A program made the position numbers and the translations under genes. Below the pieces are notes generated by a model, which saw only the letters and a program-made list of their open reading frames with translations, did not search any database and was not told the DNA's origin. Source: Aquimarina longa SW024 (GTDB taxonomy: Bacteria; Bacteroidota; Bacteroidia; Flavobacteriales; Flavobacteriaceae). From it: a stretch of DNA of 64,000 bases. Below, piece after piece: positions 1-64,000 of this stretch (within the stretch, counting starts at the first letter, position 1; every line of letters starts with the position of its first letter). The DNA lies in assembly GCF_001401755.1 (NCBI RefSeq), contig NZ_KQ474106.1:125916-189915 (forward strand), given 5' to 3'.

Positions 1-1
1 C

Positions 2-1870
2 TTCACTCCTCGTAGTGTAGATCTTATAGGGCTACCTTTCGAAAACCCTCAGGATGGATCTAGTGTTTATTATCGTCAAAATAATAGTATACAACACCCC
101 CTTTGGACTGTTAAAAACGCATTAAACAGACAAGTTACAAATCGAGTATTTGGTAATGGGACGTTACAGTATGATTTTAGTGACAGTTTAAATCTAATCT
201 ATCGTTTTGGGCTTGACAATTATACTGAATCAAATATTAATCAACAAAATAAAGGAGGAGTTAGTGACAATGCAGCATTACGAAGTGGTATTTATCAAAC
301 ATGGACTAACACTAACACTATTTTTGATCATAATATTATACTAAATGGTGATTTTGCACTAAGTGATGATATAGGAATGAATTTTAACATTGGAGGTACT
401 AGTAGAAGAGAAGTACTAGAACGTAATGGTGTAGCTAGTAGTAGTCAGGTAGAATTTAATGTTTTCAGGCATGTAAACTTTCTTAATCAAGATGAAATTG
501 AATTTAAACAAGAACGAAATATAGTTGGGCTTTATGGACAAACTAATTTTGATTATAAAAAAATGCTCTATGTTGCTCTAGCAGGAAGGAATGACTGGGT
601 CTCTAACTTAACGACAGAAAACAGATCTATTTTTTATCCTAGTGCTAGTGTATCCTTTTTACCCACATCAGCATTTGAAGGGTTGAGAACTGATAATGGA
701 ATAAATTATCTTAAAATTAGAGCTGGATATGGGACTTCTGCTAATTTCCCAACTGGATATCCTGTAGCTGTAACCTTAGATCTTGACACTCAAAATTTCC
801 AAAATTCTGATAGCGGTAACGATATTGTTACCGACTCCACTCCTTCTCGAGAAGGAAATCCTAATTTGAAGCCTGAAAAGCTAAACGAAATAGAATTTGG
901 TATAGAGTCTAGTTTTTTCAGAAAAAGAATTAATTTAAATGCTTCATATTATAATCGTATTACAAAAGACCTTATTATAGATAGACCTTTAGATCCTTCT
1001 ACAGGAGCCACCATAAGAAGTGAAAATATCGGAGAAATCAAAAGTAATGGGTTTGAGGTAGATTTAGGTATTGACATCATTAGACAACCACAAGATGGGC
1101 TTGTCTGGAATACCAATGTAAACTTTACTACTAGCGAAACTACGGTTGAAGACCTAGGTAGTGATACTGATATCATTATATATTCAGGTTTTTCTAACCT
1201 CGGTAATGCTGCTATAAAAGGAGAGCCTCTTGGGGTAATTGTAGGTAGTCGCATCAAAAGAGATGATAACGGCAATCCTATTATTAATGATGCAGGTAAT
1301 TACAGAGAAGAAGAAGGAACATTTGTTATTGGAGATCCTAATCCTGATTACCTATTGAATGTAAACAACTCTTTCTCTTTCAAAAACTTCAACTTAAGCT
1401 TTTTGTTTTCCTTTATAAAAGGAGGGGATATTTACTCTAGAACTGTATCAACACTTTTAGGTAGAGGACTGACTACAGACACTGTAGATAGAGAAAACTC
1501 ATTTATCTTACCTGGAGTTCGTGATGATGGTTCTAAAAATAATATTCAAATAAACAATTCTACATTTTATTTCTCTAATGTTCTATTTGGTCCTGATGAA
1601 TTAGGAGTATTTGACGGAACCGTCTTGAGACTACAAGAGCTTTCTTTAGGCTATACAATTCCTTCGAAATTTTTAAACAAAACTCCTTTTGGATCAGTTA
1701 GTATAAACTTTACAGGGTATAACTTATGGTTTAATGCATTTAACATACCTGACGGGACTAATTTTGACCCTAATGTAGCTGGACTTGGAGTTGGTAATGG
1801 TCGAGGGTTTGACTTCCTAAACGGACCTAGCTCAAAAAGATATGGTATGAGTATTAAAGCTTCTTTCTAA
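2..1870 (+). CDS. SusC/RagA-family TonB-dependent outer-membrane receptor (5' truncated by window)
   Basis: This is the C-terminal part of a SusC-type beta-barrel that would take up oligomeric nutrients across the outer membrane using TonB energy. The frame is open from base 2, so the gene begins outside the window; the first ATG in view, at 377, is internal. Visible barrel features are the alternating aromatic strands, a segment around 'NPNLKPEKLNEIEFG' typical of SusC extracellular barrel strands, and an ending in aromatic F (KASF) as expected for an outer-membrane barrel. A SusD-type lipoprotein gene starts 16 bases downstream, which fixes the family. The substrate cannot be told. Confidence 0.9.
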   Translation, partial: FTPRSVDLIGLPFENPQDGSSVYYRQNNSIQHPLWTVKNALNRQVTNRVFGNGTLQYDFSDSLNLIYRFGLDNYTESNINQQNKGGVSDNAALRSGIYQTWTNTNTIFDHNIILNGDFALSDDIGMNFNIGGTSRREVLERNGVASSSQVEFNVFRHVNFLNQDEIEFKQERNIVGLYGQTNFDYKKMLYVALAGRNDWVSNLTTENRSIFYPSASVSFLPTSAFEGLRTDNGINYLKIRAGYGTSANFPTGYPVAVTLDLDTQNFQNSDSGNDIVTDSTPSREGNPNLKPEKLNEIEFGIESSFFRKRINLNASYYNRITKDLIIDRPLDPSTGATIRSENIGEIKSNGFEVDLGIDIIRQPQDGLVWNTNVNFTTSETTVEDLGSDTDIIIYSGFSNLGNAAIKGEPLGVIVGSRIKRDDNGNPIINDAGNYREEEGTFVIGDPNPDYLLNVNNSFSFKNFNLSFLFSFIKGGDIYSRTVSTLLGRGLTTDTVDRENSFILPGVRDDGSKNNIQINNSTFYFSNVLFGPDELGVFDGTVLRLQELSLGYTIPSKFLNKTPFGSVSINFTGYNLWFNAFNIPDGTNFDPNVAGLGVGNGRGFDFLNGPSSKRYGMSIKASF

Positions 1871-1886
1871 TAAAAAAATAAAAATC

Positions 1887-3614
1887 ATGAATGTATTAAA
1901 ATATATATCACACAAAACATCAGTGATCTTTATCCTTATTTTTGGATTATTGTTCATTTCTTGTGAAACCACAGAATTAAATCTTACTGAAGATCCAAAT
2001 TCTCTTAATCCTAATCAATCTGATCCTGATCTATTCCTTAACTCAATTCAGATTGATTTTGGAAAAGTCATAGAACGCTTTGGTGCTATTGGCAGTCAGG
2101 TTGTTAGAATAGATAATATGTATGGTAGAGATTACCAAAATGCATATTCTCCTTCTGATTTTAATGATGTATGGAGTGGATCTTACCAATCTACAGGAGA
2201 ATCGTATGATGACCAAAATGAACATAGTCAAAAATTTAATGGAATACTAGCCGATATCAGAGCATTACATCCAATAGCTACAAAAGATAAGCTATACTAT
2301 CACTTAGGAATATCACAAGTAATTGAAGCTTATATCATCGTAACATTAGTTGACTTTTTTGGTGACATTCCATATAGTGAAGCATTAAAAGGGGCTGATA
2401 ATCTAAATCCAAAATTAGATAGTGGCGCTGAAGTATATAGCAGTGCTATAACTCTACTTGATGATGCTATATTAAATTTCAAAAAAGACATCCCAAATAC
2501 TCCTAAAAATGATTTTTATTATGGTCGCGATTGGGAAAAATGGATCAAAGTTGCTAACACTATCAAAATGAAAATTTACTTACAAAAAAGTCTTGTTGAC
2601 AATGATGCAATTTCAAACTTCACTAAAATTGTTGACACAGGTGATTATATAAAAAACATGGATGAAGATTTTCAGTTTAAGTGGGGTACAAATGTTATTC
2701 AACCTGACAACCGTCATCCAAGGTATGCTAATAATTATGAAGGAGATGGTGCTGATGAATATATGTCTAACTGGTTGATGAATCTTATGTCTAATGCTAA
2801 TGACCCAAGAATAAGATATTACTATTACAGACAAAGCAATGTCGTTCCTGGAGCAGAAACAGCTCCTGACGAAGAAACTCTAAGTTGTTCATTAGAAAGT
2901 CCTCCTCAACATTATATAGATGGTGGATTTACATTTTGTTTTTTAAACAATGGGTATTGGGGAAGAGACCATGGTGATGATGATGGGACTCCTCCTGATG
3001 GGTTTAAACGAACAAATTTTGGAGTATACCCAGCTGCTGGACGCTTTGACGATAGTAGTTTCAAAGGAACTCAGCAAGGCGATGGAGGAAAAGGAGCTGG
3101 GATCACTCCTATATTATTATCATCTTGGGTGGAGTTTATGATAGCGGAAGTAGCTTTAGGAAAAATGGATATTTCGAGTGCTAGAACAGCATTTTCTAGT
3201 GGGTTAACAAAATCAATAGCCAAAGTAACTACTTTTGGATCACTTGACAATACTGCAAATTTAAGTTTTGAACCAAACACTACTGATATTTCTACGTTTA
3301 TTAATAACAAGCTTGCTCAATTTGATGCTGCTACAACTCCTAAGGACAGATGGAATATTGTAGCAGAACAATATTGGATATCTTTATTCGGAAACGGTAT
3401 TGATGCTTTTAACTTCTATAGAAGGACTGGATACCCGACTACCCTACAACCAAATATCGAACCTTTTCCTGCAACAGGTAATTTCATAAGATCTTTCCCT
3501 TATCCTTCAGATTTAACAACAAACAATTCTTCTGTAGACCCAAAACCAAATGTAAATCAAAAAGTATTTTGGGATAAGAATGCCGACTCACCAACATTCC
3601 CTATTGCTAATTAA
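1887..3614 (+). CDS. SusD/RagB-family nutrient-binding outer-membrane lipoprotein
   Basis: The surface lipoprotein forms the lid of the SusC barrel encoded just upstream. The N terminus has a hydrophobic signal segment ending in a lipobox (LFISC, cysteine about residue 26), followed by an acidic, Asn-rich stretch. The body is helix-rich with TPR-like repeats, and the segment 'WNIVAEQYWISLFGNGIDAF' near residues 490-510 is characteristic of the SusD-like family that pairs with this SusC type (PF12771-like, from memory). It is transcribed with the partial SusC gene (16-base gap) and followed 13 bases later by another lipoprotein gene. The ligand is unknown. Confidence 0.9.
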   Translation: MNVLKYISHKTSVIFILIFGLLFISCETTELNLTEDPNSLNPNQSDPDLFLNSIQIDFGKVIERFGAIGSQVVRIDNMYGRDYQNAYSPSDFNDVWSGSYQSTGESYDDQNEHSQKFNGILADIRALHPIATKDKLYYHLGISQVIEAYIIVTLVDFFGDIPYSEALKGADNLNPKLDSGAEVYSSAITLLDDAILNFKKDIPNTPKNDFYYGRDWEKWIKVANTIKMKIYLQKSLVDNDAISNFTKIVDTGDYIKNMDEDFQFKWGTNVIQPDNRHPRYANNYEGDGADEYMSNWLMNLMSNANDPRIRYYYYRQSNVVPGAETAPDEETLSCSLESPPQHYIDGGFTFCFLNNGYWGRDHGDDDGTPPDGFKRTNFGVYPAAGRFDDSSFKGTQQGDGGKGAGITPILLSSWVEFMIAEVALGKMDISSARTAFSSGLTKSIAKVTTFGSLDNTANLSFEPNTTDISTFINNKLAQFDAATTPKDRWNIVAEQYWISLFGNGIDAFNFYRRTGYPTTLQPNIEPFPATGNFIRSFPYPSDLTTNNSSVDPKPNVNQKVFWDKNADSPTFPIAN

Positions 3615-3627
3615 TAATATTATAGAA

Positions 3628-4677
3628 ATGAAAAAAATAGTTAAATACCTAAATATTGCACTCCTTTCAAGTTTTATATTTGGATGTAGTAGTGACGACA
3701 AAACAATAGATACAGTACTTGATGGGATTACTAGTGGTGGTGTATTAAGAACTATCAATATAGATAATAATTTAATATACAACAATACAACTCTCAAGTT
3801 TGATGATGAAGCTAACTACACAATTACCTTAGAAGAACAAGATAGCAAAAATGGCAAGCTACTAGATATTGTTGAAATTTATGCTCGCTTTGTTGAAAAC
3901 ACAAGAGTCGACACTAATAATGATGGCAAAATAGATGATAATGATGGTAATTTATCCACAGAAGAAGGTTTAATAAGAACACTTAAAGCTTCAGATTTCA
4001 CAACAGGAGATAGAGGTGTTCCTATTACTACAATTGTATTCACCGCAGATGAATTAATCTCATTTACAGGGGTTGACGAAAGTAAGCTTCAAGGAAAAGA
4101 TGACTTTGCCCTTAGGTTTGTACTCAAATTAACTGATGGAAGGTCTTTTTCTGTAGATGATGCTAATGGTAACATTTCTGGAGGGTCTTATTTCTCTTCT
4201 CCCTACACTTACAGAACAACTATTGGATGCACAATAACAGAAAGTCTTGCGGGAACCCATACTTATACTGTAACCTCTTTAACATCTGCTCCTGGAGGGA
4301 GAAGTCAGTGTGATAGCATGGCATTACCAAGTGGAGTAGTAACATGGTCAGAAACAGATAAAAGAGGTGTATACAAAACAACAGATCTAAGTTTTGGACA
4401 ATTTAACAATTGTTATGCTAATACTTTTACATCTATAAATTTTGAAAAGGGCAAAATCATATGGGATTGCACAAAACTAGTGGCTGATGATAAAATCATT
4501 GTTGAAGAAAGTACTAGTAAAAAAGAAGAATTCAGTTATAGCTATGCAATCACAAACATAGCAGGTGCAGATATTACAATAAAGTTTAGTAATTCTGCTG
4601 GAGATAGAGGAACAGTTACACTAACTCGATCAGATAACAAACCTTGGCCTGAATTGCTTAAAGTAACTGACAATTAA
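3628..4677 (+). CDS. lipoprotein of a SusCD locus, function unknown
   Basis: I start this gene at the ATG at 3628. There the product begins MKKIVKYLN and has a clean lipoprotein signal with lipobox IFGC, followed by Ser-Ser-Asp-Asp-Lys; the upstream in-frame ATG at 3580 lies inside the SusD gene and would bury the signal peptide. The mature protein is about 330 residues. It includes an Asp/Asn-rich loop (DTNNDGKIDDNDG, about residues 97-109) that resembles a calcium-binding loop. No family is recognised. Its place as third gene after SusC-SusD suggests a surface or periplasmic accessory of that uptake system. A 46-bp palindrome follows it. Confidence 0.75.
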   Translation: MKKIVKYLNIALLSSFIFGCSSDDKTIDTVLDGITSGGVLRTINIDNNLIYNNTTLKFDDEANYTITLEEQDSKNGKLLDIVEIYARFVENTRVDTNNDGKIDDNDGNLSTEEGLIRTLKASDFTTGDRGVPITTIVFTADELISFTGVDESKLQGKDDFALRFVLKLTDGRSFSVDDANGNISGGSYFSSPYTYRTTIGCTITESLAGTHTYTVTSLTSAPGGRSQCDSMALPSGVVTWSETDKRGVYKTTDLSFGQFNNCYANTFTSINFEKGKIIWDCTKLVADDKIIVEESTSKKEEFSYSYAITNIAGADITIKFSNSAGDRGTVTLTRSDNKPWPELLKVTDN

Positions 4678-4715
4678 GATCTAACAAAAACAATCAAGAG
4701 ACCAGTTTGAATACA

Positions 4716-4761
4716 GATTTATAAAAGAATTGCAAAGATCTTTGCAATTCTTTTATAAATC
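4716..4761. terminator. 46-bp perfect palindrome, bidirectional terminator-like
   Basis: The two 23-base arms are exact reverse complements meeting at AAAGA/TCTTT, with GC pairs in the middle and A/T-rich flanks that supply T-runs in both directions. It lies 38 bases after the third gene of the first SusCD locus and about 70 bases before the predicted promoter of the second, so it probably separates two transcription units. Confidence 0.7.
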
Positions 4762-4829
4762 AACCTTAAAAACTCATAACAATTTAGATATATCATATTA
4801 ACATCAATTTAAAATTTAATATCAAAAAG

Positions 4830-4860
4830 TTGTTTTATAAAGATATTATTAGGATTTTTG
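4830..4860 (+). promoter_or_regulatory. possible Bacteroidota-type promoter of the second SusCD locus
   Basis: TTG at 4830-4832, a 20-base spacer, then GATTTTTG at 4853-4860, one mismatch from the TAnnTTTG -7 consensus. The start codon of the SusC gene follows 28 bases later. The -7 mismatch makes this tentative. Confidence 0.35.
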
Positions 4861-4888
4861 GAACTGGCTAATTCAAATAAATTGTAAA

Positions 4889-7800
4889 ATGAGAACAAAG
4901 TTTAGTGGAATTTTAACGCTATTTCTAGCGTTTGTAGTGCAAATAACATTTGCACAAGAGAAAACAATCTCAGGTACGGTAACCGATGATAAAGGTTTAC
5001 CTCTACCAGGAGTTAATGTTGTGGTGAGAAACACAGCAAATGGTACTCAAACCGATTTTGATGGTAATTACACAATTATGGCTAATAGAGGCGCTGTGCT
5101 TTCTTTTAGTTATGTTGGTTTCGAGACTAAAGATTCAGCAGTACAAGACAGCGATGTTATTAATGTTCAATTGGTTGCTTCTGCTGCAGAATTAGAAGAA
5201 GTTGTAATACAAGCTTTTGGAGCTAAATCAAGAACACTTACGACAACTGCTATATCTAGTGTTGCTGCTTCAGATGTTAAAGATCTAGTACCATCAACAG
5301 GTATTGACAATATGCTTCAAGGAAAAGCTGCTGGGGTTCAGGTTACTGCAGCAAATGGAAGACCAGGACAAACTGCTTATATCCAAATTAGAGGTATTGG
5401 ATCACTTTCTGCCGACACCTCTCCTTTATATATAGTTGATGGAATACCAATGGATGATGATAACATTCCTAACATCAACCCTAATGATATAGAAAACTTT
5501 TCTATTCTTAAAGATGCTGCGAGTTCTGCTTTATATGGTTCAAGAGCTGCAAATGGTGTTGTACTTATAACAACAAAACAGGGAAAAACAGGTCAAGCAA
5601 AAATTATATTTAGATCTTCTATAGGTTCTGCAAAAAGAATTAAGGATCCTTTTGATTTGATGAATGCTTCACAAAAATTAGAATTGGAAAGACAATACGC
5701 TGCATTAGGTGTTACAGCTGCTGCAAGGTTACCTGGAGCAACTGCTTCTGAAGAAGAACGTGCTCGATTAATATCTTATGATACTGATTGGGAAGAAGAG
5801 TTATTGAGAAATAGTTATATTCAATCAAATTCATTGTCTATCTCTGGAGGATCAGAAAAATTCAATTATTTCCTTTCATTAGGATATGATAAAAATAGCG
5901 GTATTATTGATCGTATTAAGGGATATGAGCGTATCTCAACAAGACTAAACACTTCATATCAAGCTAAAGATTGGTTAAGAATAGGTGCTAATGTTGCTGT
6001 TAGTAGATTTACAGATGACAGACCAAGAGATCGAAATAATGTTCAAAACCCTTTTAGAGGAGTATATGACTACAATCCTTATGATCCATTATACTCAAGA
6101 GATGACCAAGGAAATATCGTACTTGATGGATTTGGAAACCCTGTGATCAGTCCAACTAATACAGGTTTCCCTATAGCCAGAGCAATAACTACAGAACCAG
6201 ATACTGCTACAAACTTACTTACTTTAGGTAATTTATCCGCAGATATTACTTTATCAGAAAACTTCTCTAACTCATTTAAAGTTGGAGTTAGTAACAGACG
6301 ATTTAATAGATACCAAGCATCTTTAGGAGGTGGAGTATTACAACAGTTTGTTGGTTCTAGAAAGTTCCCTGGTACACAAAGAAACACTCAAACTATTGAT
6401 TTAGAATTTAACATATCTAATATATTAAGTTATCAGCAAACTTTTGGAGATGCACACAATTTTGGAGCTTCATTTTTAGTAGAATACTTCCAGAGAACAT
6501 TGACATCTTTAATTGCAGGAAGTAGAGGATTTCCTTCTCCAGATATTAACTACCAAATAGTAGCTGCAGAACCTACTCAAGCTGACACTGACAGAGAACA
6601 AAATGCAATATTTGGTCAAGCATTACTTGTTGATTATGATTATGACAGTAAATACATTTTATCTGGATCAATAAGAAGAGATGGATCAACTAGATTTGGA
6701 CCAAAGGAAAAGTATGGATATTTCTATAGTGGTAGTGCTGCTTGGAACCTTGCTAAAGAAAATTTCCTATCAGATTCTTTTTTCAATGATTTAAAACTTA
6801 GAGTATCATATGGTACTGCTGGTAATGACAATATCGATGAATTCTTATATTTAAATCTATTATCATTTAATAGAACTTATAATGGTGAATCTACTGCTCT
6901 ACCAACTATTATTGCTAACCCTGACATAAAATGGGAGTCTCAATCACAATTAAACATAGGTCTTGAGTTCGGATTATGGAACAACAGAATTACGGGAGCA
7001 TTTGATTACTACATCAAAAAATCAGATGATCTTTTATTACCTAGACCAATATCGGCAACTGTAGGAGGTTTACCTGCTGTTAGAGATGACACTGATCCAG
7101 AAAACATTATCGTATCAAATGTTGGAGAAATAGAGAATAGAGGGTTTGAATTTGGTATCAATGCTGATATAATCAGAAATGAAAATCTAAAATGGACTGT
7201 CGGAGGAACTATGAGTATTATTGATAATGAAGTTAAAAAGTTAGTAGGTGGTCAGGACATTACTTCGACTAGAACTATTCTAAGAGAGGGTGAGGAAATA
7301 AATTCTTTCTTTTTAGTACGATATGCTGGTGTTGATCCTAATAATGGAAAACCACTATTTCTTGATTTAGATGGAAATGTTACAGATACATACAGTGCTA
7401 GTAATGCCGTATTACTAAAAGGAAAATCTCCGCAAGCTAATTTAGAAGGAGGATTTTATACTACTATTAATTATAAAGGGTTTGGTCTAAGAACAGATTT
7501 TGTATATAAATCAGGAAACTATATCCTTAATAATCAAAGAAGCTCTACTTTGTCTCCAAATGGGATTAACAGGAATCAAAGTGTAGATGCATTTAATTAT
7601 TGGAAAAAACCTGGAGATACTGGAGTTTTACCTAGTCCTTTATTTGGAGCTACTTCTAACCAAAGATCTGACAGATTTTTACAAAAAGGAGATTACATAC
7701 GTTTAAGAAATGTAACATTATCATATGATTTTCCAGAAACTGTATTAAAAATGTTACCTATTTCTGGAATGAGAATATATGCTCAAGGGCAAAATTTATG

Positions 7801-7954
7801 GACTATAACCAAATATGAAGGAGATCCAGAAATTGGTTTAGGTTCTGCTGAAACTTCTCAGCCTGGTGATGATGGGTTTGTAGCTGGAGCATTTTCTCAA
7901 TTTAGTTATCCACAAGTTAAATCATATACGGTAGGTTTAGATATCGAATTTTAA
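4889..7954 (+). CDS. SusC/RagA-family TonB-linked outer-membrane receptor
   Basis: A complete SusC-type transporter of 1021 residues. Residues 1-22 are a signal peptide (cut near FAQ/E). Residues 24-105 form a carboxypeptidase-regulatory-like domain (ISGTVTDDKGLPLPGVNV start, FDGNYTI). A plug domain follows, with the SusC signature region 'GIGSLSADTSPLYIVDG' (about residues 170-186) and 'LKDAASSALYGSRAANGVV' (about 207-225). The remainder is a beta-barrel ending in aromatic F. It is followed after 14 bases by a SusD partner. The sequence differs clearly from the truncated SusC at the window start, so this is a separate uptake system; the substrate is unknown. Confidence 0.95.
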   Translation: MRTKFSGILTLFLAFVVQITFAQEKTISGTVTDDKGLPLPGVNVVVRNTANGTQTDFDGNYTIMANRGAVLSFSYVGFETKDSAVQDSDVINVQLVASAAELEEVVIQAFGAKSRTLTTTAISSVAASDVKDLVPSTGIDNMLQGKAAGVQVTAANGRPGQTAYIQIRGIGSLSADTSPLYIVDGIPMDDDNIPNINPNDIENFSILKDAASSALYGSRAANGVVLITTKQGKTGQAKIIFRSSIGSAKRIKDPFDLMNASQKLELERQYAALGVTAAARLPGATASEEERARLISYDTDWEEELLRNSYIQSNSLSISGGSEKFNYFLSLGYDKNSGIIDRIKGYERISTRLNTSYQAKDWLRIGANVAVSRFTDDRPRDRNNVQNPFRGVYDYNPYDPLYSRDDQGNIVLDGFGNPVISPTNTGFPIARAITTEPDTATNLLTLGNLSADITLSENFSNSFKVGVSNRRFNRYQASLGGGVLQQFVGSRKFPGTQRNTQTIDLEFNISNILSYQQTFGDAHNFGASFLVEYFQRTLTSLIAGSRGFPSPDINYQIVAAEPTQADTDREQNAIFGQALLVDYDYDSKYILSGSIRRDGSTRFGPKEKYGYFYSGSAAWNLAKENFLSDSFFNDLKLRVSYGTAGNDNIDEFLYLNLLSFNRTYNGESTALPTIIANPDIKWESQSQLNIGLEFGLWNNRITGAFDYYIKKSDDLLLPRPISATVGGLPAVRDDTDPENIIVSNVGEIENRGFEFGINADIIRNENLKWTVGGTMSIIDNEVKKLVGGQDITSTRTILREGEEINSFFLVRYAGVDPNNGKPLFLDLDGNVTDTYSASNAVLLKGKSPQANLEGGFYTTINYKGFGLRTDFVYKSGNYILNNQRSSTLSPNGINRNQSVDAFNYWKKPGDTGVLPSPLFGATSNQRSDRFLQKGDYIRLRNVTLSYDFPETVLKMLPISGMRIYAQGQNLWTITKYEGDPEIGLGSAETSQPGDDGFVAGAFSQFSYPQVKSYTVGLDIEF

Positions 7955-7968
7955 AATATATATATAAA

Positions 7969-9411
7969 ATGAAAAAATATTTAATAATATTAATAACACT
8001 ATTCTTCGTTACCAGTTGTAATGATGAAATAGAGGATCTTAAGCCTTTCTCTCAAGGGGATCCATCGACCTTTTTTAACTCAGTTAGAACTTTTCAACTA
8101 GGTGTAGATGGAGCACTACAGCAAATGAGACTATATTATGAAGATGCTGGCTCTGGTCTACAAGGTATACCTGATATTCTTTCTGATAATGTGATCATAT
8201 CACGTTCAGGAAGACTTTCAAACCGAGATTATTATGAATACACATACAACCCTAATACTTTAGGTCCTGTTTCTCTTTATTTCTATAAAGCTTACAATTC
8301 TATTAGAACTGCAAATACAGTTATTAAACAAATAGATAATTTGCCTGCTGGAGAAGATCGAGATAATATTTTAGGGCAAGCACTAGCTATTAGAGCATAT
8401 GCTCATTTTGATTTAGCAAGAATATATGCAAAAATCCCTACTCAAAGTGATGATGCTAATGGTTCTCTTGGAGTAGCGTATATAAAAGCTGAAGATGGAG
8501 ATACTGAAGATGAATTAGCTAAACCTAAGCGAGAAACTGTTGCAGCAAACTATACTGAAATAATAGAAGATTTGGAGAAAGCTCTTACACTAGTAGGAGT
8601 AGACAATGGATTAGAAAGATTTAACAAAAATTCTATTAATGGGATTCTATCTAGAGTATATTTATACAATGGAGATTATCAAAAAGCTATTGATGCTGCT
8701 GATAAAGTAACTACTAAAATAATAAAAGGTGACAAACTAGATGATTTATATACAGATGTTACACAAGATGGTATCGTTTTTACTCTAGCAATTAATTCTG
8801 CAACCGAAACTCGTAATAATAATGTTGGGGTTTTATATAATCAATCTAATGATGATGGTGTTAGGTCTGAATATGTTATAGATCATGAATTCTATAACAG
8901 CATTCCTGATACTGATCCAAGAAAAGCTGCTATGCGATTTGTAGGAAAGTGGGAAGGTAATGATTATAATGCAGTGAAAAAATTCCTTGGAGAAGCAGGA
9001 GAGAATAATGGTAGAGTAGATATCAAAGTATTAAGAGCTGCTGAAGTAATTTTAAACAAAGCAGAAGCTCAATATGAGTTAGGTAAAACAACTGAAGCCC
9101 TTGCTACTTTAGATTTGCTACGTGCAGAAAGAAATGGTGGAGCAGGAGCAGGTGGTGAAACAGGAGCAGCTTTAGAAGATGCTATTCAATTTAATAGAAG
9201 GATAGAGCTAGCTTTTGAAGGTCATCGTTTTTTTGATATCAAAAGAAGAGGGGAAGATCTTAATAGATCTAATAAAGGAGACCTTATTGATGGTACAGGA
9301 ACACCTCCTGTAGCACAGACGGTTTCTGCAGGAAATTTTAGATTTCAACTTCCGATTCCTATCTCTGAAAGAAATGTGAACCCTGATTTTAATCAGAATC
9401 CTGGTTACTAA
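7969..9411 (+). CDS. SusD/RagB-family nutrient-binding outer-membrane lipoprotein
   Basis: The SusD partner of the preceding SusC. The N terminus is a lipoprotein signal with lipobox VTSC (cysteine at residue 17). The classical RagB/SusD C-terminal region is present, with 'FNRRIELAFEGHRFFDIKRRG' split across about residues 407-427 (the E-G-H-R-x-F-D core is diagnostic) and an ending rich in NPDFNQNPGY, typical of this family. TPR-like helices occupy the middle. It belongs to a different SusD subfamily from the gene at 1887. A strong hairpin terminator follows, closing the two-gene operon. Confidence 0.95.
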   Translation: MKKYLIILITLFFVTSCNDEIEDLKPFSQGDPSTFFNSVRTFQLGVDGALQQMRLYYEDAGSGLQGIPDILSDNVIISRSGRLSNRDYYEYTYNPNTLGPVSLYFYKAYNSIRTANTVIKQIDNLPAGEDRDNILGQALAIRAYAHFDLARIYAKIPTQSDDANGSLGVAYIKAEDGDTEDELAKPKRETVAANYTEIIEDLEKALTLVGVDNGLERFNKNSINGILSRVYLYNGDYQKAIDAADKVTTKIIKGDKLDDLYTDVTQDGIVFTLAINSATETRNNNVGVLYNQSNDDGVRSEYVIDHEFYNSIPDTDPRKAAMRFVGKWEGNDYNAVKKFLGEAGENNGRVDIKVLRAAEVILNKAEAQYELGKTTEALATLDLLRAERNGGAGAGGETGAALEDAIQFNRRIELAFEGHRFFDIKRRGEDLNRSNKGDLIDGTGTPPVAQTVSAGNFRFQLPIPISERNVNPDFNQNPGY

Positions 9412-9440
9412 TTTATTTTTAGAAATATAATACATAGAAA

Positions 9441-9478
9441 AAATATCCCGATGAAATTTCATCGGGATATTTTTTTTT
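9441..9478 (+). terminator. intrinsic terminator after the second SusCD operon
   Basis: A 16-base arm (AAATATCCCGATGAAA) is followed directly by its exact complement and then a run of T. It sits 30 bases after the SusD stop and 20 bases before the next gene. Confidence 0.85.
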
Positions 9479-9497
9479 ATAACTACCTTTACTCCCT

Positions 9498-10232
9498 ATG
9501 AAAGAAGAATCCCTAGTTTTTGGTATTAGAGCTATAATAGAAGCTATCACCTCTGGCAAAACCGTAGATAAGTTATTCATCCAAAAAGGGCTACAAGGTG
9601 ACTTGGCTAAGGAATTAATGAGCTTAGTAAAAAAGCATAATATTACTATGACATATGTTCCTGTAGAAAAATTAAATAGACTTACTCGAAAGAACCACCA
9701 GGGTGCTGTTGCTTACATCTCTCCTATCGATTTTTATGATCTTGAAAATCTAGTTCTAAATGTAATAGAATCAGGAAAAACACCCTTGTTTTTAATTTTG
9801 GATCAACTTTCTGATGTTCGCAATTTTGGTGCTATTATCAGAACTGCGGAGTGTACAGGAGTAGATGGTATTATTATTCAAAAAAAGGGAGGCGCTCCTG
9901 TTACTGCTGATACCATTAAAACTTCTGCAGGTGCAATATTTAAAATTCCTATATGTAAAGTAGATCACATAAAAGATGCTATGTTTTACTTACAAGGATC
10001 AGGAATACAGGTACTAGCTGCTACAGAGAAGACCACTAATACTATTTATGATATTGATCTAACTACGCCTATAGCAATTGTTATGGGTAGTGAAGGTAAA
10101 GGAGTATCATCATCAGTCTTAAAACTAGTAGATCAACAAGCAAAATTACCCATGTATGGAGACATTGCTTCTCTAAATGTATCTGTTGCTTGTGGTGTAT
10201 TTTTATATGAAACCATTAGACAACGATTGTAG
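9498..10232 (+). CDS. rlmB: 23S rRNA (guanosine-2'-O-)-methyltransferase, TrmH/SpoU family
   Basis: An AdoMet-dependent ribose 2'-O-methyltransferase of the SPOUT class, probably RlmB acting on guanosine 2251 of 23S rRNA. Residues 1-75 form the SpoU substrate-binding domain (FGIRAIIEAI start). Residues 95-244 form the knotted SpoU methylase with the three motifs: NFGAIIRTAE (about 111-120), IVMGSEGKGVS (about 194-204) and LNVSVACGVFLYE (about 225-237). The length of 244 matches the family. It is monocistronic, with a terminator just upstream and a convergent neighbour downstream. Other SpoU members share these motifs, so the exact target base is inferred. Confidence 0.88.
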   Translation: MKEESLVFGIRAIIEAITSGKTVDKLFIQKGLQGDLAKELMSLVKKHNITMTYVPVEKLNRLTRKNHQGAVAYISPIDFYDLENLVLNVIESGKTPLFLILDQLSDVRNFGAIIRTAECTGVDGIIIQKKGGAPVTADTIKTSAGAIFKIPICKVDHIKDAMFYLQGSGIQVLAATEKTTNTIYDIDLTTPIAIVMGSEGKGVSSSVLKLVDQQAKLPMYGDIASLNVSVACGVFLYETIRQRL

Positions 10233-10325
10233 GTATAATATTAGTTGTCTCGTTTATCACATAAATACAAAATAATTAATTACATCACAGAATACACCTT
10301 TATCTTACTGTTATTTTTGGAAATT

Positions 10326-11081
10326 TTAATCTTCATTTTTAGTTTTTGAAGAACGTTCGGAATCAGGTTTATATTCATAAATCACTTCAATTTCTTGCTC
10401 TATATTTTCCGGCATAGCGTTTTCAATAAAGTTTCCATTTTCATCAAAATGCTGTAAAAACTCATCTTTTTCTGGATCATAATTTTCAGACTCCCAATTA
10501 TATTTCTCTGGAGAAACTATACCTTTCTTTATAAAAAACGCCAATACAGCTCCTGATATGATCCCTGACAAGTGGCCTTCCCAAGAAATCTTAGGATCTA
10601 TCGGCAATACATATACTACCATACTTCCATAAATAAAAACTACAATAAGTGATAATGCAATCAATCGAAAGTGTTTAGCTACAACTCCTTTAAAAAACAA
10701 AAAACCAAAGAGCATATAAATCACTCCACTTGCTCCAATATGATTTGCAGGGCGTCCTAATATCCAAGTCAAAAAACCTGTTAAAAAAAAACCTAATATC
10801 AACACTTTCCATGCATTTTTTTGATAAAAAAAGAACAACGCCATTGATAATATTAATAATGGTAGTGTATTATGCCATAAATGAGAAATATCAGCATGGA
10901 TAAATGGAGAAAATATGATCCCTCTTAATCCAGTAAATGTTCTTGGGTATATGCCAAGATAATTAAAATCAAATCCAAATCGAATTTCGACCCAAAAAAC
11001 TATCCATATAAGTAACACAAACAATAATGGGTATCCCACTACTCCTGTACTAAATTTAAAATCAATGCTTTCTTCTTTCAT
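10326..11081 (-). CDS. rhomboid-family intramembrane serine protease
   Basis: A membrane-embedded serine protease that cleaves transmembrane segments within the bilayer. The sequence shows about six hydrophobic segments, the GASG motif with catalytic Ser118, catalytic His170 in EGHLSG, and the HLWHN motif (residues 67-71) of the oxyanion region in the second helix. The last 60 residues are a charged, Glu-rich cytoplasmic tail ending in Lys-Thr-Lys-Asn-Glu-Asp. At 251 residues it is a short flavobacterial rhomboid. It is convergent with the rRNA methyltransferase gene. Substrates are unknown. Confidence 0.9.
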   Translation of the reverse strand: MKEESIDFKFSTGVVGYPLLFVLLIWIVFWVEIRFGFDFNYLGIYPRTFTGLRGIIFSPFIHADISHLWHNTLPLLILSMALFFFYQKNAWKVLILGFFLTGFLTWILGRPANHIGASGVIYMLFGFLFFKGVVAKHFRLIALSLIVVFIYGSMVVYVLPIDPKISWEGHLSGIISGAVLAFFIKKGIVSPEKYNWESENYDPEKDEFLQHFDENGNFIENAMPENIEQEIEVIYEYKPDSERSSKTKNED

Positions 11082-11364
11082 AACACTAAAAATATATCAA
11101 AAAAAAGTCCAAAATATAAAAACCGATAAAATGGCAGGTTTTAATGATTTTTCTCTTTTCATGAGTTTACATCATAATTAAAATTAAAATATAACTAACT
11201 CTATCACTACTACTAACTTATTTTATGATTGATTTATTTTCTCTATAGATCCAATGAAGCTTTGTAAATTTGTCTTTAATAAACATACATCATTATTATA
11301 TTTACATTATTAGAAATTAGTATTACCTAATCGGTCTAAGTTTTAAGATGAAAATTACAAATAA

Positions 11365-12648
11365 ATGAACGCAAACAAACCTTTAGCAGAGCGGATACGT
11401 CCAAAATCTTTAGAAGAATATCTTAGTCAAGAACATTTGATAGGTAATAATGGTTCTCTAACTCAACAAATAAAAAAAGGAATTATCCCATCATTAATCC
11501 TTTGGGGACCTCCTGGTGTAGGAAAAACAACTCTGGCTAATATTATTTCTAGTGAATCAGGAAGACCTTTTTATACGCTTAGTGCAATAAATAGTGGTGT
11601 TAAAGAAGTAAGAGAAGTTATTGATAGAGCTAAGCAAAGTGGAGGCCTATTTACAGCTAAAAACCCTATCCTATTTATTGATGAAATTCATCGTTTTAGT
11701 AAATCACAGCAAGATTCATTGTTAGGCGCTGTAGAAAAAGGATGGGTAACTCTTATCGGTGCAACTACAGAAAATCCTAGTTTTGAGGTAATTCCTGCTT
11801 TATTATCTCGCTGTCAGGTCTATACTCTTAATCCTTTTGGAAAAGATGAATTAGAAGCTTTACTAAATAGAGCTATGCAAGAAGATGACTACTTAAAAAC
11901 TAAAACAATAACTCTTCAGGAGACTGAGTCTTTGCTAAAATTAAGCGGTGGAGATGCTCGCAAATTATTAAATATTTTTGAACTCATCATCTCTAGTCAA
12001 GATCAAGAACCTATCATAATTACCAATGATCTCGTTTTAAAACTGGTACAGCAAAACACAGTACGATATGATAAAACAGGGGAACAACATTATGATATTA
12101 TTTCTGCTTTTATCAAATCTATTCGTGGTAGTGATCCCAATGCTGCTGTATATTGGTTAGCTCGTATGATTGAAGGTGGCGAAGATCTTAAATTTATCGC
12201 CAGAAGGCTGATCATATTAGCTTCTGAAGATATCGGAAATGCTAATCCAACTGCTCTGATTCTAGCCAACAACTCTTTTCAGGCTGTAAATACGATTGGA
12301 TATCCAGAAGCCAGAATTATATTAAGTCAATGTGCTGTATATCTTGCCTCTTCTCCAAAAAGTAATGCCTCATACATAGCGATAAATAAGGCTCAGCAAT
12401 TAGTTAAGCAAACAGGTGATTTATCCATTCCTTTACATCTTCGAAACGCTCCCACTAAATTAATGAAAGAGCTAGGTTATGGAGAAGATTATAAATATTC
12501 ACATGATCATGAAAATAATTTTATTCAACAAGAATTTCTTCCTGATGAAGTAAAAAACACTAAGCTATATGATCCAGGAAATAATCAAAGGGAAAATTCC
12601 TTTAGAACATTTCTCAAATCTAGGTGGAATAAAAAATATGGATATTAA
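11365..12648 (+). CDS. rarA: replication-associated recombination protein A (RarA/MgsA, AAA+ ATPase)
   Basis: An AAA+ ATPase related to clamp loaders, acting at stalled replication forks. It has Walker [10 protein letters not shown] at residues 48-56, Walker B FIDEIHRF at 104-111, sensor 1 IGATTENPS near 131-139, and the C-terminal MgsA tetramerisation domain with '[19 protein letters not shown]' around 256-274. The length of 427 is normal for the family. The start is the ATG right after a 283-base intergenic region. It is a single-gene unit, convergent with the next gene. Confidence 0.95.
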
Positions 12649-12693
12649 CTATACATATCTTATAAGAATCAAACTATATCACAACTAAAAAAA

Positions 12694-13461
12694 TTATTGT
12701 CTTGCGAGTGTATCTGTAATTAATTTACTTGTTAAAGGATTAATACGCTCTAATATAAAATTTCCGTAGTTATCAAAATATCCATGACCACTTAAATCAC
12801 CTGCATCTACTATATAACTTTGCCCATTTGTAGATTTAAAAGCTTTACCAATAGAAACCTGTACTTCTTTTTTAAATAACTCGTAGCCATATTCTTGCTT
12901 TTTGAATATATAATTTACATCATTGTACAAATATGTTATCAAGTTTTCTGAAGGAGACGATATAACTACTTTTTCTTTTATCTCTGGGGATTTAACTCTC
13001 TCTTTTTTTACAGTATCTTCTTTTTTATCTCCACTATACTTATAATTAAGAGTCTTAACACTTTTAAATAAATCTCTCAATGCTTCATGATATGCCTTCT
13101 TAAACTCTTTTTCTCTACTCTTACCTTCTTCAGATGTATAAATTATAGTACCATTACAATCTATTAAATCTAGTGTAAGCTTAGTTACAAACATACTAGA
13201 TTTTCGTTTTAGATCAGCTCTTAATGCTTTACAACCATTATCTTTAAGATCTTTAGGGTATTCATTCCCTTGCATATACGCTTCAAAGCCATATTTATTA
13301 AATAAAAAATTAGTAAGAGAATTCAATTGATACATATCGTCACCTTTTAAAAAACTATAGTTTTTGGGAACAACAATATACTTATAATCATTAATACTTC
13401 CTTGTGCTTTAGCACTATGCATTGAAATCAAAATAAACCCTAAAAATAAAATACGTAACAT
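12694..13461 (-). CDS. secreted protein of unknown function in a three-gene envelope cluster
   Basis: The product is 255 residues with a signal peptide (residues 1-19, ending SAKAQ). The mature part begins with a beta/alpha stretch, 'YKYIVVPKNYSFLKGDDMYQ', followed by 'LFNKYGFEAYMQG'. Its hydrophilic middle is Lys/Glu-rich (about residues 140-170). I recognise it only as a type of protein common in Flavobacteriia, with no known function. It is the last gene of a minus-strand cluster with a DUF5723 protein and a lipoprotein; only 4 bases separate it from the DUF5723 gene, so co-transcription is likely. Confidence 0.75.
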   Translation of the reverse strand: MLRILFLGFILISMHSAKAQGSINDYKYIVVPKNYSFLKGDDMYQLNSLTNFLFNKYGFEAYMQGNEYPKDLKDNGCKALRADLKRKSSMFVTKLTLDLIDCNGTIIYTSEEGKSREKEFKKAYHEALRDLFKSVKTLNYKYSGDKKEDTVKKERVKSPEIKEKVVISSPSENLITYLYNDVNYIFKKQEYGYELFKKEVQVSIGKAFKSTNGQSYIVDAGDLSGHGYFDNYGNFILERINPLTSKLITDTLARQ

Positions 13462-13465
13462 ACAA

Positions 13466-14851
13466 TCACATTATAACATTAAAACCTAGTTGCAAAGAAA
13501 TACCTCTTGCTTTTGCAAGATTAGCATATTCTAATAAATTATTAGCCGAAAGATAAAAATTAATTTTATTAATATGAATTGACATCAAGAATCCTATGTT
13601 AAAATAAGAATAATCATCAATTGTATATGCTACTTTAGTTCTCAAGAAATTAGATAATCTTTTATAATAAAATAGTGAAGCTGCATATTGTGGTCTTTTA
13701 GGCCTAAATTGCATAAATAATTGCGCTCCAAAAGCATCCATATAAGGAGGTTGTTCTCCATTTTGAAAACACTCACAAGTCCCATCGTCATATCGATTAA
13801 AAGAATATTTCATAGATCCATTCAGCTTTAAAGGGCGCATTGCTATATATGTAGTGCTCAAAGTATCAAGTGAAAGTGCTTTTTTTAATTCATCAAAGAA
13901 ATTCTGAGGGTTTCGCCCAGAAAACTGAATTGGAGTTTCAAATCCTTCAAAAATATAATTACCTCGTGCTTGGTAAGTTTCTACGTCTTTAGTATACACA
14001 ATCACTCCTAGATCATTTACACTTCCTGTAACTACTAATTGCTTATTTATTTTGTGAGTAAATCCGAGATCTACACCTAATCCTAAATTACCTCCTAATA
14101 ATGCTTTTCCTATTAATTTATCAACTACTTCTTTTTGTTCCAAATCTTTAAGGGATCTATATCCTGATGTTCTAACAGTTACATCTGCATTACGTATTAC
14201 ATGTTGATACGTATTATTTCCTTGTGGAGTCTCCACAGTAGTAAAAGTTCCTTTGTTTTTGGCACTACGTATATGAAACATACTGGAGTATAGTTTTGCT
14301 CTAGCTCCAAAAGTAAGTTTCTTATTTATTTTTTTTGTGTAGCCAAAATGATATATCGCTAATAATTCGCTTGAGCCATTTATAGAAGAAAAACGAAATG
14401 GTTGATTTAAAAAATCTTGGTTTCCTTGATACGCAAGAACAGCAAAATCTTTAGGAAAATACCCTATCACATCTAATTCTTGATAAATTCCACCAGAAAA
14501 ATACATTTTATCATTTTTCTTACTCCTCCATCCAAAATCAACAAGTGCCAATTGCTGTGTTATAGTTATATAATCATTACTTGTAAGTTTATGTAATGTT
14601 TGAGCTATCTTATCATTTATACTTCTATCATCATCTGCAAAAACATCATATAAAGAAGCTCCTCTTAATCCCACATTAAGATGAAAATGGGATAAAAAAG
14701 GAACCCCTAAGTGGTAATCAAACTTCACATCAGTACCAGGGTTACTGATTAAAGATTGAGGAAGATCTGTAAAATCATATAATAATTCTTTATTTTGAGA
14801 ATGCATAAAAACTCCCCACAAAACCATAAGTAAGAATACAGAAAACCTCAT
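13466..14851 (-). CDS. DUF5723-like outer-membrane beta-barrel protein
   Basis: A 461-residue protein with a signal peptide (about residues 1-18, FMHSQ). The sequence alternates glycine- and aromatic-rich strands and contains 'SNPGTDVKFDYHLGVPFLS' early and 'INFYLSANNLLEYANLAKARG' near the C terminus, which I associate with the DUF5723 family of predicted outer-membrane barrels in Bacteroidota. It overlaps the upstream lipoprotein gene by 4 bases (ATGA), which implies translational coupling. The function is unknown; its resemblance to PorV/PorP-like barrels is only general. Confidence 0.75.
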   Translation of the reverse strand: MRFSVFLLMVLWGVFMHSQNKELLYDFTDLPQSLISNPGTDVKFDYHLGVPFLSHFHLNVGLRGASLYDVFADDDRSINDKIAQTLHKLTSNDYITITQQLALVDFGWRSKKNDKMYFSGGIYQELDVIGYFPKDFAVLAYQGNQDFLNQPFRFSSINGSSELLAIYHFGYTKKINKKLTFGARAKLYSSMFHIRSAKNKGTFTTVETPQGNNTYQHVIRNADVTVRTSGYRSLKDLEQKEVVDKLIGKALLGGNLGLGVDLGFTHKINKQLVVTGSVNDLGVIVYTKDVETYQARGNYIFEGFETPIQFSGRNPQNFFDELKKALSLDTLSTTYIAMRPLKLNGSMKYSFNRYDDGTCECFQNGEQPPYMDAFGAQLFMQFRPKRPQYAASLFYYKRLSNFLRTKVAYTIDDYSYFNIGFLMSIHINKINFYLSANNLLEYANLAKARGISLQLGFNVIM

Positions 14852-15426
14852 CTCTTATAATTAAAAAAGTATGTCCCTTTTGATTTCAATTCGAGAATCC
14901 CTTGCGCATCACTCCTTACGTTTTGTATACGCATCGAAGAAATCAATTTTTTAGCTCTCTTAAAACGATTTATTGCTACAGTATCAAAAACAATAATTTC
15001 TGTTGTTACAACTGCATCACTTTCTTTTCCGTCACCCATAGCAGCAACCATATTATACAATGGACCTATTTGCTCATTATTAGCATTCAAAAATGTAAAA
15101 TCAAATGTAAAATCCTGTTTAATCGTATTCTTAAACTCAAACGTTAATTCAATTCGTGCTAAATGATCAATTACAAAATCAGTTCCTAAAAAGTCATAAT
15201 TTAGTGTATCCCTCATTATTATTTCGGGAATAGTAACAACAGGAACTCCTATATTAAAATTGACAAAACGACTCGTATCAAACTTAGAATAAATAAAATC
15301 TATTTCATAAACAGGAGTAAGTACCACATCATCTACCTGATCAAAATCAACATCTTTTACACAAGAATTAGACAACAATACTATAGCCAAAAAGCATAAC
15401 AATACATGTATTTTTTTTATTTTCAT
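14848..15426 (-). CDS. lipoprotein, first gene of the envelope cluster
   Basis: A 192-residue lipoprotein. The signal segment ends in a lipobox (LLSNSC, cysteine at residue 22), followed by V-K-D-V-D-F-D. The mature domain is beta-rich, with 'LARIELTFEFKNTIKQDFTF' around residues 90-109 that looks like an immunoglobulin-like sandwich; no family is recognised. Its stop overlaps the start of the DUF5723 gene (ATGA). The order lipoprotein, barrel, secreted protein suggests an envelope-localised complex, which is inference from context only. Confidence 0.75.
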   Translation of the reverse strand: MKIKKIHVLLCFLAIVLLSNSCVKDVDFDQVDDVVLTPVYEIDFIYSKFDTSRFVNFNIGVPVVTIPEIIMRDTLNYDFLGTDFVIDHLARIELTFEFKNTIKQDFTFDFTFLNANNEQIGPLYNMVAAMGDGKESDAVVTTEIIVFDTVAINRFKRAKKLISSMRIQNVRSDAQGILELKSKGTYFFNYKR

Positions 15427-15474
15427 TTTAGGGTAAAAACGATTGCTAAATAACTAAAATACAAATATTTATCT

Positions 15475-16161
15475 TTATAGATGAATTTTAATTTGTTTTA
15501 ATTCAGATACCTGAAGATATTGAGTCGGTAATTTTTCTTTATGATAATTAAAACATAGTGTTCGTAATCCAGCTGCTTCTGCTCCCTTAATATCTGCTTC
15601 ATAATTATCACCTATCATCATACTATTTTCTAGTTTTGCTCCGGATTTCTGTATTGCTTGTTTAAAAATAAATGGATTTGGTTTCTTTACACCTGCTACT
15701 TCACTATCTGTTATAGTATCAAAATAATGTAGTATTCCTGAACTTGATAGTTTTCTTTTTTGTACTCCTGTAAAACCATTAGTAATAATGTGTAGATTAT
15801 ATTTAGGATTAAGATATTCTAACAGATCTTTCGCTCCATCAATTAAATAATTATTAAGTGGTAAAAAATCAATATAATCATCAGACATTTTATCTATAAC
15901 CTGTATCGAGAACTTTTTTCCTAGATAAGAAAAAGCCTCTATAAATCGTCCTCTTCTAAGTTCTTGTTTGGTTACATTATCCTCTCTATATAATTTCCAA
16001 TATTTTAGATTTATTGGTTGGTATATACTCAAAAAATCTGGAACTCTAATATCAATATTATATTTTTCGAATATCATCTGAAATGCTAGCGACGAGTTTT
16101 TATCAAAATCCCATAATGTATGATCGAGGTCAAAAAAAATATGTTTTATCGTATTATTCAT
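15475..16161 (-). CDS. yjjG: YjjG-family noncanonical pyrimidine nucleotidase (HAD superfamily)
   Basis: A HAD-type phosphatase. YjjG enzymes dephosphorylate noncanonical pyrimidine nucleotides as housecleaning. Motif I is DLDHTLWDF (nucleophile Asp11, Asp13); the DHTLWDFD form rather than DGTL is the mark of the YjjG subfamily. Motif II Thr is in ITNGFTG (about residue 106), and motifs III/IV are the Lys of KKPNPFIF and GDNYEADIKGA. The length of 228 is typical. It overlaps the upstream deacetylase-like gene by 8 bases, so the two are co-transcribed, though no functional link is obvious. Confidence 0.87.
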   Translation of the reverse strand: MNNTIKHIFFDLDHTLWDFDKNSSLAFQMIFEKYNIDIRVPDFLSIYQPINLKYWKLYREDNVTKQELRRGRFIEAFSYLGKKFSIQVIDKMSDDYIDFLPLNNYLIDGAKDLLEYLNPKYNLHIITNGFTGVQKRKLSSSGILHYFDTITDSEVAGVKKPNPFIFKQAIQKSGAKLENSMMIGDNYEADIKGAEAAGLRTLCFNYHKEKLPTQYLQVSELKQIKIHL

Positions 16162-17458
16162 CTTCTATAGTCCAAATAAATTTTAAAATTGATTTCCAAA
16201 ATACCTGCCCTTTTAATTCACTTAATAATGTATTACTAAAAACAGGAATAAAAATTCCATTTACCTTTTTTATCTTATCAAGATATGCTGTTATTTCTTT
16301 TCTTGCAGATATCGAATCCTTAATATCATCTCTCCCTTCTTGATTAGCAAAACAAAAAGAATACACTACTAAAGGAGTCTGCACCTCATAATCAAGGTCA
16401 TAAAACATAAATGGTGTACAGGTACCTGCCCTAAAACCAGAATATTTTGAATATCCCATCGAATAATCCTCTCCTATCTCTAACTCAATAAAATTACGAT
16501 ATGCTTCTGGTAATTTTATTTTAAAAAAAGAACAAACCACATGTTGCAATCTTCTATTAAGTATATTTTCTATTCGTAATTTCTCTTTTTTTAAAACTAA
16601 CAAATCCGATATAGCTTCGTATGAAACTTTTAAGCCTACATCTGTATAATCCGCTATATGTTTTATTATTTTGCGATGATGTGGGCGGTTATACCCTATA
16701 TTTTTTTCATAATTAGAATAGTCTCCTAATCCAAATAATACTTTAGCTCTTCGTTTTTTTGTTTTTTGTAACTGAATTATAAAATCAAACGTATTATAAG
16801 GATCTTTTTTAACTCCTATAGCAACTTTTATTCTATCTGTTAGTTTATCCAATTTTAGATACCATACATCTCTAATCATACCTCCTACAAATCTTAAAAT
16901 ACCTTTATTTTTATATACAAAAGTCTGAGCTACAGAAATAACAGGTATAATACTAAATTTTTTTTCTTGAAACTGAAGGTTAGGATATTTATCCAAAAGG
17001 ACTTTTCTAAATTTATATCCCCATATGTCTACTACTGGGTCTTGTAAAAAACCATAAGTATATCCGATACTTTCTGTAGCAGGAAAACATCCTTTTTCAT
17101 CCTTTACATGTGGCAAATATTCTTCATATCGAGTTAAAAGGTAAAAAGTAGCAGAAAAAATATCATATGGTAGTGCAGCATCAATATGTTTAACTTCGAA
17201 AAAACATTTTGTTTCCTCCCAATCAGATACCAAAATCTCTATATCATTCAAGCCATGCTCAAAAAGAAGATCAACACTCTGAAAATAAAGTTCTTTTCCT
17301 AATGGTTGTTTTCCATATGAAAACTTGGGTCCATCATGAGCTATAAATGCTTCTATTTTAGAAGTCAGATCAATTTCTAAACCTAAAATACGCTTGCATA
17401 TTTGTTTAAACGTATACGATACTCTAGGAGTGATTTTCTGTACGTGAATTAATAACAT
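16154..17458 (-). CDS. polysaccharide deacetylase-like protein with N-terminal DUF7033
   Basis: A 434-residue protein without a clear signal peptide. The N-terminal third (through 'FYLLTRYEEYLPHVKDEKG', about residues 130-150) matches the domain I know as DUF7033. The C-terminal half has deacetylase-barrel-like features: FGLGDYSNYEKN, 'YNRPHHRKIIKHIADYTDVG' and 'SGFRAGTCTPFMFYDLD', the RAGTCTPF segment being characteristic of this flavobacterial deacetylase-like family. The classical NodB Asp-Asp metal motif is not obvious, so catalysis is uncertain. It probably acts on cell-surface glycans, and shares an 8-base overlap with yjjG. Confidence 0.75.
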   Translation of the reverse strand: MLLIHVQKITPRVSYTFKQICKRILGLEIDLTSKIEAFIAHDGPKFSYGKQPLGKELYFQSVDLLFEHGLNDIEILVSDWEETKCFFEVKHIDAALPYDIFSATFYLLTRYEEYLPHVKDEKGCFPATESIGYTYGFLQDPVVDIWGYKFRKVLLDKYPNLQFQEKKFSIIPVISVAQTFVYKNKGILRFVGGMIRDVWYLKLDKLTDRIKVAIGVKKDPYNTFDFIIQLQKTKKRRAKVLFGLGDYSNYEKNIGYNRPHHRKIIKHIADYTDVGLKVSYEAISDLLVLKKEKLRIENILNRRLQHVVCSFFKIKLPEAYRNFIELEIGEDYSMGYSKYSGFRAGTCTPFMFYDLDYEVQTPLVVYSFCFANQEGRDDIKDSISARKEITAYLDKIKKVNGIFIPVFSNTLLSELKGQVFWKSILKFIWTIEDE

Positions 17459-17620
17459 ACTTCTAATTACTAATTATAATTTTAAAATTATGATGCTATC
17501 CATTCATTAATTTTATATCTATCAAACATCTAAATTACTTTTAATTCGTTAGTTTCCTATCAATATTCTCAGAACAAAAACAATTTAAATTAAGTGTTTT
17601 AGAAATTCAATTAGTACATA

Positions 17621-18319
17621 TTATAATATAGATTCATCAGCAAAGCTAAAATAGCTTTTTTCTGTAACAACAAGGTGATCTATTAATTTGATATCTAAAG
17701 TTAAACCTGCTTGTTTTAATTTCTGAGTCAATATTTTATCTGATTGACTTGGCTGTACTGCTCCACTAGGATGGTTATGACCAATAACTATACTTGTAGC
17801 ATTGTACTCTAATGCAGATTTAAAAACAATCCGTGCATCGACTAAAGTCCCTGTTTTACCTCCAACACTAATTTGTTTCTTTTGGATAACTTTATTTGCG
17901 TTATTTAAAAATAACACCCAAAACTCTTCGTGTTCAAGATCTCCAATTATAGGATACAAAAGATGAAAAGCATCCTTGCTACTTGTAATCTTTGGAATAC
18001 TCACTACATTTTCTTCTCTCCTCCTTCTTCCTAACTCCATACCAGCAACAATTGTTATTGCTTTTGCTTCTCCGATACCTTTAAAGTGCATCAATTGATG
18101 TACTGATAATTTACCCAAAGCATTAATTTTATGATCAACACTAGCTAAAATACGCTTGCTCAATGCAACCGCACTTTCTTCTCGATTCCCTGATCCTATT
18201 AGTATTGCAATCAATTCTGCATCTGTTAATGTATTCTTCCCTTTAGCGATTAATTTCTCTCTTGGACGATCATTTTCACTCCATTCCTTGATGGAGAATG
18301 AAGAATTTAATTCACTCAT
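17621..18319 (-). CDS. radC: RadC-family JAB/MPN metalloprotein
   Basis: A RadC-type protein of 232 residues. An N-terminal helix-hairpin-helix region (about residues 77-95, HFKGIGEAKAITIVAG) precedes an MPN/JAB metal-binding domain with the signature H181-N-H183-P-S-G followed by S191-x-x-D194. 'DRPREKLIAKG' near residue 17 is the standard RadC start region. RadC is named as a DNA repair protein, but its role is not established. It is a monocistronic gene between gaps, divergent from the small secreted protein gene downstream in the window. Confidence 0.93.
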   Translation of the reverse strand: MSELNSSFSIKEWSENDRPREKLIAKGKNTLTDAELIAILIGSGNREESAVALSKRILASVDHKINALGKLSVHQLMHFKGIGEAKAITIVAGMELGRRRREENVVSIPKITSSKDAFHLLYPIIGDLEHEEFWVLFLNNANKVIQKKQISVGGKTGTLVDARIVFKSALEYNATSIVIGHNHPSGAVQPSQSDKILTQKLKQAGLTLDIKLIDHLVVTEKSYFSFADESIL

Positions 18320-18469
18320 TTAATCATTTTAACTGTTAAAAACATTCTATTTATTCTAGATATAAGTATAAACTATTTATCTCAATTACAATACCTTATT
18401 GCATAAAAAATATATTCAAAGCTATATAATAAGACGATCTATACTATATAATTTTAGTATATATATTTG

Positions 18470-18498
18470 TTTGAAAATGAAAGTTTTACTATATTTGG
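18470..18498 (+). promoter_or_regulatory. Bacteroidota-type promoter (-33 TTTG, -7 TATATTTG)
   Basis: TTTG at 18470-18473, a 17-base spacer, then a perfect TAnnTTTG match (TATATTTG) at 18491-18498. Transcription would start near 18505, about 45 bases before the preferred start codon of the small secreted protein gene. Confidence 0.6.
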
Positions 18499-18549
18499 AC
18501 ACCCTTAATTGAATAATGAACACATTAATACTTTCAAATGAACCTATTT

Positions 18550-18993
18550 ATGAAGAATATTTTTACTTTCGTTTTACTTCTTGCAACATTAAGTTTTTAC
18601 GGGCAGGACAAAAAAATTTCGTTTCTAAATTTAGTAGGAAATAACATACAAGTACCTAATGGATGTCAAGCAAAATCTGTATATGAATTACAAGCTTGTA
18701 ACGGTACATCTATTAAATGGGACTACTATAGCGATGATATGTTATCTGCTGTTTTTGATGCTACAATAAGTGCTTTTGCAGAAAGCAATAGTAATAAATC
18801 AGAAGTGACATTCACCTCTTTTGGAGCTCAACTGAAAGGATACAAATTTAAAATGGGTACCACTTTTCAGTATTTTCTACAAGGAACAATTAAGGATCAA
18901 CCTTTAATGATTAATTTAGGAACCCCAAAAGATATCGCCACAAATGACGATTTAGATGGTTTCTTAAGTTTATTCTTTGATGAAGTAAGTTAA
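18550..18993 (+). CDS. small secreted protein, function unknown
   Basis: I prefer the second in-frame ATG (18550), which gives a compact signal peptide MKNIFTFVLLLATLSFYGQ; the ATG at 18538 adds only four residues. The mature protein of about 128 residues has two cysteines in close succession (NGCQAK and LQACNG, about 13 residues apart) that could form a disulfide. No family is recognised. A good promoter lies just upstream and an intrinsic terminator just downstream, so this is a single-gene unit. Confidence 0.7.
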   Translation: MKNIFTFVLLLATLSFYGQDKKISFLNLVGNNIQVPNGCQAKSVYELQACNGTSIKWDYYSDDMLSAVFDATISAFAESNSNKSEVTFTSFGAQLKGYKFKMGTTFQYFLQGTIKDQPLMINLGTPKDIATNDDLDGFLSLFFDEVS

Positions 18994-19020
18994 AAAAATA
19001 TACCCCTAATTATAGTATTG

Positions 19021-19050
19021 AAAGCTAATCATAATGATTAGCTTTTTTTT
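19021..19050 (+). terminator. intrinsic terminator of the small secreted protein gene
   Basis: Arms AAAGCTAATCAT and ATGATTAGCTTT are exact complements around a single A and are followed by a T-run. The structure lies 28 bases after the stop codon. Confidence 0.85.
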
Positions 19051-19509
19051 ATACAAAAATGTTATTTTTGAATACTGCTCATCTCAAAAACATATGTACG
19101 GAATCCTTATTTGATCAGAAAGATTTTGAAAATGAAAAAAAATTCTTTTAAAACTCATAATTGAATTTTCTAGCCAAAAAGATCGACAAAAATGATACCC
19201 CTCATCCAATGTTTGGGGAATTTACTAGCGAACAATGAGGAAAAATGTAATACAAGCACTTAAACCACCATCTTCAACAGTTTAATGTATAACTATTTGT
19301 TTATTCTAAACTCTCTAAAAACTACTTTCGAAGCATTCATTATTATATCATTTTTGAAAATCATATGATTCTTATATGAAGAAGCATTTGACTATTGATA
19401 ATAAAAAAACGACAACCTCGAGCAAGCTCACAAGGTATGCTTCCATAAAAATATTTTGGTGTCGAGGAATTATAAACCCTCAATGAGGCATTAAATATGC
19501 TATGATAGA
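19051..19509. other. gene-free stretch with a REP-like palindromic remnant
   Basis: No open frame of any length was found on either strand. At about 19415-19436 there is a compact nested palindrome: an ACCT...AGGT outer pair around GAGC-AA-GCTC. It is richer in GC than its surroundings. The flanking DNA around 19455-19500 also has an unusual composition for this genome. I read it as a possible REP-like or IS-derived remnant, not a gene. The rest shows nothing recognisable. Confidence 0.4.
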
Positions 19510-20862
19510 TTAAATCATAGATTTTACTTCTTCAAAATCCAATCCACCATAATTACCACTACTCATTAACAATACAGCAGAATCAGAAAAATCTTTTTGT
19601 TTTAAGTATGCTTTAAAATTCTCCGGATCAGTATAAATAATTAGATCATCTCTATTAAAAGCTTCTGCTATTTGAGTAACAGAAATTTCTTTAAGTCGCT
19701 TAATTTTTACAGCATTAGGAGAGTAAAACACTACAGCCTCATCTGCTGCATCCAAAGCTCCCATATATTCTTTTAAAAACTCTGCATTAAGACTACTATA
19801 AGTATGTAGCTCCAGACAAGCAATAACATTTCTATTTTGATATTGTTCTTTAACTGCCTTTGTAGTCGCACTTACTTTAGAAGGGCTATGTGCAAAATCT
19901 TTATATACAACCGTAGTATTATTCTCTGCAATTTTTTCTAATCGTTTTGATGCTCCTTTAAAAGATGCGATAGCCTCATAAAAATCATCCTCATCAACTC
20001 CCATATGTTGACAAATCCATTTAGCTCCAGCTAGGTTGCTTAAATTATGAGCTCCAAATATTTCAATAGGCATTTCTCCTTCTGGAGTATCCAGCAATGT
20101 TTCTCCATCTTCTACCCTATATTGTGGTGTCTCATAAGGAAATTTACGCATCGGTACTTCTGCTAACTCAGCTAGTTTTTTTACCTCAATATCCTCTTCA
20201 TTATATACTAGTGCCCCCCCATTAACGATAGAATTCATAAAAATTCTAAACTGGTCGACATAAGTATCAAAAGTAGGAAATACATTGATATGGTCCCAAG
20301 CAATTCCGCTAACCAAAGCTATATTAGGCTGATACAAATGGAATTTTGGTCTGCGATCAATAGGTGATGATAAATATTCATCTCCTTCCAATACTATAAA
20401 ATCATTATCCTCTGTAAGATGTACCATAGTATCAAACCCCTCTAATTGAGCCCCTACCATATAATCCACCTCTTTTTCATGATAGTGTAGCACATGTAAA
20501 ATCATTGACGTAATTGTAGTTTTTCCATGAGACCCCCCAATAACTACACGAGTTTTATCCTTAGACTGTTCATATAAAAACTCTGGGTATGAATATATTT
20601 TCAAGCCTAACTCTTGTGCCCTAAGAAGTTCTTCATTATCTTCTTTAGCATGCATTCCTAAGATAATAACATCAAGATCTGAAGATATTTTTTTTGGAAA
20701 CCACCCAAACTCATCAGGTAATAGTCCATATTTTTCCAATCTTGATTTCGAAGGCTCAAAAATAGTATCATCACTACCTGTTACCTGATATCCTTTTTGA
20801 TGTAATGCTATCGCTAGGTTATGCATTGCACTCCCACCAATAGCTATAAAATGTATACGCAT
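19510..20862 (-). CDS. mpl: UDP-N-acetylmuramate:L-Ala-gamma-D-Glu-meso-DAP ligase (Mpl)
   Basis: A peptidoglycan recycling enzyme that attaches the murein tripeptide to UDP-MurNAc, with ATP hydrolysis. It has the Mur-ligase layout: an N-terminal Rossmann domain (IHFIAIGGSAMHNLA, with Mpl-type M-H-N after the glycines), ATP loop GGSHGKTT at residues 109-116, and the central ligase domain with 'VSGIAWDHINVFPTFDTY' around residues 185-202. The C-terminal domain contains KDFAHSPSKV near 325. The Mpl signature distinguishes it from MurC (length 450, no MurC-type GxGG start). It is monocistronic. Confidence 0.9.
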   Translation of the reverse strand: MRIHFIAIGGSAMHNLAIALHQKGYQVTGSDDTIFEPSKSRLEKYGLLPDEFGWFPKKISSDLDVIILGMHAKEDNEELLRAQELGLKIYSYPEFLYEQSKDKTRVVIGGSHGKTTITSMILHVLHYHEKEVDYMVGAQLEGFDTMVHLTEDNDFIVLEGDEYLSSPIDRRPKFHLYQPNIALVSGIAWDHINVFPTFDTYVDQFRIFMNSIVNGGALVYNEEDIEVKKLAELAEVPMRKFPYETPQYRVEDGETLLDTPEGEMPIEIFGAHNLSNLAGAKWICQHMGVDEDDFYEAIASFKGASKRLEKIAENNTTVVYKDFAHSPSKVSATTKAVKEQYQNRNVIACLELHTYSSLNAEFLKEYMGALDAADEAVVFYSPNAVKIKRLKEISVTQIAEAFNRDDLIIYTDPENFKAYLKQKDFSDSAVLLMSSGNYGGLDFEEVKSMI

Positions 20863-21281
20863 AGCTAATTCTTAAATACAAGAGTAAAGATACAATTAAC
20901 AATGAGCTAATGAAAAAATGATGTAATGAAAAAATAGAAAACACATAAGATGATTTCTATTAATAGTTAAAAGACTCAAAAATCTCCCTCTTATACTAAA
21001 CAAAATACACTGTTCCCTAATTTATCATTTTACAAACTATTTTTAAATACTTTCTTTGCACATATATAATTTATAAAGAAATTGCCGTTTTATTTTAAAG
21101 TATCGAATGAAAAAGAGAAGTTAGATACCTCAGATTTGTTTTTAACTTTGATTTATAATGTAAAATGCCTCCAACTCATTTCGTTATACGTAGTTTTATA
21201 CTATAATATTTATTATAAGCGTTACTGTACAAAATGGCACAAGACTTGTTTTCATTTGTTTCACAACCTAATACATCTATG

Positions 21282-24200
21282 ATGAAAAAGCATATCGTCC
21301 TTATTATAATCTGCATATCAAACCTATATGTTATGAATAGTCAGAATATTTATCAAAATGATTGGAAAAAAGTTGAAGATTTCAACCAACAAGGGCTGCC
21401 AAAATCTGCATTAGAAATAGTAGAAACTATATATGATAAAGCTAAGAAACAAGGTAATGATAATCAAGTCATAAAAGCATTACTTCATAAATCAAAATAC
21501 ACACTACCATTAGAAGAAAATGCGCAATTAACTGTCATTAAAAATTTAAAAAACGAGATTCATAATAGTAAATTTCCAAAAAAAAATATTTTAGAAAGTA
21601 TTCTTGCAAATCTATACTGGCAATATTTTCAACAAAATAGATGGGAGTTTTATAACCGAACACAAACTTCTGAAAAAGTAGACCAAGAAGATTTTAGAAC
21701 ATGGGATCTAAAAACATTATTTGCAGAAGTACATACGTATTATCAAAAATCGCTTCAGAATGGAGTTTTAGCGCAACAAACAGATCTCAAAAAATTTGAC
21801 CAAATTTTAACCACAGCCACAGATTCTAAAAAATATCGCCCTACTCTCTATGATCTCCTCGTACACAACGCATTAGAGTTTTACAAAACTTCTGAAACAA
21901 ACATTACCAAACCCTCATATGCTTTCTCTATAAATGACAGTGTTTATTTAACAGAACATAGTAAATTTTCATCATTAGACATAAAAACTAAAGATTCATT
22001 ATCACTACAATTTAATGCATTAAAACTATATCAAAACTTACTAAAATTTCATAACAGAACCAAAAACCTTGATGCCTTAGCTGAAGTAAACATAGAACGG
22101 ATAAAATTTGTTTCTAAGAATGCTGTTTTTACAGATAAAAACAAAATATTATTAGAATGTCTATCGTCCGAAAAAAAGAAATTTCCTACTCATAGTACTT
22201 CTGCGCTATATGCATATGAAATTGCTACATTATACAAAAATGAAGGAGCTACATATATCCCTGAAAAAGATGAAACTCATCGCTGGAAACTAAACGAAGC
22301 TATAGAATTATGTGATGCAATTATTAAAGAATTCCCAGATTCTAGAGGTGCCGATAAATGCAGTGCATTAAAAAATCAACTACTTCTTTCTGCTTTAGAT
22401 ATTAAAACAGAAAAATACATTCCGATGCAAACATCTGGAAGATTATTAATTACCTATAAAAACCTGAGCAAACTCTATTTTAAAGCTTTAAAAATAACCC
22501 CTAAGCAACTAAAAAGCTTAAACAAATTATACAAAACCGAAGATCAGATTAAATTCTTAAAATCTTTACCATTATACACTTCTTGGGAAACCGAAATCTG
22601 CAATGAACATGATTATCAAACACACACTACCGAGGTAATAGTACCTAAACTAGAACATAATACTTATCTGATATTAGGAACAATATCAAAAGAACTCTCT
22701 AAAGATAGTATGTTTTCTTATGGAAGTACACAGGTCAGTAATCTAGCATTGTTAGAAAACATAACTCCCGAAAAGTCAATTTTTCAAGTTCTAAACCGTA
22801 CTAATGGAACTCCTATTGCTAATGCTACAATACATCTAAACACCAATAATCAAAATGGATATGGTAAAAAATTAAACAAAACTCTGACTACAGATGCTAA
22901 AGGACAAGCCCATCTAAAAACAAATACTTATTATTATGATGTAAATATTACTGTTTCGCATGAAAAAGATAAGGCAGAGTTTGACGGGTATTATATAAAT
23001 CAAACCCACACGCCAAGCAGTAGTACCTCAACAATACAAACTACTTTTTTATTTACAGATCGTAGCATCTACAGACCAGGGCAAACAGTCTTTTTTAAAG
23101 GGATTATGATGTCATCTACAGATAAAAAAGAACATACTGTATTATCAAACCAAAACACTTTTGCTACGCTCAAAGATGTAAATGGACAAGATATAAGAAC
23201 GTTAAATTTTAAAACTAATGAATACGGGTCTTTTAGTGGTGAATTTATATTACCCGCATCTGGACTTACCGGAGTATACACTATAGAAACCCATAACTAT
23301 AATAGCACATCATTCTCTGTAGAGGAATATAAACGTCCTAAATTCGAGACTACGTTTAATCCTATAACCAAAACATATAAAGTTAACGACTCTATACAAC
23401 TTACAGGGATAGCAACCGCATACGCAGGGAGTACAATTACAGATGCCAAAGTAGTATATCGAGTACATAGAAAAGTTCAATATCCACTATGGTGCTACTG
23501 GTATCCTCGACATACAGTAGAACCACAAGAAATAACACATGGAGAAACTATAACTGATAAAAAAGGAGCGTACACCATAGCATTTAAAGCTCTCCCAGAT
23601 GCTAGTGTTGCCAAAGAAAACACACCAACTTTCACTTACGAAATTACGGCAGATGTAACAGATATCAATGGAGAAACAAGAAGTACCACAACTCTAGTTA
23701 ATGTAGGGTACCATACTCTAGATGCTAACATCATAATCAATACTAAAATTGATAAAACTAAAAACGATCATTCTCTTTCTATAACTACTCTAAATCTAAA
23801 TAATGAGCCCGTACCAGCTTCTGGTATAATTAAAATCTATAAGCTACAAGCTCCTAGTAAACCAATACGTATTCGTCCTTGGAAAGCTCCCGATTATGAA
23901 GGATTTAAAGAAGATGAGTTTAAAAAACTGTTTCCTAATGATGCGTTTAAAAACGAACATGATTACCGCCAATGGAAAAAAGGAAAATTAGTACTAAACA
24001 AACCTTTTTCTACTTCTAACATAAAAGAAAATGAAAAAGGAGCACAACAGTTATCACTAGGTAATATTAAAAAATGGGAATCAGGTAAATATACTGTTGA
24101 GCTATATACCAAAGATCGATTTGGACAAGAAGTAAAAGATATAAAATATACTACTTTATATAGCCACGATGATAAAATGATTAGTGATCAACAATTATTT

Positions 24201-27200
24201 GAAATTTCTATTAATAAAGACAGCTACCAAATTGGAGATGATGTGATTGCAAAATTCAGCTCTGCATCAGAAGACATTACAATCACAGTAGATATTGAGA
24301 AAAATCGCAACATTATAGAGACACGTCTTATCAAACTCTCTAAAAACAGCAAAACCATTAAAATTCCTGTTACAAAAGAAGATTTAGGAGGATTCTCTAT
24401 CAATTATAGTTATGTAAATTACAATAGTCATCAGAACGGTTCTATTATAGTTCCGGTACCTTATGAACCCTCAGAACTTAGTATCGAAACCAAAACGTTT
24501 AGAGATAAACTATTACCTGGTCAGCAAGAAACTTGGAGTTTTATAATCAAAGGTCCTAAAGGTGATAAAGTTAGTACAGAATTACTAGCCAGCATGTATG
24601 ATGCTTCATTAGATCAATTTAAACCTCATCAATGGTATTTTTCTCCTATCAATCACCCTATATACTATACACAATACCATCGAAACAAAAAACAAAGTTT
24701 TGGAATACAATCATTCAGAACACAAAACAATAATAATTCTAATTATCATCCCAGTAATCAAAGCTACGATCAACTAAACTGGTTTGGGTTATATTTTGGT
24801 CAACACTATTTTAGGGGTCGAAACAGAGTGTATGCACCTCAAGAAAGTGGTTCGCCCCATGCTATGGCAATGAGCAAATCTGCCCCTCTAGCAGCTATGT
24901 CTGATGAAATGGAAATGAATGAAGCAAAAATTAGTGATAATGAAGATAAAATTGCAGACCTCCCCTCAGAAAAAGATCAGGCAAAAAATGATAGTAAAAC
25001 ATCAAAAAAGAACCGCTCTATAGATGGAGTTAAAATTCGGAAAAACTTACAAGAAACTGCTTTCTTCTTCCCTAAATTGACCACAGATGCAGAAGGTAAT
25101 ATCAGCTTTAACTTTACTGCTCCCGAAGCATTAACTAAATGGAAATTACAACTTTTAGCACATACTAAAAAACTAAATGCTGCTACTACAACTTTAGAAA
25201 CTGTAACGCAAAAAGAACTAATGATTCTTCCTAATCCGCCAAGATTTTTACGAGAAGGAGATAAGATTATACTAAGTTCCAAAATTGCAAATCTAGCAAC
25301 CAAAGACCTTAATGGTAGTATCCAATTACAATTATTTGATGCATTGACTAACAAAGCAATTGATTCAGAGCTGCATAATACTATGGCTCTTCAGAATTTT
25401 AATGTTACTGCTAAAGGTAATACTAATGTATCTTGGGAACTAATAATACCAGATACTATACAAGCTATACAATATAAAATTATTGCCAAAGCAGGGAATT
25501 TCTCTGATGGAGAGCAAAACATACTCCCTGTATTAAGCAATCGAATGCTCGTTACAGAAACTTTACCCATGTGGATTCGTTCTGATCAAACAAAGACATT
25601 TACACTAAATAAATTAAAGAATAACAAGTCTAACAGTTTAAAACATCACAAACTTACATTAGAGATGACCTCTAATCCTGCTTGGTATGCCGTACAAGCA
25701 CTACCTTATCTTATGGAGTATCCATATGACTGTGCAGAGCAAACATTTTCCAGATACTATGCCAATACATTAGCTAGTCATATCGCCAGTATTAATCCGA
25801 GAATTCAGGAAGTATTTACACAATGGAAATCCAGTGATGCATTATTAAGTAATCTCGAAAAAAACCAAGAACTAAAATCCCTTATCATACAAGAAACTCC
25901 TTGGCTACGTGATGCCCTGAGTGAAACAGAGCAAAAAAAGAGAATTGCATTACTGTTTGATCTTAATAAAATGACCAATGAGTCGCAATCTTCTTTACAA
26001 AAGCTAAGACAAATGCAATATGGATCAGGAGGATTTCCTTGGTTTCAAGGAGGGCGTGAAAACAGATTCATCACACAATACATCATCACAGGATTCGGAC
26101 ATCTAAAAAAATTAGGAGTTACACAATACGATAATGATACCGCTAGTATGCTACAGAATGCGATTAGGTTTCTTGATGCAAGGTTTGTAAAAGAGTATGA
26201 AGAATTAAAACGCTATTGTGATAAAAACAAGATCGATATTGATAAAAACCATCTAAGCTATACCCAGATACATTATTTATACATGCGTAGTTTTTTTAAG
26301 GATATAAAAAGACCTAAAAACACTAATGAAGCTTGGAACTATTATCTAGGGCAATCTAAAAAATATTGGTTAAAACAAAGTCTCTATGCACAAGGAATGC
26401 TAGCTCTTATAACTCATAGAAATAATGACAGCAATACATCTAGCAAAATTATCCGATCATTAGATGAACAAAGTATCTCTAGCGAAGAATTAGGAATGTA
26501 TTGGAAATCAAATAGCCCTAGCTGGTTCTGGTATCAGGCTCCAATAGAAACACAATCCTTAATGATTGAAGTTTTTTCTGAAATAGAAGCAGAACCAAAA
26601 CGCACAGAAATTGTTGATAATCTGAAGATCTGGTTATTAAAAAACAAACAAACAAATCGCTGGAAGACTACCAAGGCTACTTCTGATGCTGTATATGCTT
26701 TATTATTACAAGGCAGCGACTGGATATCCATTACTGATATGGTAGAAATCACATTAGGAAATCAAAAAATTGACCCTAACACTATACAAGATATAAAAGT
26801 CGAAGCAGGAACAGGGTATTTTAAAACTTCTTGGAATAGTCTTAAAATTAAGCCCAATATGGCAACCGCCAAAATTTCTAAAAAAGGAAAGGGAATTGCT
26901 TGGGGGGCATTATACTGGCAATATTTTGAAGATCTTGATAAAATTACTTCTGCTTCAACACCATTAGCCATAAAGAAAAAATTGTTTTTAAAGAAAAATA
27001 CTGATACAGGTGAAAAAATTACCGAAATTACTGCCGCAACAAACCTAAAGTTAGGGGATCTGGTACGAGTACGTATAGAATTAAAATCAGATCGTGCAAT
27101 GGAGTTTGTACACATGAAAGATATGCGAGCTTCTGGATTCGAACCAATAAATGTTATATCACAATATAAATGGCAAGATGGGTTAGGCTATTATGAAAGT

Positions 27201-27380
27201 ACTAAAGATGCCTCTACAAATTTCTTTTTTGACTATCTTCCAAAAGGAGTACATGTATTCGAGTATGATTTACGTATAAATAACAAAGGAGATTTTTCTA
27301 ATGGTGTTACAACTATACAGAGTATGTATGCCCCAGAATTTTCTAGCCATTCTGAAGGAGTTAGAGTACATATTAAATAA
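21282..27380 (+). CDS. large alpha-2-macroglobulin-family protein with CAEQ thioester
   Basis: A bacterial alpha-2-macroglobulin of about 2,030 residues, thought to trap external proteases in the periplasm or at the surface. The preferred start is the second of two adjacent ATGs (21282), giving the signal peptide MKKHIVLIIICIS; the in-frame ATG at 21234 would bury it. Visible parts are an N-terminal helical region, the macroglobulin domain with 'FLFTDRSIYRPGQTVFFKG' (about residues 590-608), the DUF/A2M junction 'FFFPKLTTDAEGNISFNF', the thioester motif CAEQ with Cys at residue 1484, and a C-terminal beta-sandwich. A Met/Ser-rich low-complexity stretch lies around residues 1190-1260. It is not next to a penicillin-binding protein gene. 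Confidence 0.9.
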   Translation: MKKHIVLIIICISNLYVMNSQNIYQNDWKKVEDFNQQGLPKSALEIVETIYDKAKKQGNDNQVIKALLHKSKYTLPLEENAQLTVIKNLKNEIHNSKFPKKNILESILANLYWQYFQQNRWEFYNRTQTSEKVDQEDFRTWDLKTLFAEVHTYYQKSLQNGVLAQQTDLKKFDQILTTATDSKKYRPTLYDLLVHNALEFYKTSETNITKPSYAFSINDSVYLTEHSKFSSLDIKTKDSLSLQFNALKLYQNLLKFHNRTKNLDALAEVNIERIKFVSKNAVFTDKNKILLECLSSEKKKFPTHSTSALYAYEIATLYKNEGATYIPEKDETHRWKLNEAIELCDAIIKEFPDSRGADKCSALKNQLLLSALDIKTEKYIPMQTSGRLLITYKNLSKLYFKALKITPKQLKSLNKLYKTEDQIKFLKSLPLYTSWETEICNEHDYQTHTTEVIVPKLEHNTYLILGTISKELSKDSMFSYGSTQVSNLALLENITPEKSIFQVLNRTNGTPIANATIHLNTNNQNGYGKKLNKTLTTDAKGQAHLKTNTYYYDVNITVSHEKDKAEFDGYYINQTHTPSSSTSTIQTTFLFTDRSIYRPGQTVFFKGIMMSSTDKKEHTVLSNQNTFATLKDVNGQDIRTLNFKTNEYGSFSGEFILPASGLTGVYTIETHNYNSTSFSVEEYKRPKFETTFNPITKTYKVNDSIQLTGIATAYAGSTITDAKVVYRVHRKVQYPLWCYWYPRHTVEPQEITHGETITDKKGAYTIAFKALPDASVAKENTPTFTYEITADVTDINGETRSTTTLVNVGYHTLDANIIINTKIDKTKNDHSLSITTLNLNNEPVPASGIIKIYKLQAPSKPIRIRPWKAPDYEGFKEDEFKKLFPNDAFKNEHDYRQWKKGKLVLNKPFSTSNIKENEKGAQQLSLGNIKKWESGKYTVELYTKDRFGQEVKDIKYTTLYSHDDKMISDQQLFEISINKDSYQIGDDVIAKFSSASEDITITVDIEKNRNIIETRLIKLSKNSKTIKIPVTKEDLGGFSINYSYVNYNSHQNGSIIVPVPYEPSELSIETKTFRDKLLPGQQETWSFIIKGPKGDKVSTELLASMYDASLDQFKPHQWYFSPINHPIYYTQYHRNKKQSFGIQSFRTQNNNNSNYHPSNQSYDQLNWFGLYFGQHYFRGRNRVYAPQESGSPHAMAMSKSAPLAAMSDEMEMNEAKISDNEDKIADLPSEKDQAKNDSKTSKKNRSIDGVKIRKNLQETAFFFPKLTTDAEGNISFNFTAPEALTKWKLQLLAHTKKLNAATTTLETVTQKELMILPNPPRFLREGDKIILSSKIANLATKDLNGSIQLQLFDALTNKAIDSELHNTMALQNFNVTAKGNTNVSWELIIPDTIQAIQYKIIAKAGNFSDGEQNILPVLSNRMLVTETLPMWIRSDQTKTFTLNKLKNNKSNSLKHHKLTLEMTSNPAWYAVQALPYLMEYPYDCAEQTFSRYYANTLASHIASINPRIQEVFTQWKSSDALLSNLEKNQELKSLIIQETPWLRDALSETEQKKRIALLFDLNKMTNESQSSLQKLRQMQYGSGGFPWFQGGRENRFITQYIITGFGHLKKLGVTQYDNDTASMLQNAIRFLDARFVKEYEELKRYCDKNKIDIDKNHLSYTQIHYLYMRSFFKDIKRPKNTNEAWNYYLGQSKKYWLKQSLYAQGMLALITHRNNDSNTSSKIIRSLDEQSISSEELGMYWKSNSPSWFWYQAPIETQSLMIEVFSEIEAEPKRTEIVDNLKIWLLKNKQTNRWKTTKATSDAVYALLLQGSDWISITDMVEITLGNQKIDPNTIQDIKVEAGTGYFKTSWNSLKIKPNMATAKISKKGKGIAWGALYWQYFEDLDKITSASTPLAIKKKLFLKKNTDTGEKITEITAATNLKLGDLVRVRIELKSDRAMEFVHMKDMRASGFEPINVISQYKWQDGLGYYESTKDASTNFFFDYLPKGVHVFEYDLRINNKGDFSNGVTTIQSMYAPEFSSHSEGVRVHIK

Positions 27381-27405
27381 AGAACTCTTGCTTTAAAAAT
27401 ATAAT

Positions 27406-27436
27406 TCTCATCGTTTTCAAAAAAAAAACGATGAGA
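27406..27436. terminator. hairpin after the alpha-2-macroglobulin gene
   Basis: Arms TCTCATCGTTTT (27406-27417) and AAAACGATGAGA (27425-27436) are exact complements across a CAAAAAA loop. There is no T-run after the stem on the plus strand, so terminator function is plausible but unproven. Confidence 0.45.
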
Positions 27437-27574
27437 GAGTTATATAAAACCATTTATACTATGAGTTCACCGTACTAAAATCCTTCGGCGATATTACTAA
27501 AATATAGTACATTTCTTAACCTAAGTTATTTTTTTGGTCATTACATATCCTTAATTTAGCCAATTAAAACACTT

Positions 27575-28027
27575 ATGGAAATAGATAGAATAAACATTAG
27601 TGATGTTAATCCAGATGCATATAAGCCATTACTAGCTCTATATGAAGATATTAAAAAAAGTTCTTTATCAGATTTAGAGTTTTTATTAATACAGATTAGA
27701 GCATCGCAAATTAACGGATGCGCATATTGCTTACAAATGCATATTAGCGAAGCTATCAAGCAAGGAGAAAAACAATATCGTATACATGCATTACCGTATT
27801 GGAGAGAATCTCCTTTTTTTTCAGAAGAAGAAGAAGTAATTCTTGAAATGACTGAAGCTATAACCGCTATTTCTGTAAATGGATTAAGTGACGTAATTTA
27901 TCTAACTGCTATACAACTATTTGGAAAAAATAAAGTAGCAGATATCATTATGGCAATATGCTGCATTAATACATGGAACAGAATAGGGAGAGCTACATTA
28001 CTGACTCCTATTCCTTCTCAGGAATAA
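27575..28027 (+). CDS. AhpD-like carboxymuconolactone decarboxylase-family protein
   Basis: A 150-residue all-helical protein of the AhpD/CMD superfamily, which often acts as a peroxidase-type disulfide reductase. The catalytic motif is clear: C49-x-x-C52 in GCAYC followed by His56 (CLQMH). It is preceded by 'LIQIRASQINGC', the standard AhpD core start, and followed by 'FFSEEEEVILEMTEAIT'. It is a stand-alone gene; no peroxiredoxin gene is adjacent, so the reducing partner is unknown. Confidence 0.87.
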   Translation: MEIDRINISDVNPDAYKPLLALYEDIKKSSLSDLEFLLIQIRASQINGCAYCLQMHISEAIKQGEKQYRIHALPYWRESPFFSEEEEVILEMTEAITAISVNGLSDVIYLTAIQLFGKNKVADIIMAICCINTWNRIGRATLLTPIPSQE

Positions 28028-28425
28028 ATAAAAAACAGTCAGAAAATAAAAAATTATATAATAAAACCAAAGTAATTCTAAAGTAGATGTTTCTTTAATC
28101 TTTCATCTATCATTCGTAGATACAGATAATGATAATGTAATGGTTAAAAGATTATTTAATTAGACTAATACTACATCTCTATTGTATTGACCTGAGACAA
28201 GAAAAGGCACAAACAATTGATATGTTTATCATACCTGTTTCTTATTAAAAATTCCTCTACCCATAAAGATTCTAAAAAAAACTTTATCTCAGAGATTACT
28301 TTTTTATCTTAATGGATATACTATAAATTAAAATAAAGATTATATTTAAAAATCCACCATAATAACATAAAGAAATGCTCTTAGTTATTATAATGGATTC
28401 TTAAAAAATTGTACAAATATTATAA
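28028..28425. other. intergenic stretch with an imperfect hairpin before the ObgE gene end
   Basis: About 400 AT-rich bases without an open frame. The one structure is an inverted repeat between 28351-28366 and 28384-28399 (AATCC...ATAATAAC with GTTATTAT...GGATT, mismatched at two or three bases). It lies downstream of the minus-strand ObgE gene and could be its terminator. Nothing else was seen. Confidence 0.4.
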
Positions 28426-29424
28426 TTAAGCGTTTAACATTTGCCAAAGTTTATCTTTCAATTCTTGTAAGCCTTGCTGAGCTACAGAAGAAATAAATAT
28501 ATAAGGTATATTTAATTGTTTATCTAACTCTTCTTTTAATTCTTCTTGTAGTTCATTGTCTAACATATCACATTTAGAGATTGCAATAAGCCGCTCCTTA
28601 TCTAATAAATCAGGATTATAACGTCTTAATTCATCTAAAAGGATTTCATACTGTTCGCTAATATCGGTAGCATCTGCTGGCACTAAAAATAACAATGTAG
28701 AATTTCGTTCTATATGTCTTAAAAAACGGTGCCCTATTCCTTTTCCTTCCGCTGCACCTTCTATAATCCCAGGAATATCTGCTATTACAAAGGTTTGAAA
28801 ATCTCGATATTCTACAATACCTAGATTTGGCTTTAAAGTTGTAAATTCATAATCTGCAATCTTTGGTTTTGCAGAAGTAATAACCGATAGTAAAGTCGAT
28901 TTCCCTGCATTAGGAAAACCCACTAATCCTACATCTGCTAATATCTTAAGTTCTAATGTAATATCATGCTCTTGACCTTCTATTCCGGGCTGAGCATAAC
29001 GAGGGGTCTGATTTGTTGGGCTTTTAAAATGCCAATTTCCTCTACCACCCATACCGCCTTCTGCAGCTATATATTCCTGCCCTTCTTCTGTAATTTCATG
29101 GATAATATTTTGAGTTTCGGTATCTCTAATAACTGTTCCCAAAGGCACATCTACAAAAATATCTTCTCCATCAGCTCCTGTACTTCTACTCTTACTACCA
29201 TGCCCTCCATGTCCTGCTCTTAAGTGACGCTTAAACTTAAGATGGTGTAATGTCCACATATTAGAATTACCACGTAGTACGACATGACCACCACGACCTC
29301 CATCACCTCCATCAGGACCTCCTTTAGTAATATACTTCTCACGATGCAGGTGTACAGACCCTTTACCACCATTTCCTGAAGTTATATGTAACTTCACATA
29401 ATCTACAAAATTTCCTTCCGTCAT
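28426..29424 (-). CDS. obgE: GTPase ObgE/CgtA
   Basis: A ribosome-associated GTPase needed for large-subunit assembly. Residues 1-160 form the glycine-rich Obg fold, with the tell-tale series [14 protein letters not shown] and [15 protein letters not shown]1 is GFPNAGKST at 169-177, G3 DIPGIIEGA near 216-224, and G4 is ISKCD near 286-290. There is no C-terminal OCT extension. It lies 85 bases downstream of the HPRT-adenylate kinase gene on the same strand, so an operon is possible. Confidence 0.95.
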
Positions 29425-29509
29425 AATTCAGTTCCTAATATCTCGGTAAAGACCTCGACTTTTTCCAATTTAACGTCTACTATAATATATTAGCTAGTAT
29501 ATCGCAACA

Positions 29510-30628
29510 CTATAATTTATCTATAACATTACTTAATCTTTCTGTAATATCATCGATCTCTCCTACTCCATCAACTCCAAAATATTTATCTTGTTTTTGA
29601 TAATAATTTTTCAAGATCGCAGTTTCATCATAATATACTTTAATTCGATTGCGTATCACTACTTCTTCTGCATCATCAGGTCTACCTGATGTTTTTCCTC
29701 TTTCTAATAATCGTTGTACTAATACCTCATCTTCAACTTCTAGCGCAACCATTGCACTTATTCCCGCACCTTTAGACGCTAATAATTTTGCAAGCGAATC
29801 TGCCTGAGTTTCTGTTCTAGGGAATCCATCAAAAATAAATCCTTTCGCATTTGGATTTTTATCAACTTCTGCATTAAGCATATTAATTGTCACTTCATCA
29901 GGTACTAATTGCCCTTTATCAATATATGATTTTGCTAAAGTGCCTAGCTCTGTAGCATTTTTCATATTGTATCTAAACACGTCTCCTGTAGAAATATGTA
30001 CCAGATCATATTTTTGTTTTAAAACTTCTGCTTGTGTTCCTTTTCCTGCCCCTGGAGGTCCGAATAACACTAAATTTGTCATGTTGTCTAATTTTAATTG
30101 ATAAACCTCTGTAAGATTACGCCCCAATCCATTATAATCAAGTCCATATCCAACAATAAAAGTATTTGGAATTTCGATTCCTATATAATCTATATGTATT
30201 TCTTTAGTATATACTTCAGGCTTATAAAATAAGGTTGCTATTTTAAATGATGAACATCCTTTTTTAAGGATTATTTTTTCTAATATCTCTACAGTATTAC
30301 CTGTATCTACTATATCCTCTAAAACAACTACTGTTCTCCCAGATAATTCTCTATCTACTCCTATCAGTTCTTTAACCTCGCCTGTAGTTTCTGTACCTTT
30401 ATAAGAGGCTAGTTTCACAAAACTAACCTCACAATCATAATCAAAGCGTTTCAAAACTTCTGAAGCAAACATAAATGCTCCATTTAACACCCCAATAAAC
30501 AAAGGGTTTTTATCAGCTAGATCTTTATTTAGCCTATTCGCTATTTGATCTATTGCTGTTATTATTTTTCCTTCATTAATAAAAGGAGTAAACTGTAAAT
30601 CATGCAGTCTTATAGTTTTATTTTGCAC
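29510..30628 (-). CDS. adk: hypoxanthine phosphoribosyltransferase - adenylate kinase fusion
   Basis: One continuous 372-residue frame encodes two purine enzymes. Residues 1-180 are a type I phosphoribosyltransferase of the Hpt class, with the PRPP loop VVLEDIVDTGNT at 101-112 and 'KLASYKGTETTGEV' upstream; it salvages hypoxanthine and guanine. Residues 183-372 are adenylate kinase with P-loop GPPGAGKGT at 190-198, FDGFPRT and the LID start 'LLERGKTSGRPDD', a short-LID form. The only Met at the junction is Met183 (30082). The start is GTG at 30628, supported by a -7 box at 30662-30669. Similar fusions occur in Flavobacteriia, by memory. It probably couples salvage to AMP/ADP balance. Confidence 0.9.
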   Translation of the reverse strand: MQNKTIRLHDLQFTPFINEGKIITAIDQIANRLNKDLADKNPLFIGVLNGAFMFASEVLKRFDYDCEVSFVKLASYKGTETTGEVKELIGVDRELSGRTVVVLEDIVDTGNTVEILEKIILKKGCSSFKIATLFYKPEVYTKEIHIDYIGIEIPNTFIVGYGLDYNGLGRNLTEVYQLKLDNMTNLVLFGPPGAGKGTQAEVLKQKYDLVHISTGDVFRYNMKNATELGTLAKSYIDKGQLVPDEVTINMLNAEVDKNPNAKGFIFDGFPRTETQADSLAKLLASKGAGISAMVALEVEDEVLVQRLLERGKTSGRPDDAEEVVIRNRIKVYYDETAILKNYYQKQDKYFGVDGVGEIDDITERLSNVIDKL

Positions 30629-30661
30629 CTGCTTTAGTTTGATTTTTTAAATTTGAAGCCG

Positions 30662-30669
30662 CAAAGATA
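30662..30669 (-). promoter_or_regulatory. -7 promoter element for the HPRT-Adk gene
   Basis: A perfect TAnnTTTG match (TATCTTTG on the minus strand), 33 bases before the GTG start. No convincing -33 TTTG is found at the usual distance. Confidence 0.45.
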
Positions 30670-30840
30670 GTAATTAGAAATGAGCATAACTAAGAATTAC
30701 AAAAACAACATAAACGGTTCTTATCTTGAATGCTATCAATATTTTAAAATACAAAAACAAGATTATAAAAAAATAACACTTATAATAGCTATACTTTTGT
30801 ATTTACCATACATTATTATGGTTATTCTTTTTGAAAAAAT

Positions 30841-30848
30841 TATTTTTG
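30841..30848 (+). promoter_or_regulatory. -7 promoter element for purK
   Basis: TATTTTTG, a perfect TAnnTTTG match, 31 bases before the purK ATG. The -33 region is weak. Its position inside the 66-codon frame at 30680-30880 argues that this frame is not a gene. Confidence 0.45.
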
Positions 30849-30879
30849 CATTTTTAAGACAAATTCTGAAAACCCCATA

Positions 30880-32037
30880 ATGATAAATTTTTTCTCATCA
30901 AACTTTAAACTAGGAATACTAGGAGGCGGTCAATTAGGCAAAATGATGTTATATGAAACCCGAAAGTATGACATTAAAACATATGTTCTTGATCCTAGCC
31001 AGGATGCTCCGTGTAAAATAGCGTGTGATCATTTTCAACAAGGTAATCTATTGGATTATGATACTGTTTACAATTTTGGAAAAAAAGTAGACATACTTAC
31101 CTTCGAAATAGAGTCCGTTAACCTAAAAGCATTAGCACAATTAGAAAAAGAAGGCAAGAAAGTATATCCAAGCTACAAGACTCTAGAAAAAATACAAAAT
31201 AAAGGAATTCAAAAACTTTTTTACAAAGACAATAAAATTCCTACTGCAGAATTTACTCGTTTTTCAAATAAAGCACACCTTACTGAGGGTATCACTAGTA
31301 ATAAAATCAAACTTCCTTTTGTATGGAAAAGTACCCAAGGAGGATATGACGGTAAGGGAGTATCTATTGTCAAATCAGGTGCTGATTTAGCAAAACTACC
31401 CGATACAGAGTGTATTGCAGAAAGTTTAGTTGATTTTAAAAATGAATTAGCCGTAATTGTCGTTCGTAATCCTAGTGGAGAAATTAGAACATATCCTGTT
31501 GTAGAAATGGAATTTCATCCAGAAGCTAATCAGGTAGAATATGTAATTTGCCCAGCAAGAATTGACACTACTATTGCTAAAAAAGCCATACAGATTGCCG
31601 AAAAAGTGTCTAAAGTTTTTGAACATGTTGGTATACTGGCAATAGAAATGTTTCAAACACAAGATGATGACATTCTTGTAAACGAAGTTTCTCCGAGACC
31701 TCATAATAGTGGACATTATAGCATAGAAGCCAGTTACACTAATCAATTTGAGCAACACATAAGAGCCATTCTAGATTTACCCCTAGGATCTACAGAAAGT
31801 AAAACTAGTGGGGTTATGGTAAATTTGGTAGGAGAAGAAGGACATACAGGTGATGTAGTATATAAAAACATCGAAGATATTATGAAAATGAGAGGTGTAA
31901 CCCCTCATATTTATGGTAAAAAACAAACAAGACCCTATAGAAAAATGGGGCATGTTACCATAATACACGAAAATATTGATGAAGCAAGGAAAATTGCTGA
32001 AAAAGTAAAAACCACAATACAAGTGATTAGCAAATAA
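30880..32037 (+). CDS. purK: N5-carboxyaminoimidazole ribonucleotide synthase (PurK)
   Basis: Catalyses ATP-dependent carboxylation of AIR to N5-CAIR in purine synthesis. It is an ATP-grasp enzyme: residues 9-20 GILGGGQLGKMM (N-terminal Rossmann), 'PFVWKSTQGGYDGKGVSIV' in the ATP-binding core near residues 146-164, and the metal-binding 'ILVNEVSPRPHNSGHYS' near 266-282. The length of 385 is normal. It is followed 79 bases later by purE, the next enzyme, in the usual purK-purE order. Confidence 0.95.
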   Translation: MINFFSSNFKLGILGGGQLGKMMLYETRKYDIKTYVLDPSQDAPCKIACDHFQQGNLLDYDTVYNFGKKVDILTFEIESVNLKALAQLEKEGKKVYPSYKTLEKIQNKGIQKLFYKDNKIPTAEFTRFSNKAHLTEGITSNKIKLPFVWKSTQGGYDGKGVSIVKSGADLAKLPDTECIAESLVDFKNELAVIVVRNPSGEIRTYPVVEMEFHPEANQVEYVICPARIDTTIAKKAIQIAEKVSKVFEHVGILAIEMFQTQDDDILVNEVSPRPHNSGHYSIEASYTNQFEQHIRAILDLPLGSTESKTSGVMVNLVGEEGHTGDVVYKNIEDIMKMRGVTPHIYGKKQTRPYRKMGHVTIIHENIDEARKIAEKVKTTIQVISK

Positions 32038-32116
32038 AGAACTGAGTTTGAGGTTTGATAAAAAAGCATATTTACTTTAAAAAAAATATTAAAAAACAAT
32101 AACAATATATAACACA

Positions 32117-32602
32117 ATGAGTAAAGTAGGGGTAATAATGGGCAGTACTAGCGATATGCCAATAATGGAAAAAGCTATAGAAATATTACAAAGTTTTGAT
32201 ATAGAAGTAGAAGTTGATATTGTCTCAGCGCACCGTACACCAGATAAATTGTTTGATTATGGTAAAAATGCTCATAGTAGAGGGATAAACGTTATTATTG
32301 CAGGAGCTGGCGGCGCTGCACATCTTCCTGGCATGATAGCCTCTCTATCTCCTCTACCAGTAATAGGTGTACCTGTTAAATCCCGTAATTCTATAGATGG
32401 ATGGGATTCTGTTTTATCTATTCTACAGATGCCTGGTGGAGTACCCGTGGCAACGGTAGCCTTAGATGGCGCATTAAATGCAGGTATTTTAGCAGCACAG
32501 ATTATAGGTACTAATGATACATTAGTTTTGGATAAAATTATAATGTATAAAGAAGGCTTAAAACAAAAGGTTATTGAAGGAGCTAAACAAATTAAAAGAT
32601 AG
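32117..32602 (+). CDS. purE: N5-CAIR mutase (PurE)
   Basis: Converts N5-CAIR to CAIR directly after PurK. The signature 'VGVIMGSTSDMPIMEKA' opens the protein, followed by 'SAHRTPDKLFDY' with the conserved His near residue 40, and 'AGAGGAAHLPGMIAS' near 63-77. Its 161 residues fit class I PurE. It is co-directional with purK. Confidence 0.96.
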   Translation: MSKVGVIMGSTSDMPIMEKAIEILQSFDIEVEVDIVSAHRTPDKLFDYGKNAHSRGINVIIAGAGGAAHLPGMIASLSPLPVIGVPVKSRNSIDGWDSVLSILQMPGGVPVATVALDGALNAGILAAQIIGTNDTLVLDKIIMYKEGLKQKVIEGAKQIKR

Positions 32603-33020
32603 CCACAACCATTTTTAAAAACAAAAATAGCAGTTCTCTCCTCCTTTTTTATGTGGATCTCAAATATTTGATTCAGACTATTCAATAGAATCTCATAAAG
32701 CTTTAAATGAATTCTAACCTATTTCGGAATGACAATGACGGTAAAAACAATATCACATCGTTGTCATTCCGAAGTAGGTTGTAATTTACAATAGAATAAA
32801 ATAAGTTTTTATTTTTTCAAGATTTTATAATCATTTATATATCTATAATCAATAACTTTAGGGACATTTTCTATGAGATATATCTTTCTAAAGATATTGT
32901 ATTATAGCAATTAGAGATAAAGCGTTATAAAACTATTCCTACTCAATTGTAGATCAAAATGTATTTATAGTATAGTAGTTTCTGGCAATAAATTAATAGT
33001 TGAAGAAATAAAATGATATC
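32603..33020. other. gene-free stretch downstream of purE
   Basis: The left part of the roughly 1-kb gap 32603-33597. It has no open frame worth calling. It contains the inverted repeat described at 32716-32780, with GAATCTCATAAAG about 20 bases before it; otherwise it is AT-rich with nothing recognisable. Confidence 0.6.
32716..32780. repeat. long inverted repeat, REP/MITE-like
   Basis: Left arm AACCTATTTCGGAATGACAA (32716-32735) and right arm TTGTCATTCCGAAGTAGGTT (32761-32780) differ at one position over 20 bases, across a 25-base loop. The core TTGTCATTCCGA is GC-richer than the genome and resembles dispersed intergenic palindromes I have seen in Bacteroidota and other genomes. Only one copy lies in this window. 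Confidence 0.6.
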
Positions 33021-33053
33021 AAAAAAAAAGAGCCACTCCTCAGTGACTCTTTT
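33021..33053 (-). terminator. intrinsic terminator of predicted small RNA 1
   Basis: On the minus strand AAAAGAGTCACT pairs with AGTGGCTCTTTT across a GAGG loop with one mismatch, followed by T-run to 33021. Confidence 0.8.
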
Positions 33054-33150
33054 GAATATCAGGTCTTATAAAAGAATATAACAATATTTATTAACCAACT
33101 TAAATATATTACACAAAAAAATTCAATATAAGACCATTACTCTTAAAACC
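33022..33150 (-). ncRNA. predicted small RNA 1 (about 130 nt)
   Basis: Consensus-spaced promoter elements at 33156-33186 would start a minus-strand transcript near 33150, and a strong hairpin with nine Ts ends it near 33022. No open frame fits inside. The transcript can fold into a rod: a 9-bp closing stem pairs 33127-33135 (TATAAGACC) with 33062-33070 (GGTCTTATA), then a large internal loop, then an apical stem from 33083-33094 with 33100-33110 and a 5-base loop. Closing stem, central bubble and terminal stem recall 6S RNA, but identity with a known family is inference. Confidence 0.55.
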
Positions 33151-33155
33151 TGAAA

Positions 33156-33186
33156 CAAAGGTAAAACCTTACTTTTGTTACACAAA
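33156..33186 (-). promoter_or_regulatory. promoter of predicted small RNA 1
   Basis: On the minus strand TTTG (33186-33183), exactly 19 bases, then TACCTTTG (33163-33156). Both elements and the spacing match the Bacteroidota TTTG-N19-TAnnTTTG consensus. Confidence 0.65.
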
Positions 33187-33334
33187 AAAAGTAATGTTAA
33201 AATATTCCACATTTCGACAAAAAGCATATATACTCGTCAAAAAACACAAAAAAACCAATTATTCTTATTTTTTCAGTATTGAAGTAGGTGAAAAAACACG
33301 AAATAACAACTAAAAACAATGTAGAAATCAAAAA

Positions 33335-33463
33335 TAGAAAGAAAAAGAGCTACAATAATTGTAGCTCTTTCAATATATTTGGTCATTGTATTAGAACGAT
33401 TATTAATATTCATACCCCTAATAAAAATAATCGACGATACTAACACTAGACCATACTAATAAA
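33335..33463 (-). ncRNA. predicted small RNA 2 (about 125 nt)
   Basis: A second minus-strand unit with its own promoter (33470-33503) and terminator (33344-33370) and no coding frame. The transcript folds into a long rod of three stems: 33449-33453 with 33380-33384 (GACCA/TGGTC), 33440-33446 with 33388-33394 (with a wobble pair), and 33426-33433 with 33397-33404 (AATAATCG/CGATTATT). Internal loops separate the stems, and an apical loop contains TTAGGGGTATG (minus strand). The nested complementarity is unlikely to be chance. It is not assigned to a family. Confidence 0.5.
33344..33370 (-). terminator. hairpin terminator of predicted small RNA 2
   Basis: Twelve-base arms AAAGAGCTACAA and TTGTAGCTCTTT are exact complements around a 3-base loop. 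The better T-rich tail is on the minus strand (TTTTTCTTTCTATTTTT), so I assign it there. Confidence 0.7.
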
Positions 33464-33469
33464 CCTGAT

Positions 33470-33503
33470 CAAATCTATCAGTATAAAATTTAGTTTAGTC
33501 AAA
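33470..33503 (-). promoter_or_regulatory. promoter of predicted small RNA 2
   Basis: On the minus strand TTTG (33503-33500), a 22-base spacer, then TAGATTTG (33477-33470), a perfect TAnnTTTG. The spacer is at the long end of the usual range. Confidence 0.45.
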
Positions 33504-33597
33504 ATTTCATATAACTCATAAGCATTTTTCGATGAAAAGCTATTTTTTTCGATATAAGATCAAGAAATAATTAATATCAAAAGAAATTATCATTACT

Positions 33598-35622
33598 ATG
33601 ATTACCAATCCATTATTAAAACCATTCGACATAGCTCCGTTTTCTAAAATAACATCAGATCATTTTTTACCAGCAATAAAAAACGGTATAGCAATTGCAA
33701 AACAAGAAGTAAATACTATAACTTCTAATAATGAGCCACCTACATTCTCTAATACTATAGAGGCTTTGGATTATTCTGGAGAATTATTAGATAGAATAAC
33801 CAGTGTATTTTTTAATCTAAATAGTGCAGAGACTACTGATGAAATTCAAAAAATAGCACAAGAAGTATCTCCTCTGCTCTCAGAATTCAGCAATGACATA
33901 GCACTTAATTTAGATTTATTTAAACGAATTGAAGTAGTTTACCAACAAAGAGAATCTTTAATGCTAACTCCTGAACAATTTAGGCTTGTAGAAAAAAGAT
34001 ATCGTTCTTTTTCTAGAAATGGTGCAAATCTTCCGGAAAAAGAAAAAGAAAAACTCAGAAAAATAGATACCGAGCTTTCTACATTAAGTCTAAAATTTGG
34101 TGAAAATATATTGGCAGAAACAAATAAGTTCGAAATGTTGCTTACTAATGAATCAGACCTAACAGGTTTACCAGAAGGTGCAAAAGAAGCAGCAAAAGCT
34201 ATGGCAAAAGCTAAAAACAAAGAAGGATGGTTAATAACTCTAGATTATCCTAGCTATATCCCATTTATTACTTATGCTGATAATCGCGAGTTACGCAAAA
34301 AAATATCTCTTGCCTTTGGAGCCAAAGGTTTTCATGATAATGATTTAGACAATCAAGAGATTGTATTAAAAATCGCAAACCTTAGACATCAACGTGCACT
34401 ATTATTAGGATACTCTTCTCATGCAGATTATATTCTCGAAGAACGAATGGCAGAAACTCCTGATAGAGTATTCTCTTTTCTGAATGAAATCCTAGAAAAA
34501 GCAAAACCTGCAGCTGAGAAAGAATTTAAAGAACTAGAGGCTTTTGCCAAAGAACTAGACGGAATTGATCGACTTCAAAAATGGGATGGAGCTTATTATT
34601 CTGAAAAATTGAAGCAAAAACGCTTTGATTTAGATGATGAAAAATTGAAACCATACTTTAAATTAGAAAATGTAATTAATGGAGTCTTTACTATTGCCAC
34701 AAAATTATTTGGACTTCAGTTTGAAGAAATAGATACCGTAGATAAATATCATGCAGAAGTAAAAACATATCGTGTCACAAATCTTGAAAATAATTTCGTC
34801 TCTTTATTTTATGCTGATTTTCACCCTAGGTCAGGAAAACGTAATGGAGCATGGATGACTTCTTATAAATCACAAATGATAAAAAGTGATAAAAATATAA
34901 GACCACACGTTTCTATCGTATGCAACTTTACAAAACCCACTCCTAGCAAACCATCATTATTAACCTTTAATGAGGTTACTACTCTATTCCATGAATTTGG
35001 TCATGCATTACATGGTATGCTAGCAAATACGACATATCCAAGCTTATCAGGTACTAATGTATACTGGGATTTTGTAGAATTACCTAGTCAGGTACTAGAA
35101 AACTGGTGTTATGAAAAAGAAGCTTTAGAGCTTTTTGCCAAACACTATGAAACAGAAGAAATAATCCCTATGGAATTAGTTAAAAAAATCAAAGAGTCTT
35201 CGACTTTTATGGAAGGTATGGCAACATTACGTCAATTAAGTTTTGGATTACTCGATATGGCATGGCATTCAAAAGATCCAAGTACCATTAAGAATGTAAA
35301 GGAATATGAAGAAAAAGTTTTTTCGACAACTTCTCTATACCCTAATGTAAAGGAAAATTGTATGAGTACCGCTTTTTCTCATATTTTTCAGGGAGGATAT
35401 TCTGCAGGATATTACTCATACAAATGGGCTGAGGTATTAGATGCAGATGCTTTTGAATATTTTAAAGAAAATGGAATTTTTAATCCTGAAATCGCAGCAA
35501 AGTTTAAAGAACATGTATTAGCAAAAGGAGGTACAGAAAATCCAATGATTCTTTACAAACGTTTTAGAGGTCAAGAACCTAAACCTGAAGCGTTATTAAA
35601 AAGAGCAGGATTGATAAAATAA
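33598..35622 (+). CDS. M3-family metallopeptidase (oligopeptidase A / Dcp type)
   Basis: A cytoplasmic zinc oligopeptidase of 674 residues that degrades short peptides. The zinc motif HEFGH is at residues 465-469 (FHEFGHALHGML), and the third ligand Glu follows in 'YWDFVELPSQVLENW' (about 485-499). 'FSHIFQGGYSAGYYSYKWAE' near residues 599-618 carries the substrate-binding His/Tyr residues of the Dcp/OpdA group. There is no signal peptide. It is convergent with the M28 peptidase gene and shares a terminator with it. Confidence 0.93.
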   Translation: MITNPLLKPFDIAPFSKITSDHFLPAIKNGIAIAKQEVNTITSNNEPPTFSNTIEALDYSGELLDRITSVFFNLNSAETTDEIQKIAQEVSPLLSEFSNDIALNLDLFKRIEVVYQQRESLMLTPEQFRLVEKRYRSFSRNGANLPEKEKEKLRKIDTELSTLSLKFGENILAETNKFEMLLTNESDLTGLPEGAKEAAKAMAKAKNKEGWLITLDYPSYIPFITYADNRELRKKISLAFGAKGFHDNDLDNQEIVLKIANLRHQRALLLGYSSHADYILEERMAETPDRVFSFLNEILEKAKPAAEKEFKELEAFAKELDGIDRLQKWDGAYYSEKLKQKRFDLDDEKLKPYFKLENVINGVFTIATKLFGLQFEEIDTVDKYHAEVKTYRVTNLENNFVSLFYADFHPRSGKRNGAWMTSYKSQMIKSDKNIRPHVSIVCNFTKPTPSKPSLLTFNEVTTLFHEFGHALHGMLANTTYPSLSGTNVYWDFVELPSQVLENWCYEKEALELFAKHYETEEIIPMELVKKIKESSTFMEGMATLRQLSFGLLDMAWHSKDPSTIKNVKEYEEKVFSTTSLYPNVKENCMSTAFSHIFQGGYSAGYYSYKWAEVLDADAFEYFKENGIFNPEIAAKFKEHVLAKGGTENPMILYKRFRGQEPKPEALLKRAGLIK

Positions 35623-35647
35623 CCCCTAGAAATAAATTATATATAAA

Positions 35648-35677
35648 AAGCGTAGTCGACATATATCGACTACGCTT
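35648..35677. terminator. bidirectional terminator between convergent peptidase genes
   Basis: Arms AAGCGTAGTCGA and TCGACTACGCTT are exact complements around a 6-base loop, with A-rich and T-rich flanks. It sits 25 bases after the M3 stop and 27 bases from the M28 stop. Confidence 0.8.
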
Positions 35678-35704
35678 AATTATATAAAATAACAACTCAT
35701 TATT

Positions 35705-38086
35705 TTATTTTATAACCATCTGTTTTGCATAACTTTTTGATCCATTAAAAAGCGTCAGGAAGTATGTACCTGTAGAAAACTTCGAAATATTTATCTGAGT
35801 TTCCTTATTTTTAAGTTTAACCTCTTGTACTATATTTCCTTTTATATCTATAATTAGTATACTACCTGTTTTCCATAAATTATTATTGATAGTGACATTT
35901 ACATAGTCTCCAGCAACAGGATTAGGATAAAATTCAAACAATAGTGTATCGTCTACTAATGTCTTTTCTAAAGAAGTACTTCTTGCAAAACCGCCACAAG
36001 ATCCAATCAGTTTCCAATCGCCACTTATTCTTTCATATAATCTACCTCTATATGTTACACGATCACCCACCTGGTATGTCTTAGTACCATCATAAGGAGC
36101 TACACCAGCACAAGGATCAGAACTTCCTGTAGTTGTAACACTTACAACAGCACTAGCATCAGACACATTTCCTGCAGCATCTTTAGCCTTAACACTAAAC
36201 TGATATGTTGTACTAGCAGTTAATCCAGTAACATTTGCTGTAGTTCTTGTTACAGAAGTAATTTTAGTAGCACCTTGATATACATCGTACTCAGTTACTC
36301 CTACATTATCTGTAGCTGCTGTCCATGATACTGTTAATGTTGTTTCTGTAATATTAGAAGCTGATACTCCTGTTGGAACCGAAGGAGCCTGAGTATCTCC
36401 TCCATTTCCTCCATCACCAATAACAACACTATAATCTTCTACCTCTCCATATTCAAAAGACTCGCAAGCAGTAGGAATACCATTATATTTCATAGAAACA
36501 CGCATTCTTGTTTTTCCGGATTTAGCTCCAGAGGGTACTGTAAAACTACCACTTGCCGGTGTTGTCTTAGAAGCCCCTTTACTCCATACTAATTCTCCTG
36601 AATCCAAAAAATCATTATCTTGATTATAATCAATCCATACGGCATATCCTTCATTATAAGTCGTTCCTGTCCACTTTGGTGTAACAGTAATCGTATTGTT
36701 ACCTGTAGATAAATTAGTAGACTCTGCTGTAAAATCACTATATCCTCCACTTCCTGCAACAGATGTTTTATTAATAGTTCCTAAGGCAACTTTACTAATA
36801 TATTCATCAGATGTATTTTGACCATTAGAAGCGCAGTAAGTTGTCGGGGTTGGATCTCCTCCTGAAACTCCATTAGAAATCTCTATTAAGTACTCCAAGG
36901 CTAATTTTGCAAACTTAGCTGCATGGGTAGAATTAGAAGTAGGAAATCTTGATGATGTATCTCTAGAAGTATGGATATTAGGATTAGACTCGCTAAACTT
37001 TGCTTCAATAGGAAAAGCTGTCTCATATCCTTGCTGTGCAAAACTGTGATGATCTGAGCAACCATAATTGCAAGCAGAATTATTATACGTAATTTTATGC
37101 TTACCAGAAGCATTATAATGATCCATTAATTTTCTAAGAAAGTTATTTAATGAAGTACTATTATATGAGTCTGTAGTAATAAAAACATCTTCTGTAGACC
37201 CTTTATAGTTTGTCATATCCAATTGCATATAACTAACTATATTAACATTTCGATTTTTATAATCTCTTGCTATTTCTTTAGATCCAACTAAACCAATTTC
37301 TTCTGCTGCGAATGCCATAAATTCTACAGTTCTCTTAGGTTTAAAGTTCATACTAAATAGCACTCTAGCAACTTCAGTTATCGTTGCTATACCAGAGGCA
37401 TTATCATCTGCTCCAGGAGCATTATCCTGCCCTTCTCTAGATGTCGAATCTAAATGCCCTCCTAACACTACATATTCATCTGGTTTTTCTGTTCCTGTAA
37501 CAGTCATAACTACAGACGGCATAGAAGTTCCTGAATGATTTACTAATCTAACTGATACATCACTACGATTACCTGCTAGATTTTCCCACTTTGTTTTTAA
37601 ATCTCTAGAAGCTTTTGCCGCACTACTTTTAGTATGATAACGAGTCCCATAACTCTCCAGCTCCTTAATTTGCTTATCAATGTTAGTATTATTTACAAGA
37701 TCTAAACTTTGCTTTACTAATTGATCTTGGGTAATCTCAAAAGCAACCGCCATTTTTGCTAGTGATTTACTTTTTAATTGCTGAACAGAATTAACCTGTT
37801 TTATTGCATTTATAGCATCTTCTCTAGATGTTTCATAAAAGTACCCTGGACCATGCCTTAGCCCTGTATGGTGTAATTCTTCTGCAGAATGATGGTTTAG
37901 CATTACCGCTGTATAATCATTAACGGATTTAATAATCTTCACATCATCAGGATGGTTTTCTTTTAAATGTAATGCATCCTGAGTATCCATAGTTGCATAA
38001 AACATTTTTGATTTTTCTTGTGCATAAATACAAGATGTAACTACGCTCAATAGCCCCGCAAAAATAAATCGATTTAATTTTTTCAT
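35705..38086 (-). CDS. secreted M28 aminopeptidase with GEVED, FNIII, chitin-binding-like and T9SS sorting domains
   Basis: A secreted zinc exopeptidase of 793 residues. In order it has a signal peptide (1-22); a propeptide-like region; and the M28 catalytic domain (about 140-400) with metal ligands H211 and D227, the E262-E263 pair, and H372, plus a CNYGC loop. A GEVED domain (about 425-560; EYGEVEDYSV) and a fibronectin type III domain (about 568-655) follow. Next is a short Trp/Tyr-rich module (YQVGDRVTYRGRLYERI) resembling a chitin-binding type 3 domain, then a C-terminal T9SS sorting domain (FEFYPNPVAGDYVNV...). It is predicted to be exported by the type IX system. It resembles Vibrio-type leucyl aminopeptidase. 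Confidence 0.9.
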   Translation of the reverse strand: MKKLNRFIFAGLLSVVTSCIYAQEKSKMFYATMDTQDALHLKENHPDDVKIIKSVNDYTAVMLNHHSAEELHHTGLRHGPGYFYETSREDAINAIKQVNSVQQLKSKSLAKMAVAFEITQDQLVKQSLDLVNNTNIDKQIKELESYGTRYHTKSSAAKASRDLKTKWENLAGNRSDVSVRLVNHSGTSMPSVVMTVTGTEKPDEYVVLGGHLDSTSREGQDNAPGADDNASGIATITEVARVLFSMNFKPKRTVEFMAFAAEEIGLVGSKEIARDYKNRNVNIVSYMQLDMTNYKGSTEDVFITTDSYNSTSLNNFLRKLMDHYNASGKHKITYNNSACNYGCSDHHSFAQQGYETAFPIEAKFSESNPNIHTSRDTSSRFPTSNSTHAAKFAKLALEYLIEISNGVSGGDPTPTTYCASNGQNTSDEYISKVALGTINKTSVAGSGGYSDFTAESTNLSTGNNTITVTPKWTGTTYNEGYAVWIDYNQDNDFLDSGELVWSKGASKTTPASGSFTVPSGAKSGKTRMRVSMKYNGIPTACESFEYGEVEDYSVVIGDGGNGGDTQAPSVPTGVSASNITETTLTVSWTAATDNVGVTEYDVYQGATKITSVTRTTANVTGLTASTTYQFSVKAKDAAGNVSDASAVVSVTTTGSSDPCAGVAPYDGTKTYQVGDRVTYRGRLYERISGDWKLIGSCGGFARSTSLEKTLVDDTLLFEFYPNPVAGDYVNVTINNNLWKTGSILIIDIKGNIVQEVKLKNKETQINISKFSTGTYFLTLFNGSKSYAKQMVIK

Positions 38087-38789
38087 TTTTAGTTAAAATT
38101 TGTTGAGTTTATATATTTGTGTTGTGTGTTTTAATGTACTGAATATTAAACAAACAAAAAAGACGTTTAACTGTAGAATAGTAATGGTAAATCCGTAAGT
38201 GTTACTTAAGTATGATTAATACATTAAATAATTGAAATATTTCAGAAGTTATCATTTAATAAGGCAAACTAAACTTTTGTAAATTCCATATACTGAACTC
38301 ACTAAGAATAGTGCTGATTTCAAAGCAAAAACTCACATTTTAGAGGTGGAATCAATAGTAAAATGAAGTAACTTGTAGAAAAACAGTTTACTTTAGTTCT
38401 TCTAAAATATTTTATCAGGAAATCAATACCTTTTTTTAACTCATTTATATCTTATCACTAAACTAAACTTCTTTCTATTCGAAGATTTGATACAACAAGT
38501 CATGAGAGATAATATAAAGGTATAGTCAACACCCTTATATAAAGTTTTAAGTTTCATAAGTCATTTTTTTGTGTTTCAGTAAACGAAACTATCAAAAAAA
38601 ACATATTTAAGTAATATATAGGTGTCCTAAGTAACTATATATATGTCTCAAACATAATTTAGTACATCTCAATAGGCTATCTAAACAATTTATAATAAGT
38701 CATTTATAAAAAGACAACTTCAAACGATTGTTTATTCAATGTAGCATCTTTTTACTATTCTTTTAAATAAAATAATGAGCAAAAAAGTA
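38087..38789. other. long divergent intergenic region
   Basis: About 700 AT-rich bases between the M28 gene and the divergent regulator gene. It has no coding frame. A perfect -7-like TATATTTG occurs at 38112-38119 (plus strand) without a partner -33 element or downstream gene. A short inverted repeat GTTTC-N7-GAAAC lies at 38573-38589. The region may hold an unrecognised small RNA or a lost gene; nothing further can be supported. Confidence 0.5.
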
Positions 38790-38821
38790 TTTAAACTTTC
38801 AAAAAATACTGAAAGTTTAAA
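38790..38821. promoter_or_regulatory. palindromic operator upstream of the MarR/GbsR-type regulator
   Basis: A perfect 12-base inverted repeat, TTTAAACTTTCA and TGAAAGTTTAAA, separated by 8 bases. It covers the -33 region of the regulator's own promoter. The core TTTCA-N8-TGAAA recurs upstream of the next operon (39398-39419), so both are probably sites of this regulator. Confidence 0.7.
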
Positions 38822-38829
38822 ATTTTTAA

Positions 38830-38837
38830 TATATTTG
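38830..38837 (+). promoter_or_regulatory. -7 element of the regulator gene (possibly leaderless)
   Basis: A perfect TAnnTTTG match (TATATTTG) ending 4 bases before the ATG at 38842. Transcription would begin at or just next to the start codon, so the mRNA may be leaderless. Confidence 0.55.
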
Positions 38838-38841
38838 TACT

Positions 38842-39345
38842 ATGAATTATGATGAAGCAAAAAACAAATTTATTTCTACATGGGGGTCTTTGGGATCTCT
38901 ATGGGGAATTAACAAAACAATGGCGCAAATTCATGCGCTACTCCTAATATCTCCAGAACCTCTATCCATGGAAGATATTATGGAACAATTGCAAATTTCT
39001 AGAGGAAACACCAGCATGAACCTCCGTCAATTAATGGATTGGGGAATCGTTTTTAAAGAAAATATAATGGGAGAACGAAAAGAATATTTCACTTCCGAAA
39101 AGGATATACAAGAATTAACAAAACAAATTGCTAAAGAAAGAAGCAGGAGAGAACTAAAACCTACCATTAAAATCTTAAAAGATGTTTCGAATATGCAGCA
39201 AGATGGAACTTCTAAAACTACAGAGCTTATAAAACAAACCAAGGCATTACATGAAATGGCTAGCAACTTAGACACCATGATGAATAAAATTGCTACACAC
39301 GATCATAATTGGTTTACAAAAACATTACTAAAACTGATTAAATAA
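38842..39345 (+). CDS. GbsR/MarR-family winged-helix transcriptional regulator
   Basis: A 167-residue DNA-binding regulator, probably a repressor. Its winged helix-turn-helix spans about residues 22-80 ('MAQIHALLLISPEPLSMEDI' then 'LQISRGNTSMNLRQLMDWGI', the recognition region of the GbsR-like group), and a helical C-terminal dimerisation region follows. It is preceded by a palindromic operator and followed by a terminator, then a second copy of the operator in front of the four-gene operon. Autoregulation plus control of that operon is inferred. The ligand is unknown. Confidence 0.85.
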   Translation: MNYDEAKNKFISTWGSLGSLWGINKTMAQIHALLLISPEPLSMEDIMEQLQISRGNTSMNLRQLMDWGIVFKENIMGERKEYFTSEKDIQELTKQIAKERSRRELKPTIKILKDVSNMQQDGTSKTTELIKQTKALHEMASNLDTMMNKIATHDHNWFTKTLLKLIK

Positions 39346-39355
39346 AATAACAACT

Positions 39356-39389
39356 AAAAAAACAAGGAGGAAATCTCTTTGTTTTTTTT
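39356..39389 (+). terminator. intrinsic terminator of the regulator gene
   Basis: AAAAAAACAAGGAG pairs with CTCTTTGTTTTTTT across GAAAT with one G-U pair, ending in a T-run. Confidence 0.8.
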
Positions 39390-39397
39390 CAAAATAT

Positions 39398-39419
39398 AGT
39401 TTCAATTTTTTCTGAAACT
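39398..39419. promoter_or_regulatory. second copy of the TTTCA-N8-TGAAA operator
   Basis: AGTTTCA, 8 bases, TGAAACT: a 7-base perfect inverted repeat 17 bases upstream of the start codon at 39436. Core half-sites and spacing are identical to the operator at 38790-38821. Confidence 0.65.
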
Positions 39420-39435
39420 TTTAAAATAAAGAAAT

Positions 39436-39879
39436 ATGAAATTAAATATTCCGAATTGGCTAATTATCATTGCAGGAATCGGTCAAATATTCACTGCATT
39501 AATATATCCATATATCAGACATAAAGTATTTGACTGGTATACCGATGTAAAAAAGCTAAAACCTCTAAATCAAGAAATCGCAAAAACATATGGAAGATAC
39601 ATTCAAGGTCTAAATTTTTCATTTGGTCTAATTGCCATTTTACTGTATCAAAATCTCAAAGAACAATCTTTATTAGCCATTGCTATAACAGGTTTAATTG
39701 CTGCATACTGGATAGGAAAAGTTGCAACCCAAATAGCTTATTACCCAATGTATGAAATCCCAAAAAAACAACTATTCAAAATCGGTAGTTATTTCATGAA
39801 CTGCTTATTTGTACTTTTTGCAATTGTATACTCTTTATTACTAATCTATAATTGCATTGGCTTTTTCAATAATAATTAA
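39436..39879 (+). CDS. four-TM membrane protein, function unknown
   Basis: A 147-residue inner-membrane protein with about four hydrophobic helices (roughly residues 6-24, 52-72, 76-96 and 118-143) and a charged loop between the first two (DWYTDVKKLKPLNQEIAKTY). No family is recognised. It is the first gene of an operon behind the TTTCA-N8-TGAAA operator; 12 bases separate it from the methyltransferase gene. Confidence 0.75.
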   Translation: MKLNIPNWLIIIAGIGQIFTALIYPYIRHKVFDWYTDVKKLKPLNQEIAKTYGRYIQGLNFSFGLIAILLYQNLKEQSLLAIAITGLIAAYWIGKVATQIAYYPMYEIPKKQLFKIGSYFMNCLFVLFAIVYSLLLIYNCIGFFNNN

Positions 39880-39891
39880 ACCCAAAATACT

Positions 39892-40776
39892 ATGAGTACA
39901 TTCACTATAACAGAGAAACTAAAAGAAGTTGCTTCGAAAGAAAATATTACTAGGTTCTATGATGAAGCTACAGAGGATTATGAATTTTGGAGTAAGGATT
40001 TAAACATGCATTTCGGGTATTACACCCCTTTTAAAACTAGTGTTTTCAGAAGAGACTCTATGCTTAATGAGATGAATAAGCAGGTTTATAATCGATTACA
40101 AGTTTCTAATCAAAATTCACTCATAGCTGATCTTGGATGCGGTATTGGAGGAACTATACGGTATGGGTTAAAAAAATATCCATTGCTCCATATTATAGGA
40201 GTTACATTATCTTCTTTTCAGGTCCATGAGGGTAATAAAAAATTAAAGGATAAAAAAGGATTAATCTTAGAAGAAGACTACACCTCTACCTCTTTTAAAA
40301 CGAATAGTATTAATGGAGCATATGCTATAGAGAGTTTTTGTCATTCTGGACATAGTAAAGAAGCCTTCCAAGAAGCATATCGTATTCTAAAACCAAATTC
40401 TAAACTAGTTATAGCTGATGCTTTTCTAAAAAAGGATGAAGAACAATTATGTCTTGGTAGTAATTATTGCTATGAGCAACTTTGTAAAGGCTGGAGTCTC
40501 GAAGGCTTAGGAAACATACACTCCGTGAAAAATAGGTTAGAGCAAATAGGTTTTAAAAATATCATTGTAGAAGATATATCATACAGAGTAGCTCCTTCTG
40601 TACTTCATGTACCTTTTGCTATTACTGGGTTTATACTAAAAAAGCTTTTTAGAAAAGAATTCCTAAAACCTCAAAGTTGGAAAAACTTAAAAGGATCTTT
40701 ATTTGCTTTATTATCAGGGCTACACATCAATAATTTTGGATATTATTTAATAACCGCTGAAAAAAAACAATTCTAA
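39892..40776 (+). CDS. class I SAM methyltransferase, cyclopropane-fatty-acid/tocopherol-sterol methyltransferase-like
   Basis: A 294-residue AdoMet-dependent methyltransferase. Motif I is ADLGCGIGGT (about residues 79-88), the acidic end of strand 2 is replaced by VTLSSFQ (about 105-111, a pattern typical of the CFA/gamma-tocopherol methyltransferase group), and 'NGAYAIESFCHSGHSKEAF' follows. The enzymes it resembles methylate lipids or isoprenoids. The C-terminal third is unusual and partly hydrophobic. It shares one base (TAATG) with the next gene, so the two are translationally coupled. The substrate is probably a lipid, which is inference. Confidence 0.8.
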   Translation: MSTFTITEKLKEVASKENITRFYDEATEDYEFWSKDLNMHFGYYTPFKTSVFRRDSMLNEMNKQVYNRLQVSNQNSLIADLGCGIGGTIRYGLKKYPLLHIIGVTLSSFQVHEGNKKLKDKKGLILEEDYTSTSFKTNSINGAYAIESFCHSGHSKEAFQEAYRILKPNSKLVIADAFLKKDEEQLCLGSNYCYEQLCKGWSLEGLGNIHSVKNRLEQIGFKNIIVEDISYRVAPSVLHVPFAITGFILKKLFRKEFLKPQSWKNLKGSLFALLSGLHINNFGYYLITAEKKQF

Positions 40777-41687
40777 TGAAAAAAATGATAATAGCATCAG
40801 GAACAGGCTTTTTAGGGAAAATACTTATAGAATATTTTCAATCAAAAGTAGATACAATTACTGTTCTAACTCGCGGAAAAAGCAGAATAGAAAACAATAT
40901 TCAATTCATTCATTGGGATGCAAAAACTCTAGGAGATTGGACTAAAGAGTTAGATGATGCTGATATCCTTATTAATATGAGTGGTAGATCAGTAGATTGT
41001 AAGTATACCAAAAAGAATAAAGATCTAATCCTAAACTCTAGAGTACAATCTACAGCTATTCTAGGAGAAGCAATAGGCAGGTGTAAAAACCCTCCAAAAA
41101 TTTGGATTAACTCCTCTACTGCTACAATTTATCGCCATTCTATAGACAAAGAAATGGATGAGACAAATGGAGAAATAGGTACTGGATTTTCTGTAAAAGT
41201 TGCCATTTTATGGGAAAAAATATTTTTTAAACAACAAACACCAAAAACGAGAAAGATTGCCCTAAGAACATCAATCGTTTTAGGTAAAAACGGAGGGGCT
41301 TTACAACCAATACTACAATTAACCAAACTTGGTTTTGGTGGTAAACAAGGTAATGGAAATCAAAGAATAAGCTGGATACATCAAACCGATTTTGCAAGAA
41401 GTCTAGAGTTTATCATAAACAACACACAGATTAAAGGAGTAATAAACATTGTTTCTCCTAAACCGATTACAAATGCAATGTTTATGAAAACACTCCGAAA
41501 GGTTATAAAATCTCCTTTTGGTATCCCTTTATCAAAACCATTACTAAAACTTGGCGCAGAAATTATTAGAACAGAACCCGAACTCATTCTTAAAAGCAGA
41601 AATGTAATCCCAAAAAAATTAGAAAACAATGGTTTTAAATTCATGCACCCTAACCTAGATTGTGCCTTACAGAACCTTACTAATTAG
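40776..41687 (+). CDS. TIGR01777-family NAD(P)-dependent epimerase (YfcH/SulA-like)
   Basis: An extended-SDR protein of 303 residues. The dinucleotide loop is ASGTGFLGK (residues 7-15), 'ILINMSGRSVDCKYTKKNK' (about 65-83) is the TIGR01777 hallmark, and the C-terminal DUF1731-like segment ends 'NGFKFMHPNLDCALQNL'. The family is often annotated as a cell-division inhibitor, but that name rests on an old misassignment. It follows the methyltransferase with a one-base overlap and precedes an SRPBCC gene by 6 bases; TIGR01777 and SRPBCC domains are fused in some other bacteria, which supports a joint function. Confidence 0.88.
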   Translation: MKKMIIASGTGFLGKILIEYFQSKVDTITVLTRGKSRIENNIQFIHWDAKTLGDWTKELDDADILINMSGRSVDCKYTKKNKDLILNSRVQSTAILGEAIGRCKNPPKIWINSSTATIYRHSIDKEMDETNGEIGTGFSVKVAILWEKIFFKQQTPKTRKIALRTSIVLGKNGGALQPILQLTKLGFGGKQGNGNQRISWIHQTDFARSLEFIINNTQIKGVINIVSPKPITNAMFMKTLRKVIKSPFGIPLSKPLLKLGAEIIRTEPELILKSRNVIPKKLENNGFKFMHPNLDCALQNLTN

Positions 41688-41693
41688 ATACCT

Positions 41694-42167
41694 ATGACGA
41701 CTATACATCTTAAAACTCTTATAAAATCTCCTGTAGAAGAAGTATTTAATATATCAAGAAATATTGATTTCCATATCACCTCAGCTAAAAAAACTAAAGA
41801 AAAAGCCATCGCAGGAAAAACTTCGGGATTAATAAAATTAGGAGAAACTGTTACTTGGAGAGGAAAACATTTTGGAATGTATCTTACGCATCAAAGTTTA
41901 ATATCTAGATATAAATATCCAAATACATTTACTGATGAAATGATTAGAGGTTATTTTAAAACCTTTAATCATCAGCATATCTTTAATACGATATCATATG
42001 GTACTGAGATGATAGATAAGTTAGTATACGAAGTACCTCATGGGGTTTTAGGTAAACTGTTTAATGAAATAGTTCTAAAAAAACATCTTACTAAATTTCT
42101 TGTCTTACGCAATCAAGCGATACAATTATATCTAGAAAACAAAAATTTAATAAAAAAAACACTTTAA
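41694..42167 (+). CDS. SRPBCC-family lipid/ligand-binding protein
   Basis: A 157-residue protein with the START/Bet v1-like fold: it opens with a strand and helix 'IHLKTLIKSPVEEVFNISRN', contains 'GLIKLGETVTWRGKHFGMYL' in the middle, and ends in a long helix with 'FLVLRNQAIQLYLENK'. Such proteins bind hydrophobic ligands; partners of TIGR01777 enzymes are of this type. It is the last gene of the operon, and the next gene starts 114 bases away. Confidence 0.82.
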   Translation: MTTIHLKTLIKSPVEEVFNISRNIDFHITSAKKTKEKAIAGKTSGLIKLGETVTWRGKHFGMYLTHQSLISRYKYPNTFTDEMIRGYFKTFNHQHIFNTISYGTEMIDKLVYEVPHGVLGKLFNEIVLKKHLTKFLVLRNQAIQLYLENKNLIKKTL

Positions 42168-42251
42168 ATAATAGTAATAATAATAGATTCAACAAATACC
42201 CCTATAAAGTATTCTTTCTGTAAAGCTCTTATTAGATTCAACTTTTTATCC

Positions 42252-42259
42252 TATTTTTG
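42252..42259 (+). promoter_or_regulatory. -7 element of the sigma-factor gene
   Basis: TATTTTTG, a perfect TAnnTTTG match, 22 bases before the ATG at 42282. No clear -33 TTTG is seen at 17-23 bases, which may point to activator dependence or a short leader. Confidence 0.45.
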
Positions 42260-42281
42260 GTGAACTAATAATAGAAAAACC

Positions 42282-42836
42282 ATGTCAACAAATACCATAG
42301 ACCCAAATTTATGGGTGGATAAGTACAGTGATTATCTATTTAACTATACCATTGTAAGAGTTGATGATAAAGAAATTGCACAAGATTTAGTGCAAGAAAC
42401 ATTCTTTGCAGGACTTAAATCCATGAAAAATTTCAAAGGAGAAGCCAGTGAGCGGACTTGGCTTATTTCTATTCTAAAAAGAAAAATTATTGATCACTAT
42501 CGCAAAATTAATAGTAATAAAGGCAAAGCAGAAGTAAGAATAAAATATGCTACTGATTCTGAAACTGAAGGCGATTGGTTAGAAGAACGCGTGGCCGATC
42601 CTTTTGATAGTAATGCCGAGAGTGATATAGAAAATAGAGAACTAGGTCTGGCGATACATAATTGCATGGGAAAACTCCCCAAAAAACAAGCTATTATTTT
42701 TAAAATGAAAACAATACAAGGTTTCGACACAGAAGCAATCTGTAATGAATTTGATATTACTGCGTCTAACCTATGGGTTATCATCCATAGAGCACGTACA
42801 GCAATGTCTGAGTGTTTAGAAAAAAATTGGTTTTAG
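42282..42836 (+). CDS. ECF-like sigma-70 family RNA polymerase sigma factor
   Basis: A 184-residue extracytoplasmic-function-type sigma factor. Region 2 spans about residues 8-70, with 'DLVQETFFAGLKSMKNFKGE' and 'RTWLISILKRKIIDHYRK'. Region 4 is at about 128-180, with 'LPKKQAIIFKMKTIQGFDTE' and 'FDITASNLWVIIHRARTAM'. The linker carries 'EERVADPFDSNAESDIE'. A gene for a zinc-binding protein starts 5 bases later, the usual anti-sigma arrangement. It follows the methyltransferase-epimerase-SRPBCC operon closely and may respond to the same stress. Confidence 0.88.
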   Translation: MSTNTIDPNLWVDKYSDYLFNYTIVRVDDKEIAQDLVQETFFAGLKSMKNFKGEASERTWLISILKRKIIDHYRKINSNKGKAEVRIKYATDSETEGDWLEERVADPFDSNAESDIENRELGLAIHNCMGKLPKKQAIIFKMKTIQGFDTEAICNEFDITASNLWVIIHRARTAMSECLEKNWF

Positions 42837-42841
42837 AAAAA

Positions 42842-43102
42842 ATGAGTAAGAAAAAAGGAATTTTTGTCGATTGTTCAGATGCAAATCACTTTTGTGATAA
42901 AAATCAGTATAAAGAAGCTACTTTTTGGGAAAAAGTAAAACTTAATTTACATCTGATATATTGTAAAGCATGTAGAAAATATTCTATAAATAATACGAAA
43001 TTAACAAAATTAGTTAAAGATCCTAAAGTTATCAGTATCAATAAATCTGATAAAGAATTAATGAAAGAACGTTTACATCAAAAAATATCAGAACAAGAAT
43101 GA
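42842..43102 (+). CDS. zinc-binding anti-sigma-like protein with intact Hx3Cx2C motif
   Basis: I start at the ATG at 42842 (87 residues); the upstream in-frame ATG at 42812 overlaps the sigma gene. The motif H37-x3-C41-x2-C44 (HLIYCKAC) is the signature of zinc-binding anti-sigma (ZAS) proteins, and H16/C18 (HFC) may supply the fourth ligand. Helix I and helix II appear as 'FWEKVKLNLHLIYCK' and the segment before 'DKELMKERLHQK'. It directly follows the ECF gene. There is no transmembrane helix, so this would be a soluble redox- or zinc-responsive anti-sigma. Confidence 0.75.
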   Translation: MSKKKGIFVDCSDANHFCDKNQYKEATFWEKVKLNLHLIYCKACRKYSINNTKLTKLVKDPKVISINKSDKELMKERLHQKISEQE

Positions 43103-43163
43103 TTATTAAACGCTATTTTAAGTCATAAGACTTCAATACTAAAGAATCACTGTACTAAATATA

Positions 43164-43418
43164 ATGAAATCTACAAGTAATCTGTATGTATCTAGTAAAG
43201 AAGCAAAACATATTTGTGATAAAGTTCAATATGGAGAGGCTTCTTTACTGGAAATCATAAAACTCAATATGCGGATAGTGTATTGTAAAGCTACGCGAGC
43301 ATATTCTGTAAGAAATATAAAGCTTACAAAAGCTATTAATACTTATAAGAGTAATACTATCAACTCCTGTGATAAAGAATTAATGAAACGAAATTTACAA
43401 GAAAAACTAACTAAGTAG
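43164..43418 (+). CDS. degenerate tandem paralogue of the zinc-binding anti-sigma-like protein
   Basis: 84 residues that align without gaps at the zinc site with the previous gene: both have HxCDKxQYxEA at residues 16-26, IKLN/VKLN, Y-C-K-A, and DKELMK near the end. Here H37 is replaced by R and C44 by T (RIVYCKAT), leaving C41 and H16/C18. Two of three canonical ligands are lost, so it probably does not bind zinc as its neighbour does. It may be a decoy or a divergent anti-sigma. It overlaps the next, convergent gene by 12 bases. Confidence 0.7.
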   Translation: MKSTSNLYVSSKEAKHICDKVQYGEASLLEIIKLNMRIVYCKATRAYSVRNIKLTKAINTYKSNTINSCDKELMKRNLQEKLTK

Positions 43419-44240
43419 ATCTTGCAAAATAATAAGTATAACCAACCATAATATAGGTATACTCTCTACATAAAAAGAACAATAATACTCGGATTGTTTT
43501 TTCTCTGTTCCCCATAAAAAAAACAAACTGATTGTAGTAACTAGTATTGTGCTTAGAATTTCTATAGAAGAAATGAGCTGTCCTTTTAAAGCTATCAATA
43601 CTAAAAAAATAACCAACAAAACACTACCAAAAACTTTTGTTTTAGTTACTCCTATTTTTTGTGGAATTGTCTCTAATGCCTCAGCATCATACTGAAGATC
43701 TCTAACCTCAAAAGGTAACATCATCACTACAATAAACAAAAATCTTTGAATCATTTCTATAAAAAAATCTAAATCAAGAACTTTTCCTGAATGTACTAAA
43801 GGAACTAGCACTGTTATTCCTGACCAAGCAACTCCTATAATGAATATTTTAACTCCAGCTAGACTTCTCAAATTTTTTTTATTCGGAAAAACTGGCATAA
43901 CATACAACACTGTAAGTACTATAAATGGAACCATACTCAATAATGTATTAATTGGTATTTTAAAAGCAGCATAATAGACAAATAATAAGCCGCTAATAAT
44001 AGTTAATACACTAATACTCTTCATAGATCGAGTCAATCTCTTATGGTAAAGTTTTGACACCTTAGAGTATTTTACAAAATTATAAGCAGTAATAGCGCCA
44101 AAAAAAATAAAAGTAAGAAGGGTATACCCATCAAATAGCTGATACTTCATAAAAGTAACTTGTACTAAAGCACATATCGCTAAAGCAACATGGATACTAC
44201 TATTAATATAAAATCTAAATACACTTTTGAAGGTTTCCAC
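43407..44240 (-). CDS. UbiA-like prenyltransferase homologue, first Asp motif missing
   Basis: A 277-residue protein with eight or nine hydrophobic helices. The second UbiA-type motif is recognisable in 'LPFEVRDLQYDAEALETIPQKIG' (given here as: acidic RDLQYDAE, then IPQKIG, about residues 187-205). The first motif is reduced to AYNFVKYSKVSK (about 52-63) without its aspartates, so the classical Mg-prenyl diphosphate site is incomplete. The start is GTG at 44240, and a perfect -7 box (44245-44252) lies immediately upstream, so the mRNA may be leaderless. Membrane lipid function is possible but not shown. Confidence 0.65.
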   Translation of the reverse strand: METFKSVFRFYINSSIHVALAICALVQVTFMKYQLFDGYTLLTFIFFGAITAYNFVKYSKVSKLYHKRLTRSMKSISVLTIISGLLFVYYAAFKIPINTLLSMVPFIVLTVLYVMPVFPNKKNLRSLAGVKIFIIGVAWSGITVLVPLVHSGKVLDLDFFIEMIQRFLFIVVMMLPFEVRDLQYDAEALETIPQKIGVTKTKVFGSVLLVIFLVLIALKGQLISSIEILSTILVTTISLFFLWGTEKKQSEYYCSFYVESIPILWLVILIILQDLLS

Positions 44241-44244
44241 GTTG

Positions 44245-44252
44245 CAAATTTA
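44245..44252 (-). promoter_or_regulatory. -7 element of the UbiA-like gene
   Basis: TAAATTTG on the minus strand, a perfect TAnnTTTG, ending 4 bases before the GTG start. No spaced -33 TTTG was located. Confidence 0.4.
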
Positions 44253-44338
44253 GGGTTATATGTTAATAAAACTGAGATTTGGTTAAAAACTTACCCTTCT
44301 CATAGCAGTTAATCAAGAAAACTTAGTAATTAAATATG

Positions 44339-44346
44339 TATTTTTG
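44339..44346 (+). promoter_or_regulatory. -7 element of gcvP
   Basis: TATTTTTG, a perfect TAnnTTTG match. It lies just inside the longest possible gcvP frame (from 44336) and therefore supports the later start at 44375. Confidence 0.5.
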
Positions 44347-44374
44347 CCGTCTCAATTTCAACTGTTTTTTCGCT

Positions 44375-47230
44375 ATGAAAACTGATTCTTTTAAACTACG
44401 TCATATTGGTCCATCAACAAAGGATCTTGACAATATGTTAAACACAATTAAGGCAGATTCTATAGATCAATTAATTTATGAAACTGTTCCTGATGACATA
44501 CTTCTAAAAAAGCCATTGAATCTTGCTCCTGCTATGAGTGAGCAAGAATACTCAGCTCATATGCAAAAGCTTTCCGCAAAAAATCGAGTATTCAAAACAT
44601 ATATAGGATTAGGATATCATGAAGCCTGTTTACCCGCAGTTATTCAGCGTAATATTCTAGAAAACCCAGGATGGTATACCGCATACACTCCATATCAAGC
44701 AGAAATTGCACAAGGTCGGTTAGAAGCGTTATTAAATTATCAAACGATGGTTTGTGACCTTACTGGTATGGAATTAGCAAATGCCTCTTTATTAGATGAG
44801 AGCACAGCTGCTGCAGAAGCGATGACAATGCTATATGCAGTACGATCAAGAGATCAGAAAAAAAATAAGGTCGCTAAGTTTTTTGTTTCTGAAGAAATAT
44901 TACCTCAGACCCTTTCTTTATTAGAAACTAGAGCTATTCCACTTAATATTCAATTAGTAGTAGGGGATCATCAACAATTTGATTTTTCTTCAGAGTTTTA
45001 TGGTGCTATAGTACAATATCCAGGTAAATCAGGACAAGTATATGATTATGCTGATTTTGTAGAAAAAGCACATCAAGCCGAAATCAAAGTAGCAGTAGCT
45101 GCAGATATTCTAAGCTTAGTATCATTAAAATCTCCTGGCAGTTTTGACGCAGACGTAGTAGTAGGTACTACACAGCGTTTTGGAATCCCATTAGGATATG
45201 GTGGACCGCATGCAGCATATTTTGCTACACGAGAAACATATAAAAGAAATATCCCTGGTAGAATTATAGGGGTTACCCAAGATTTAAACGGGGATCGTGC
45301 TTTACGAATGGCATTACAAACCAGAGAACAACATATTAAAAGAGATAAAGCAACTTCTAATATATGTACAGCACAAGTACTTCTTGCTGTTATGGCAGGA
45401 ATGTATAGTGTATATCATGGATCAAAAGGTTTATCTTATATAGCATCTAAAGTAAACAGATCAGCACGCACATTAAGCTCTGCGTTAGAGTCTTTAGGAT
45501 TTGAACAATTGAACACTACTTATTTTGATACCATACGTATCAAAGGAGATGCGAATACAATACAGAAAATAGCAGAAAAACAAGAAGTAAATTTCTACTA
45601 TCCAGATACAGATACGATTTCAATTTCAGTAAACGAAGCAACTACAATCGAAGACTTAAATAATATTGTCTCTATTTTTGCTGCAGCTACCAATAAAGAA
45701 ACAATAACTATTTCTGAGATCGCTGATTCTGATACTATTAGTAAAAATCTAAAACGTAATACCGAATTTTTAACAAACGAAGTATTCAACACTTATCATT
45801 CTGAAACCGAATTGATGAGGTATATCAAAAAGCTAGAGCGTAAAGATTTATCTTTAAATCATTCTATGATTCCATTAGGATCATGTACAATGAAACTGAA
45901 TGCAGCTTCAGAAATGTTACCTCTTAGTGACCCTCAATGGGGAAATATCCATCCTTTTGTACCAATTACACAAGCAGAAGGATATCAAAAAGTACTTAAA
46001 AAACTCGAAGACCAGCTTACAGAAATTACTGGTTTTGCAGCCACATCATTACAACCAAATTCTGGAGCGCAAGGAGAATTTGCTGGATTAATGGTCATTC
46101 GTGCATATCACGAATCGAGAGAAGATCATCACCGTAATATCTGCCTAATACCATCCTCCGCTCATGGTACTAACCCTGCTTCTGCTGTAATGGCAGGTAT
46201 GAAAGTAGTTGTTACCAAAGCTACAGAAGAAGGTAATATCGATGTAGAAGACCTTAGAGAAAAAGCATTAAAATATAAAGATAATCTCTCAGCTTTAATG
46301 GTTACCTACCCATCCACTCATGGAGTATATGAATCTGCTATCAAAGAGATTACTAAAATCATCCATGACAATGGAGGACAAGTATACATGGATGGTGCAA
46401 ATATGAATGCTCAGGTCGGATTAACTAATCCAGGAGTAATTGGAGCTGACGTATGTCATCTTAATCTACATAAAACCTTTGCCATACCACACGGAGGAGG
46501 AGGACCTGGTGTAGGTCCAATTTGTGTAGCAGAACAATTAGTTCCTTTTTTACCAGGTAATCCTCTTATTACATCAGGAGGAAATCAAGCTATTTCTGCT
46601 ATTTCTGCAGCCCCTTGGGGGTCTTCTTTAGCATGCCTAATATCATACGGATATATCACTATGCTAGGAGCAACAGGACTAAAAGAAGCTACTCAATATG
46701 CTATTCTAAACGCTAATTATATTAAAGAGCGTTTAAATGGTCATTATGATGTATTATATGTAGGAGAAAAAGGAAGAGCTGCTCATGAGATGATTATAGA
46801 TTGCAGACCATTTAAAACTAATGGAATAGAAGTAACCGATATTGCTAAACGATTAATGGATTATGGTTTCCATGCCCCTACAGTCTCTTTCCCTGTTGCA
46901 GGAACCATTATGATCGAACCAACGGAGAGTGAGAGTCAATCAGAACTAGATCGTTTTTGTGATGCGATGATTTCAATCCGACAAGAAATAGCAGAAACAA
47001 GTACTGACAATCCAAACAATGTAATGAAAAATGCACCTCATACCTTAGCTATGCTTACGGCTAATACATGGGATTTCCCATACTCTAGAGATCAGGCAGC
47101 ATACCCATTATCATATATTGCAGAAAATAAATTTTGGCCCTCTGTACGTCGTGTAGACGATGCTTATGGAGATAGAAATTTAATCTGTACCTGTACTCCT
47201 ATAGAGGAATACATGGATGCTGAAGCCTAA
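44375..47230 (+). CDS. gcvP: glycine dehydrogenase (aminomethyl-transferring), P-protein
   Basis: The pyridoxal-phosphate P-protein of the glycine cleavage system, which decarboxylates glycine and passes the aminomethyl group to H-protein. It is the fused long form of 951 residues from the preferred ATG at 44375 (FKLRHIGPS follows). Its active-site Lys700 is in [15 protein letters not shown], and the glycine-rich '[17 protein letters not shown]' region and '[14 protein letters not shown]' (about residue 495) are typical. The in-frame ATG at 44336 precedes a -7 promoter box and so is rejected. A strong terminator follows, and T- and H-protein genes are not in view. Confidence 0.95.
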
Positions 47231-47248
47231 AACTATTATTTTATATTT

Positions 47249-47281
47249 AAAAAGAGGCGGCTTTATAGTCGCCTCTTTTTA
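47249..47281 (+). terminator. intrinsic terminator of gcvP
   Basis: AAAAAGAGGCG and CGCCTCTTTTT are exact 11-base complements across a 10-base loop, followed by T and A bases. It lies 18 bases after the stop codon. Confidence 0.85.
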
Positions 47282-47349
47282 AATCAATAGCTTTACTTAG
47301 AATACAACTTAGAGAATTACTATTTTATAAAAAGTTAAACATCTATCCT

Positions 47350-47715
47350 ATGAAAGATATTACTTCAAGACAAGATATAGAATTTCTAATGAAAGCTTTT
47401 TACAAAAACGCATTTGATAACCCCGTAATTGGTGTGTTCTTTACCAAAATTGCAAAAATTAACCTCCAAGAACATATTCCAGAAATCACCGATTTTTGGG
47501 AACAACAGTTATTTAGGACAGGAACCTATAAAAAAAATGTAATGCAGATTCATAAACAATTGAATACTAAAAAAAAGTTTGACAAAACTCACTTTGATAC
47601 TTGGTTATCCTTATTCCATAAAACAGTAGACAACAATTTTAAAGGACAAAAAGCAGAACTCATCAAAACCAGAGCTTTATCAATTGCTACAGTTATGCAA
47701 TTAAAAATAGTATAA
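47350..47715 (+). CDS. group III truncated haemoglobin-like protein
   Basis: A 121-residue all-helical protein. It has 'IEFLMKAFYKNAFDNPVIGVFF' opening like a truncated haemoglobin B-helix region (Tyr and Phe residues around 18-31), 'HIPEITDFWEQQLFRTGTYK' in the E/F area, and a likely proximal His in 'MQIHKQL' (about residue 67). 'HFDTWLSLFHKTVDNNF' follows. These are the group III pattern. It may bind oxygen or nitric oxide. It is a small stand-alone gene. Confidence 0.8.
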   Translation: MKDITSRQDIEFLMKAFYKNAFDNPVIGVFFTKIAKINLQEHIPEITDFWEQQLFRTGTYKKNVMQIHKQLNTKKKFDKTHFDTWLSLFHKTVDNNFKGQKAELIKTRALSIATVMQLKIV

Positions 47716-47766
47716 TCTATCTAATTCTCTATTTTTACATTTATATTTACTTATATTAATACTATT

Positions 47767-48297
47767 ATGTACGAAGGAAGTTTTCCTCATAAACGATATC
47801 AAAAAACTTTAGAATTCCTCAGAAAAAACTCCCCTGCTCCTAGCACTATTCTAGATCTGGGTGTAAGAAATCCTTTTGTAGAGTTTATGGAAAAAGAAGG
47901 ATATAACGTATCCAACACCTCTGGCGAAGATTTAGACATAGACACACAAGCCGTACAAACCGATAAATTTGAAATCGTTACTGCTTTTGAAATTTTCGAA
48001 CACCTCATCGCTCCTTTTAATGTACTACGAGACATTAAAGCCGATAAGCTAGTCACTTCTATTCCATTAAAACTATGGTTTTCGCCTGCTTATCGTAGCA
48101 AAACAGATCCTTGGGATAGACACTATCACGAGTTTGAAGATTGGCAATTCGACTGGCTTCTAGAAAAAGCAGGTTGGGAAATTAAAGCCAGAGATAAATG
48201 GACACACCCTATTAAAAAAATAGGTCTTAGACCTTTACTACGGTTTTTTATCCCCAGATACTATATTATATATGCCGAAAGAGTTAAAAATCAATGA
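47767..48297 (+). CDS. class I SAM-dependent methyltransferase
   Basis: A 176-residue methyltransferase. Motif I is ILDLGVRNPFVEF (about residues 24-36), an atypical form with N-P in place of the second glycine pair, then SNTSGEDLDID as the acidic stretch and 'FEIVTAFEIFEHLIAP' as motif II. This pattern is common in small lipid or glycan-associated methyltransferases next to glycosyltransferases. A family 2 glycosyltransferase gene starts 42 bases later in the same frame, so the pair probably modifies a surface sugar or lipid; this is inferred from context. Confidence 0.78.
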   Translation: MYEGSFPHKRYQKTLEFLRKNSPAPSTILDLGVRNPFVEFMEKEGYNVSNTSGEDLDIDTQAVQTDKFEIVTAFEIFEHLIAPFNVLRDIKADKLVTSIPLKLWFSPAYRSKTDPWDRHYHEFEDWQFDWLLEKAGWEIKARDKWTHPIKKIGLRPLLRFFIPRYYIIYAERVKNQ

Positions 48298-48339
48298 CAT
48301 GTCGGCTTAGTCATTATCTTTAAACAAAAAAACACTTCT

Positions 48340-49188
48340 TTGAAAACATATATTGTTATACCAGCTCATAATGAAGAACGTTTTATTGCCAAAACACTTG
48401 ATTCTCTGGTTACACAGACAGTACTACCAACCAAAATAGTAGTCGTAAATGATAATTCTACTGATCATACAAAAGATATTGTTAATCAGTTTGTAATAAA
48501 ATATGATTATATAACATTAATTGACACCAATTCTTCCAAAGATCACATGCCTGGAAGTAAAGTAATCAATGCTTTTTACCAAGGTTACAAAACCTTAGAC
48601 ACGGATTATGATATTATATGTAAGTTTGATGCAGATCTAATCTTTCCTTCTAATTATTTAGAAGAAATCGCAAATCATTTTAACACCCATAATCATATCG
48701 GAATGGTAGGTGGATTCTGCTATGTTGAAAAAAATCAAGAATGGATATTAGAAAATTTAACTAATAAAGATCATATTAGAGGAGCCTTAAAAACATATCG
48801 AAAAAAATGTTTTGAAGATATTAATGGACTCAAACCCGCAATGGGTTGGGACACTATAGACGAACTACTTGCACAGTATCATAACTGGACAATCAAGACA
48901 GACACAACATTACATGTAAAACACCTAAAACCTACCGGAAACACTTATAACCCAAAAGCTAAGTATAAACAAGGAGAAGCTTTTTATCGTATGCGATATG
49001 GATTCTGGATTACTTTAATTGCTTCCATTAAACTAGCTTTATTAAAAAAGCAACCTAAACTTATATTCGATTACTTAGCTGGGTACTTTATCGCAAAGAG
49101 AAAAAAACAATCCTTTCTTGTTTCTAAAATCGAAGGAGAATTTATTCGTAAACTTCGATGGAAAAAAATAAAAAAGAAATTACTATAA
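48340..49188 (+). CDS. family 2 glycosyltransferase with TTG start
   Basis: A GT-A glycosyltransferase of 282 residues. The donor-binding start IVIPAHNEERFIAKTLDSL and the acidic motifs VVVNDNSTDHTKD (about residue 34-46) and FDADL (about 95-99, D-x-D type) are clear. The gene has no ATG between the upstream stop and the conserved N terminus, so TTG at 48340 is the only start. The C-terminal region is basic and hydrophobic (KRKKQSFLVSKI...). The acceptor is unknown. Confidence 0.85.
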   Translation: MKTYIVIPAHNEERFIAKTLDSLVTQTVLPTKIVVVNDNSTDHTKDIVNQFVIKYDYITLIDTNSSKDHMPGSKVINAFYQGYKTLDTDYDIICKFDADLIFPSNYLEEIANHFNTHNHIGMVGGFCYVEKNQEWILENLTNKDHIRGALKTYRKKCFEDINGLKPAMGWDTIDELLAQYHNWTIKTDTTLHVKHLKPTGNTYNPKAKYKQGEAFYRMRYGFWITLIASIKLALLKKQPKLIFDYLAGYFIAKRKKQSFLVSKIEGEFIRKLRWKKIKKKLL

Positions 49189-49290
49189 GTATTATTTAAA
49201 TTATCAATTTAATATCATTTTTTTATTTAAAAAATAATTATAAAATTAATGCTATATTCATACTATCAATTTATTCCAAAATACAAGCTC

Positions 49291-50697
49291 ATGAGAATCA
49301 CACAATTTTTTCTAGTATGTAGTTACATCTTATTATTAAACTCTTGCAACAAACAAAACAAAACAGGAAAAGTAGATTATGTTTTGTTTTCAGGAAAAAT
49401 CAGTAACACTACAGAGCATGAACTTAGTGTAGTGGACAGTAACAATGATTTTAATGTCCTAATCCCTATTAACGAGGATGGTACATTTTCTGATACTTTA
49501 AAAATAGAGTCCAAAGGCTCTTATAGTTTTATAATTGGTAATGAACATTCTTATATGTTTTTAGACCAAGGAGATCAATTAGAGTTATCAATTGACACTA
49601 ATAAGTTTGATGAGAGTATAACATATACAGGTACAGCCGCAGATGTAAACAACTATCTTGCTAAAAAAGTTTTATTGCAAGAGAGTTTTTTATCTAATGG
49701 ACCAAAAAGTTATGAAACCTTATTTAGTAAAGAAGCAACAGAATTCAAAAATGAAGTATCAAAGCAGAAATATGCTAAAAATGAACTTTTAAAAAAGTAC
49801 CCAAATTTAGATCCCCAATTTGTGACTGATCAGACCAAAGAAAATCATTATGAATACCTATCGATGCTTAATGATTTTAAAGAGACACATACATATTATA
49901 CCAAAAAATCAGCATACGACACTCCTAAAGGTTTTCTAGACGAGTTAAAGGATTTTGATATTGATAACGCTAATGATTTCAAAACCTCTCAAGCCTACCA
50001 AGAACTGATTATCAGCATTTTTAATAAATTATCTAGTGAAAAAGCCTCTAAAGACAGTATCCCATTAAGTAAAGTCCTAAAAGAAAGCTTATCTAATATT
50101 AAAAGTAAAAACATCAAAGACGCTTTAATAAAAGAACTCACAACTCAGATATCTCCTAGAAATGAAAATGTAGCTGAATTATACAGCATGATTATAGAAG
50201 TCTCTGATGACAACGAAATGAAAGATGAACTTACTCAAAAATTCGAAAAAATAAAACGATTATTTAAAGGTAATAAATCACCATTGTTTAGTAATTACAA
50301 AAACTACAGTGGAGGTACAACTTCTCTTAATGAGCTTCTAGGAAAGTATGTCTATATCGATGTTTGGGCAACATGGTGTGCTCCCTGTAAAGCTGAAATC
50401 CCATATCTTAAAAAAATTGAAGAAGAGTTTCGTCATAAAAACATAGAATTTGTAAGTATATCAATAGATGAGCAAGCAAAATACGATACTTGGAAAAACA
50501 TGGTATCAGAAAAAGAACTAAAGGGAGTTCAACTATTTGCAGATGATAACTGGTCTTCAAAATTTGTAACCGATTATATAATCCAAGGAATACCACGATT
50601 TATTTTAATAGACCCTGATGGTAATATTGTAACCGCTAGTGCTCCAAGACCTTCTGACTCTAAGCTCTTAGATCTTTTTAAAGAATTACACATCTAA
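49291..50697 (+). CDS. lipid-anchored TlpA-family thioredoxin-like protein
   Basis: I start at the ATG at 49291, which gives a lipoprotein signal (LLLNSC, cysteine about residue 19); the ATG at 49249 would bury it. The N-terminal domain (to about residue 110) is a beta-rich DUF4369-like region with 'FSGKISNTTEHELSVVDSN'; the middle is helical. Residues 330-468 form a TlpA/ResA-type thioredoxin domain with C363-A-P-C366 (TWCAPCKAEIPY), the form used in periplasmic disulfide reduction and cytochrome c maturation. Its 468 residues match the flavobacterial DUF4369-thioredoxin type. Confidence 0.87.
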   Translation: MRITQFFLVCSYILLLNSCNKQNKTGKVDYVLFSGKISNTTEHELSVVDSNNDFNVLIPINEDGTFSDTLKIESKGSYSFIIGNEHSYMFLDQGDQLELSIDTNKFDESITYTGTAADVNNYLAKKVLLQESFLSNGPKSYETLFSKEATEFKNEVSKQKYAKNELLKKYPNLDPQFVTDQTKENHYEYLSMLNDFKETHTYYTKKSAYDTPKGFLDELKDFDIDNANDFKTSQAYQELIISIFNKLSSEKASKDSIPLSKVLKESLSNIKSKNIKDALIKELTTQISPRNENVAELYSMIIEVSDDNEMKDELTQKFEKIKRLFKGNKSPLFSNYKNYSGGTTSLNELLGKYVYIDVWATWCAPCKAEIPYLKKIEEEFRHKNIEFVSISIDEQAKYDTWKNMVSEKELKGVQLFADDNWSSKFVTDYIIQGIPRFILIDPDGNIVTASAPRPSDSKLLDLFKELHI

Positions 50698-50783
50698 TTT
50701 GTTTTGTATATATAACTGCTTCTTTTTAATCCATAATTCATATATCATAAAAAAATGCTCTCTTTGCTTTAAAAATAGTCCAA

Positions 50784-51191
50784 GTAAAAACATTTAAAAA
50801 CAAAACAACTTTAATTGCTGGAGAAACTAGCGGAATTGGTAAACCAACAGATAATACCTTAATTAAAGAAGGTGCTATAACATGTAGTTGGTAGAAACAT
50901 TTCTAAAATACTCTCTTACGCAACATCTGGAAATGGAACTTGCTGATTACAGAATTAGAGTAAATGCAGTATCACACGTAGTAGTACCCCCCTATGTATG
51001 ATAGTGTTTTTGGTCGTGCCGATGAGGCAAAAAAAGCTTTAGTTGGATTTAATAATTCCTACCCTATAGGAAAAAATAGAACATCACAAGATATCGCTAA
51101 CAGTATTACCTTTCTACTATCAGATCAAACATCTTGGGTAACAGGAGCTATATGGGATACTGATGGAGGAGTCATTGCTAGACAAAATTAA
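50784..51191 (+). pseudogene. decayed short-chain dehydrogenase/reductase gene
   Basis: The remains of an SDR are read in pieces. From 50787 the frame gives KTFKNKTTLI-AGETSGIG-like residues (the NAD-binding TGxxxGIG start, with GGT changed to GET). A frameshift near 50883 precedes a VVGRNISK segment. A later fragment around 50955-50990 gives RIRVNAVS (the conserved strand after the catalytic site). A further frameshift in the C-run near 50990 leads into the C-terminal tail ending VTGAIWDTDGGVIARQN. The Ser-Tyr-Lys catalytic region is deleted, and the ATG is replaced by GTA. At least two frameshifts, a large deletion and several stops show it is dead. Confidence 0.85.
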
Positions 51192-51209
51192 GTATTCAAT
51201 AAAAAATTA

Positions 51210-51270
51210 AACTAAGCTAGCTTGTCTAGAACAAATTATCATTACATCTAAACACAAGCTTAGCTTAGTT
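51210..51270. terminator. long imperfect hairpin between the pseudogene and the phosphatase gene
   Basis: Left arm AACTAAGCTAGCTTGT and right arm ACAAGCTTAGCTTAGTT pair with one bulge across about 28 bases. It sits just before the 3' end of the minus-strand phosphatase gene, which it probably terminates. Confidence 0.5.
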
Positions 51271-51279
51271 ATACACTTA

Positions 51280-52923
51280 TTATTCTTCTAACACAAAAGA
51301 AAGAACATCTCCTGTCGCTCCATTAGGAAAAGTAATCCCTAATAAAGCAGAAATTGTAGGAGCTATATCCGGAATAGATGTTTTTTGAGTAGTACTCCCT
51401 TTTTGTATTCCTTTTCCAAAAAATAACAACGGAGCATGAGTATCATACATCAAACCACTACCATGAGTTGATCCTGTTTTAGAATACGATATCGTAGCTG
51501 GATCCATTACAACAACAACATCTCCACTCCTCTTTTGATTATACCCTTTTTGAATTAATGCTGCAATACCTATAGAATACTCCGTATTCTGTAATTGACT
51601 CCTAGTAAACACTTTATCAACTTGATCTTCTTGTAATATAAAGTGAGCTATAGATTGCTCTAATTTTTGAGGAATGATTCCACTTTTTTTCAAATTCTCA
51701 TAATTAAAGAATATTTGATGATTCGATATATTTTCGATTAAATCATCTACCTTAAACTTGTCTTTTACAAAAGTTTTAATTTTAGCTTCAAAAGCATCTC
51801 TATCAAAATATCCTGCAGGAATCTTAACCGATTTCAAATAAGATGGTACATGAACTGCTCCATGATCTGCAGTAAGAAAAACAGTATATTCTCCCTTACC
51901 CACTTTAGCATCTAGAGCTGTAAAAAAACGTTCTAGGTCTTTATCTAATCGTATATACGTGTCTTCAATTTCTTTAGAATTCACACCAAATTTATGTCCT
52001 ACATAATCTGTACTAGAAAAACTGACCGTAAGAAAATCAGTAATCTTATCACTCCCTAACTGTTCTCCATCAATAGCTGCAATAGCAAAATCAGCAGTCA
52101 AACTATTTCCAAAAGCGGATGCTTTAATAATATCAAAACCATAATTCTGATCCTTTAACTTTGCTAAATCATAAGGAAATGTAGCCGTTTCTTTCCCCAT
52201 ATACTTACCTTCAAACTGATTTTGATCAGAACCACTCTCTACATAAGTATCGATATCACGTAGTGTATTCCATACTTTTAGATACGATTCTGCCTGATCA
52301 GAATCATTAAACTTCTTAACCCAGTCTGGTAGCTCGTTACGATAATAGGTACTAGTAATCCATTTTCCTTCATCCTTACCTCTAAACCAATATGCTCCAT
52401 TAGCAGAATGCCCAGCTGGTAAAATTGCTCCTCTATCTTTTATGGCAATACCTATTGTTTTTCCTTTTAACTGAGTGTGTAGCCTATTTTGATCTGCTAC
52501 CGTAGTAGTTTTCATTCTACGAGGAGACATTCGTTCTTTTTCGCTATCAGATCCTACAGCTTTAACCAAAGAGTCACTAGCACAGTATACCATTGCTTTA
52601 CCAAACTTATCATACCAGTTATTAGAAATCACCCCATGATTTTGTGGTGTCGTTCCTGTAAAAACAGAGGCATGCCCTGGTCCTGTATACGTTGGGACAT
52701 AATTGAAGTGATTATTCTTACAATTAAAACCTTCATTAATCATACGCTTAAAACCTCCATTACCAAACTGAGTATAAAAACGAGTTAAATAATCATATCT
52801 CATTTGGTCCACAACAATACCAACCACTAATTTTGGTGAACTATTAATAGTAACTTCTTCTTGTGAGTTACAAGGTATATAGCACATTGCAAGCAATGTG
52901 ATTAGGAATATTTTTTTAATCAT
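51280..52923 (-). CDS. PafA-type alkaline phosphatase
   Basis: A 547-residue secreted phosphomonoesterase of the alkaline phosphatase superfamily, with broad substrate range, in the periplasm or outer envelope. The signal peptide ends at about residue 21 (CNSQ). Metal ligand Asp39 sits in GIVVDQMRYDY, the nucleophile is Thr80 in PTYTGPGHAS (the Thr is a PafA mark), and 'VISNNWYDK' follows. Later metal sites are in 'SSTDYVGHKFG' and 'FLTADHGAVHVP'. The length matches Elizabethkingia PafA. It is divergent from the transporter gene at 53039. Confidence 0.93.
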   Translation of the reverse strand: MIKKIFLITLLAMCYIPCNSQEEVTINSSPKLVVGIVVDQMRYDYLTRFYTQFGNGGFKRMINEGFNCKNNHFNYVPTYTGPGHASVFTGTTPQNHGVISNNWYDKFGKAMVYCASDSLVKAVGSDSEKERMSPRRMKTTTVADQNRLHTQLKGKTIGIAIKDRGAILPAGHSANGAYWFRGKDEGKWITSTYYRNELPDWVKKFNDSDQAESYLKVWNTLRDIDTYVESGSDQNQFEGKYMGKETATFPYDLAKLKDQNYGFDIIKASAFGNSLTADFAIAAIDGEQLGSDKITDFLTVSFSSTDYVGHKFGVNSKEIEDTYIRLDKDLERFFTALDAKVGKGEYTVFLTADHGAVHVPSYLKSVKIPAGYFDRDAFEAKIKTFVKDKFKVDDLIENISNHQIFFNYENLKKSGIIPQKLEQSIAHFILQEDQVDKVFTRSQLQNTEYSIGIAALIQKGYNQKRSGDVVVVMDPATISYSKTGSTHGSGLMYDTHAPLLFFGKGIQKGSTTQKTSIPDIAPTISALLGITFPNGATGDVLSFVLEE

Positions 52924-53038
52924 TATTTTTTTTAAATTTAGATTGCTAAAATACTATTTGTATAAATGTGAAACTTTAATAGAAGGTTAAATGCTATGGA
53001 TTTTTTTTTTTCTATTTTAGCCTTTCTAATTATAATGA

Positions 53039-53776
53039 ATGTTTTATTTAGACGATATTGGACGTTATTTTTTGATGCTTAAAGGAGTTTTTAGTCGAAT
53101 GACTAAACGTTCTGTCATCCGAAATCTAATTTTTAAAGAGATCGACGATCTAATTATAGGATCCTTGGGGATAACAGTATTCTTAGCTTTTTTCATTGGT
53201 GCTGTTGTAGCTATTCAGACTGCCCTTAACCTTACTAACCCTCTTATTCCTAAAAAACTTATTGCCTTTGCATCTAGGCAGTCTGTAATATTAGAATTTG
53301 CTCCTACTTTTATTTCTGTTATTATGGCTGGTAAAGTAGGATCTTTTATTACTTCTAGTATCGGAACAATGAGAGTTACTGAGCAGATCGATGCTCTAGA
53401 GGTGATGGGTATTAATTCTCTTAATTATTTAATTTTCCCAAAGATTATAGCAATGCTCACCTACCCCTTTGTGATTGCAATCGCAATGTTTACAGGAGTA
53501 TTTGGAGCGTATATTGCTGGGGTATATGGAGGTTTTATCTCTAGTTCGGAGTTCTTAACCGGATTACGAGAAGAGTTTATCCCTTACCACCTTGTATATG
53601 CTTTTATGAAAACTTTTTTATATTCTTTTCTACTAGCAACCATACCTTCTTTTCATGGATACTATATGAAAGGTGGTGCATTAGAAGTTGGTAAAGCAAG
53701 TACTTCTGCTTTTGTATGGACTACAGTTGCTATTGTCATATCTAATTATATTCTGACTCAATTATTACTAAGCTAA
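53039..53776 (+). CDS. mlaE: MlaE-family ABC transporter permease
   Basis: The inner-membrane permease of a phospholipid (Mla-type) transporter. Its 245 residues have about five or six hydrophobic segments and the MlaE signature 'SIGTMRVTEQIDALEVMGIN' (about residues 109-128), which couples to the ATPase. It is followed 2 bases later by the ATPase gene. A substrate-binding MCE-domain gene, usually third, is not in this window; the next gene downstream runs the other way. Confidence 0.9.
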   Translation: MFYLDDIGRYFLMLKGVFSRMTKRSVIRNLIFKEIDDLIIGSLGITVFLAFFIGAVVAIQTALNLTNPLIPKKLIAFASRQSVILEFAPTFISVIMAGKVGSFITSSIGTMRVTEQIDALEVMGINSLNYLIFPKIIAMLTYPFVIAIAMFTGVFGAYIAGVYGGFISSSEFLTGLREEFIPYHLVYAFMKTFLYSFLLATIPSFHGYYMKGGALEVGKASTSAFVWTTVAIVISNYILTQLLLS

Positions 53777-53778
53777 AT

Positions 53779-54543
53779 ATGATAGAAGTTACTAACTTAC
53801 ACAAAGGATTTAATGGTGAAAAGATCTTAAAAGGAATCACAACCTCTTTTGATCGGGGTAAAACCAATCTCATTATTGGTACTAGTGGAAGTGGTAAAAC
53901 TGTTTTTCTAAAATGTCTTTTAGGGCTTTTTACTCCAGAGCAAGGTTCTATATGCTATGATGGTAGTACATATTCAGATCTCGATGAAGAGCAGCAAAGA
54001 GATTTAAGAGAACAGATGGGTATGGTTTTTCAAGGAAGCGCACTTTTTGATTCTATGACTGTAGAAGAAAATGTAATGTTTCCTTTGATGATGTTTACTA
54101 AGCAAAAAAAAGAAGAAATGCTAGAGAGGGTTCACCAAGTATTAGAGCGTGTGAATCTTGAAAATGCTGATAAAAAACTACCCTCAGAGATTAGTGGTGG
54201 AATGCAAAAACGTGTTGCCATTGCACGTGCTATTGTAACTCGCCCAAAATATTTATTCTGTGATGAGCCAAACTCTGGTCTCGATCCCAGAACAGCTATT
54301 GTAATTGATAATCTTATCAAAGAAATAACCGAAGAATATGATATCACTACAGTGATTAACACTCATGATATGAACTCAGTGATGGAAATTGGAGAAAAAA
54401 TCGTTTTTCTAAAAAATGGCTACCTAGAATGGGAAGGTGACAAAAATCAAATCTTTAAAACCGATAATGAAGCGGTAACAGAATTTGTATACTCTTCTAA
54501 TCTGTTTAAAAAAGTTAGAGATGCACAACTAAAAGGATTATAA
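53779..54543 (+). CDS. mlaF: MlaF-family ABC transporter ATP-binding protein
   Basis: The ATPase partner of the preceding permease. Walker A is GTSGSGKT (about residues 34-41), the Q-loop is in VFQGSALFDSMTV (the Gly-Ser-Ala-Leu-Phe form typical of MlaF), the signature is ISGGMQKR (about 138-145), Walker B is YLFCDEPNSGLD and the switch His is in VINTHDMNS. Its 254 residues are normal. The missing MCE-protein gene means the operon is either split or incomplete here. Confidence 0.92.
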   Translation: MIEVTNLHKGFNGEKILKGITTSFDRGKTNLIIGTSGSGKTVFLKCLLGLFTPEQGSICYDGSTYSDLDEEQQRDLREQMGMVFQGSALFDSMTVEENVMFPLMMFTKQKKEEMLERVHQVLERVNLENADKKLPSEISGGMQKRVAIARAIVTRPKYLFCDEPNSGLDPRTAIVIDNLIKEITEEYDITTVINTHDMNSVMEIGEKIVFLKNGYLEWEGDKNQIFKTDNEAVTEFVYSSNLFKKVRDAQLKGL

Positions 54544-54632
54544 TGGTTATTTTACAAGTCTCCTTGCTAAATATCTAAAAAATCATTAGTAAACTCATCG
54601 TATATTCTATTTTTTGATGTTATCAAAACCAA

Positions 54633-55022
54633 TTATCTATGTGCTTTTCCTGATTTTTTTAGCAATCCTAAGATTAATGCAATAGAATATATCCAGATGA
54701 CATATGAAATAAAAGAACCTGCATCAAAAATAGTAAGAGCTGGAAATACTACTTGATAATTCATAAAAACTAAAACATCTAATACCAATCCTGGTAAAAC
54801 CATTAACATCGTAGCCTCTAAAATCTCTGGTTTAGTCAATTGAAATTTAGTGTACACTATAGAAGTTAAAAAGTATAATATTGGGATAATTCCAAAATAA
54901 AGCAATAACATTACTAATAAGTTATTAGTAAGAAAAAAAGAATCTCCCCAAAGACTAAAAGGTATTGTTCCGAATAACCAAACTAAAAAACCTAATACCA
55001 AACTAAATTTTTTGTAACTCAT
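54633..55022 (-). CDS. DUF5367-like four-TM membrane protein
   Basis: A 129-residue membrane protein with four hydrophobic segments (roughly residues 7-24, 33-56, 72-92 and 101-121) and few charged residues. It begins YKKFSLVLGFLVWLFGTIP, resembling proteins annotated DUF5367, an assignment I make from memory. It is a single gene with no clear partner; the function is unknown. Confidence 0.6.
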   Translation of the reverse strand: MSYKKFSLVLGFLVWLFGTIPFSLWGDSFFLTNNLLVMLLLYFGIIPILYFLTSIVYTKFQLTKPEILEATMLMVLPGLVLDVLVFMNYQVVFPALTIFDAGSFISYVIWIYSIALILGLLKKSGKAHR

Positions 55023-55154
55023 AATTTTACTGTGATTTAATAATTTATATCACAAAATTATAGTTAGTAAGATTATTCTTCATTGACTATAGTTAAGAAA
55101 TGAGTTATATCAAAAAGTTTAGATTTACAACAAGAAATAAGTCGTTATAATAAT

Positions 55155-55586
55155 CTATTCTGAATTACTATTTTTTGGTTCAGGGAATAAGTTTTTTAAA
55201 ACTATTAGATAAAAAACCAAAATAGATGTCGTTAGGGTACCACAAACAAAAATAAATTCTGTTTCAGATACTTTAAAAAAATTTATTTGTTCAAAACCAT
55301 GTAGTATTATAAAAACTCCAACAAAAATTGCCCAGACGGATGAAAACCAAAAAGCTTTTCTTGCATTATTTTCACGTAAAGTTCTTTCTGAATCTTCTTT
55401 TTTCTTTCGTAGTCTAAACTCTTCATGTCTTATCCATTCATCAATATTAGATAAATCCCCATCAAATAATTTATTCTGTTCTAAATTAGATGTAGCAGTA
55501 GTTGTAGTAGCAGAAGAGTCTGCCCAATTCGATTGGTTAAAAAAATCTTCGATAGATTTTTGATCAGACACGGCTTTTTTCTTCAA
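55155..55586 (-). CDS. two-TM protein, candidate toxin partner of the Panacea-domain protein
   Basis: A 143-residue protein: a hydrophilic N-terminal half (residues 1-75) with a Thr-rich stretch (SSATTTTATS, 24-33) and a charged helix (WIRHEEFRLRKKKEDSERTL), then transmembrane helices at about 79-97 (FWFSSVWAIFVGVFIILHG) and 109-130. It overlaps the upstream Panacea gene by 23 bases, which implies coupling. The small membrane protein, its charged helix and the partner fit the membrane-active toxin class found with Panacea antitoxins, but toxicity is inferred, not seen. Confidence 0.7.
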   Translation of the reverse strand: MKKKAVSDQKSIEDFFNQSNWADSSATTTTATSNLEQNKLFDGDLSNIDEWIRHEEFRLRKKKEDSERTLRENNARKAFWFSSVWAIFVGVFIILHGFEQINFFKVSETEFIFVCGTLTTSILVFYLIVLKNLFPEPKNSNSE

Positions 55587-56025
55587 TTAAATCTTTATAA
55601 TACTTTTTTATTTTAGACATGGAGATAGGCACGTTTCTACCTCCATTATAAGAAGTTTCCCAAGGAGTACCTTTTTCATGGGTTTTATCAGAAAGCTGAC
55701 TTCCCGAATAGTCTTTATAGTGTTTCCAGATGGTATTTAAAAAGTCTTTATCATCTTCTTTAATAACATTTTCTGAATATAAATCTAGAGTTTCTTGATC
55801 AACATAGCCACTCCCAAATCTCTTTATAACATGATATAACTCAGGAATAACTGTTCCATATTTCCAAGCTTGTATTTGGTTATTAAAAAGAGGTTTTTCT
55901 TTAAAGCCTAAATACCACCCATGTGCAATATAAGTAAGCTTTAGTAATTTCATAGGATCAATTCCTTCTCCTTCCTTTTTTGCTAATTTCACAAAGTATT
56001 CTGCTATATCAAAACAGTTATACAT
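55564..56025 (-). CDS. Panacea-domain (SocA-like, DUF4065) protein, predicted antitoxin
   Basis: A 153-residue protein of the Panacea/DUF4065 family, whose members neutralise many unrelated toxins. The hallmark is 'KLLKLTYIAHGWYLGFKEKPLF' (about residues 26-47), with the conserved 'QAWKYGTVIPELYHVIKRFG' at about 52-71 and, near the C terminus, 'ETSYNGGRNVPISMSKIKKYY'. A perfect -7 box lies 18 bases upstream, and the gene overlaps the two-TM gene by 23 bases. Known systems of this kind place the antitoxin first. Confidence 0.82.
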   Translation of the reverse strand: MYNCFDIAEYFVKLAKKEGEGIDPMKLLKLTYIAHGWYLGFKEKPLFNNQIQAWKYGTVIPELYHVIKRFGSGYVDQETLDLYSENVIKEDDKDFLNTIWKHYKDYSGSQLSDKTHEKGTPWETSYNGGRNVPISMSKIKKYYKDLIEEKSRV

Positions 56026-56042
56026 ATTATTTAATCTTTTTA

Positions 56043-56050
56043 CAAAGTTA
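56043..56050 (-). promoter_or_regulatory. -7 element of the Panacea operon
   Basis: TAACTTTG on the minus strand, a perfect TAnnTTTG match, with the ATG at 56025 only 18 bases on. There is no clear -33. Confidence 0.45.
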
Positions 56051-56173
56051 TTAAAATAAAATAATTATATACACTAATCTACTTACAACTTGTTTTTTAA
56101 TGGTCTCAAAAACAGTTATTTCATAAAATTACTTCTTTATTTTCTATATTTTTGAATATTTTATAAAATATAA

Positions 56174-57634
56174 TTATTCTACGTACAGCGTATCAGCTTT
56201 TATCTCTTTGGTTATCCATTCTTGTAATACTTTTACTCTAAGAGCATCTAAACTATCAGATACCTGAAACTTCCACTTTGGAAAAATAACTTTTACGGTA
56301 TCCACTTTTAAGAAATTGGATTTTAATACTTCTCCATATCCTAATTCTGCCAAATCAGGGAAACGTATTTTTGCATCTTTTGCGATACTACCATAAGACA
56401 ACACATCTGTAAGAGCCTTTTTATCAGATTCTTTAAGCTGTTTATTCAGCTCATCAATTTTGGTCTTTAAGTCTATAATCTGAGTGTTTAATGCTTCATT
56501 AGTATTCTGTAATCTATCTAATTCTGCAATCGCGCGATCATATGCTTTTGATACCTGATCTATTCCTCTTGCTTTATTACCTCTTACGGTGAGTTTAAAG
56601 TCACTAATATTATCATATTTTAAAATCTCATTCTGTAAATCACTAGCTGTAGCTTCTGTAATCTCTCCATCAAAAAACAATTTTATTGTCTTATTTTCAT
56701 AATCATATATTGGTTTCCTAAGGTATAGATTTTCGTTTGCTTCAATTTCATTAGCAAGAAAATTTTCATAAGCTCCCTGAGCTTGACTTTCATTAAGTGT
56801 TACTACAAATGTGTATATCGCAGGAATCATAACCAAAATCGCAACAAATGAAGCTAACTGCGCTGTACGTTTTCTCTTAGCAGAATTTGCATAACGAAGC
56901 ATTGGAAATTTTAACAGTTTTAGAACAAGAAAGGTTGCTAATGCAATAAAAATAGTATTAATTGTAAACAAATACATTGCTCCAATTGCATAATCATACT
57001 TACCAATAGCCAATCCAAAACCTACTGTACATAAAGGAGGCATTAAAGCTGTTGCAATTGCAACACCAAAAATTACACTCGCAATAGTTCCTTTTTTTGT
57101 TCTAGCAATTATTAATGCTAGTCCTCCAAAAAATGCAATTAATACATCTCTAATATCTGGTTTCGTTCTGGCTAAGAGTTCTGAGGATTCTTCTTTAAGT
57201 GGAAATATAAAGAAAAACAACCAAGCAGTAAGTACACTTAGCACCACCATAACTCCAAAATTAATCAATGATTTTTTTAAGGTATCAATATCATTAACAG
57301 CAATAGACATCCCCATACCTAATATAGGTCCCATTAATGGAGAAATTAACATCGCTCCTATAACTACTGGGATCGAATTCGCGTTAAGTCCTATAGAAGC
57401 TATAAATATAGAACATATTAAAATCCATGCAGTAGCGCCTTTAAAAGGAATATCTGCTTTTATCAATTCTATGGTACTTTCTCTGTCTGTATCTTCCCTA
57501 AAATCAAGTAATTCTTTTAAAAAAGATATTCCACTATTAAACAACCCTCTTGCATCTTTTTTTACTGCTTCTTTTTGTTGTTCTACTTTTTCTTCTTGGG
57601 TTTGTTCATTAGGGTTTTGAGTATTTTCTGCCAT
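56174..57634 (-). CDS. DUF389-family membrane protein
   Basis: A 486-residue membrane protein. Residues 68-290 hold the DUF389 membrane region, including 'IPVVIGAMLISPLMGPILGMGM' (about residues 88-109) and 'ATALMPPLCTVGFGLAIGKYDYA'. A soluble C-terminal region from about 300 carries a coiled coil with heptads around residues 365-405 (DRLQNTNEALNTQIIDLK) and ends in a beta-rich segment. The N terminus is Gln/Glu-rich and cytoplasmic. It lies 2 bases after ManC and is probably translated with it; the function of DUF389 is unknown. Confidence 0.85.
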   Translation of the reverse strand: MAENTQNPNEQTQEEKVEQQKEAVKKDARGLFNSGISFLKELLDFREDTDRESTIELIKADIPFKGATAWILICSIFIASIGLNANSIPVVIGAMLISPLMGPILGMGMSIAVNDIDTLKKSLINFGVMVVLSVLTAWLFFFIFPLKEESSELLARTKPDIRDVLIAFFGGLALIIARTKKGTIASVIFGVAIATALMPPLCTVGFGLAIGKYDYAIGAMYLFTINTIFIALATFLVLKLLKFPMLRYANSAKRKRTAQLASFVAILVMIPAIYTFVVTLNESQAQGAYENFLANEIEANENLYLRKPIYDYENKTIKLFFDGEITEATASDLQNEILKYDNISDFKLTVRGNKARGIDQVSKAYDRAIAELDRLQNTNEALNTQIIDLKTKIDELNKQLKESDKKALTDVLSYGSIAKDAKIRFPDLAELGYGEVLKSNFLKVDTVKVIFPKWKFQVSDSLDALRVKVLQEWITKEIKADTLYVE

Positions 57635-57636
57635 AG

Positions 57637-58716
57637 CTATCCGTATTGTTCTCCGTATGTTTCTTTTACTTTTTTAAGTACTTCTTTGATATCCTGTTCT
57701 TTCGTTTTAGGGTAAATCAAAAGCACCTCTTGCTTATCTACAATAATATAATCTTGTAACCCATCAACTACTACGACTTTATGATTCGAAGTTCGTATCA
57801 TATTACCTGATGCATCTTCTGACAACACTTTAGCATTAACAACAGCGTTATTGCTTTCTGTTTTATCTAATTTGTCATATAAAGATCCCCAAGTTCCTAG
57901 ATCGCTCCAATCAAAAGTAGCTGGTAATACATATATATTATCTGCTTTCTCTAAAATAGCATAATCGATTGATATATTTTCTGCTAAGGGGTAATTTATT
58001 TGTATAAAATCGTTTTCTTGTTCAGTATTATAGATGAGTGACCCTTTCTCAAATAATGTGGTCATTTCTTTTTGAAATTTTGAAAAAGCACTTACAATGC
58101 TCTCTACACTCCATATAAAAATTCCTGCATTCCATAGATAATTGCCTTCTGATATAAATCTTTTGGCAGTTTCATAATTTGGTTTTTCTGTAAATTGAGC
58201 TACCTTTTTATTAGCGATTGTAGACTCTTTATCATATTGAATATATCCATATCCTGTATTAGGAAATGTAGGCTGAACACCTAATGTCATCAAAATATCA
58301 TTCTCTGAGCATGCTTCAAAACAGTGTTGTAAGTTTACTACAAAAGCATTTTCGTCTTCGATCCAATGATCACTAGGAGCAACAACCATTACTGCATCTG
58401 GATTCTCTTTTTGTATCTTTAATGCTGCATATAGTATACATGGCGCTGTATTACGCATTGCAGGCTCAGTTACTATTTGATTTTCTTTTGCTTCTGGCAA
58501 TTGCCAAAAAACCAATTCCTTATATATCTCGTTAGTAAGTATAATTATATTTTCTTTAGGTACAATCTTGGCTAAACGCGAAAATGTACGCTGAATCAAC
58601 GTTTCTCCTGTACCTAACATATCATGGAATTGTTTTGGGTATTCGGTAGTACTCACTGGCCAAAACCTTGATCCTACTCCACCTGCCATCAATATTGCGT
58701 AATAATTTTTATTCAT
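57637..58716 (-). CDS. manC: mannose-1-phosphate guanylyltransferase
   Basis: Makes GDP-mannose from mannose-1-phosphate and GTP for glycan synthesis. I start at the ATG at 58716, two bases after the SprT stop; the longer reading starts at a TTG inside that gene. The nucleotidyltransferase signature is LMAGGVGSRFWPVSTTEYPKQ split around residues 9-29, with 'TEKPNYETAKRF' (about 177) and 'FDWSDLGTWGSLYD' (about 263) characteristic of GDP-mannose pyrophosphorylases. Its 359 residues fit the single-domain form. It shares an operon with a SprT-like gene and DUF389. Confidence 0.93.
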   Translation of the reverse strand: MNKNYYAILMAGGVGSRFWPVSTTEYPKQFHDMLGTGETLIQRTFSRLAKIVPKENIIILTNEIYKELVFWQLPEAKENQIVTEPAMRNTAPCILYAALKIQKENPDAVMVVAPSDHWIEDENAFVVNLQHCFEACSENDILMTLGVQPTFPNTGYGYIQYDKESTIANKKVAQFTEKPNYETAKRFISEGNYLWNAGIFIWSVESIVSAFSKFQKEMTTLFEKGSLIYNTEQENDFIQINYPLAENISIDYAILEKADNIYVLPATFDWSDLGTWGSLYDKLDKTESNNAVVNAKVLSEDASGNMIRTSNHKVVVVDGLQDYIIVDKQEVLLIYPKTKEQDIKEVLKKVKETYGEQYG

Positions 58717-58718
58717 AG

Positions 58719-59315
58719 TCAATTCAATAATTCTACTTCTGCATTGGGGTTAAAAAGGTAAACCTTACCTGTATCAAGCTCTACACACTCATATCGTTTT
58801 ACTCTTTTATTTCCTCTCTTAAAAACTTTTCCATTATACAATCGAAAAACACTTCCCAAAGGCAATTCAAAGATATAATTTTTATCATTAGCAGGGTCAT
58901 ATTGTTTTAATGCTAGTGCTAATTTTTCATCCGTATCACTACTAGCTCTAGGGTTTTTAAAATGATGTGCTATAACAGGCAATAATTTAGATGGGAAAAT
59001 CTCTGGATTAATATAGGGTAACATTAATTGTTGAAAGGTTCTTTTCCACTCTATCCCATGTGGTTTTATATAACGCCCATGGTTCTCAAAAGTAACCAAA
59101 TGTGCTATTTCATGAATTAAAGTAATCAAAAAACGATATACATTAAGAGATGCATTTACTGTAATCTGGTGTCTACCATCTGGCATTTTGCGATAATCTC
59201 CATGCCGTGTAACTCGCTCATTGACTATTTTTAGATGTACATTCCATTTTATAATTAAATCAAATGCTGGTTCTACAGCACGCTCAGGAATGTATCTAGC
59301 CAGTATTTCCTTCAT
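58719..59315 (-). CDS. SprT-like zinc metallopeptidase-fold protein
   Basis: I start at 59315 (198 residues): the longer frame from 59342 would run through the hairpin at 59331-59361. The zinc motif HEIAH is at residues 68-72 (LIHEIAHLVTF), the further ligand His follows within 'HGRYIKPHGIEWKRTFQQL', and the C-terminal beta-region has paired R-Y-E-C-V. SprT domains resemble the protease SPRTN, but bacterial roles are poorly known. It is first in the SprT-ManC-DUF389 operon. Confidence 0.85.
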   Translation of the reverse strand: MKEILARYIPERAVEPAFDLIIKWNVHLKIVNERVTRHGDYRKMPDGRHQITVNASLNVYRFLITLIHEIAHLVTFENHGRYIKPHGIEWKRTFQQLMLPYINPEIFPSKLLPVIAHHFKNPRASSDTDEKLALALKQYDPANDKNYIFELPLGSVFRLYNGKVFKRGNKRVKRYECVELDTGKVYLFNPNAEVELLN

Positions 59316-59330
59316 TAGCGCAAAATACAA

Positions 59331-59361
59331 AATTAAGTGCATCCTGTCGATGCACTTAATT
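59331..59361. terminator. hairpin between the VWA gene and the SprT operon
   Basis: AATTAAGTGCATC and GATGCACTTAATT are exact 13-base complements around a 5-base loop. It lies downstream of the VWA gene on the minus strand and upstream of the SprT start. A -7 match TAATTTTG (minus, 59328-59335) sits at its edge and may start the SprT operon. Confidence 0.75.
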
Positions 59362-59396
59362 CATTATTTTCTTTGCACTATGCTATTTTTTTAAGA

Positions 59397-60974
59397 CTAT
59401 TCCATTCCTACATAAGTCTCCATAAGTCTAGCAAATTCTGTTCTATACCCATTAGCATCATCTCCCTTATTACTCTTAGCCAAAGAGATCATATCTTTCG
59501 TATTTTGGTTTTTAAGATATTTTGATTCTCTAAGTTTCATACCAAACCATGCTACTGAAGCTGCAAATTTAAAATCTGTTGACGTTTCCTTTGTAGTTGC
59601 TTTATACAGATAAACTATTTCTTTACTTTCATTCTCTGTTAGTTTTTTATATCTAAATTTTACAGTAAGCACCTCATCTTCATTAGCTTCTATTTTATCG
59701 GTATTTGTATATTTCAACGGCGAAACTTTTTTAAGGTATTCGCTTTTTACTCCAACTGGTAGTATTTCATATAATGCTGTAACGGTATGACCACTACCTA
59801 ATTCGCCCGCATCTTTGGTATCATCTATAAAATCTTCATCTTGTAACAATCGATTTTCATAACCAATCAAACGATATGCTTGTACTATAGAGGGATTAAA
59901 CTCTACCTGAATTTTTACGTCTTTAGCAATTGTAAATAGCGTACCTCCAAACTCAGTCCCTAGAACTCTCTGAGCTTCTTGCATGGTATCTATATATGCA
60001 TGATTACCATTCCCTGCATCTGCCAAAGTCTCTAACTTACTATCTTTATAGTTACCCATTCCAAACCCTAAGCATGTTAGAAATATCCCTGTTTTTCTTT
60101 TTTCTTCAATTAAATCCTCCATTGCTCTATCACTAGTTAAACCTACATTAAAATCTCCATCAGTAGCTAAAATCACTCTATTATTGCCTTCTTTAATAAA
60201 ATTATCTTTTGCAATTTTATATGCCAGATCAATCCCTTCTCCCCCTGCTGTAGAACCTCCTGATGTAAGATTATCTAATGTTGCTATAATTTTCTCTTTT
60301 TTATCTCCACTAGTAGATTCTAAAACAACTCCTGCAGCACCTGCATATACCACAATAGATACTTTATCTTGTTTCCTTAGCTGTTTTACCAATAGTTTAA
60401 ATGCTTTTTTTAATAAAGGTAACTTATTCATTTTTCCCATAGAACCAGATACATCTACTAAAAACACTAGGTTAGAGGCTGGTATATTATCCGTTGATAT
60501 CTCTTTACCTTTTAGTCCTATTTTAACCAATTTTGTTTGCTCATTCCAAGGGGTATCTCCTGATTCTACATGGACAGCAAAAGGATCTTCACCTATAGGT
60601 TGCACATAATCATACTTAAAATAATTAATCATCTCTTCTATCTTAACAGCGTCTTTAGGGATCTTCTGTCCATTATTAATCATTCTCCGTATATTACTAT
60701 ATGATGCTTTATCTACATCTATCGAAAAAGTAGATAATGGTGCTAAGTGAGTTCTCTTAAAATCGTTTTCCGTAATCTCTTTATAATCTTCGGGATTTTG
60801 CGCTCCCTCTTCCAAAGCATCAATTGGTTGCTCTAAATCAGTACTTCTTTCTACAACAATCTCTTCATGATGATCCTTGTATTTGTTAGGGTATTGATTA
60901 CATGAACTTATTCCTAAAAATAATATACTCAGTAATGCTACTTCAATTTTTTTAATCATCTTTGTTTTCATCAT
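59397..60974 (-). CDS. von Willebrand factor A domain lipoprotein (YfbK-like)
   Basis: A 525-residue lipoprotein. The lipobox is GISSC with Cys25, so it is anchored on the membrane; a start at Met6 (60959) is also possible. Residues 85-150 form a YfbK-type N-terminal region, 165-340 the VWA domain with MIDAS D174-V-S-G-S178 and 'VILATDGDFNVGLTSD', and the remainder is the C-terminal DUF3520-like region. VWA domains bind metal and protein partners. A -7 match TAAGTTTG lies at 61002-61009 on the minus strand. It is divergent from the gene at 61105. Confidence 0.87.
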   Translation of the reverse strand: MMKTKMIKKIEVALLSILFLGISSCNQYPNKYKDHHEEIVVERSTDLEQPIDALEEGAQNPEDYKEITENDFKRTHLAPLSTFSIDVDKASYSNIRRMINNGQKIPKDAVKIEEMINYFKYDYVQPIGEDPFAVHVESGDTPWNEQTKLVKIGLKGKEISTDNIPASNLVFLVDVSGSMGKMNKLPLLKKAFKLLVKQLRKQDKVSIVVYAGAAGVVLESTSGDKKEKIIATLDNLTSGGSTAGGEGIDLAYKIAKDNFIKEGNNRVILATDGDFNVGLTSDRAMEDLIEEKRKTGIFLTCLGFGMGNYKDSKLETLADAGNGNHAYIDTMQEAQRVLGTEFGGTLFTIAKDVKIQVEFNPSIVQAYRLIGYENRLLQDEDFIDDTKDAGELGSGHTVTALYEILPVGVKSEYLKKVSPLKYTNTDKIEANEDEVLTVKFRYKKLTENESKEIVYLYKATTKETSTDFKFAASVAWFGMKLRESKYLKNQNTKDMISLAKSNKGDDANGYRTEFARLMETYVGME

Positions 60975-61050
60975 CTATAATTTTATTTTTTTAACTGAAA
61001 ACAAACTTAAAAACTAGTGTAATTTATCTATTGAAAAACACTTGTAAAGC

Positions 61051-61072
61051 GTTTGTAAAACATTTTACAAAA
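61051..61072. promoter_or_regulatory. palindrome in the divergent VWA/membrane protein promoter region
   Basis: TTTGTAAAA (61052-61060) and TTTTACAAA (61063-61071) are exact complements around CA. A third TTGTAAA half-site lies at about 61042. The palindrome lies upstream of both divergent genes, which fits an operator. Confidence 0.5.
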
Positions 61073-61104
61073 CACAAATTAATCATTATCAATATATTAA
61101 AATC

Positions 61105-62010
61105 ATAACTCCCGAAAACAAAATAGCATTCGATCTACTAAAAAAAGTAGTTACTCAGCAGTTTCTGAAAACAAATACCGCATCCAGTCATGCTATTTCT
61201 GATTGGAAAGGACAGGATATTGTATTGTTTCAGGAAGATTTACAGAAAACGGTAAACTCATCTATTAGTGAAAAATCTTTCTATAGCTATTTTAAAAACA
61301 CCTCCGATAAATTACCTAGAGTAGACATCCTTAATCTACTATCACAATATTGTGGATATATAAATTGGAATGATTTTAAAAATAATCATACTTCTACAAC
61401 ATCTATAAAGAAACCATTTACGATCTCTAAATGGTTTTGGATACTTCTTTTAGGTCTTGGAGTAGCTACTATAACATACATATCAATTCCTAATGAGAAT
61501 ACTTTTAGTTTTTGCTTTATTGACCAAGACAGAAACCAACCTATTACCAAAACTCCCATAGATATTATCATACTAAATAATAAAGAATCTCCTTCGTACT
61601 CAAAAAGCGATAGCACAGGTTGTTTTATCTGGAAAACAAAAGACGATTATATTCGTTTTATAATACAATCTCCTTATCATAGGACAGACACCATATACAG
61701 AATAGCTTCTTCTAATCGTTTTGAGAATTTACAAATCCAAACAGATGATTATGCTTTGATGCTTCATTACTATGCCAATGGAAAAGTAAATGATTGGAAA
61801 AAAAGAAGAAAAGAATTATCTAGGATAATTGCTAGTGATGCAACTATTTTTCAGGTACTACCACAACGATTAGGTATTGAGATATATACTAAAGATGAAT
61901 TTATCAATAAACTAACGACACCTACTAAAAGTTTAAAAAATATCGAAATCATAGAATCCAGAAAAATAAATGGGCAGATTGTTAAACTAAAATTCAGAAT
62001 AAAATCATGA
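61105..62010 (+). CDS. single-TM membrane protein with HTH-like N terminus and no canonical start codon
   Basis: The frame codes convincingly from about 61105: TPENKIAFDLLKKVVTQQFL, then DWKGQDIVLFQEDLQ and 'ISEKSFYSYFKN...LLSQYCGYINWNDF'. The frame is closed by a stop at 61045, and between it and 61225 there is no ATG, GTG or TTG; the expected Met lies at an ATA (61105). The first conventional start, TTG at 61225, would delete about 40 coding residues. A transmembrane helix follows at about residues 112-131 (WFWILLLGLGVATITYISI) and then a beta-rich periplasmic domain. It overlaps the next gene by 4 bases (ATGA). I recognise the N-terminal type as flavobacterial, with no known function. Confidence 0.6.
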   Translation: MTPENKIAFDLLKKVVTQQFLKTNTASSHAISDWKGQDIVLFQEDLQKTVNSSISEKSFYSYFKNTSDKLPRVDILNLLSQYCGYINWNDFKNNHTSTTSIKKPFTISKWFWILLLGLGVATITYISIPNENTFSFCFIDQDRNQPITKTPIDIIILNNKESPSYSKSDSTGCFIWKTKDDYIRFIIQSPYHRTDTIYRIASSNRFENLQIQTDDYALMLHYYANGKVNDWKKRRKELSRIIASDATIFQVLPQRLGIEIYTKDEFINKLTTPTKSLKNIEIIESRKINGQIVKLKFRIKS

Positions 62011-62456
62011 AAAAGTTTATATCCATTCTCCTATTTCTCCTCTCTTTTAGCTGTGCTAATAATATATCCAAAAAAACGGAAGCAAAAGCTTCTGATAATT
62101 TTGAAATTATAGAAAGAGAAAAAACTATTGTATCTGATACCGATGCTTATACCTTATTAATTACACAAAAACTACAGGAATATCTAGATAAAAAAATAGT
62201 AGCTAAGACAAATCCTAATTTTAACATTAACATAGAAAATACTACTCTTTTTTCTGTAACAGAAAACACTAAGCTTAACAGTGTTACTCTCATAGCTCCT
62301 TTTGAAACTGTTTCTGATTCTGTAAAGAAAGTTCTTACAAAAATTGTTTTAGAGCATAAAACGGACACGATACTTACATTCATTAAAACTTCGGAAATCA
62401 ACATCGAAGGAGAGCAACTTATTACCAAAAAAGTTTTTTTTGATACAATTAAATAA
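62007..62456 (+). CDS. lipoprotein, partner of the preceding membrane protein
   Basis: A 149-residue lipoprotein with lipobox LSFSC (Cys16), then a Lys/Ser-rich linker and a mature alpha-beta domain containing 'KLQEYLDKKIVAKTNPNFNI' and a symmetrical T-rich end. It starts inside the previous gene (ATGA), so the two are coupled. No family is recognised. Together with the upstream gene it may form an envelope sensor, which is speculation. Confidence 0.7.
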   Translation: MKKFISILLFLLSFSCANNISKKTEAKASDNFEIIEREKTIVSDTDAYTLLITQKLQEYLDKKIVAKTNPNFNINIENTTLFSVTENTKLNSVTLIAPFETVSDSVKKVLTKIVLEHKTDTILTFIKTSEINIEGEQLITKKVFFDTIK

Positions 62457-62764
62457 CTCTATACCAGTTATACTTTAAATTCGTTATGAAAAAAAATCAA
62501 CTATTTTTTGTTTGTACGAAGAAGAAAAATTAAATATAGCTAAAGTATAGATGGTATTAGAATCACTTTTTATATCATACTATTTTCAAACTTTTATATA
62601 TTTCTTAATTCTTAGTAAGCTTGTTTAGAACAAAACTTGGTGACACACTTTATTGAACACTCCCCATTCTTTGTTCCTTATTCCCTGTAACAAATTCGTT
62701 CCTCCTAGCTTCTGGGAGAGGTACAACTAATACTGGGAAAGGGTAAAACAGTTCTGGAAGAGTA
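62457..62764. other. intergenic stretch with a degenerate 21-bp repeat
   Basis: No gene. At 62711, 62732 and 62753 three related units (TCTGGGAGAGGTA, ACTGGGAAAGGGTA, TCTGGAAGAGTA) recur with a 21-base period next to the stop of the M48-like gene. The first unit is also one arm of a short hairpin with CCTCCTAG (62701-62708). The block is GC-richer than its surroundings and may be a REP-like remnant. Confidence 0.45.
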
Positions 62765-64000
62765 TTATATCCCATTAATTTCTTTACTCAAATAAAAACT
62801 AAAAAGTGTTTTTAATCGATATACATATTCTTGGTTTATGAATTCTGATTTTTTATTTTGCATACTTAAAAAAGAATATAACCCTTCTTGTTCTAGAATC
62901 TCTTTTATAGTTTCATAATTAGGATCTAATTTAAATAATGTACTTAAACAAGTTTTTAGATCCTTTGTAATCAACAACCCTACTCTATCTGCCGAAATCT
63001 CCATTAACCTCGATGTTGCTAATAGATTCCTCTCTTCTTGCTCTTCTTTAGAAATCATATTTTTTAATTTCCCTCCATACTCTATAGCCGACTGTCCTTT
63101 ATCGACAACATTATTAATCTTATCTAAACTATTAAAAACTTTTGAAAAGCCCGATAGATTTGTAAATTTCCCTAACACACCTCCTAAAGACCCTAAAACA
63201 GGAAGTGCTACTAATAAAACTTGCGCTACATTAACACTTTTATTTTTTGCTCCCCTCCAAATATCCTTAGATGTGATTCTGGTATGTTCAAACACAATAT
63301 GCGCCATCTCTAATGCCATAGCGAATTGCAGTTCTCTATCTGACAGATATCTTAAGTTGTCAGAATCTAAGTGATCCGACCCTATTATTAAAAAATTAGA
63401 AATACTTTCTACTCCAATAACACCTTTAGCATAATCCCCTCTTCCTAAGAAACATTCGATAGTAGAACTCGATAAAGCAGCTGCTACGTCTTCAATTATT
63501 TTATAAGAAGTCGGATGATTCTGAGCCGTAATTTTCTCAGAAAAACCAGTTACATTTTTATAATCAGGTGCGTCTATCTGAGCTATCATTTTTGTAAAAG
63601 TATCCAAAAAGCCTTGCGCTTTTTTAAAACATTCTGGAACTACGTTATCAAACAATTCTTCTTTGGTATATATTTTATCTATCTGTGTTACTTCATTTTC
63701 TTGAAACGTAAAAGAAAAACCATCAAATAAAGAAAGAATATGAGCTGCTTTTTTCGCAATAGTAGGATCACTTACCTCTTTTAGCGCTTCAATATGAGAA
63801 AGCACCAAAGGTTGCTGTATTGCTAACGCTAGTAACTCTTGATCATAAGGGATTTTAGCAGCCTTTTTTACATCTCTCAGATCTTCTAAAAGCCGAATCC
63901 GTAATGGGTAACTATCCTCTCCTGTGATAATACTAATTGTACTATCAGAAACCATCTCTATAATACTATCTTCCTCCATTGCTGATAGTAGTTTTTCAAA
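62765..64000 (-). CDS. M48-like protein with incomplete HExxH motif (5' end beyond window)
   Basis: The frame is open from base 64000, so the gene may begin outside the window; the Met at 63979 is one possible start (404 residues). Numbered from that Met, the expected M48 zinc helix reads LEMAH at 223-227 where HExxH should be, so the first His is replaced by Leu; E224, H227 and EHT (H232) remain. The later ligand region EISADRVG (327-334) is intact and typical of M48. A Gly-rich hydrophobic stretch lies at about 252-272. Zinc-peptidase activity is therefore doubtful. No signal peptide is seen in the part in view. Confidence 0.65.
   Translation of the reverse strand, partial: FEKLLSAMEEDSIIEMVSDSTISIITGEDSYPLRIRLLEDLRDVKKAAKIPYDQELLALAIQQPLVLSHIEALKEVSDPTIAKKAAHILSLFDGFSFTFQENEVTQIDKIYTKEELFDNVVPECFKKAQGFLDTFTKMIAQIDAPDYKNVTGFSEKITAQNHPTSYKIIEDVAAALSSSTIECFLGRGDYAKGVIGVESISNFLIIGSDHLDSDNLRYLSDRELQFAMALEMAHIVFEHTRITSKDIWRGAKNKSVNVAQVLLVALPVLGSLGGVLGKFTNLSGFSKVFNSLDKINNVVDKGQSAIEYGGKLKNMISKEEQEERNLLATSRLMEISADRVGLLITKDLKTCLSTLFKLDPNYETIKEILEQEGLYSFLSMQNKKSEFINQEYVYRLKTLFSFYLSKEINGI

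Follow-up and report, generated by a model that had tools for sequence, protein, structure and literature searches.

The DNA analysed here is a 64,000-nt stretch of the Aquimarina longa SW024 genome (contig NZ_KQ474106.1; this whole stretch is called the window below), in which the gap between purE and a gene for an M3-family peptidase holds two units on the minus strand, in each of which a TAnnTTTG-type promoter precedes a body of about 125 nt that ends in a hairpin terminator (Table 1). The limits given for unit 1 are predicted ones, its 5′ end (33151) being set at the conserved start of the RNA and its 3′ end (33021) at the end of the terminator T-run; this terminator is T-rich on the opposite side too, and may also terminate the plus-strand purE mRNA. 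The TAnnTTTG promoter type fits the organism, since among the 8-mers found upstream of genes TACTTTTG shows the strongest over-representation in the parts of two Aquimarina genomes that were scanned; the upstream TTTG of unit 2 is missing in some relatives. Abutting the -7 box of unit 1 lies AAAGTAAGG (minus strand, 33164-33175), which is conserved nearly as well as the promoter and forms with the box an imperfect dyad, a possible operator. Directly after purE (32716-32780) there is also a near-perfect inverted repeat, CCTATTTCGGAATGACAA ... TTGTCATTCCGAAGTAGG, which gave a sub-threshold match to the Rfam family mir-2008 and looks like a repeat or a MITE-type hairpin.

Table 1. Genes and predicted RNA features between purE and the M3-family peptidase gene (window positions).
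Feature	Position	Strand	Basis or remark
purE (AIR carboxylase)	32117..32602	+	PF00731, 208 bits; convergent neighbour
Unit 1 sRNA body	33021..33151	-	R1 model match 33022-33151, 132.2 bits; genus conservation; fold
Unit 1 terminator hairpin and U-run	33021..33053	-	4 of 12 pairs changed on both sides
Unit 1 closing stem, 3′ arm	33062..33070	-	partner 33127-33135
Unit 1 invariant core, terminal stem-loop with UUGGUUAAUAAAUA	33074..33121	-	41 nt from GTGTAAT onward identical in 31 of 31 copies
Unit 1 closing stem, 5′ arm	33127..33135	-	partner 33062-33070
Unit 1 proposed seed AGGUUUUAAGAGU	33139..33151	-	complement of start-codon-proximal sites
Unit 1 promoter	33156..33186	-	TACCTTTG 33156-33163, TTTG 33183-33186, 19 nt between
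Unit 2 sRNA body	33340..33466	-	R2 model match 33343-33466, 119.1 bits; fold
Unit 2 terminator hairpin	33344..33370	-	100% of cells paired
Unit 2 loop AGGGGTATG	33411..33419	-	conserved
Unit 2 closing stem, 5′ arm	33448..33453	-	partner 33380-33385; 3 of 6 pairs changed on both sides
Unit 2 5′ end AGGTTTATTAGT	33455..33466	-	resembles unit 1 5′ end
Unit 2 promoter	33470..33503	-	TAGATTTG 33470-33477, TTTG 33500-33503, 22 nt between
M3-family peptidase gene	33598..35622	+	PF01432, 468 bits; divergent neighbour

Judged from their sequences, both neighbouring sRNA genes look real and conserved. Each body folds better than all 200 of its dinucleotide shuffles (z -4.73 for unit 1 and -4.90 for unit 2). 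Double-sided pair changes in the closing stem and terminator number 5 in unit 1 and 4 in unit 2; the shuffled means are 2.5 and 1.6, and among 500 shuffles none reached the unit 1 count and one reached that of unit 2. Within the closing stem of unit 1, one of the nine pairs has changed on both sides and four on one side, with 99.0% of cells paired; the 14 pairs of the upper stem are all invariant and hence lend that stem no covariation support, and the last 4 nt of the seed (GAGU) are paired in the predicted fold. These results bear out much of a preliminary description made from the letters of the window, which had proposed two complete tandem units on the minus strand (now backed by conservation in the genus and by covarying closing stems and terminators), TAnnTTTG boxes with TTTG at 19 and 22 nt, hairpin terminators at 33021-33053 and 33344-33370, structured bodies with nested complementarity, a unit 1 layout in which a large internal region lies between a 9-bp closing stem and a terminal stem, and the unit 2 loop sequence; the compensatory changes that it expected in an alignment of relatives are present in both units. 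An own promoter, a structured non-coding body, and an intrinsic terminator, as expected of a trans-encoded sRNA, can all be recognized in the sequence.

The two units are probably tandem paralogues. Their covariance models match across units, which suggests paralogy: unit 2 ranks second among the window matches of the unit-1 model (32.5 bits, E 3.6e-6), and unit 1 is recovered by the model of unit 2 (35.6 bits, E 6e-4). Their 5′ ends are also alike (AGGTTTTAAGAGTAATGGTCT in unit 1 and AGGTTTATTAGTATGGTCT in unit 2). A point against paralogy is that matches carried by the terminator score 35-37 bits elsewhere, and the global similarity of the units is weak, with 23 of 1000 shuffles aligning as well.

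A 561-bp stretch of the locus matches 48 of 52 Aquimarina genomes, the own genome included and some of them weakly, and gives weak matches in 3 of 39 genomes from other families of the order. Among 66 Aquimarina genomes, the R2 model of unit 2 matches in 48, the complement of the core 15-mer is present in 58 (some of these matches lying off the locus), and the seed is found at the sRNA locus in 52; a recognized copy of one or other part is missing in 8 to 18 of the 66, some of which are incomplete. The 30 aligned loci hold 31 copies of unit 1, and both the 13-nt 5′ end AGGUUUUAAGAGU and the 41-nt core from GTGTAAT onward are identical in all 31. The unit-2 alignment has 27 rows: three loci (L009, L029, and L031) gave no row by the search pattern, copies in L009 and L031 being recovered later by the R2 model, and one extra copy in L023, which has no matching terminator, was left out. 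Further copies occur as three unit-2 matches in one genome (G013) and two full copies of unit 1 in another (G023). Two divergent Aquimarina loci (L497 and L498, in G007 and G035) keep the core and have an apparently different 5′ end.

The invariant 5′ end of unit 1 carries the positional signature on which its predicted function is built. When k-mers were counted at 352 gene starts, drawn from 464 kb of the own genome, the complement of this end ranked top for unit 1 (TTAAAACC, 9 vs 1.8; TAAAACCT, 8 vs 1.7). Its exact 13-mer complement, ACTCTTAAAACCT, occurs at 129 places in the 66 Aquimarina genomes, 54 of which, assigned to the sRNA locus by position, are the source of the 52 genomes given above; the 75 off-locus places (17 among the 30 loci and 58 from fetched stretches) were inspected individually, a site being counted as start-type when a sense ORF starts at most 45 nt downstream and the site lies outside any longer frame. 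By this definition 37 of the 75 are start-type, the ATG following the site by 5-8 nt in 30 of the 37, and the other 38 are not. Start-type contexts number 0 of 29 for the reversed 13-mer (29 inspected of 43 places) and 179 of 6334 (2.83%) for composition-matched 13-mers in 864 kb of two Aquimarina genomes, where an ATG at 5-8 nt is found in 23 of the 6334 (0.36%). At gene starts, TTAAAACC occurs 6 times in the own genome (1.02 expected) and 4 times in a second Aquimarina, G011 (0.73 expected), from whose gene starts TAAAACCT is absent. Strong duplexes (-8 kcal/mol or better) exceed those of 58 of 60 seed shuffles in the own genome, 2 of 60 being as high; in G011 there are 12 against 10.1 for shuffles, with 22 of 60 as high. 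Unit 1 hence shows a conserved seed complementary to unlinked mRNAs near their starts. For unit 2, judged by its 5′ 12-mer, no such seed was found, 0 of 27 off-locus contexts of the complement being start-type (with slightly different limits, and one match per genome in 30 genomes, three of which are the sRNA itself); the complements of its 5′ end and loop gave no signal at gene starts.

With a probability that we put at about three in four, the two units are genes for trans-acting sRNAs, arranged in tandem and probably paralogous, and the unit 1 seed blocks initiation on mRNAs. The signature might also be read the other way round, with ACTCTTAAAACCT-N5-8-ATG as a cis-acting signal for translation or transcription that the sRNA 5′ end matches for another reason, for example as a decoy; the tight spacing of 5-8 nt to the ATG would suit an initiation element as well, and the seed lies near the predicted transcription start of the sRNA itself. 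We consider this unlikely on several grounds. In the opposite orientation 6 of the 75 places are start-type, against 37 in the sense orientation, and four of the six begin with the same TetR-like residues and apparently represent one TetR-type coding region. Ribosomes of the class Bacteroidia reportedly do not recognize Shine-Dalgarno sequences (PMC9976891, PMC8710568). The signature is also without enrichment in a Christiangramia with a different sRNA 5′ end, where TTAAAACC occurs once at gene starts (0.95 expected) and the duplexes show no excess (46 of 60 shuffles as high).

The 37 start-type targets fall into 24 blastp families and are not independent, because 11 of them form a single cluster of peptides and two are identical TssD copies. 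The cluster peptides are 54-60 aa long, several with a Gly-Gly-like leader by eye, and one weakly matches, below the cut-off, the family 'Ribosomally synthesized peptide in Bacteroidetes'. The TssD/Hcp targets of the type VI system (PF17642) comprise an identical pair in the own genome and a single copy in G001; a third own-genome TssD gene has an imperfect site (-12.1 kcal/mol). A fatty-acyl-AMP-ligase/NRPS-like target is present in two genomes (scanned in one, where it stays below NCBIfam cut-offs). Further targets, among the part that was scanned, are a GH18 protein, a catalase, a peptidase C39-like protein, a DUF6443 protein, a protein with ricin-lectin and Toxin_10 domains, a weak beta-helix match, and FG-GAP repeat and fascin/DUF7910 proteins, with several giving no match. 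In our reading, the targets would be mainly exported or competition-type products.

The core of unit 1 extends beyond the genus. At least 80 loci in named genomes bear it, 66 of the 80 listed adjoining purE and/or the M3 gene; among the matches listed, those that adjoin come from Aquimarina, Gillisia, Christiangramia/Gramella, Salegentibacter, Salinimicrobium, Leeuwenhoekiella, and Dokdonia. The six genera other than Aquimarina carry the core variant TTTAGAATGGTTAATAAAT at the same locus, and the closing-stem sequence differs among them, single-sequence folds recovering a closing stem in some, not all, of 12 examples. Of the 291 family genomes that have purE, 80 from the better-scoring part of the list supplied stretches beside this gene; among these 80, the M3 gene is adjacent in 73, the core is present in 8, a motif that we call class B in 27, and neither in 45. 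The class B motif, [AG]TTAATAGC ahead of a terminator, occupies the purE/M3 place in other Flavobacteriaceae (L104, L114, L128, L166, L174, L178, and others, doubled in L128 and L178), and the candidate sRNA to which it belongs has a small hairpin such as GAGTTGGTTACTC or GAGTGACTAACTC, followed by TTGATTAATAGC and the terminator. The R1 model of unit 1 gave a match in 32 of 299 family genomes, among which two Aquimarina and two members of genus g32 were accepted; for the match in G201 (L045), the core lies at purE (L107). The matches in L036, L037, and L038, three alignments that were inspected, owe their score mostly to the terminator and were rejected.

Such synteny could be explained if the RNAs acted mainly in cis on purE, as a 3′ UTR antisense or a shared terminator, and the terminator hairpin does have a T-run on the plus-strand side as well. 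The body of unit 1 lies outside the purE frame, however, and in the window ends some 420 nt past that frame; a shared terminator, moreover, would not require the core or the 5′ end to be invariant, so that we regard a role confined mainly to purE as very unlikely.

The core also raises the question of coding. The preliminary description had seen no coding frame in either body, which holds for the copies in the window, where unit 1 has by reading no ATG in frame, and does not extend to every copy in the genus, since 19 of the 31 aligned unit-1 copies have an ATG frame of 19 aa through the core and two more have frames of 21 and 23 aa. That unit 1 is a small mRNA whose core encodes a 19-aa hydrophobic peptide is nevertheless hardly credible, given that the other 10 of the 31 copies reach at most 9 aa, the length of the T-run (5-8) shifts the frame, silent changes are absent throughout the 41-nt core, and other genera carry the core with different flanks.

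The same description had pointed to 6S RNA or another known flavobacterial family, which finds no support here; the results favour a base-pairing regulator for unit 1. Rfam covariance models gave no match at gathering score anywhere in the window. The idea that unit 1 is a second 6S RNA, binding RNA polymerase with a central bubble that mimics an open promoter, has in its favour the shared outline of a large central region between a closing and a terminal stem, and is scarcely tenable given that the 6S-Flavo model (RF01685, gathering 85) finds nothing at the sRNA locus up to E 10 and finds the genome's own copy on contig 16 (G000:C16:23464-23571, 103.8 bits, cut-off 85), that the 14 invariant upper-stem pairs give no support, and that a 6S reading does not predict a start-codon signature. 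Flavo-1 (RF01705, gathering 42), also a flavobacterial sRNA family, likewise has no match in the window at gathering and none at the locus up to E 10, the genome's four matches over the cut-off lying elsewhere. In the relative G038, a Flavo-1 RNA (66.5 bits, L023 2397-2480) lies near the sRNA locus as a separate RNA. Other permissive Rfam matches, such as mir-2008 and DapZ at the locus and MicC and Phe_leader in related loci, are below gathering scores and were taken as chance.

In the trans-acting sRNA reading, the invariant core would be a shared scaffold or a second contact site. In 7 of the 14 listed core loci away from purE and M3, a signal-peptide-like protein starts downstream of the core complement (the frame of one, L185, being cut by the end of the stretch), in 2 the core complement lies upstream of a mini-ORF that precedes a lipoprotein gene, and the other 5 look like chance, some with short ORFs nearby. 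Across 24 genomes of Christiangramia, TTAACCATTCTAAAT is present at 60 places, counting the sRNA loci, and its reverse at none; the 34 distinct contexts that were read have a lipoprotein-like ORF 7-26 nt downstream in 13, represent the sRNA in 8 by rule and about 5 more by eye, and precede a mini-ORF in about 7. As these lipoproteins look like paralogues, the target events are not independent. Core complements at Aquimarina gene starts show no clear enrichment. Six Christiangramia loci (L193, L195, L478, L481, L486, and L494) have the core complement a second time, ahead of a conserved mini-ORF; the mini-ORF consists of ATG, a few codons, and TAA, is followed by GTCACTCCC, and precedes lipoprotein genes at those loci whose downstream part was read. 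This second copy is possibly a leader or a sponge. In a Leeuwenhoekiella sp. MAG (L250), a core complement ends 4 nt before the start of a curlin-repeat protein (PF07012).

We know of few base-pairing sRNAs that have been worked out in Bacteroidota outside Bacteroides, and we found no published report of this RNA in the accessible portions of the literature on Aquimarina, flavobacterial and Bacteroides sRNAs, 6S-Flavo/Flavo-1, and T6SS regulation. By analogy, the best reading is that unit 1 works like the FopS sRNAs of Bacteroides, a comparison drawn from their published description. FopS sRNAs are reported to bind next to the start codon of susC mRNA and to block translation; they are about 65-70 nt long, have 14 scattered copies in B. 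thetaiotaomicron, and mostly target SusC-type PUL genes (PMC11697453). As described there, FopS/GibS RNAs are like unit 1 in being paralogous sRNAs with a conserved 5′ seed and in start-codon-adjacent pairing on mRNAs of surface or exported proteins, which in unit 1 is predicted from sequence. The units of the purE locus differ in that they are about 125 nt, lie in tandem at one syntenic place, and have other predicted targets. A second likeness is with Rfp18 of Flavobacterium psychrophilum, one of 85 RNAs newly described there, which is reported to be genus-conserved with predicted base-pairing targets among exported proteins; it differs in that its reported pairing region is the third stem-loop, and its deletion lowered two protease mRNAs (PMC9723704). 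The main text of that paper gives no locus for Rfp18, and 'purE' occurs in it 0 times (PMC9723704).

We therefore envisage, as a model, that unit 1 would be transcribed from its own TAnnTTTG promoter into an RNA with a closed stem-loop and a terminator, presenting the 13-nt 5′ seed AGGUUUUAAGAGU in mostly single-stranded form. The seed would pair with mRNAs roughly between positions -18 and -6 relative to the start codon, where pairing would cover the initiation site, and thereby block initiation, while the core, the complement of which precedes Christiangramia lipoprotein genes, could serve as scaffold or second contact. Because FopS blocks translation next to the start codon, repression is the likely outcome here too, with activation also conceivable, and unit 1 would then probably turn down translation of many genes for secreted proteins, peptides, and secretion systems.

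The invariant seed, the quantified start-codon signature, and the named candidate targets make the predicted regulon testable at once. If the trans-acting sRNA reading is true, a single RNA would connect type VI secretion with the production of peptides in marine Flavobacteriaceae, members of a class whose ribosomes reportedly do not recognize Shine-Dalgarno sequences (PMC9976891). A wider proposal, which we offer tentatively and regard as rather doubtful, is that a modular sRNA scaffold resides beside purE in several genera of Flavobacteriaceae, combining an ultra-conserved stem-loop with lineage-specific reading of targets, through the 5′ seed at type VI, peptide, and exported-enzyme start codons in Aquimarina and through the core on lipoprotein mRNAs in Christiangramia, and that it would hold back weapons and surface products in this family as a master post-transcriptional brake.
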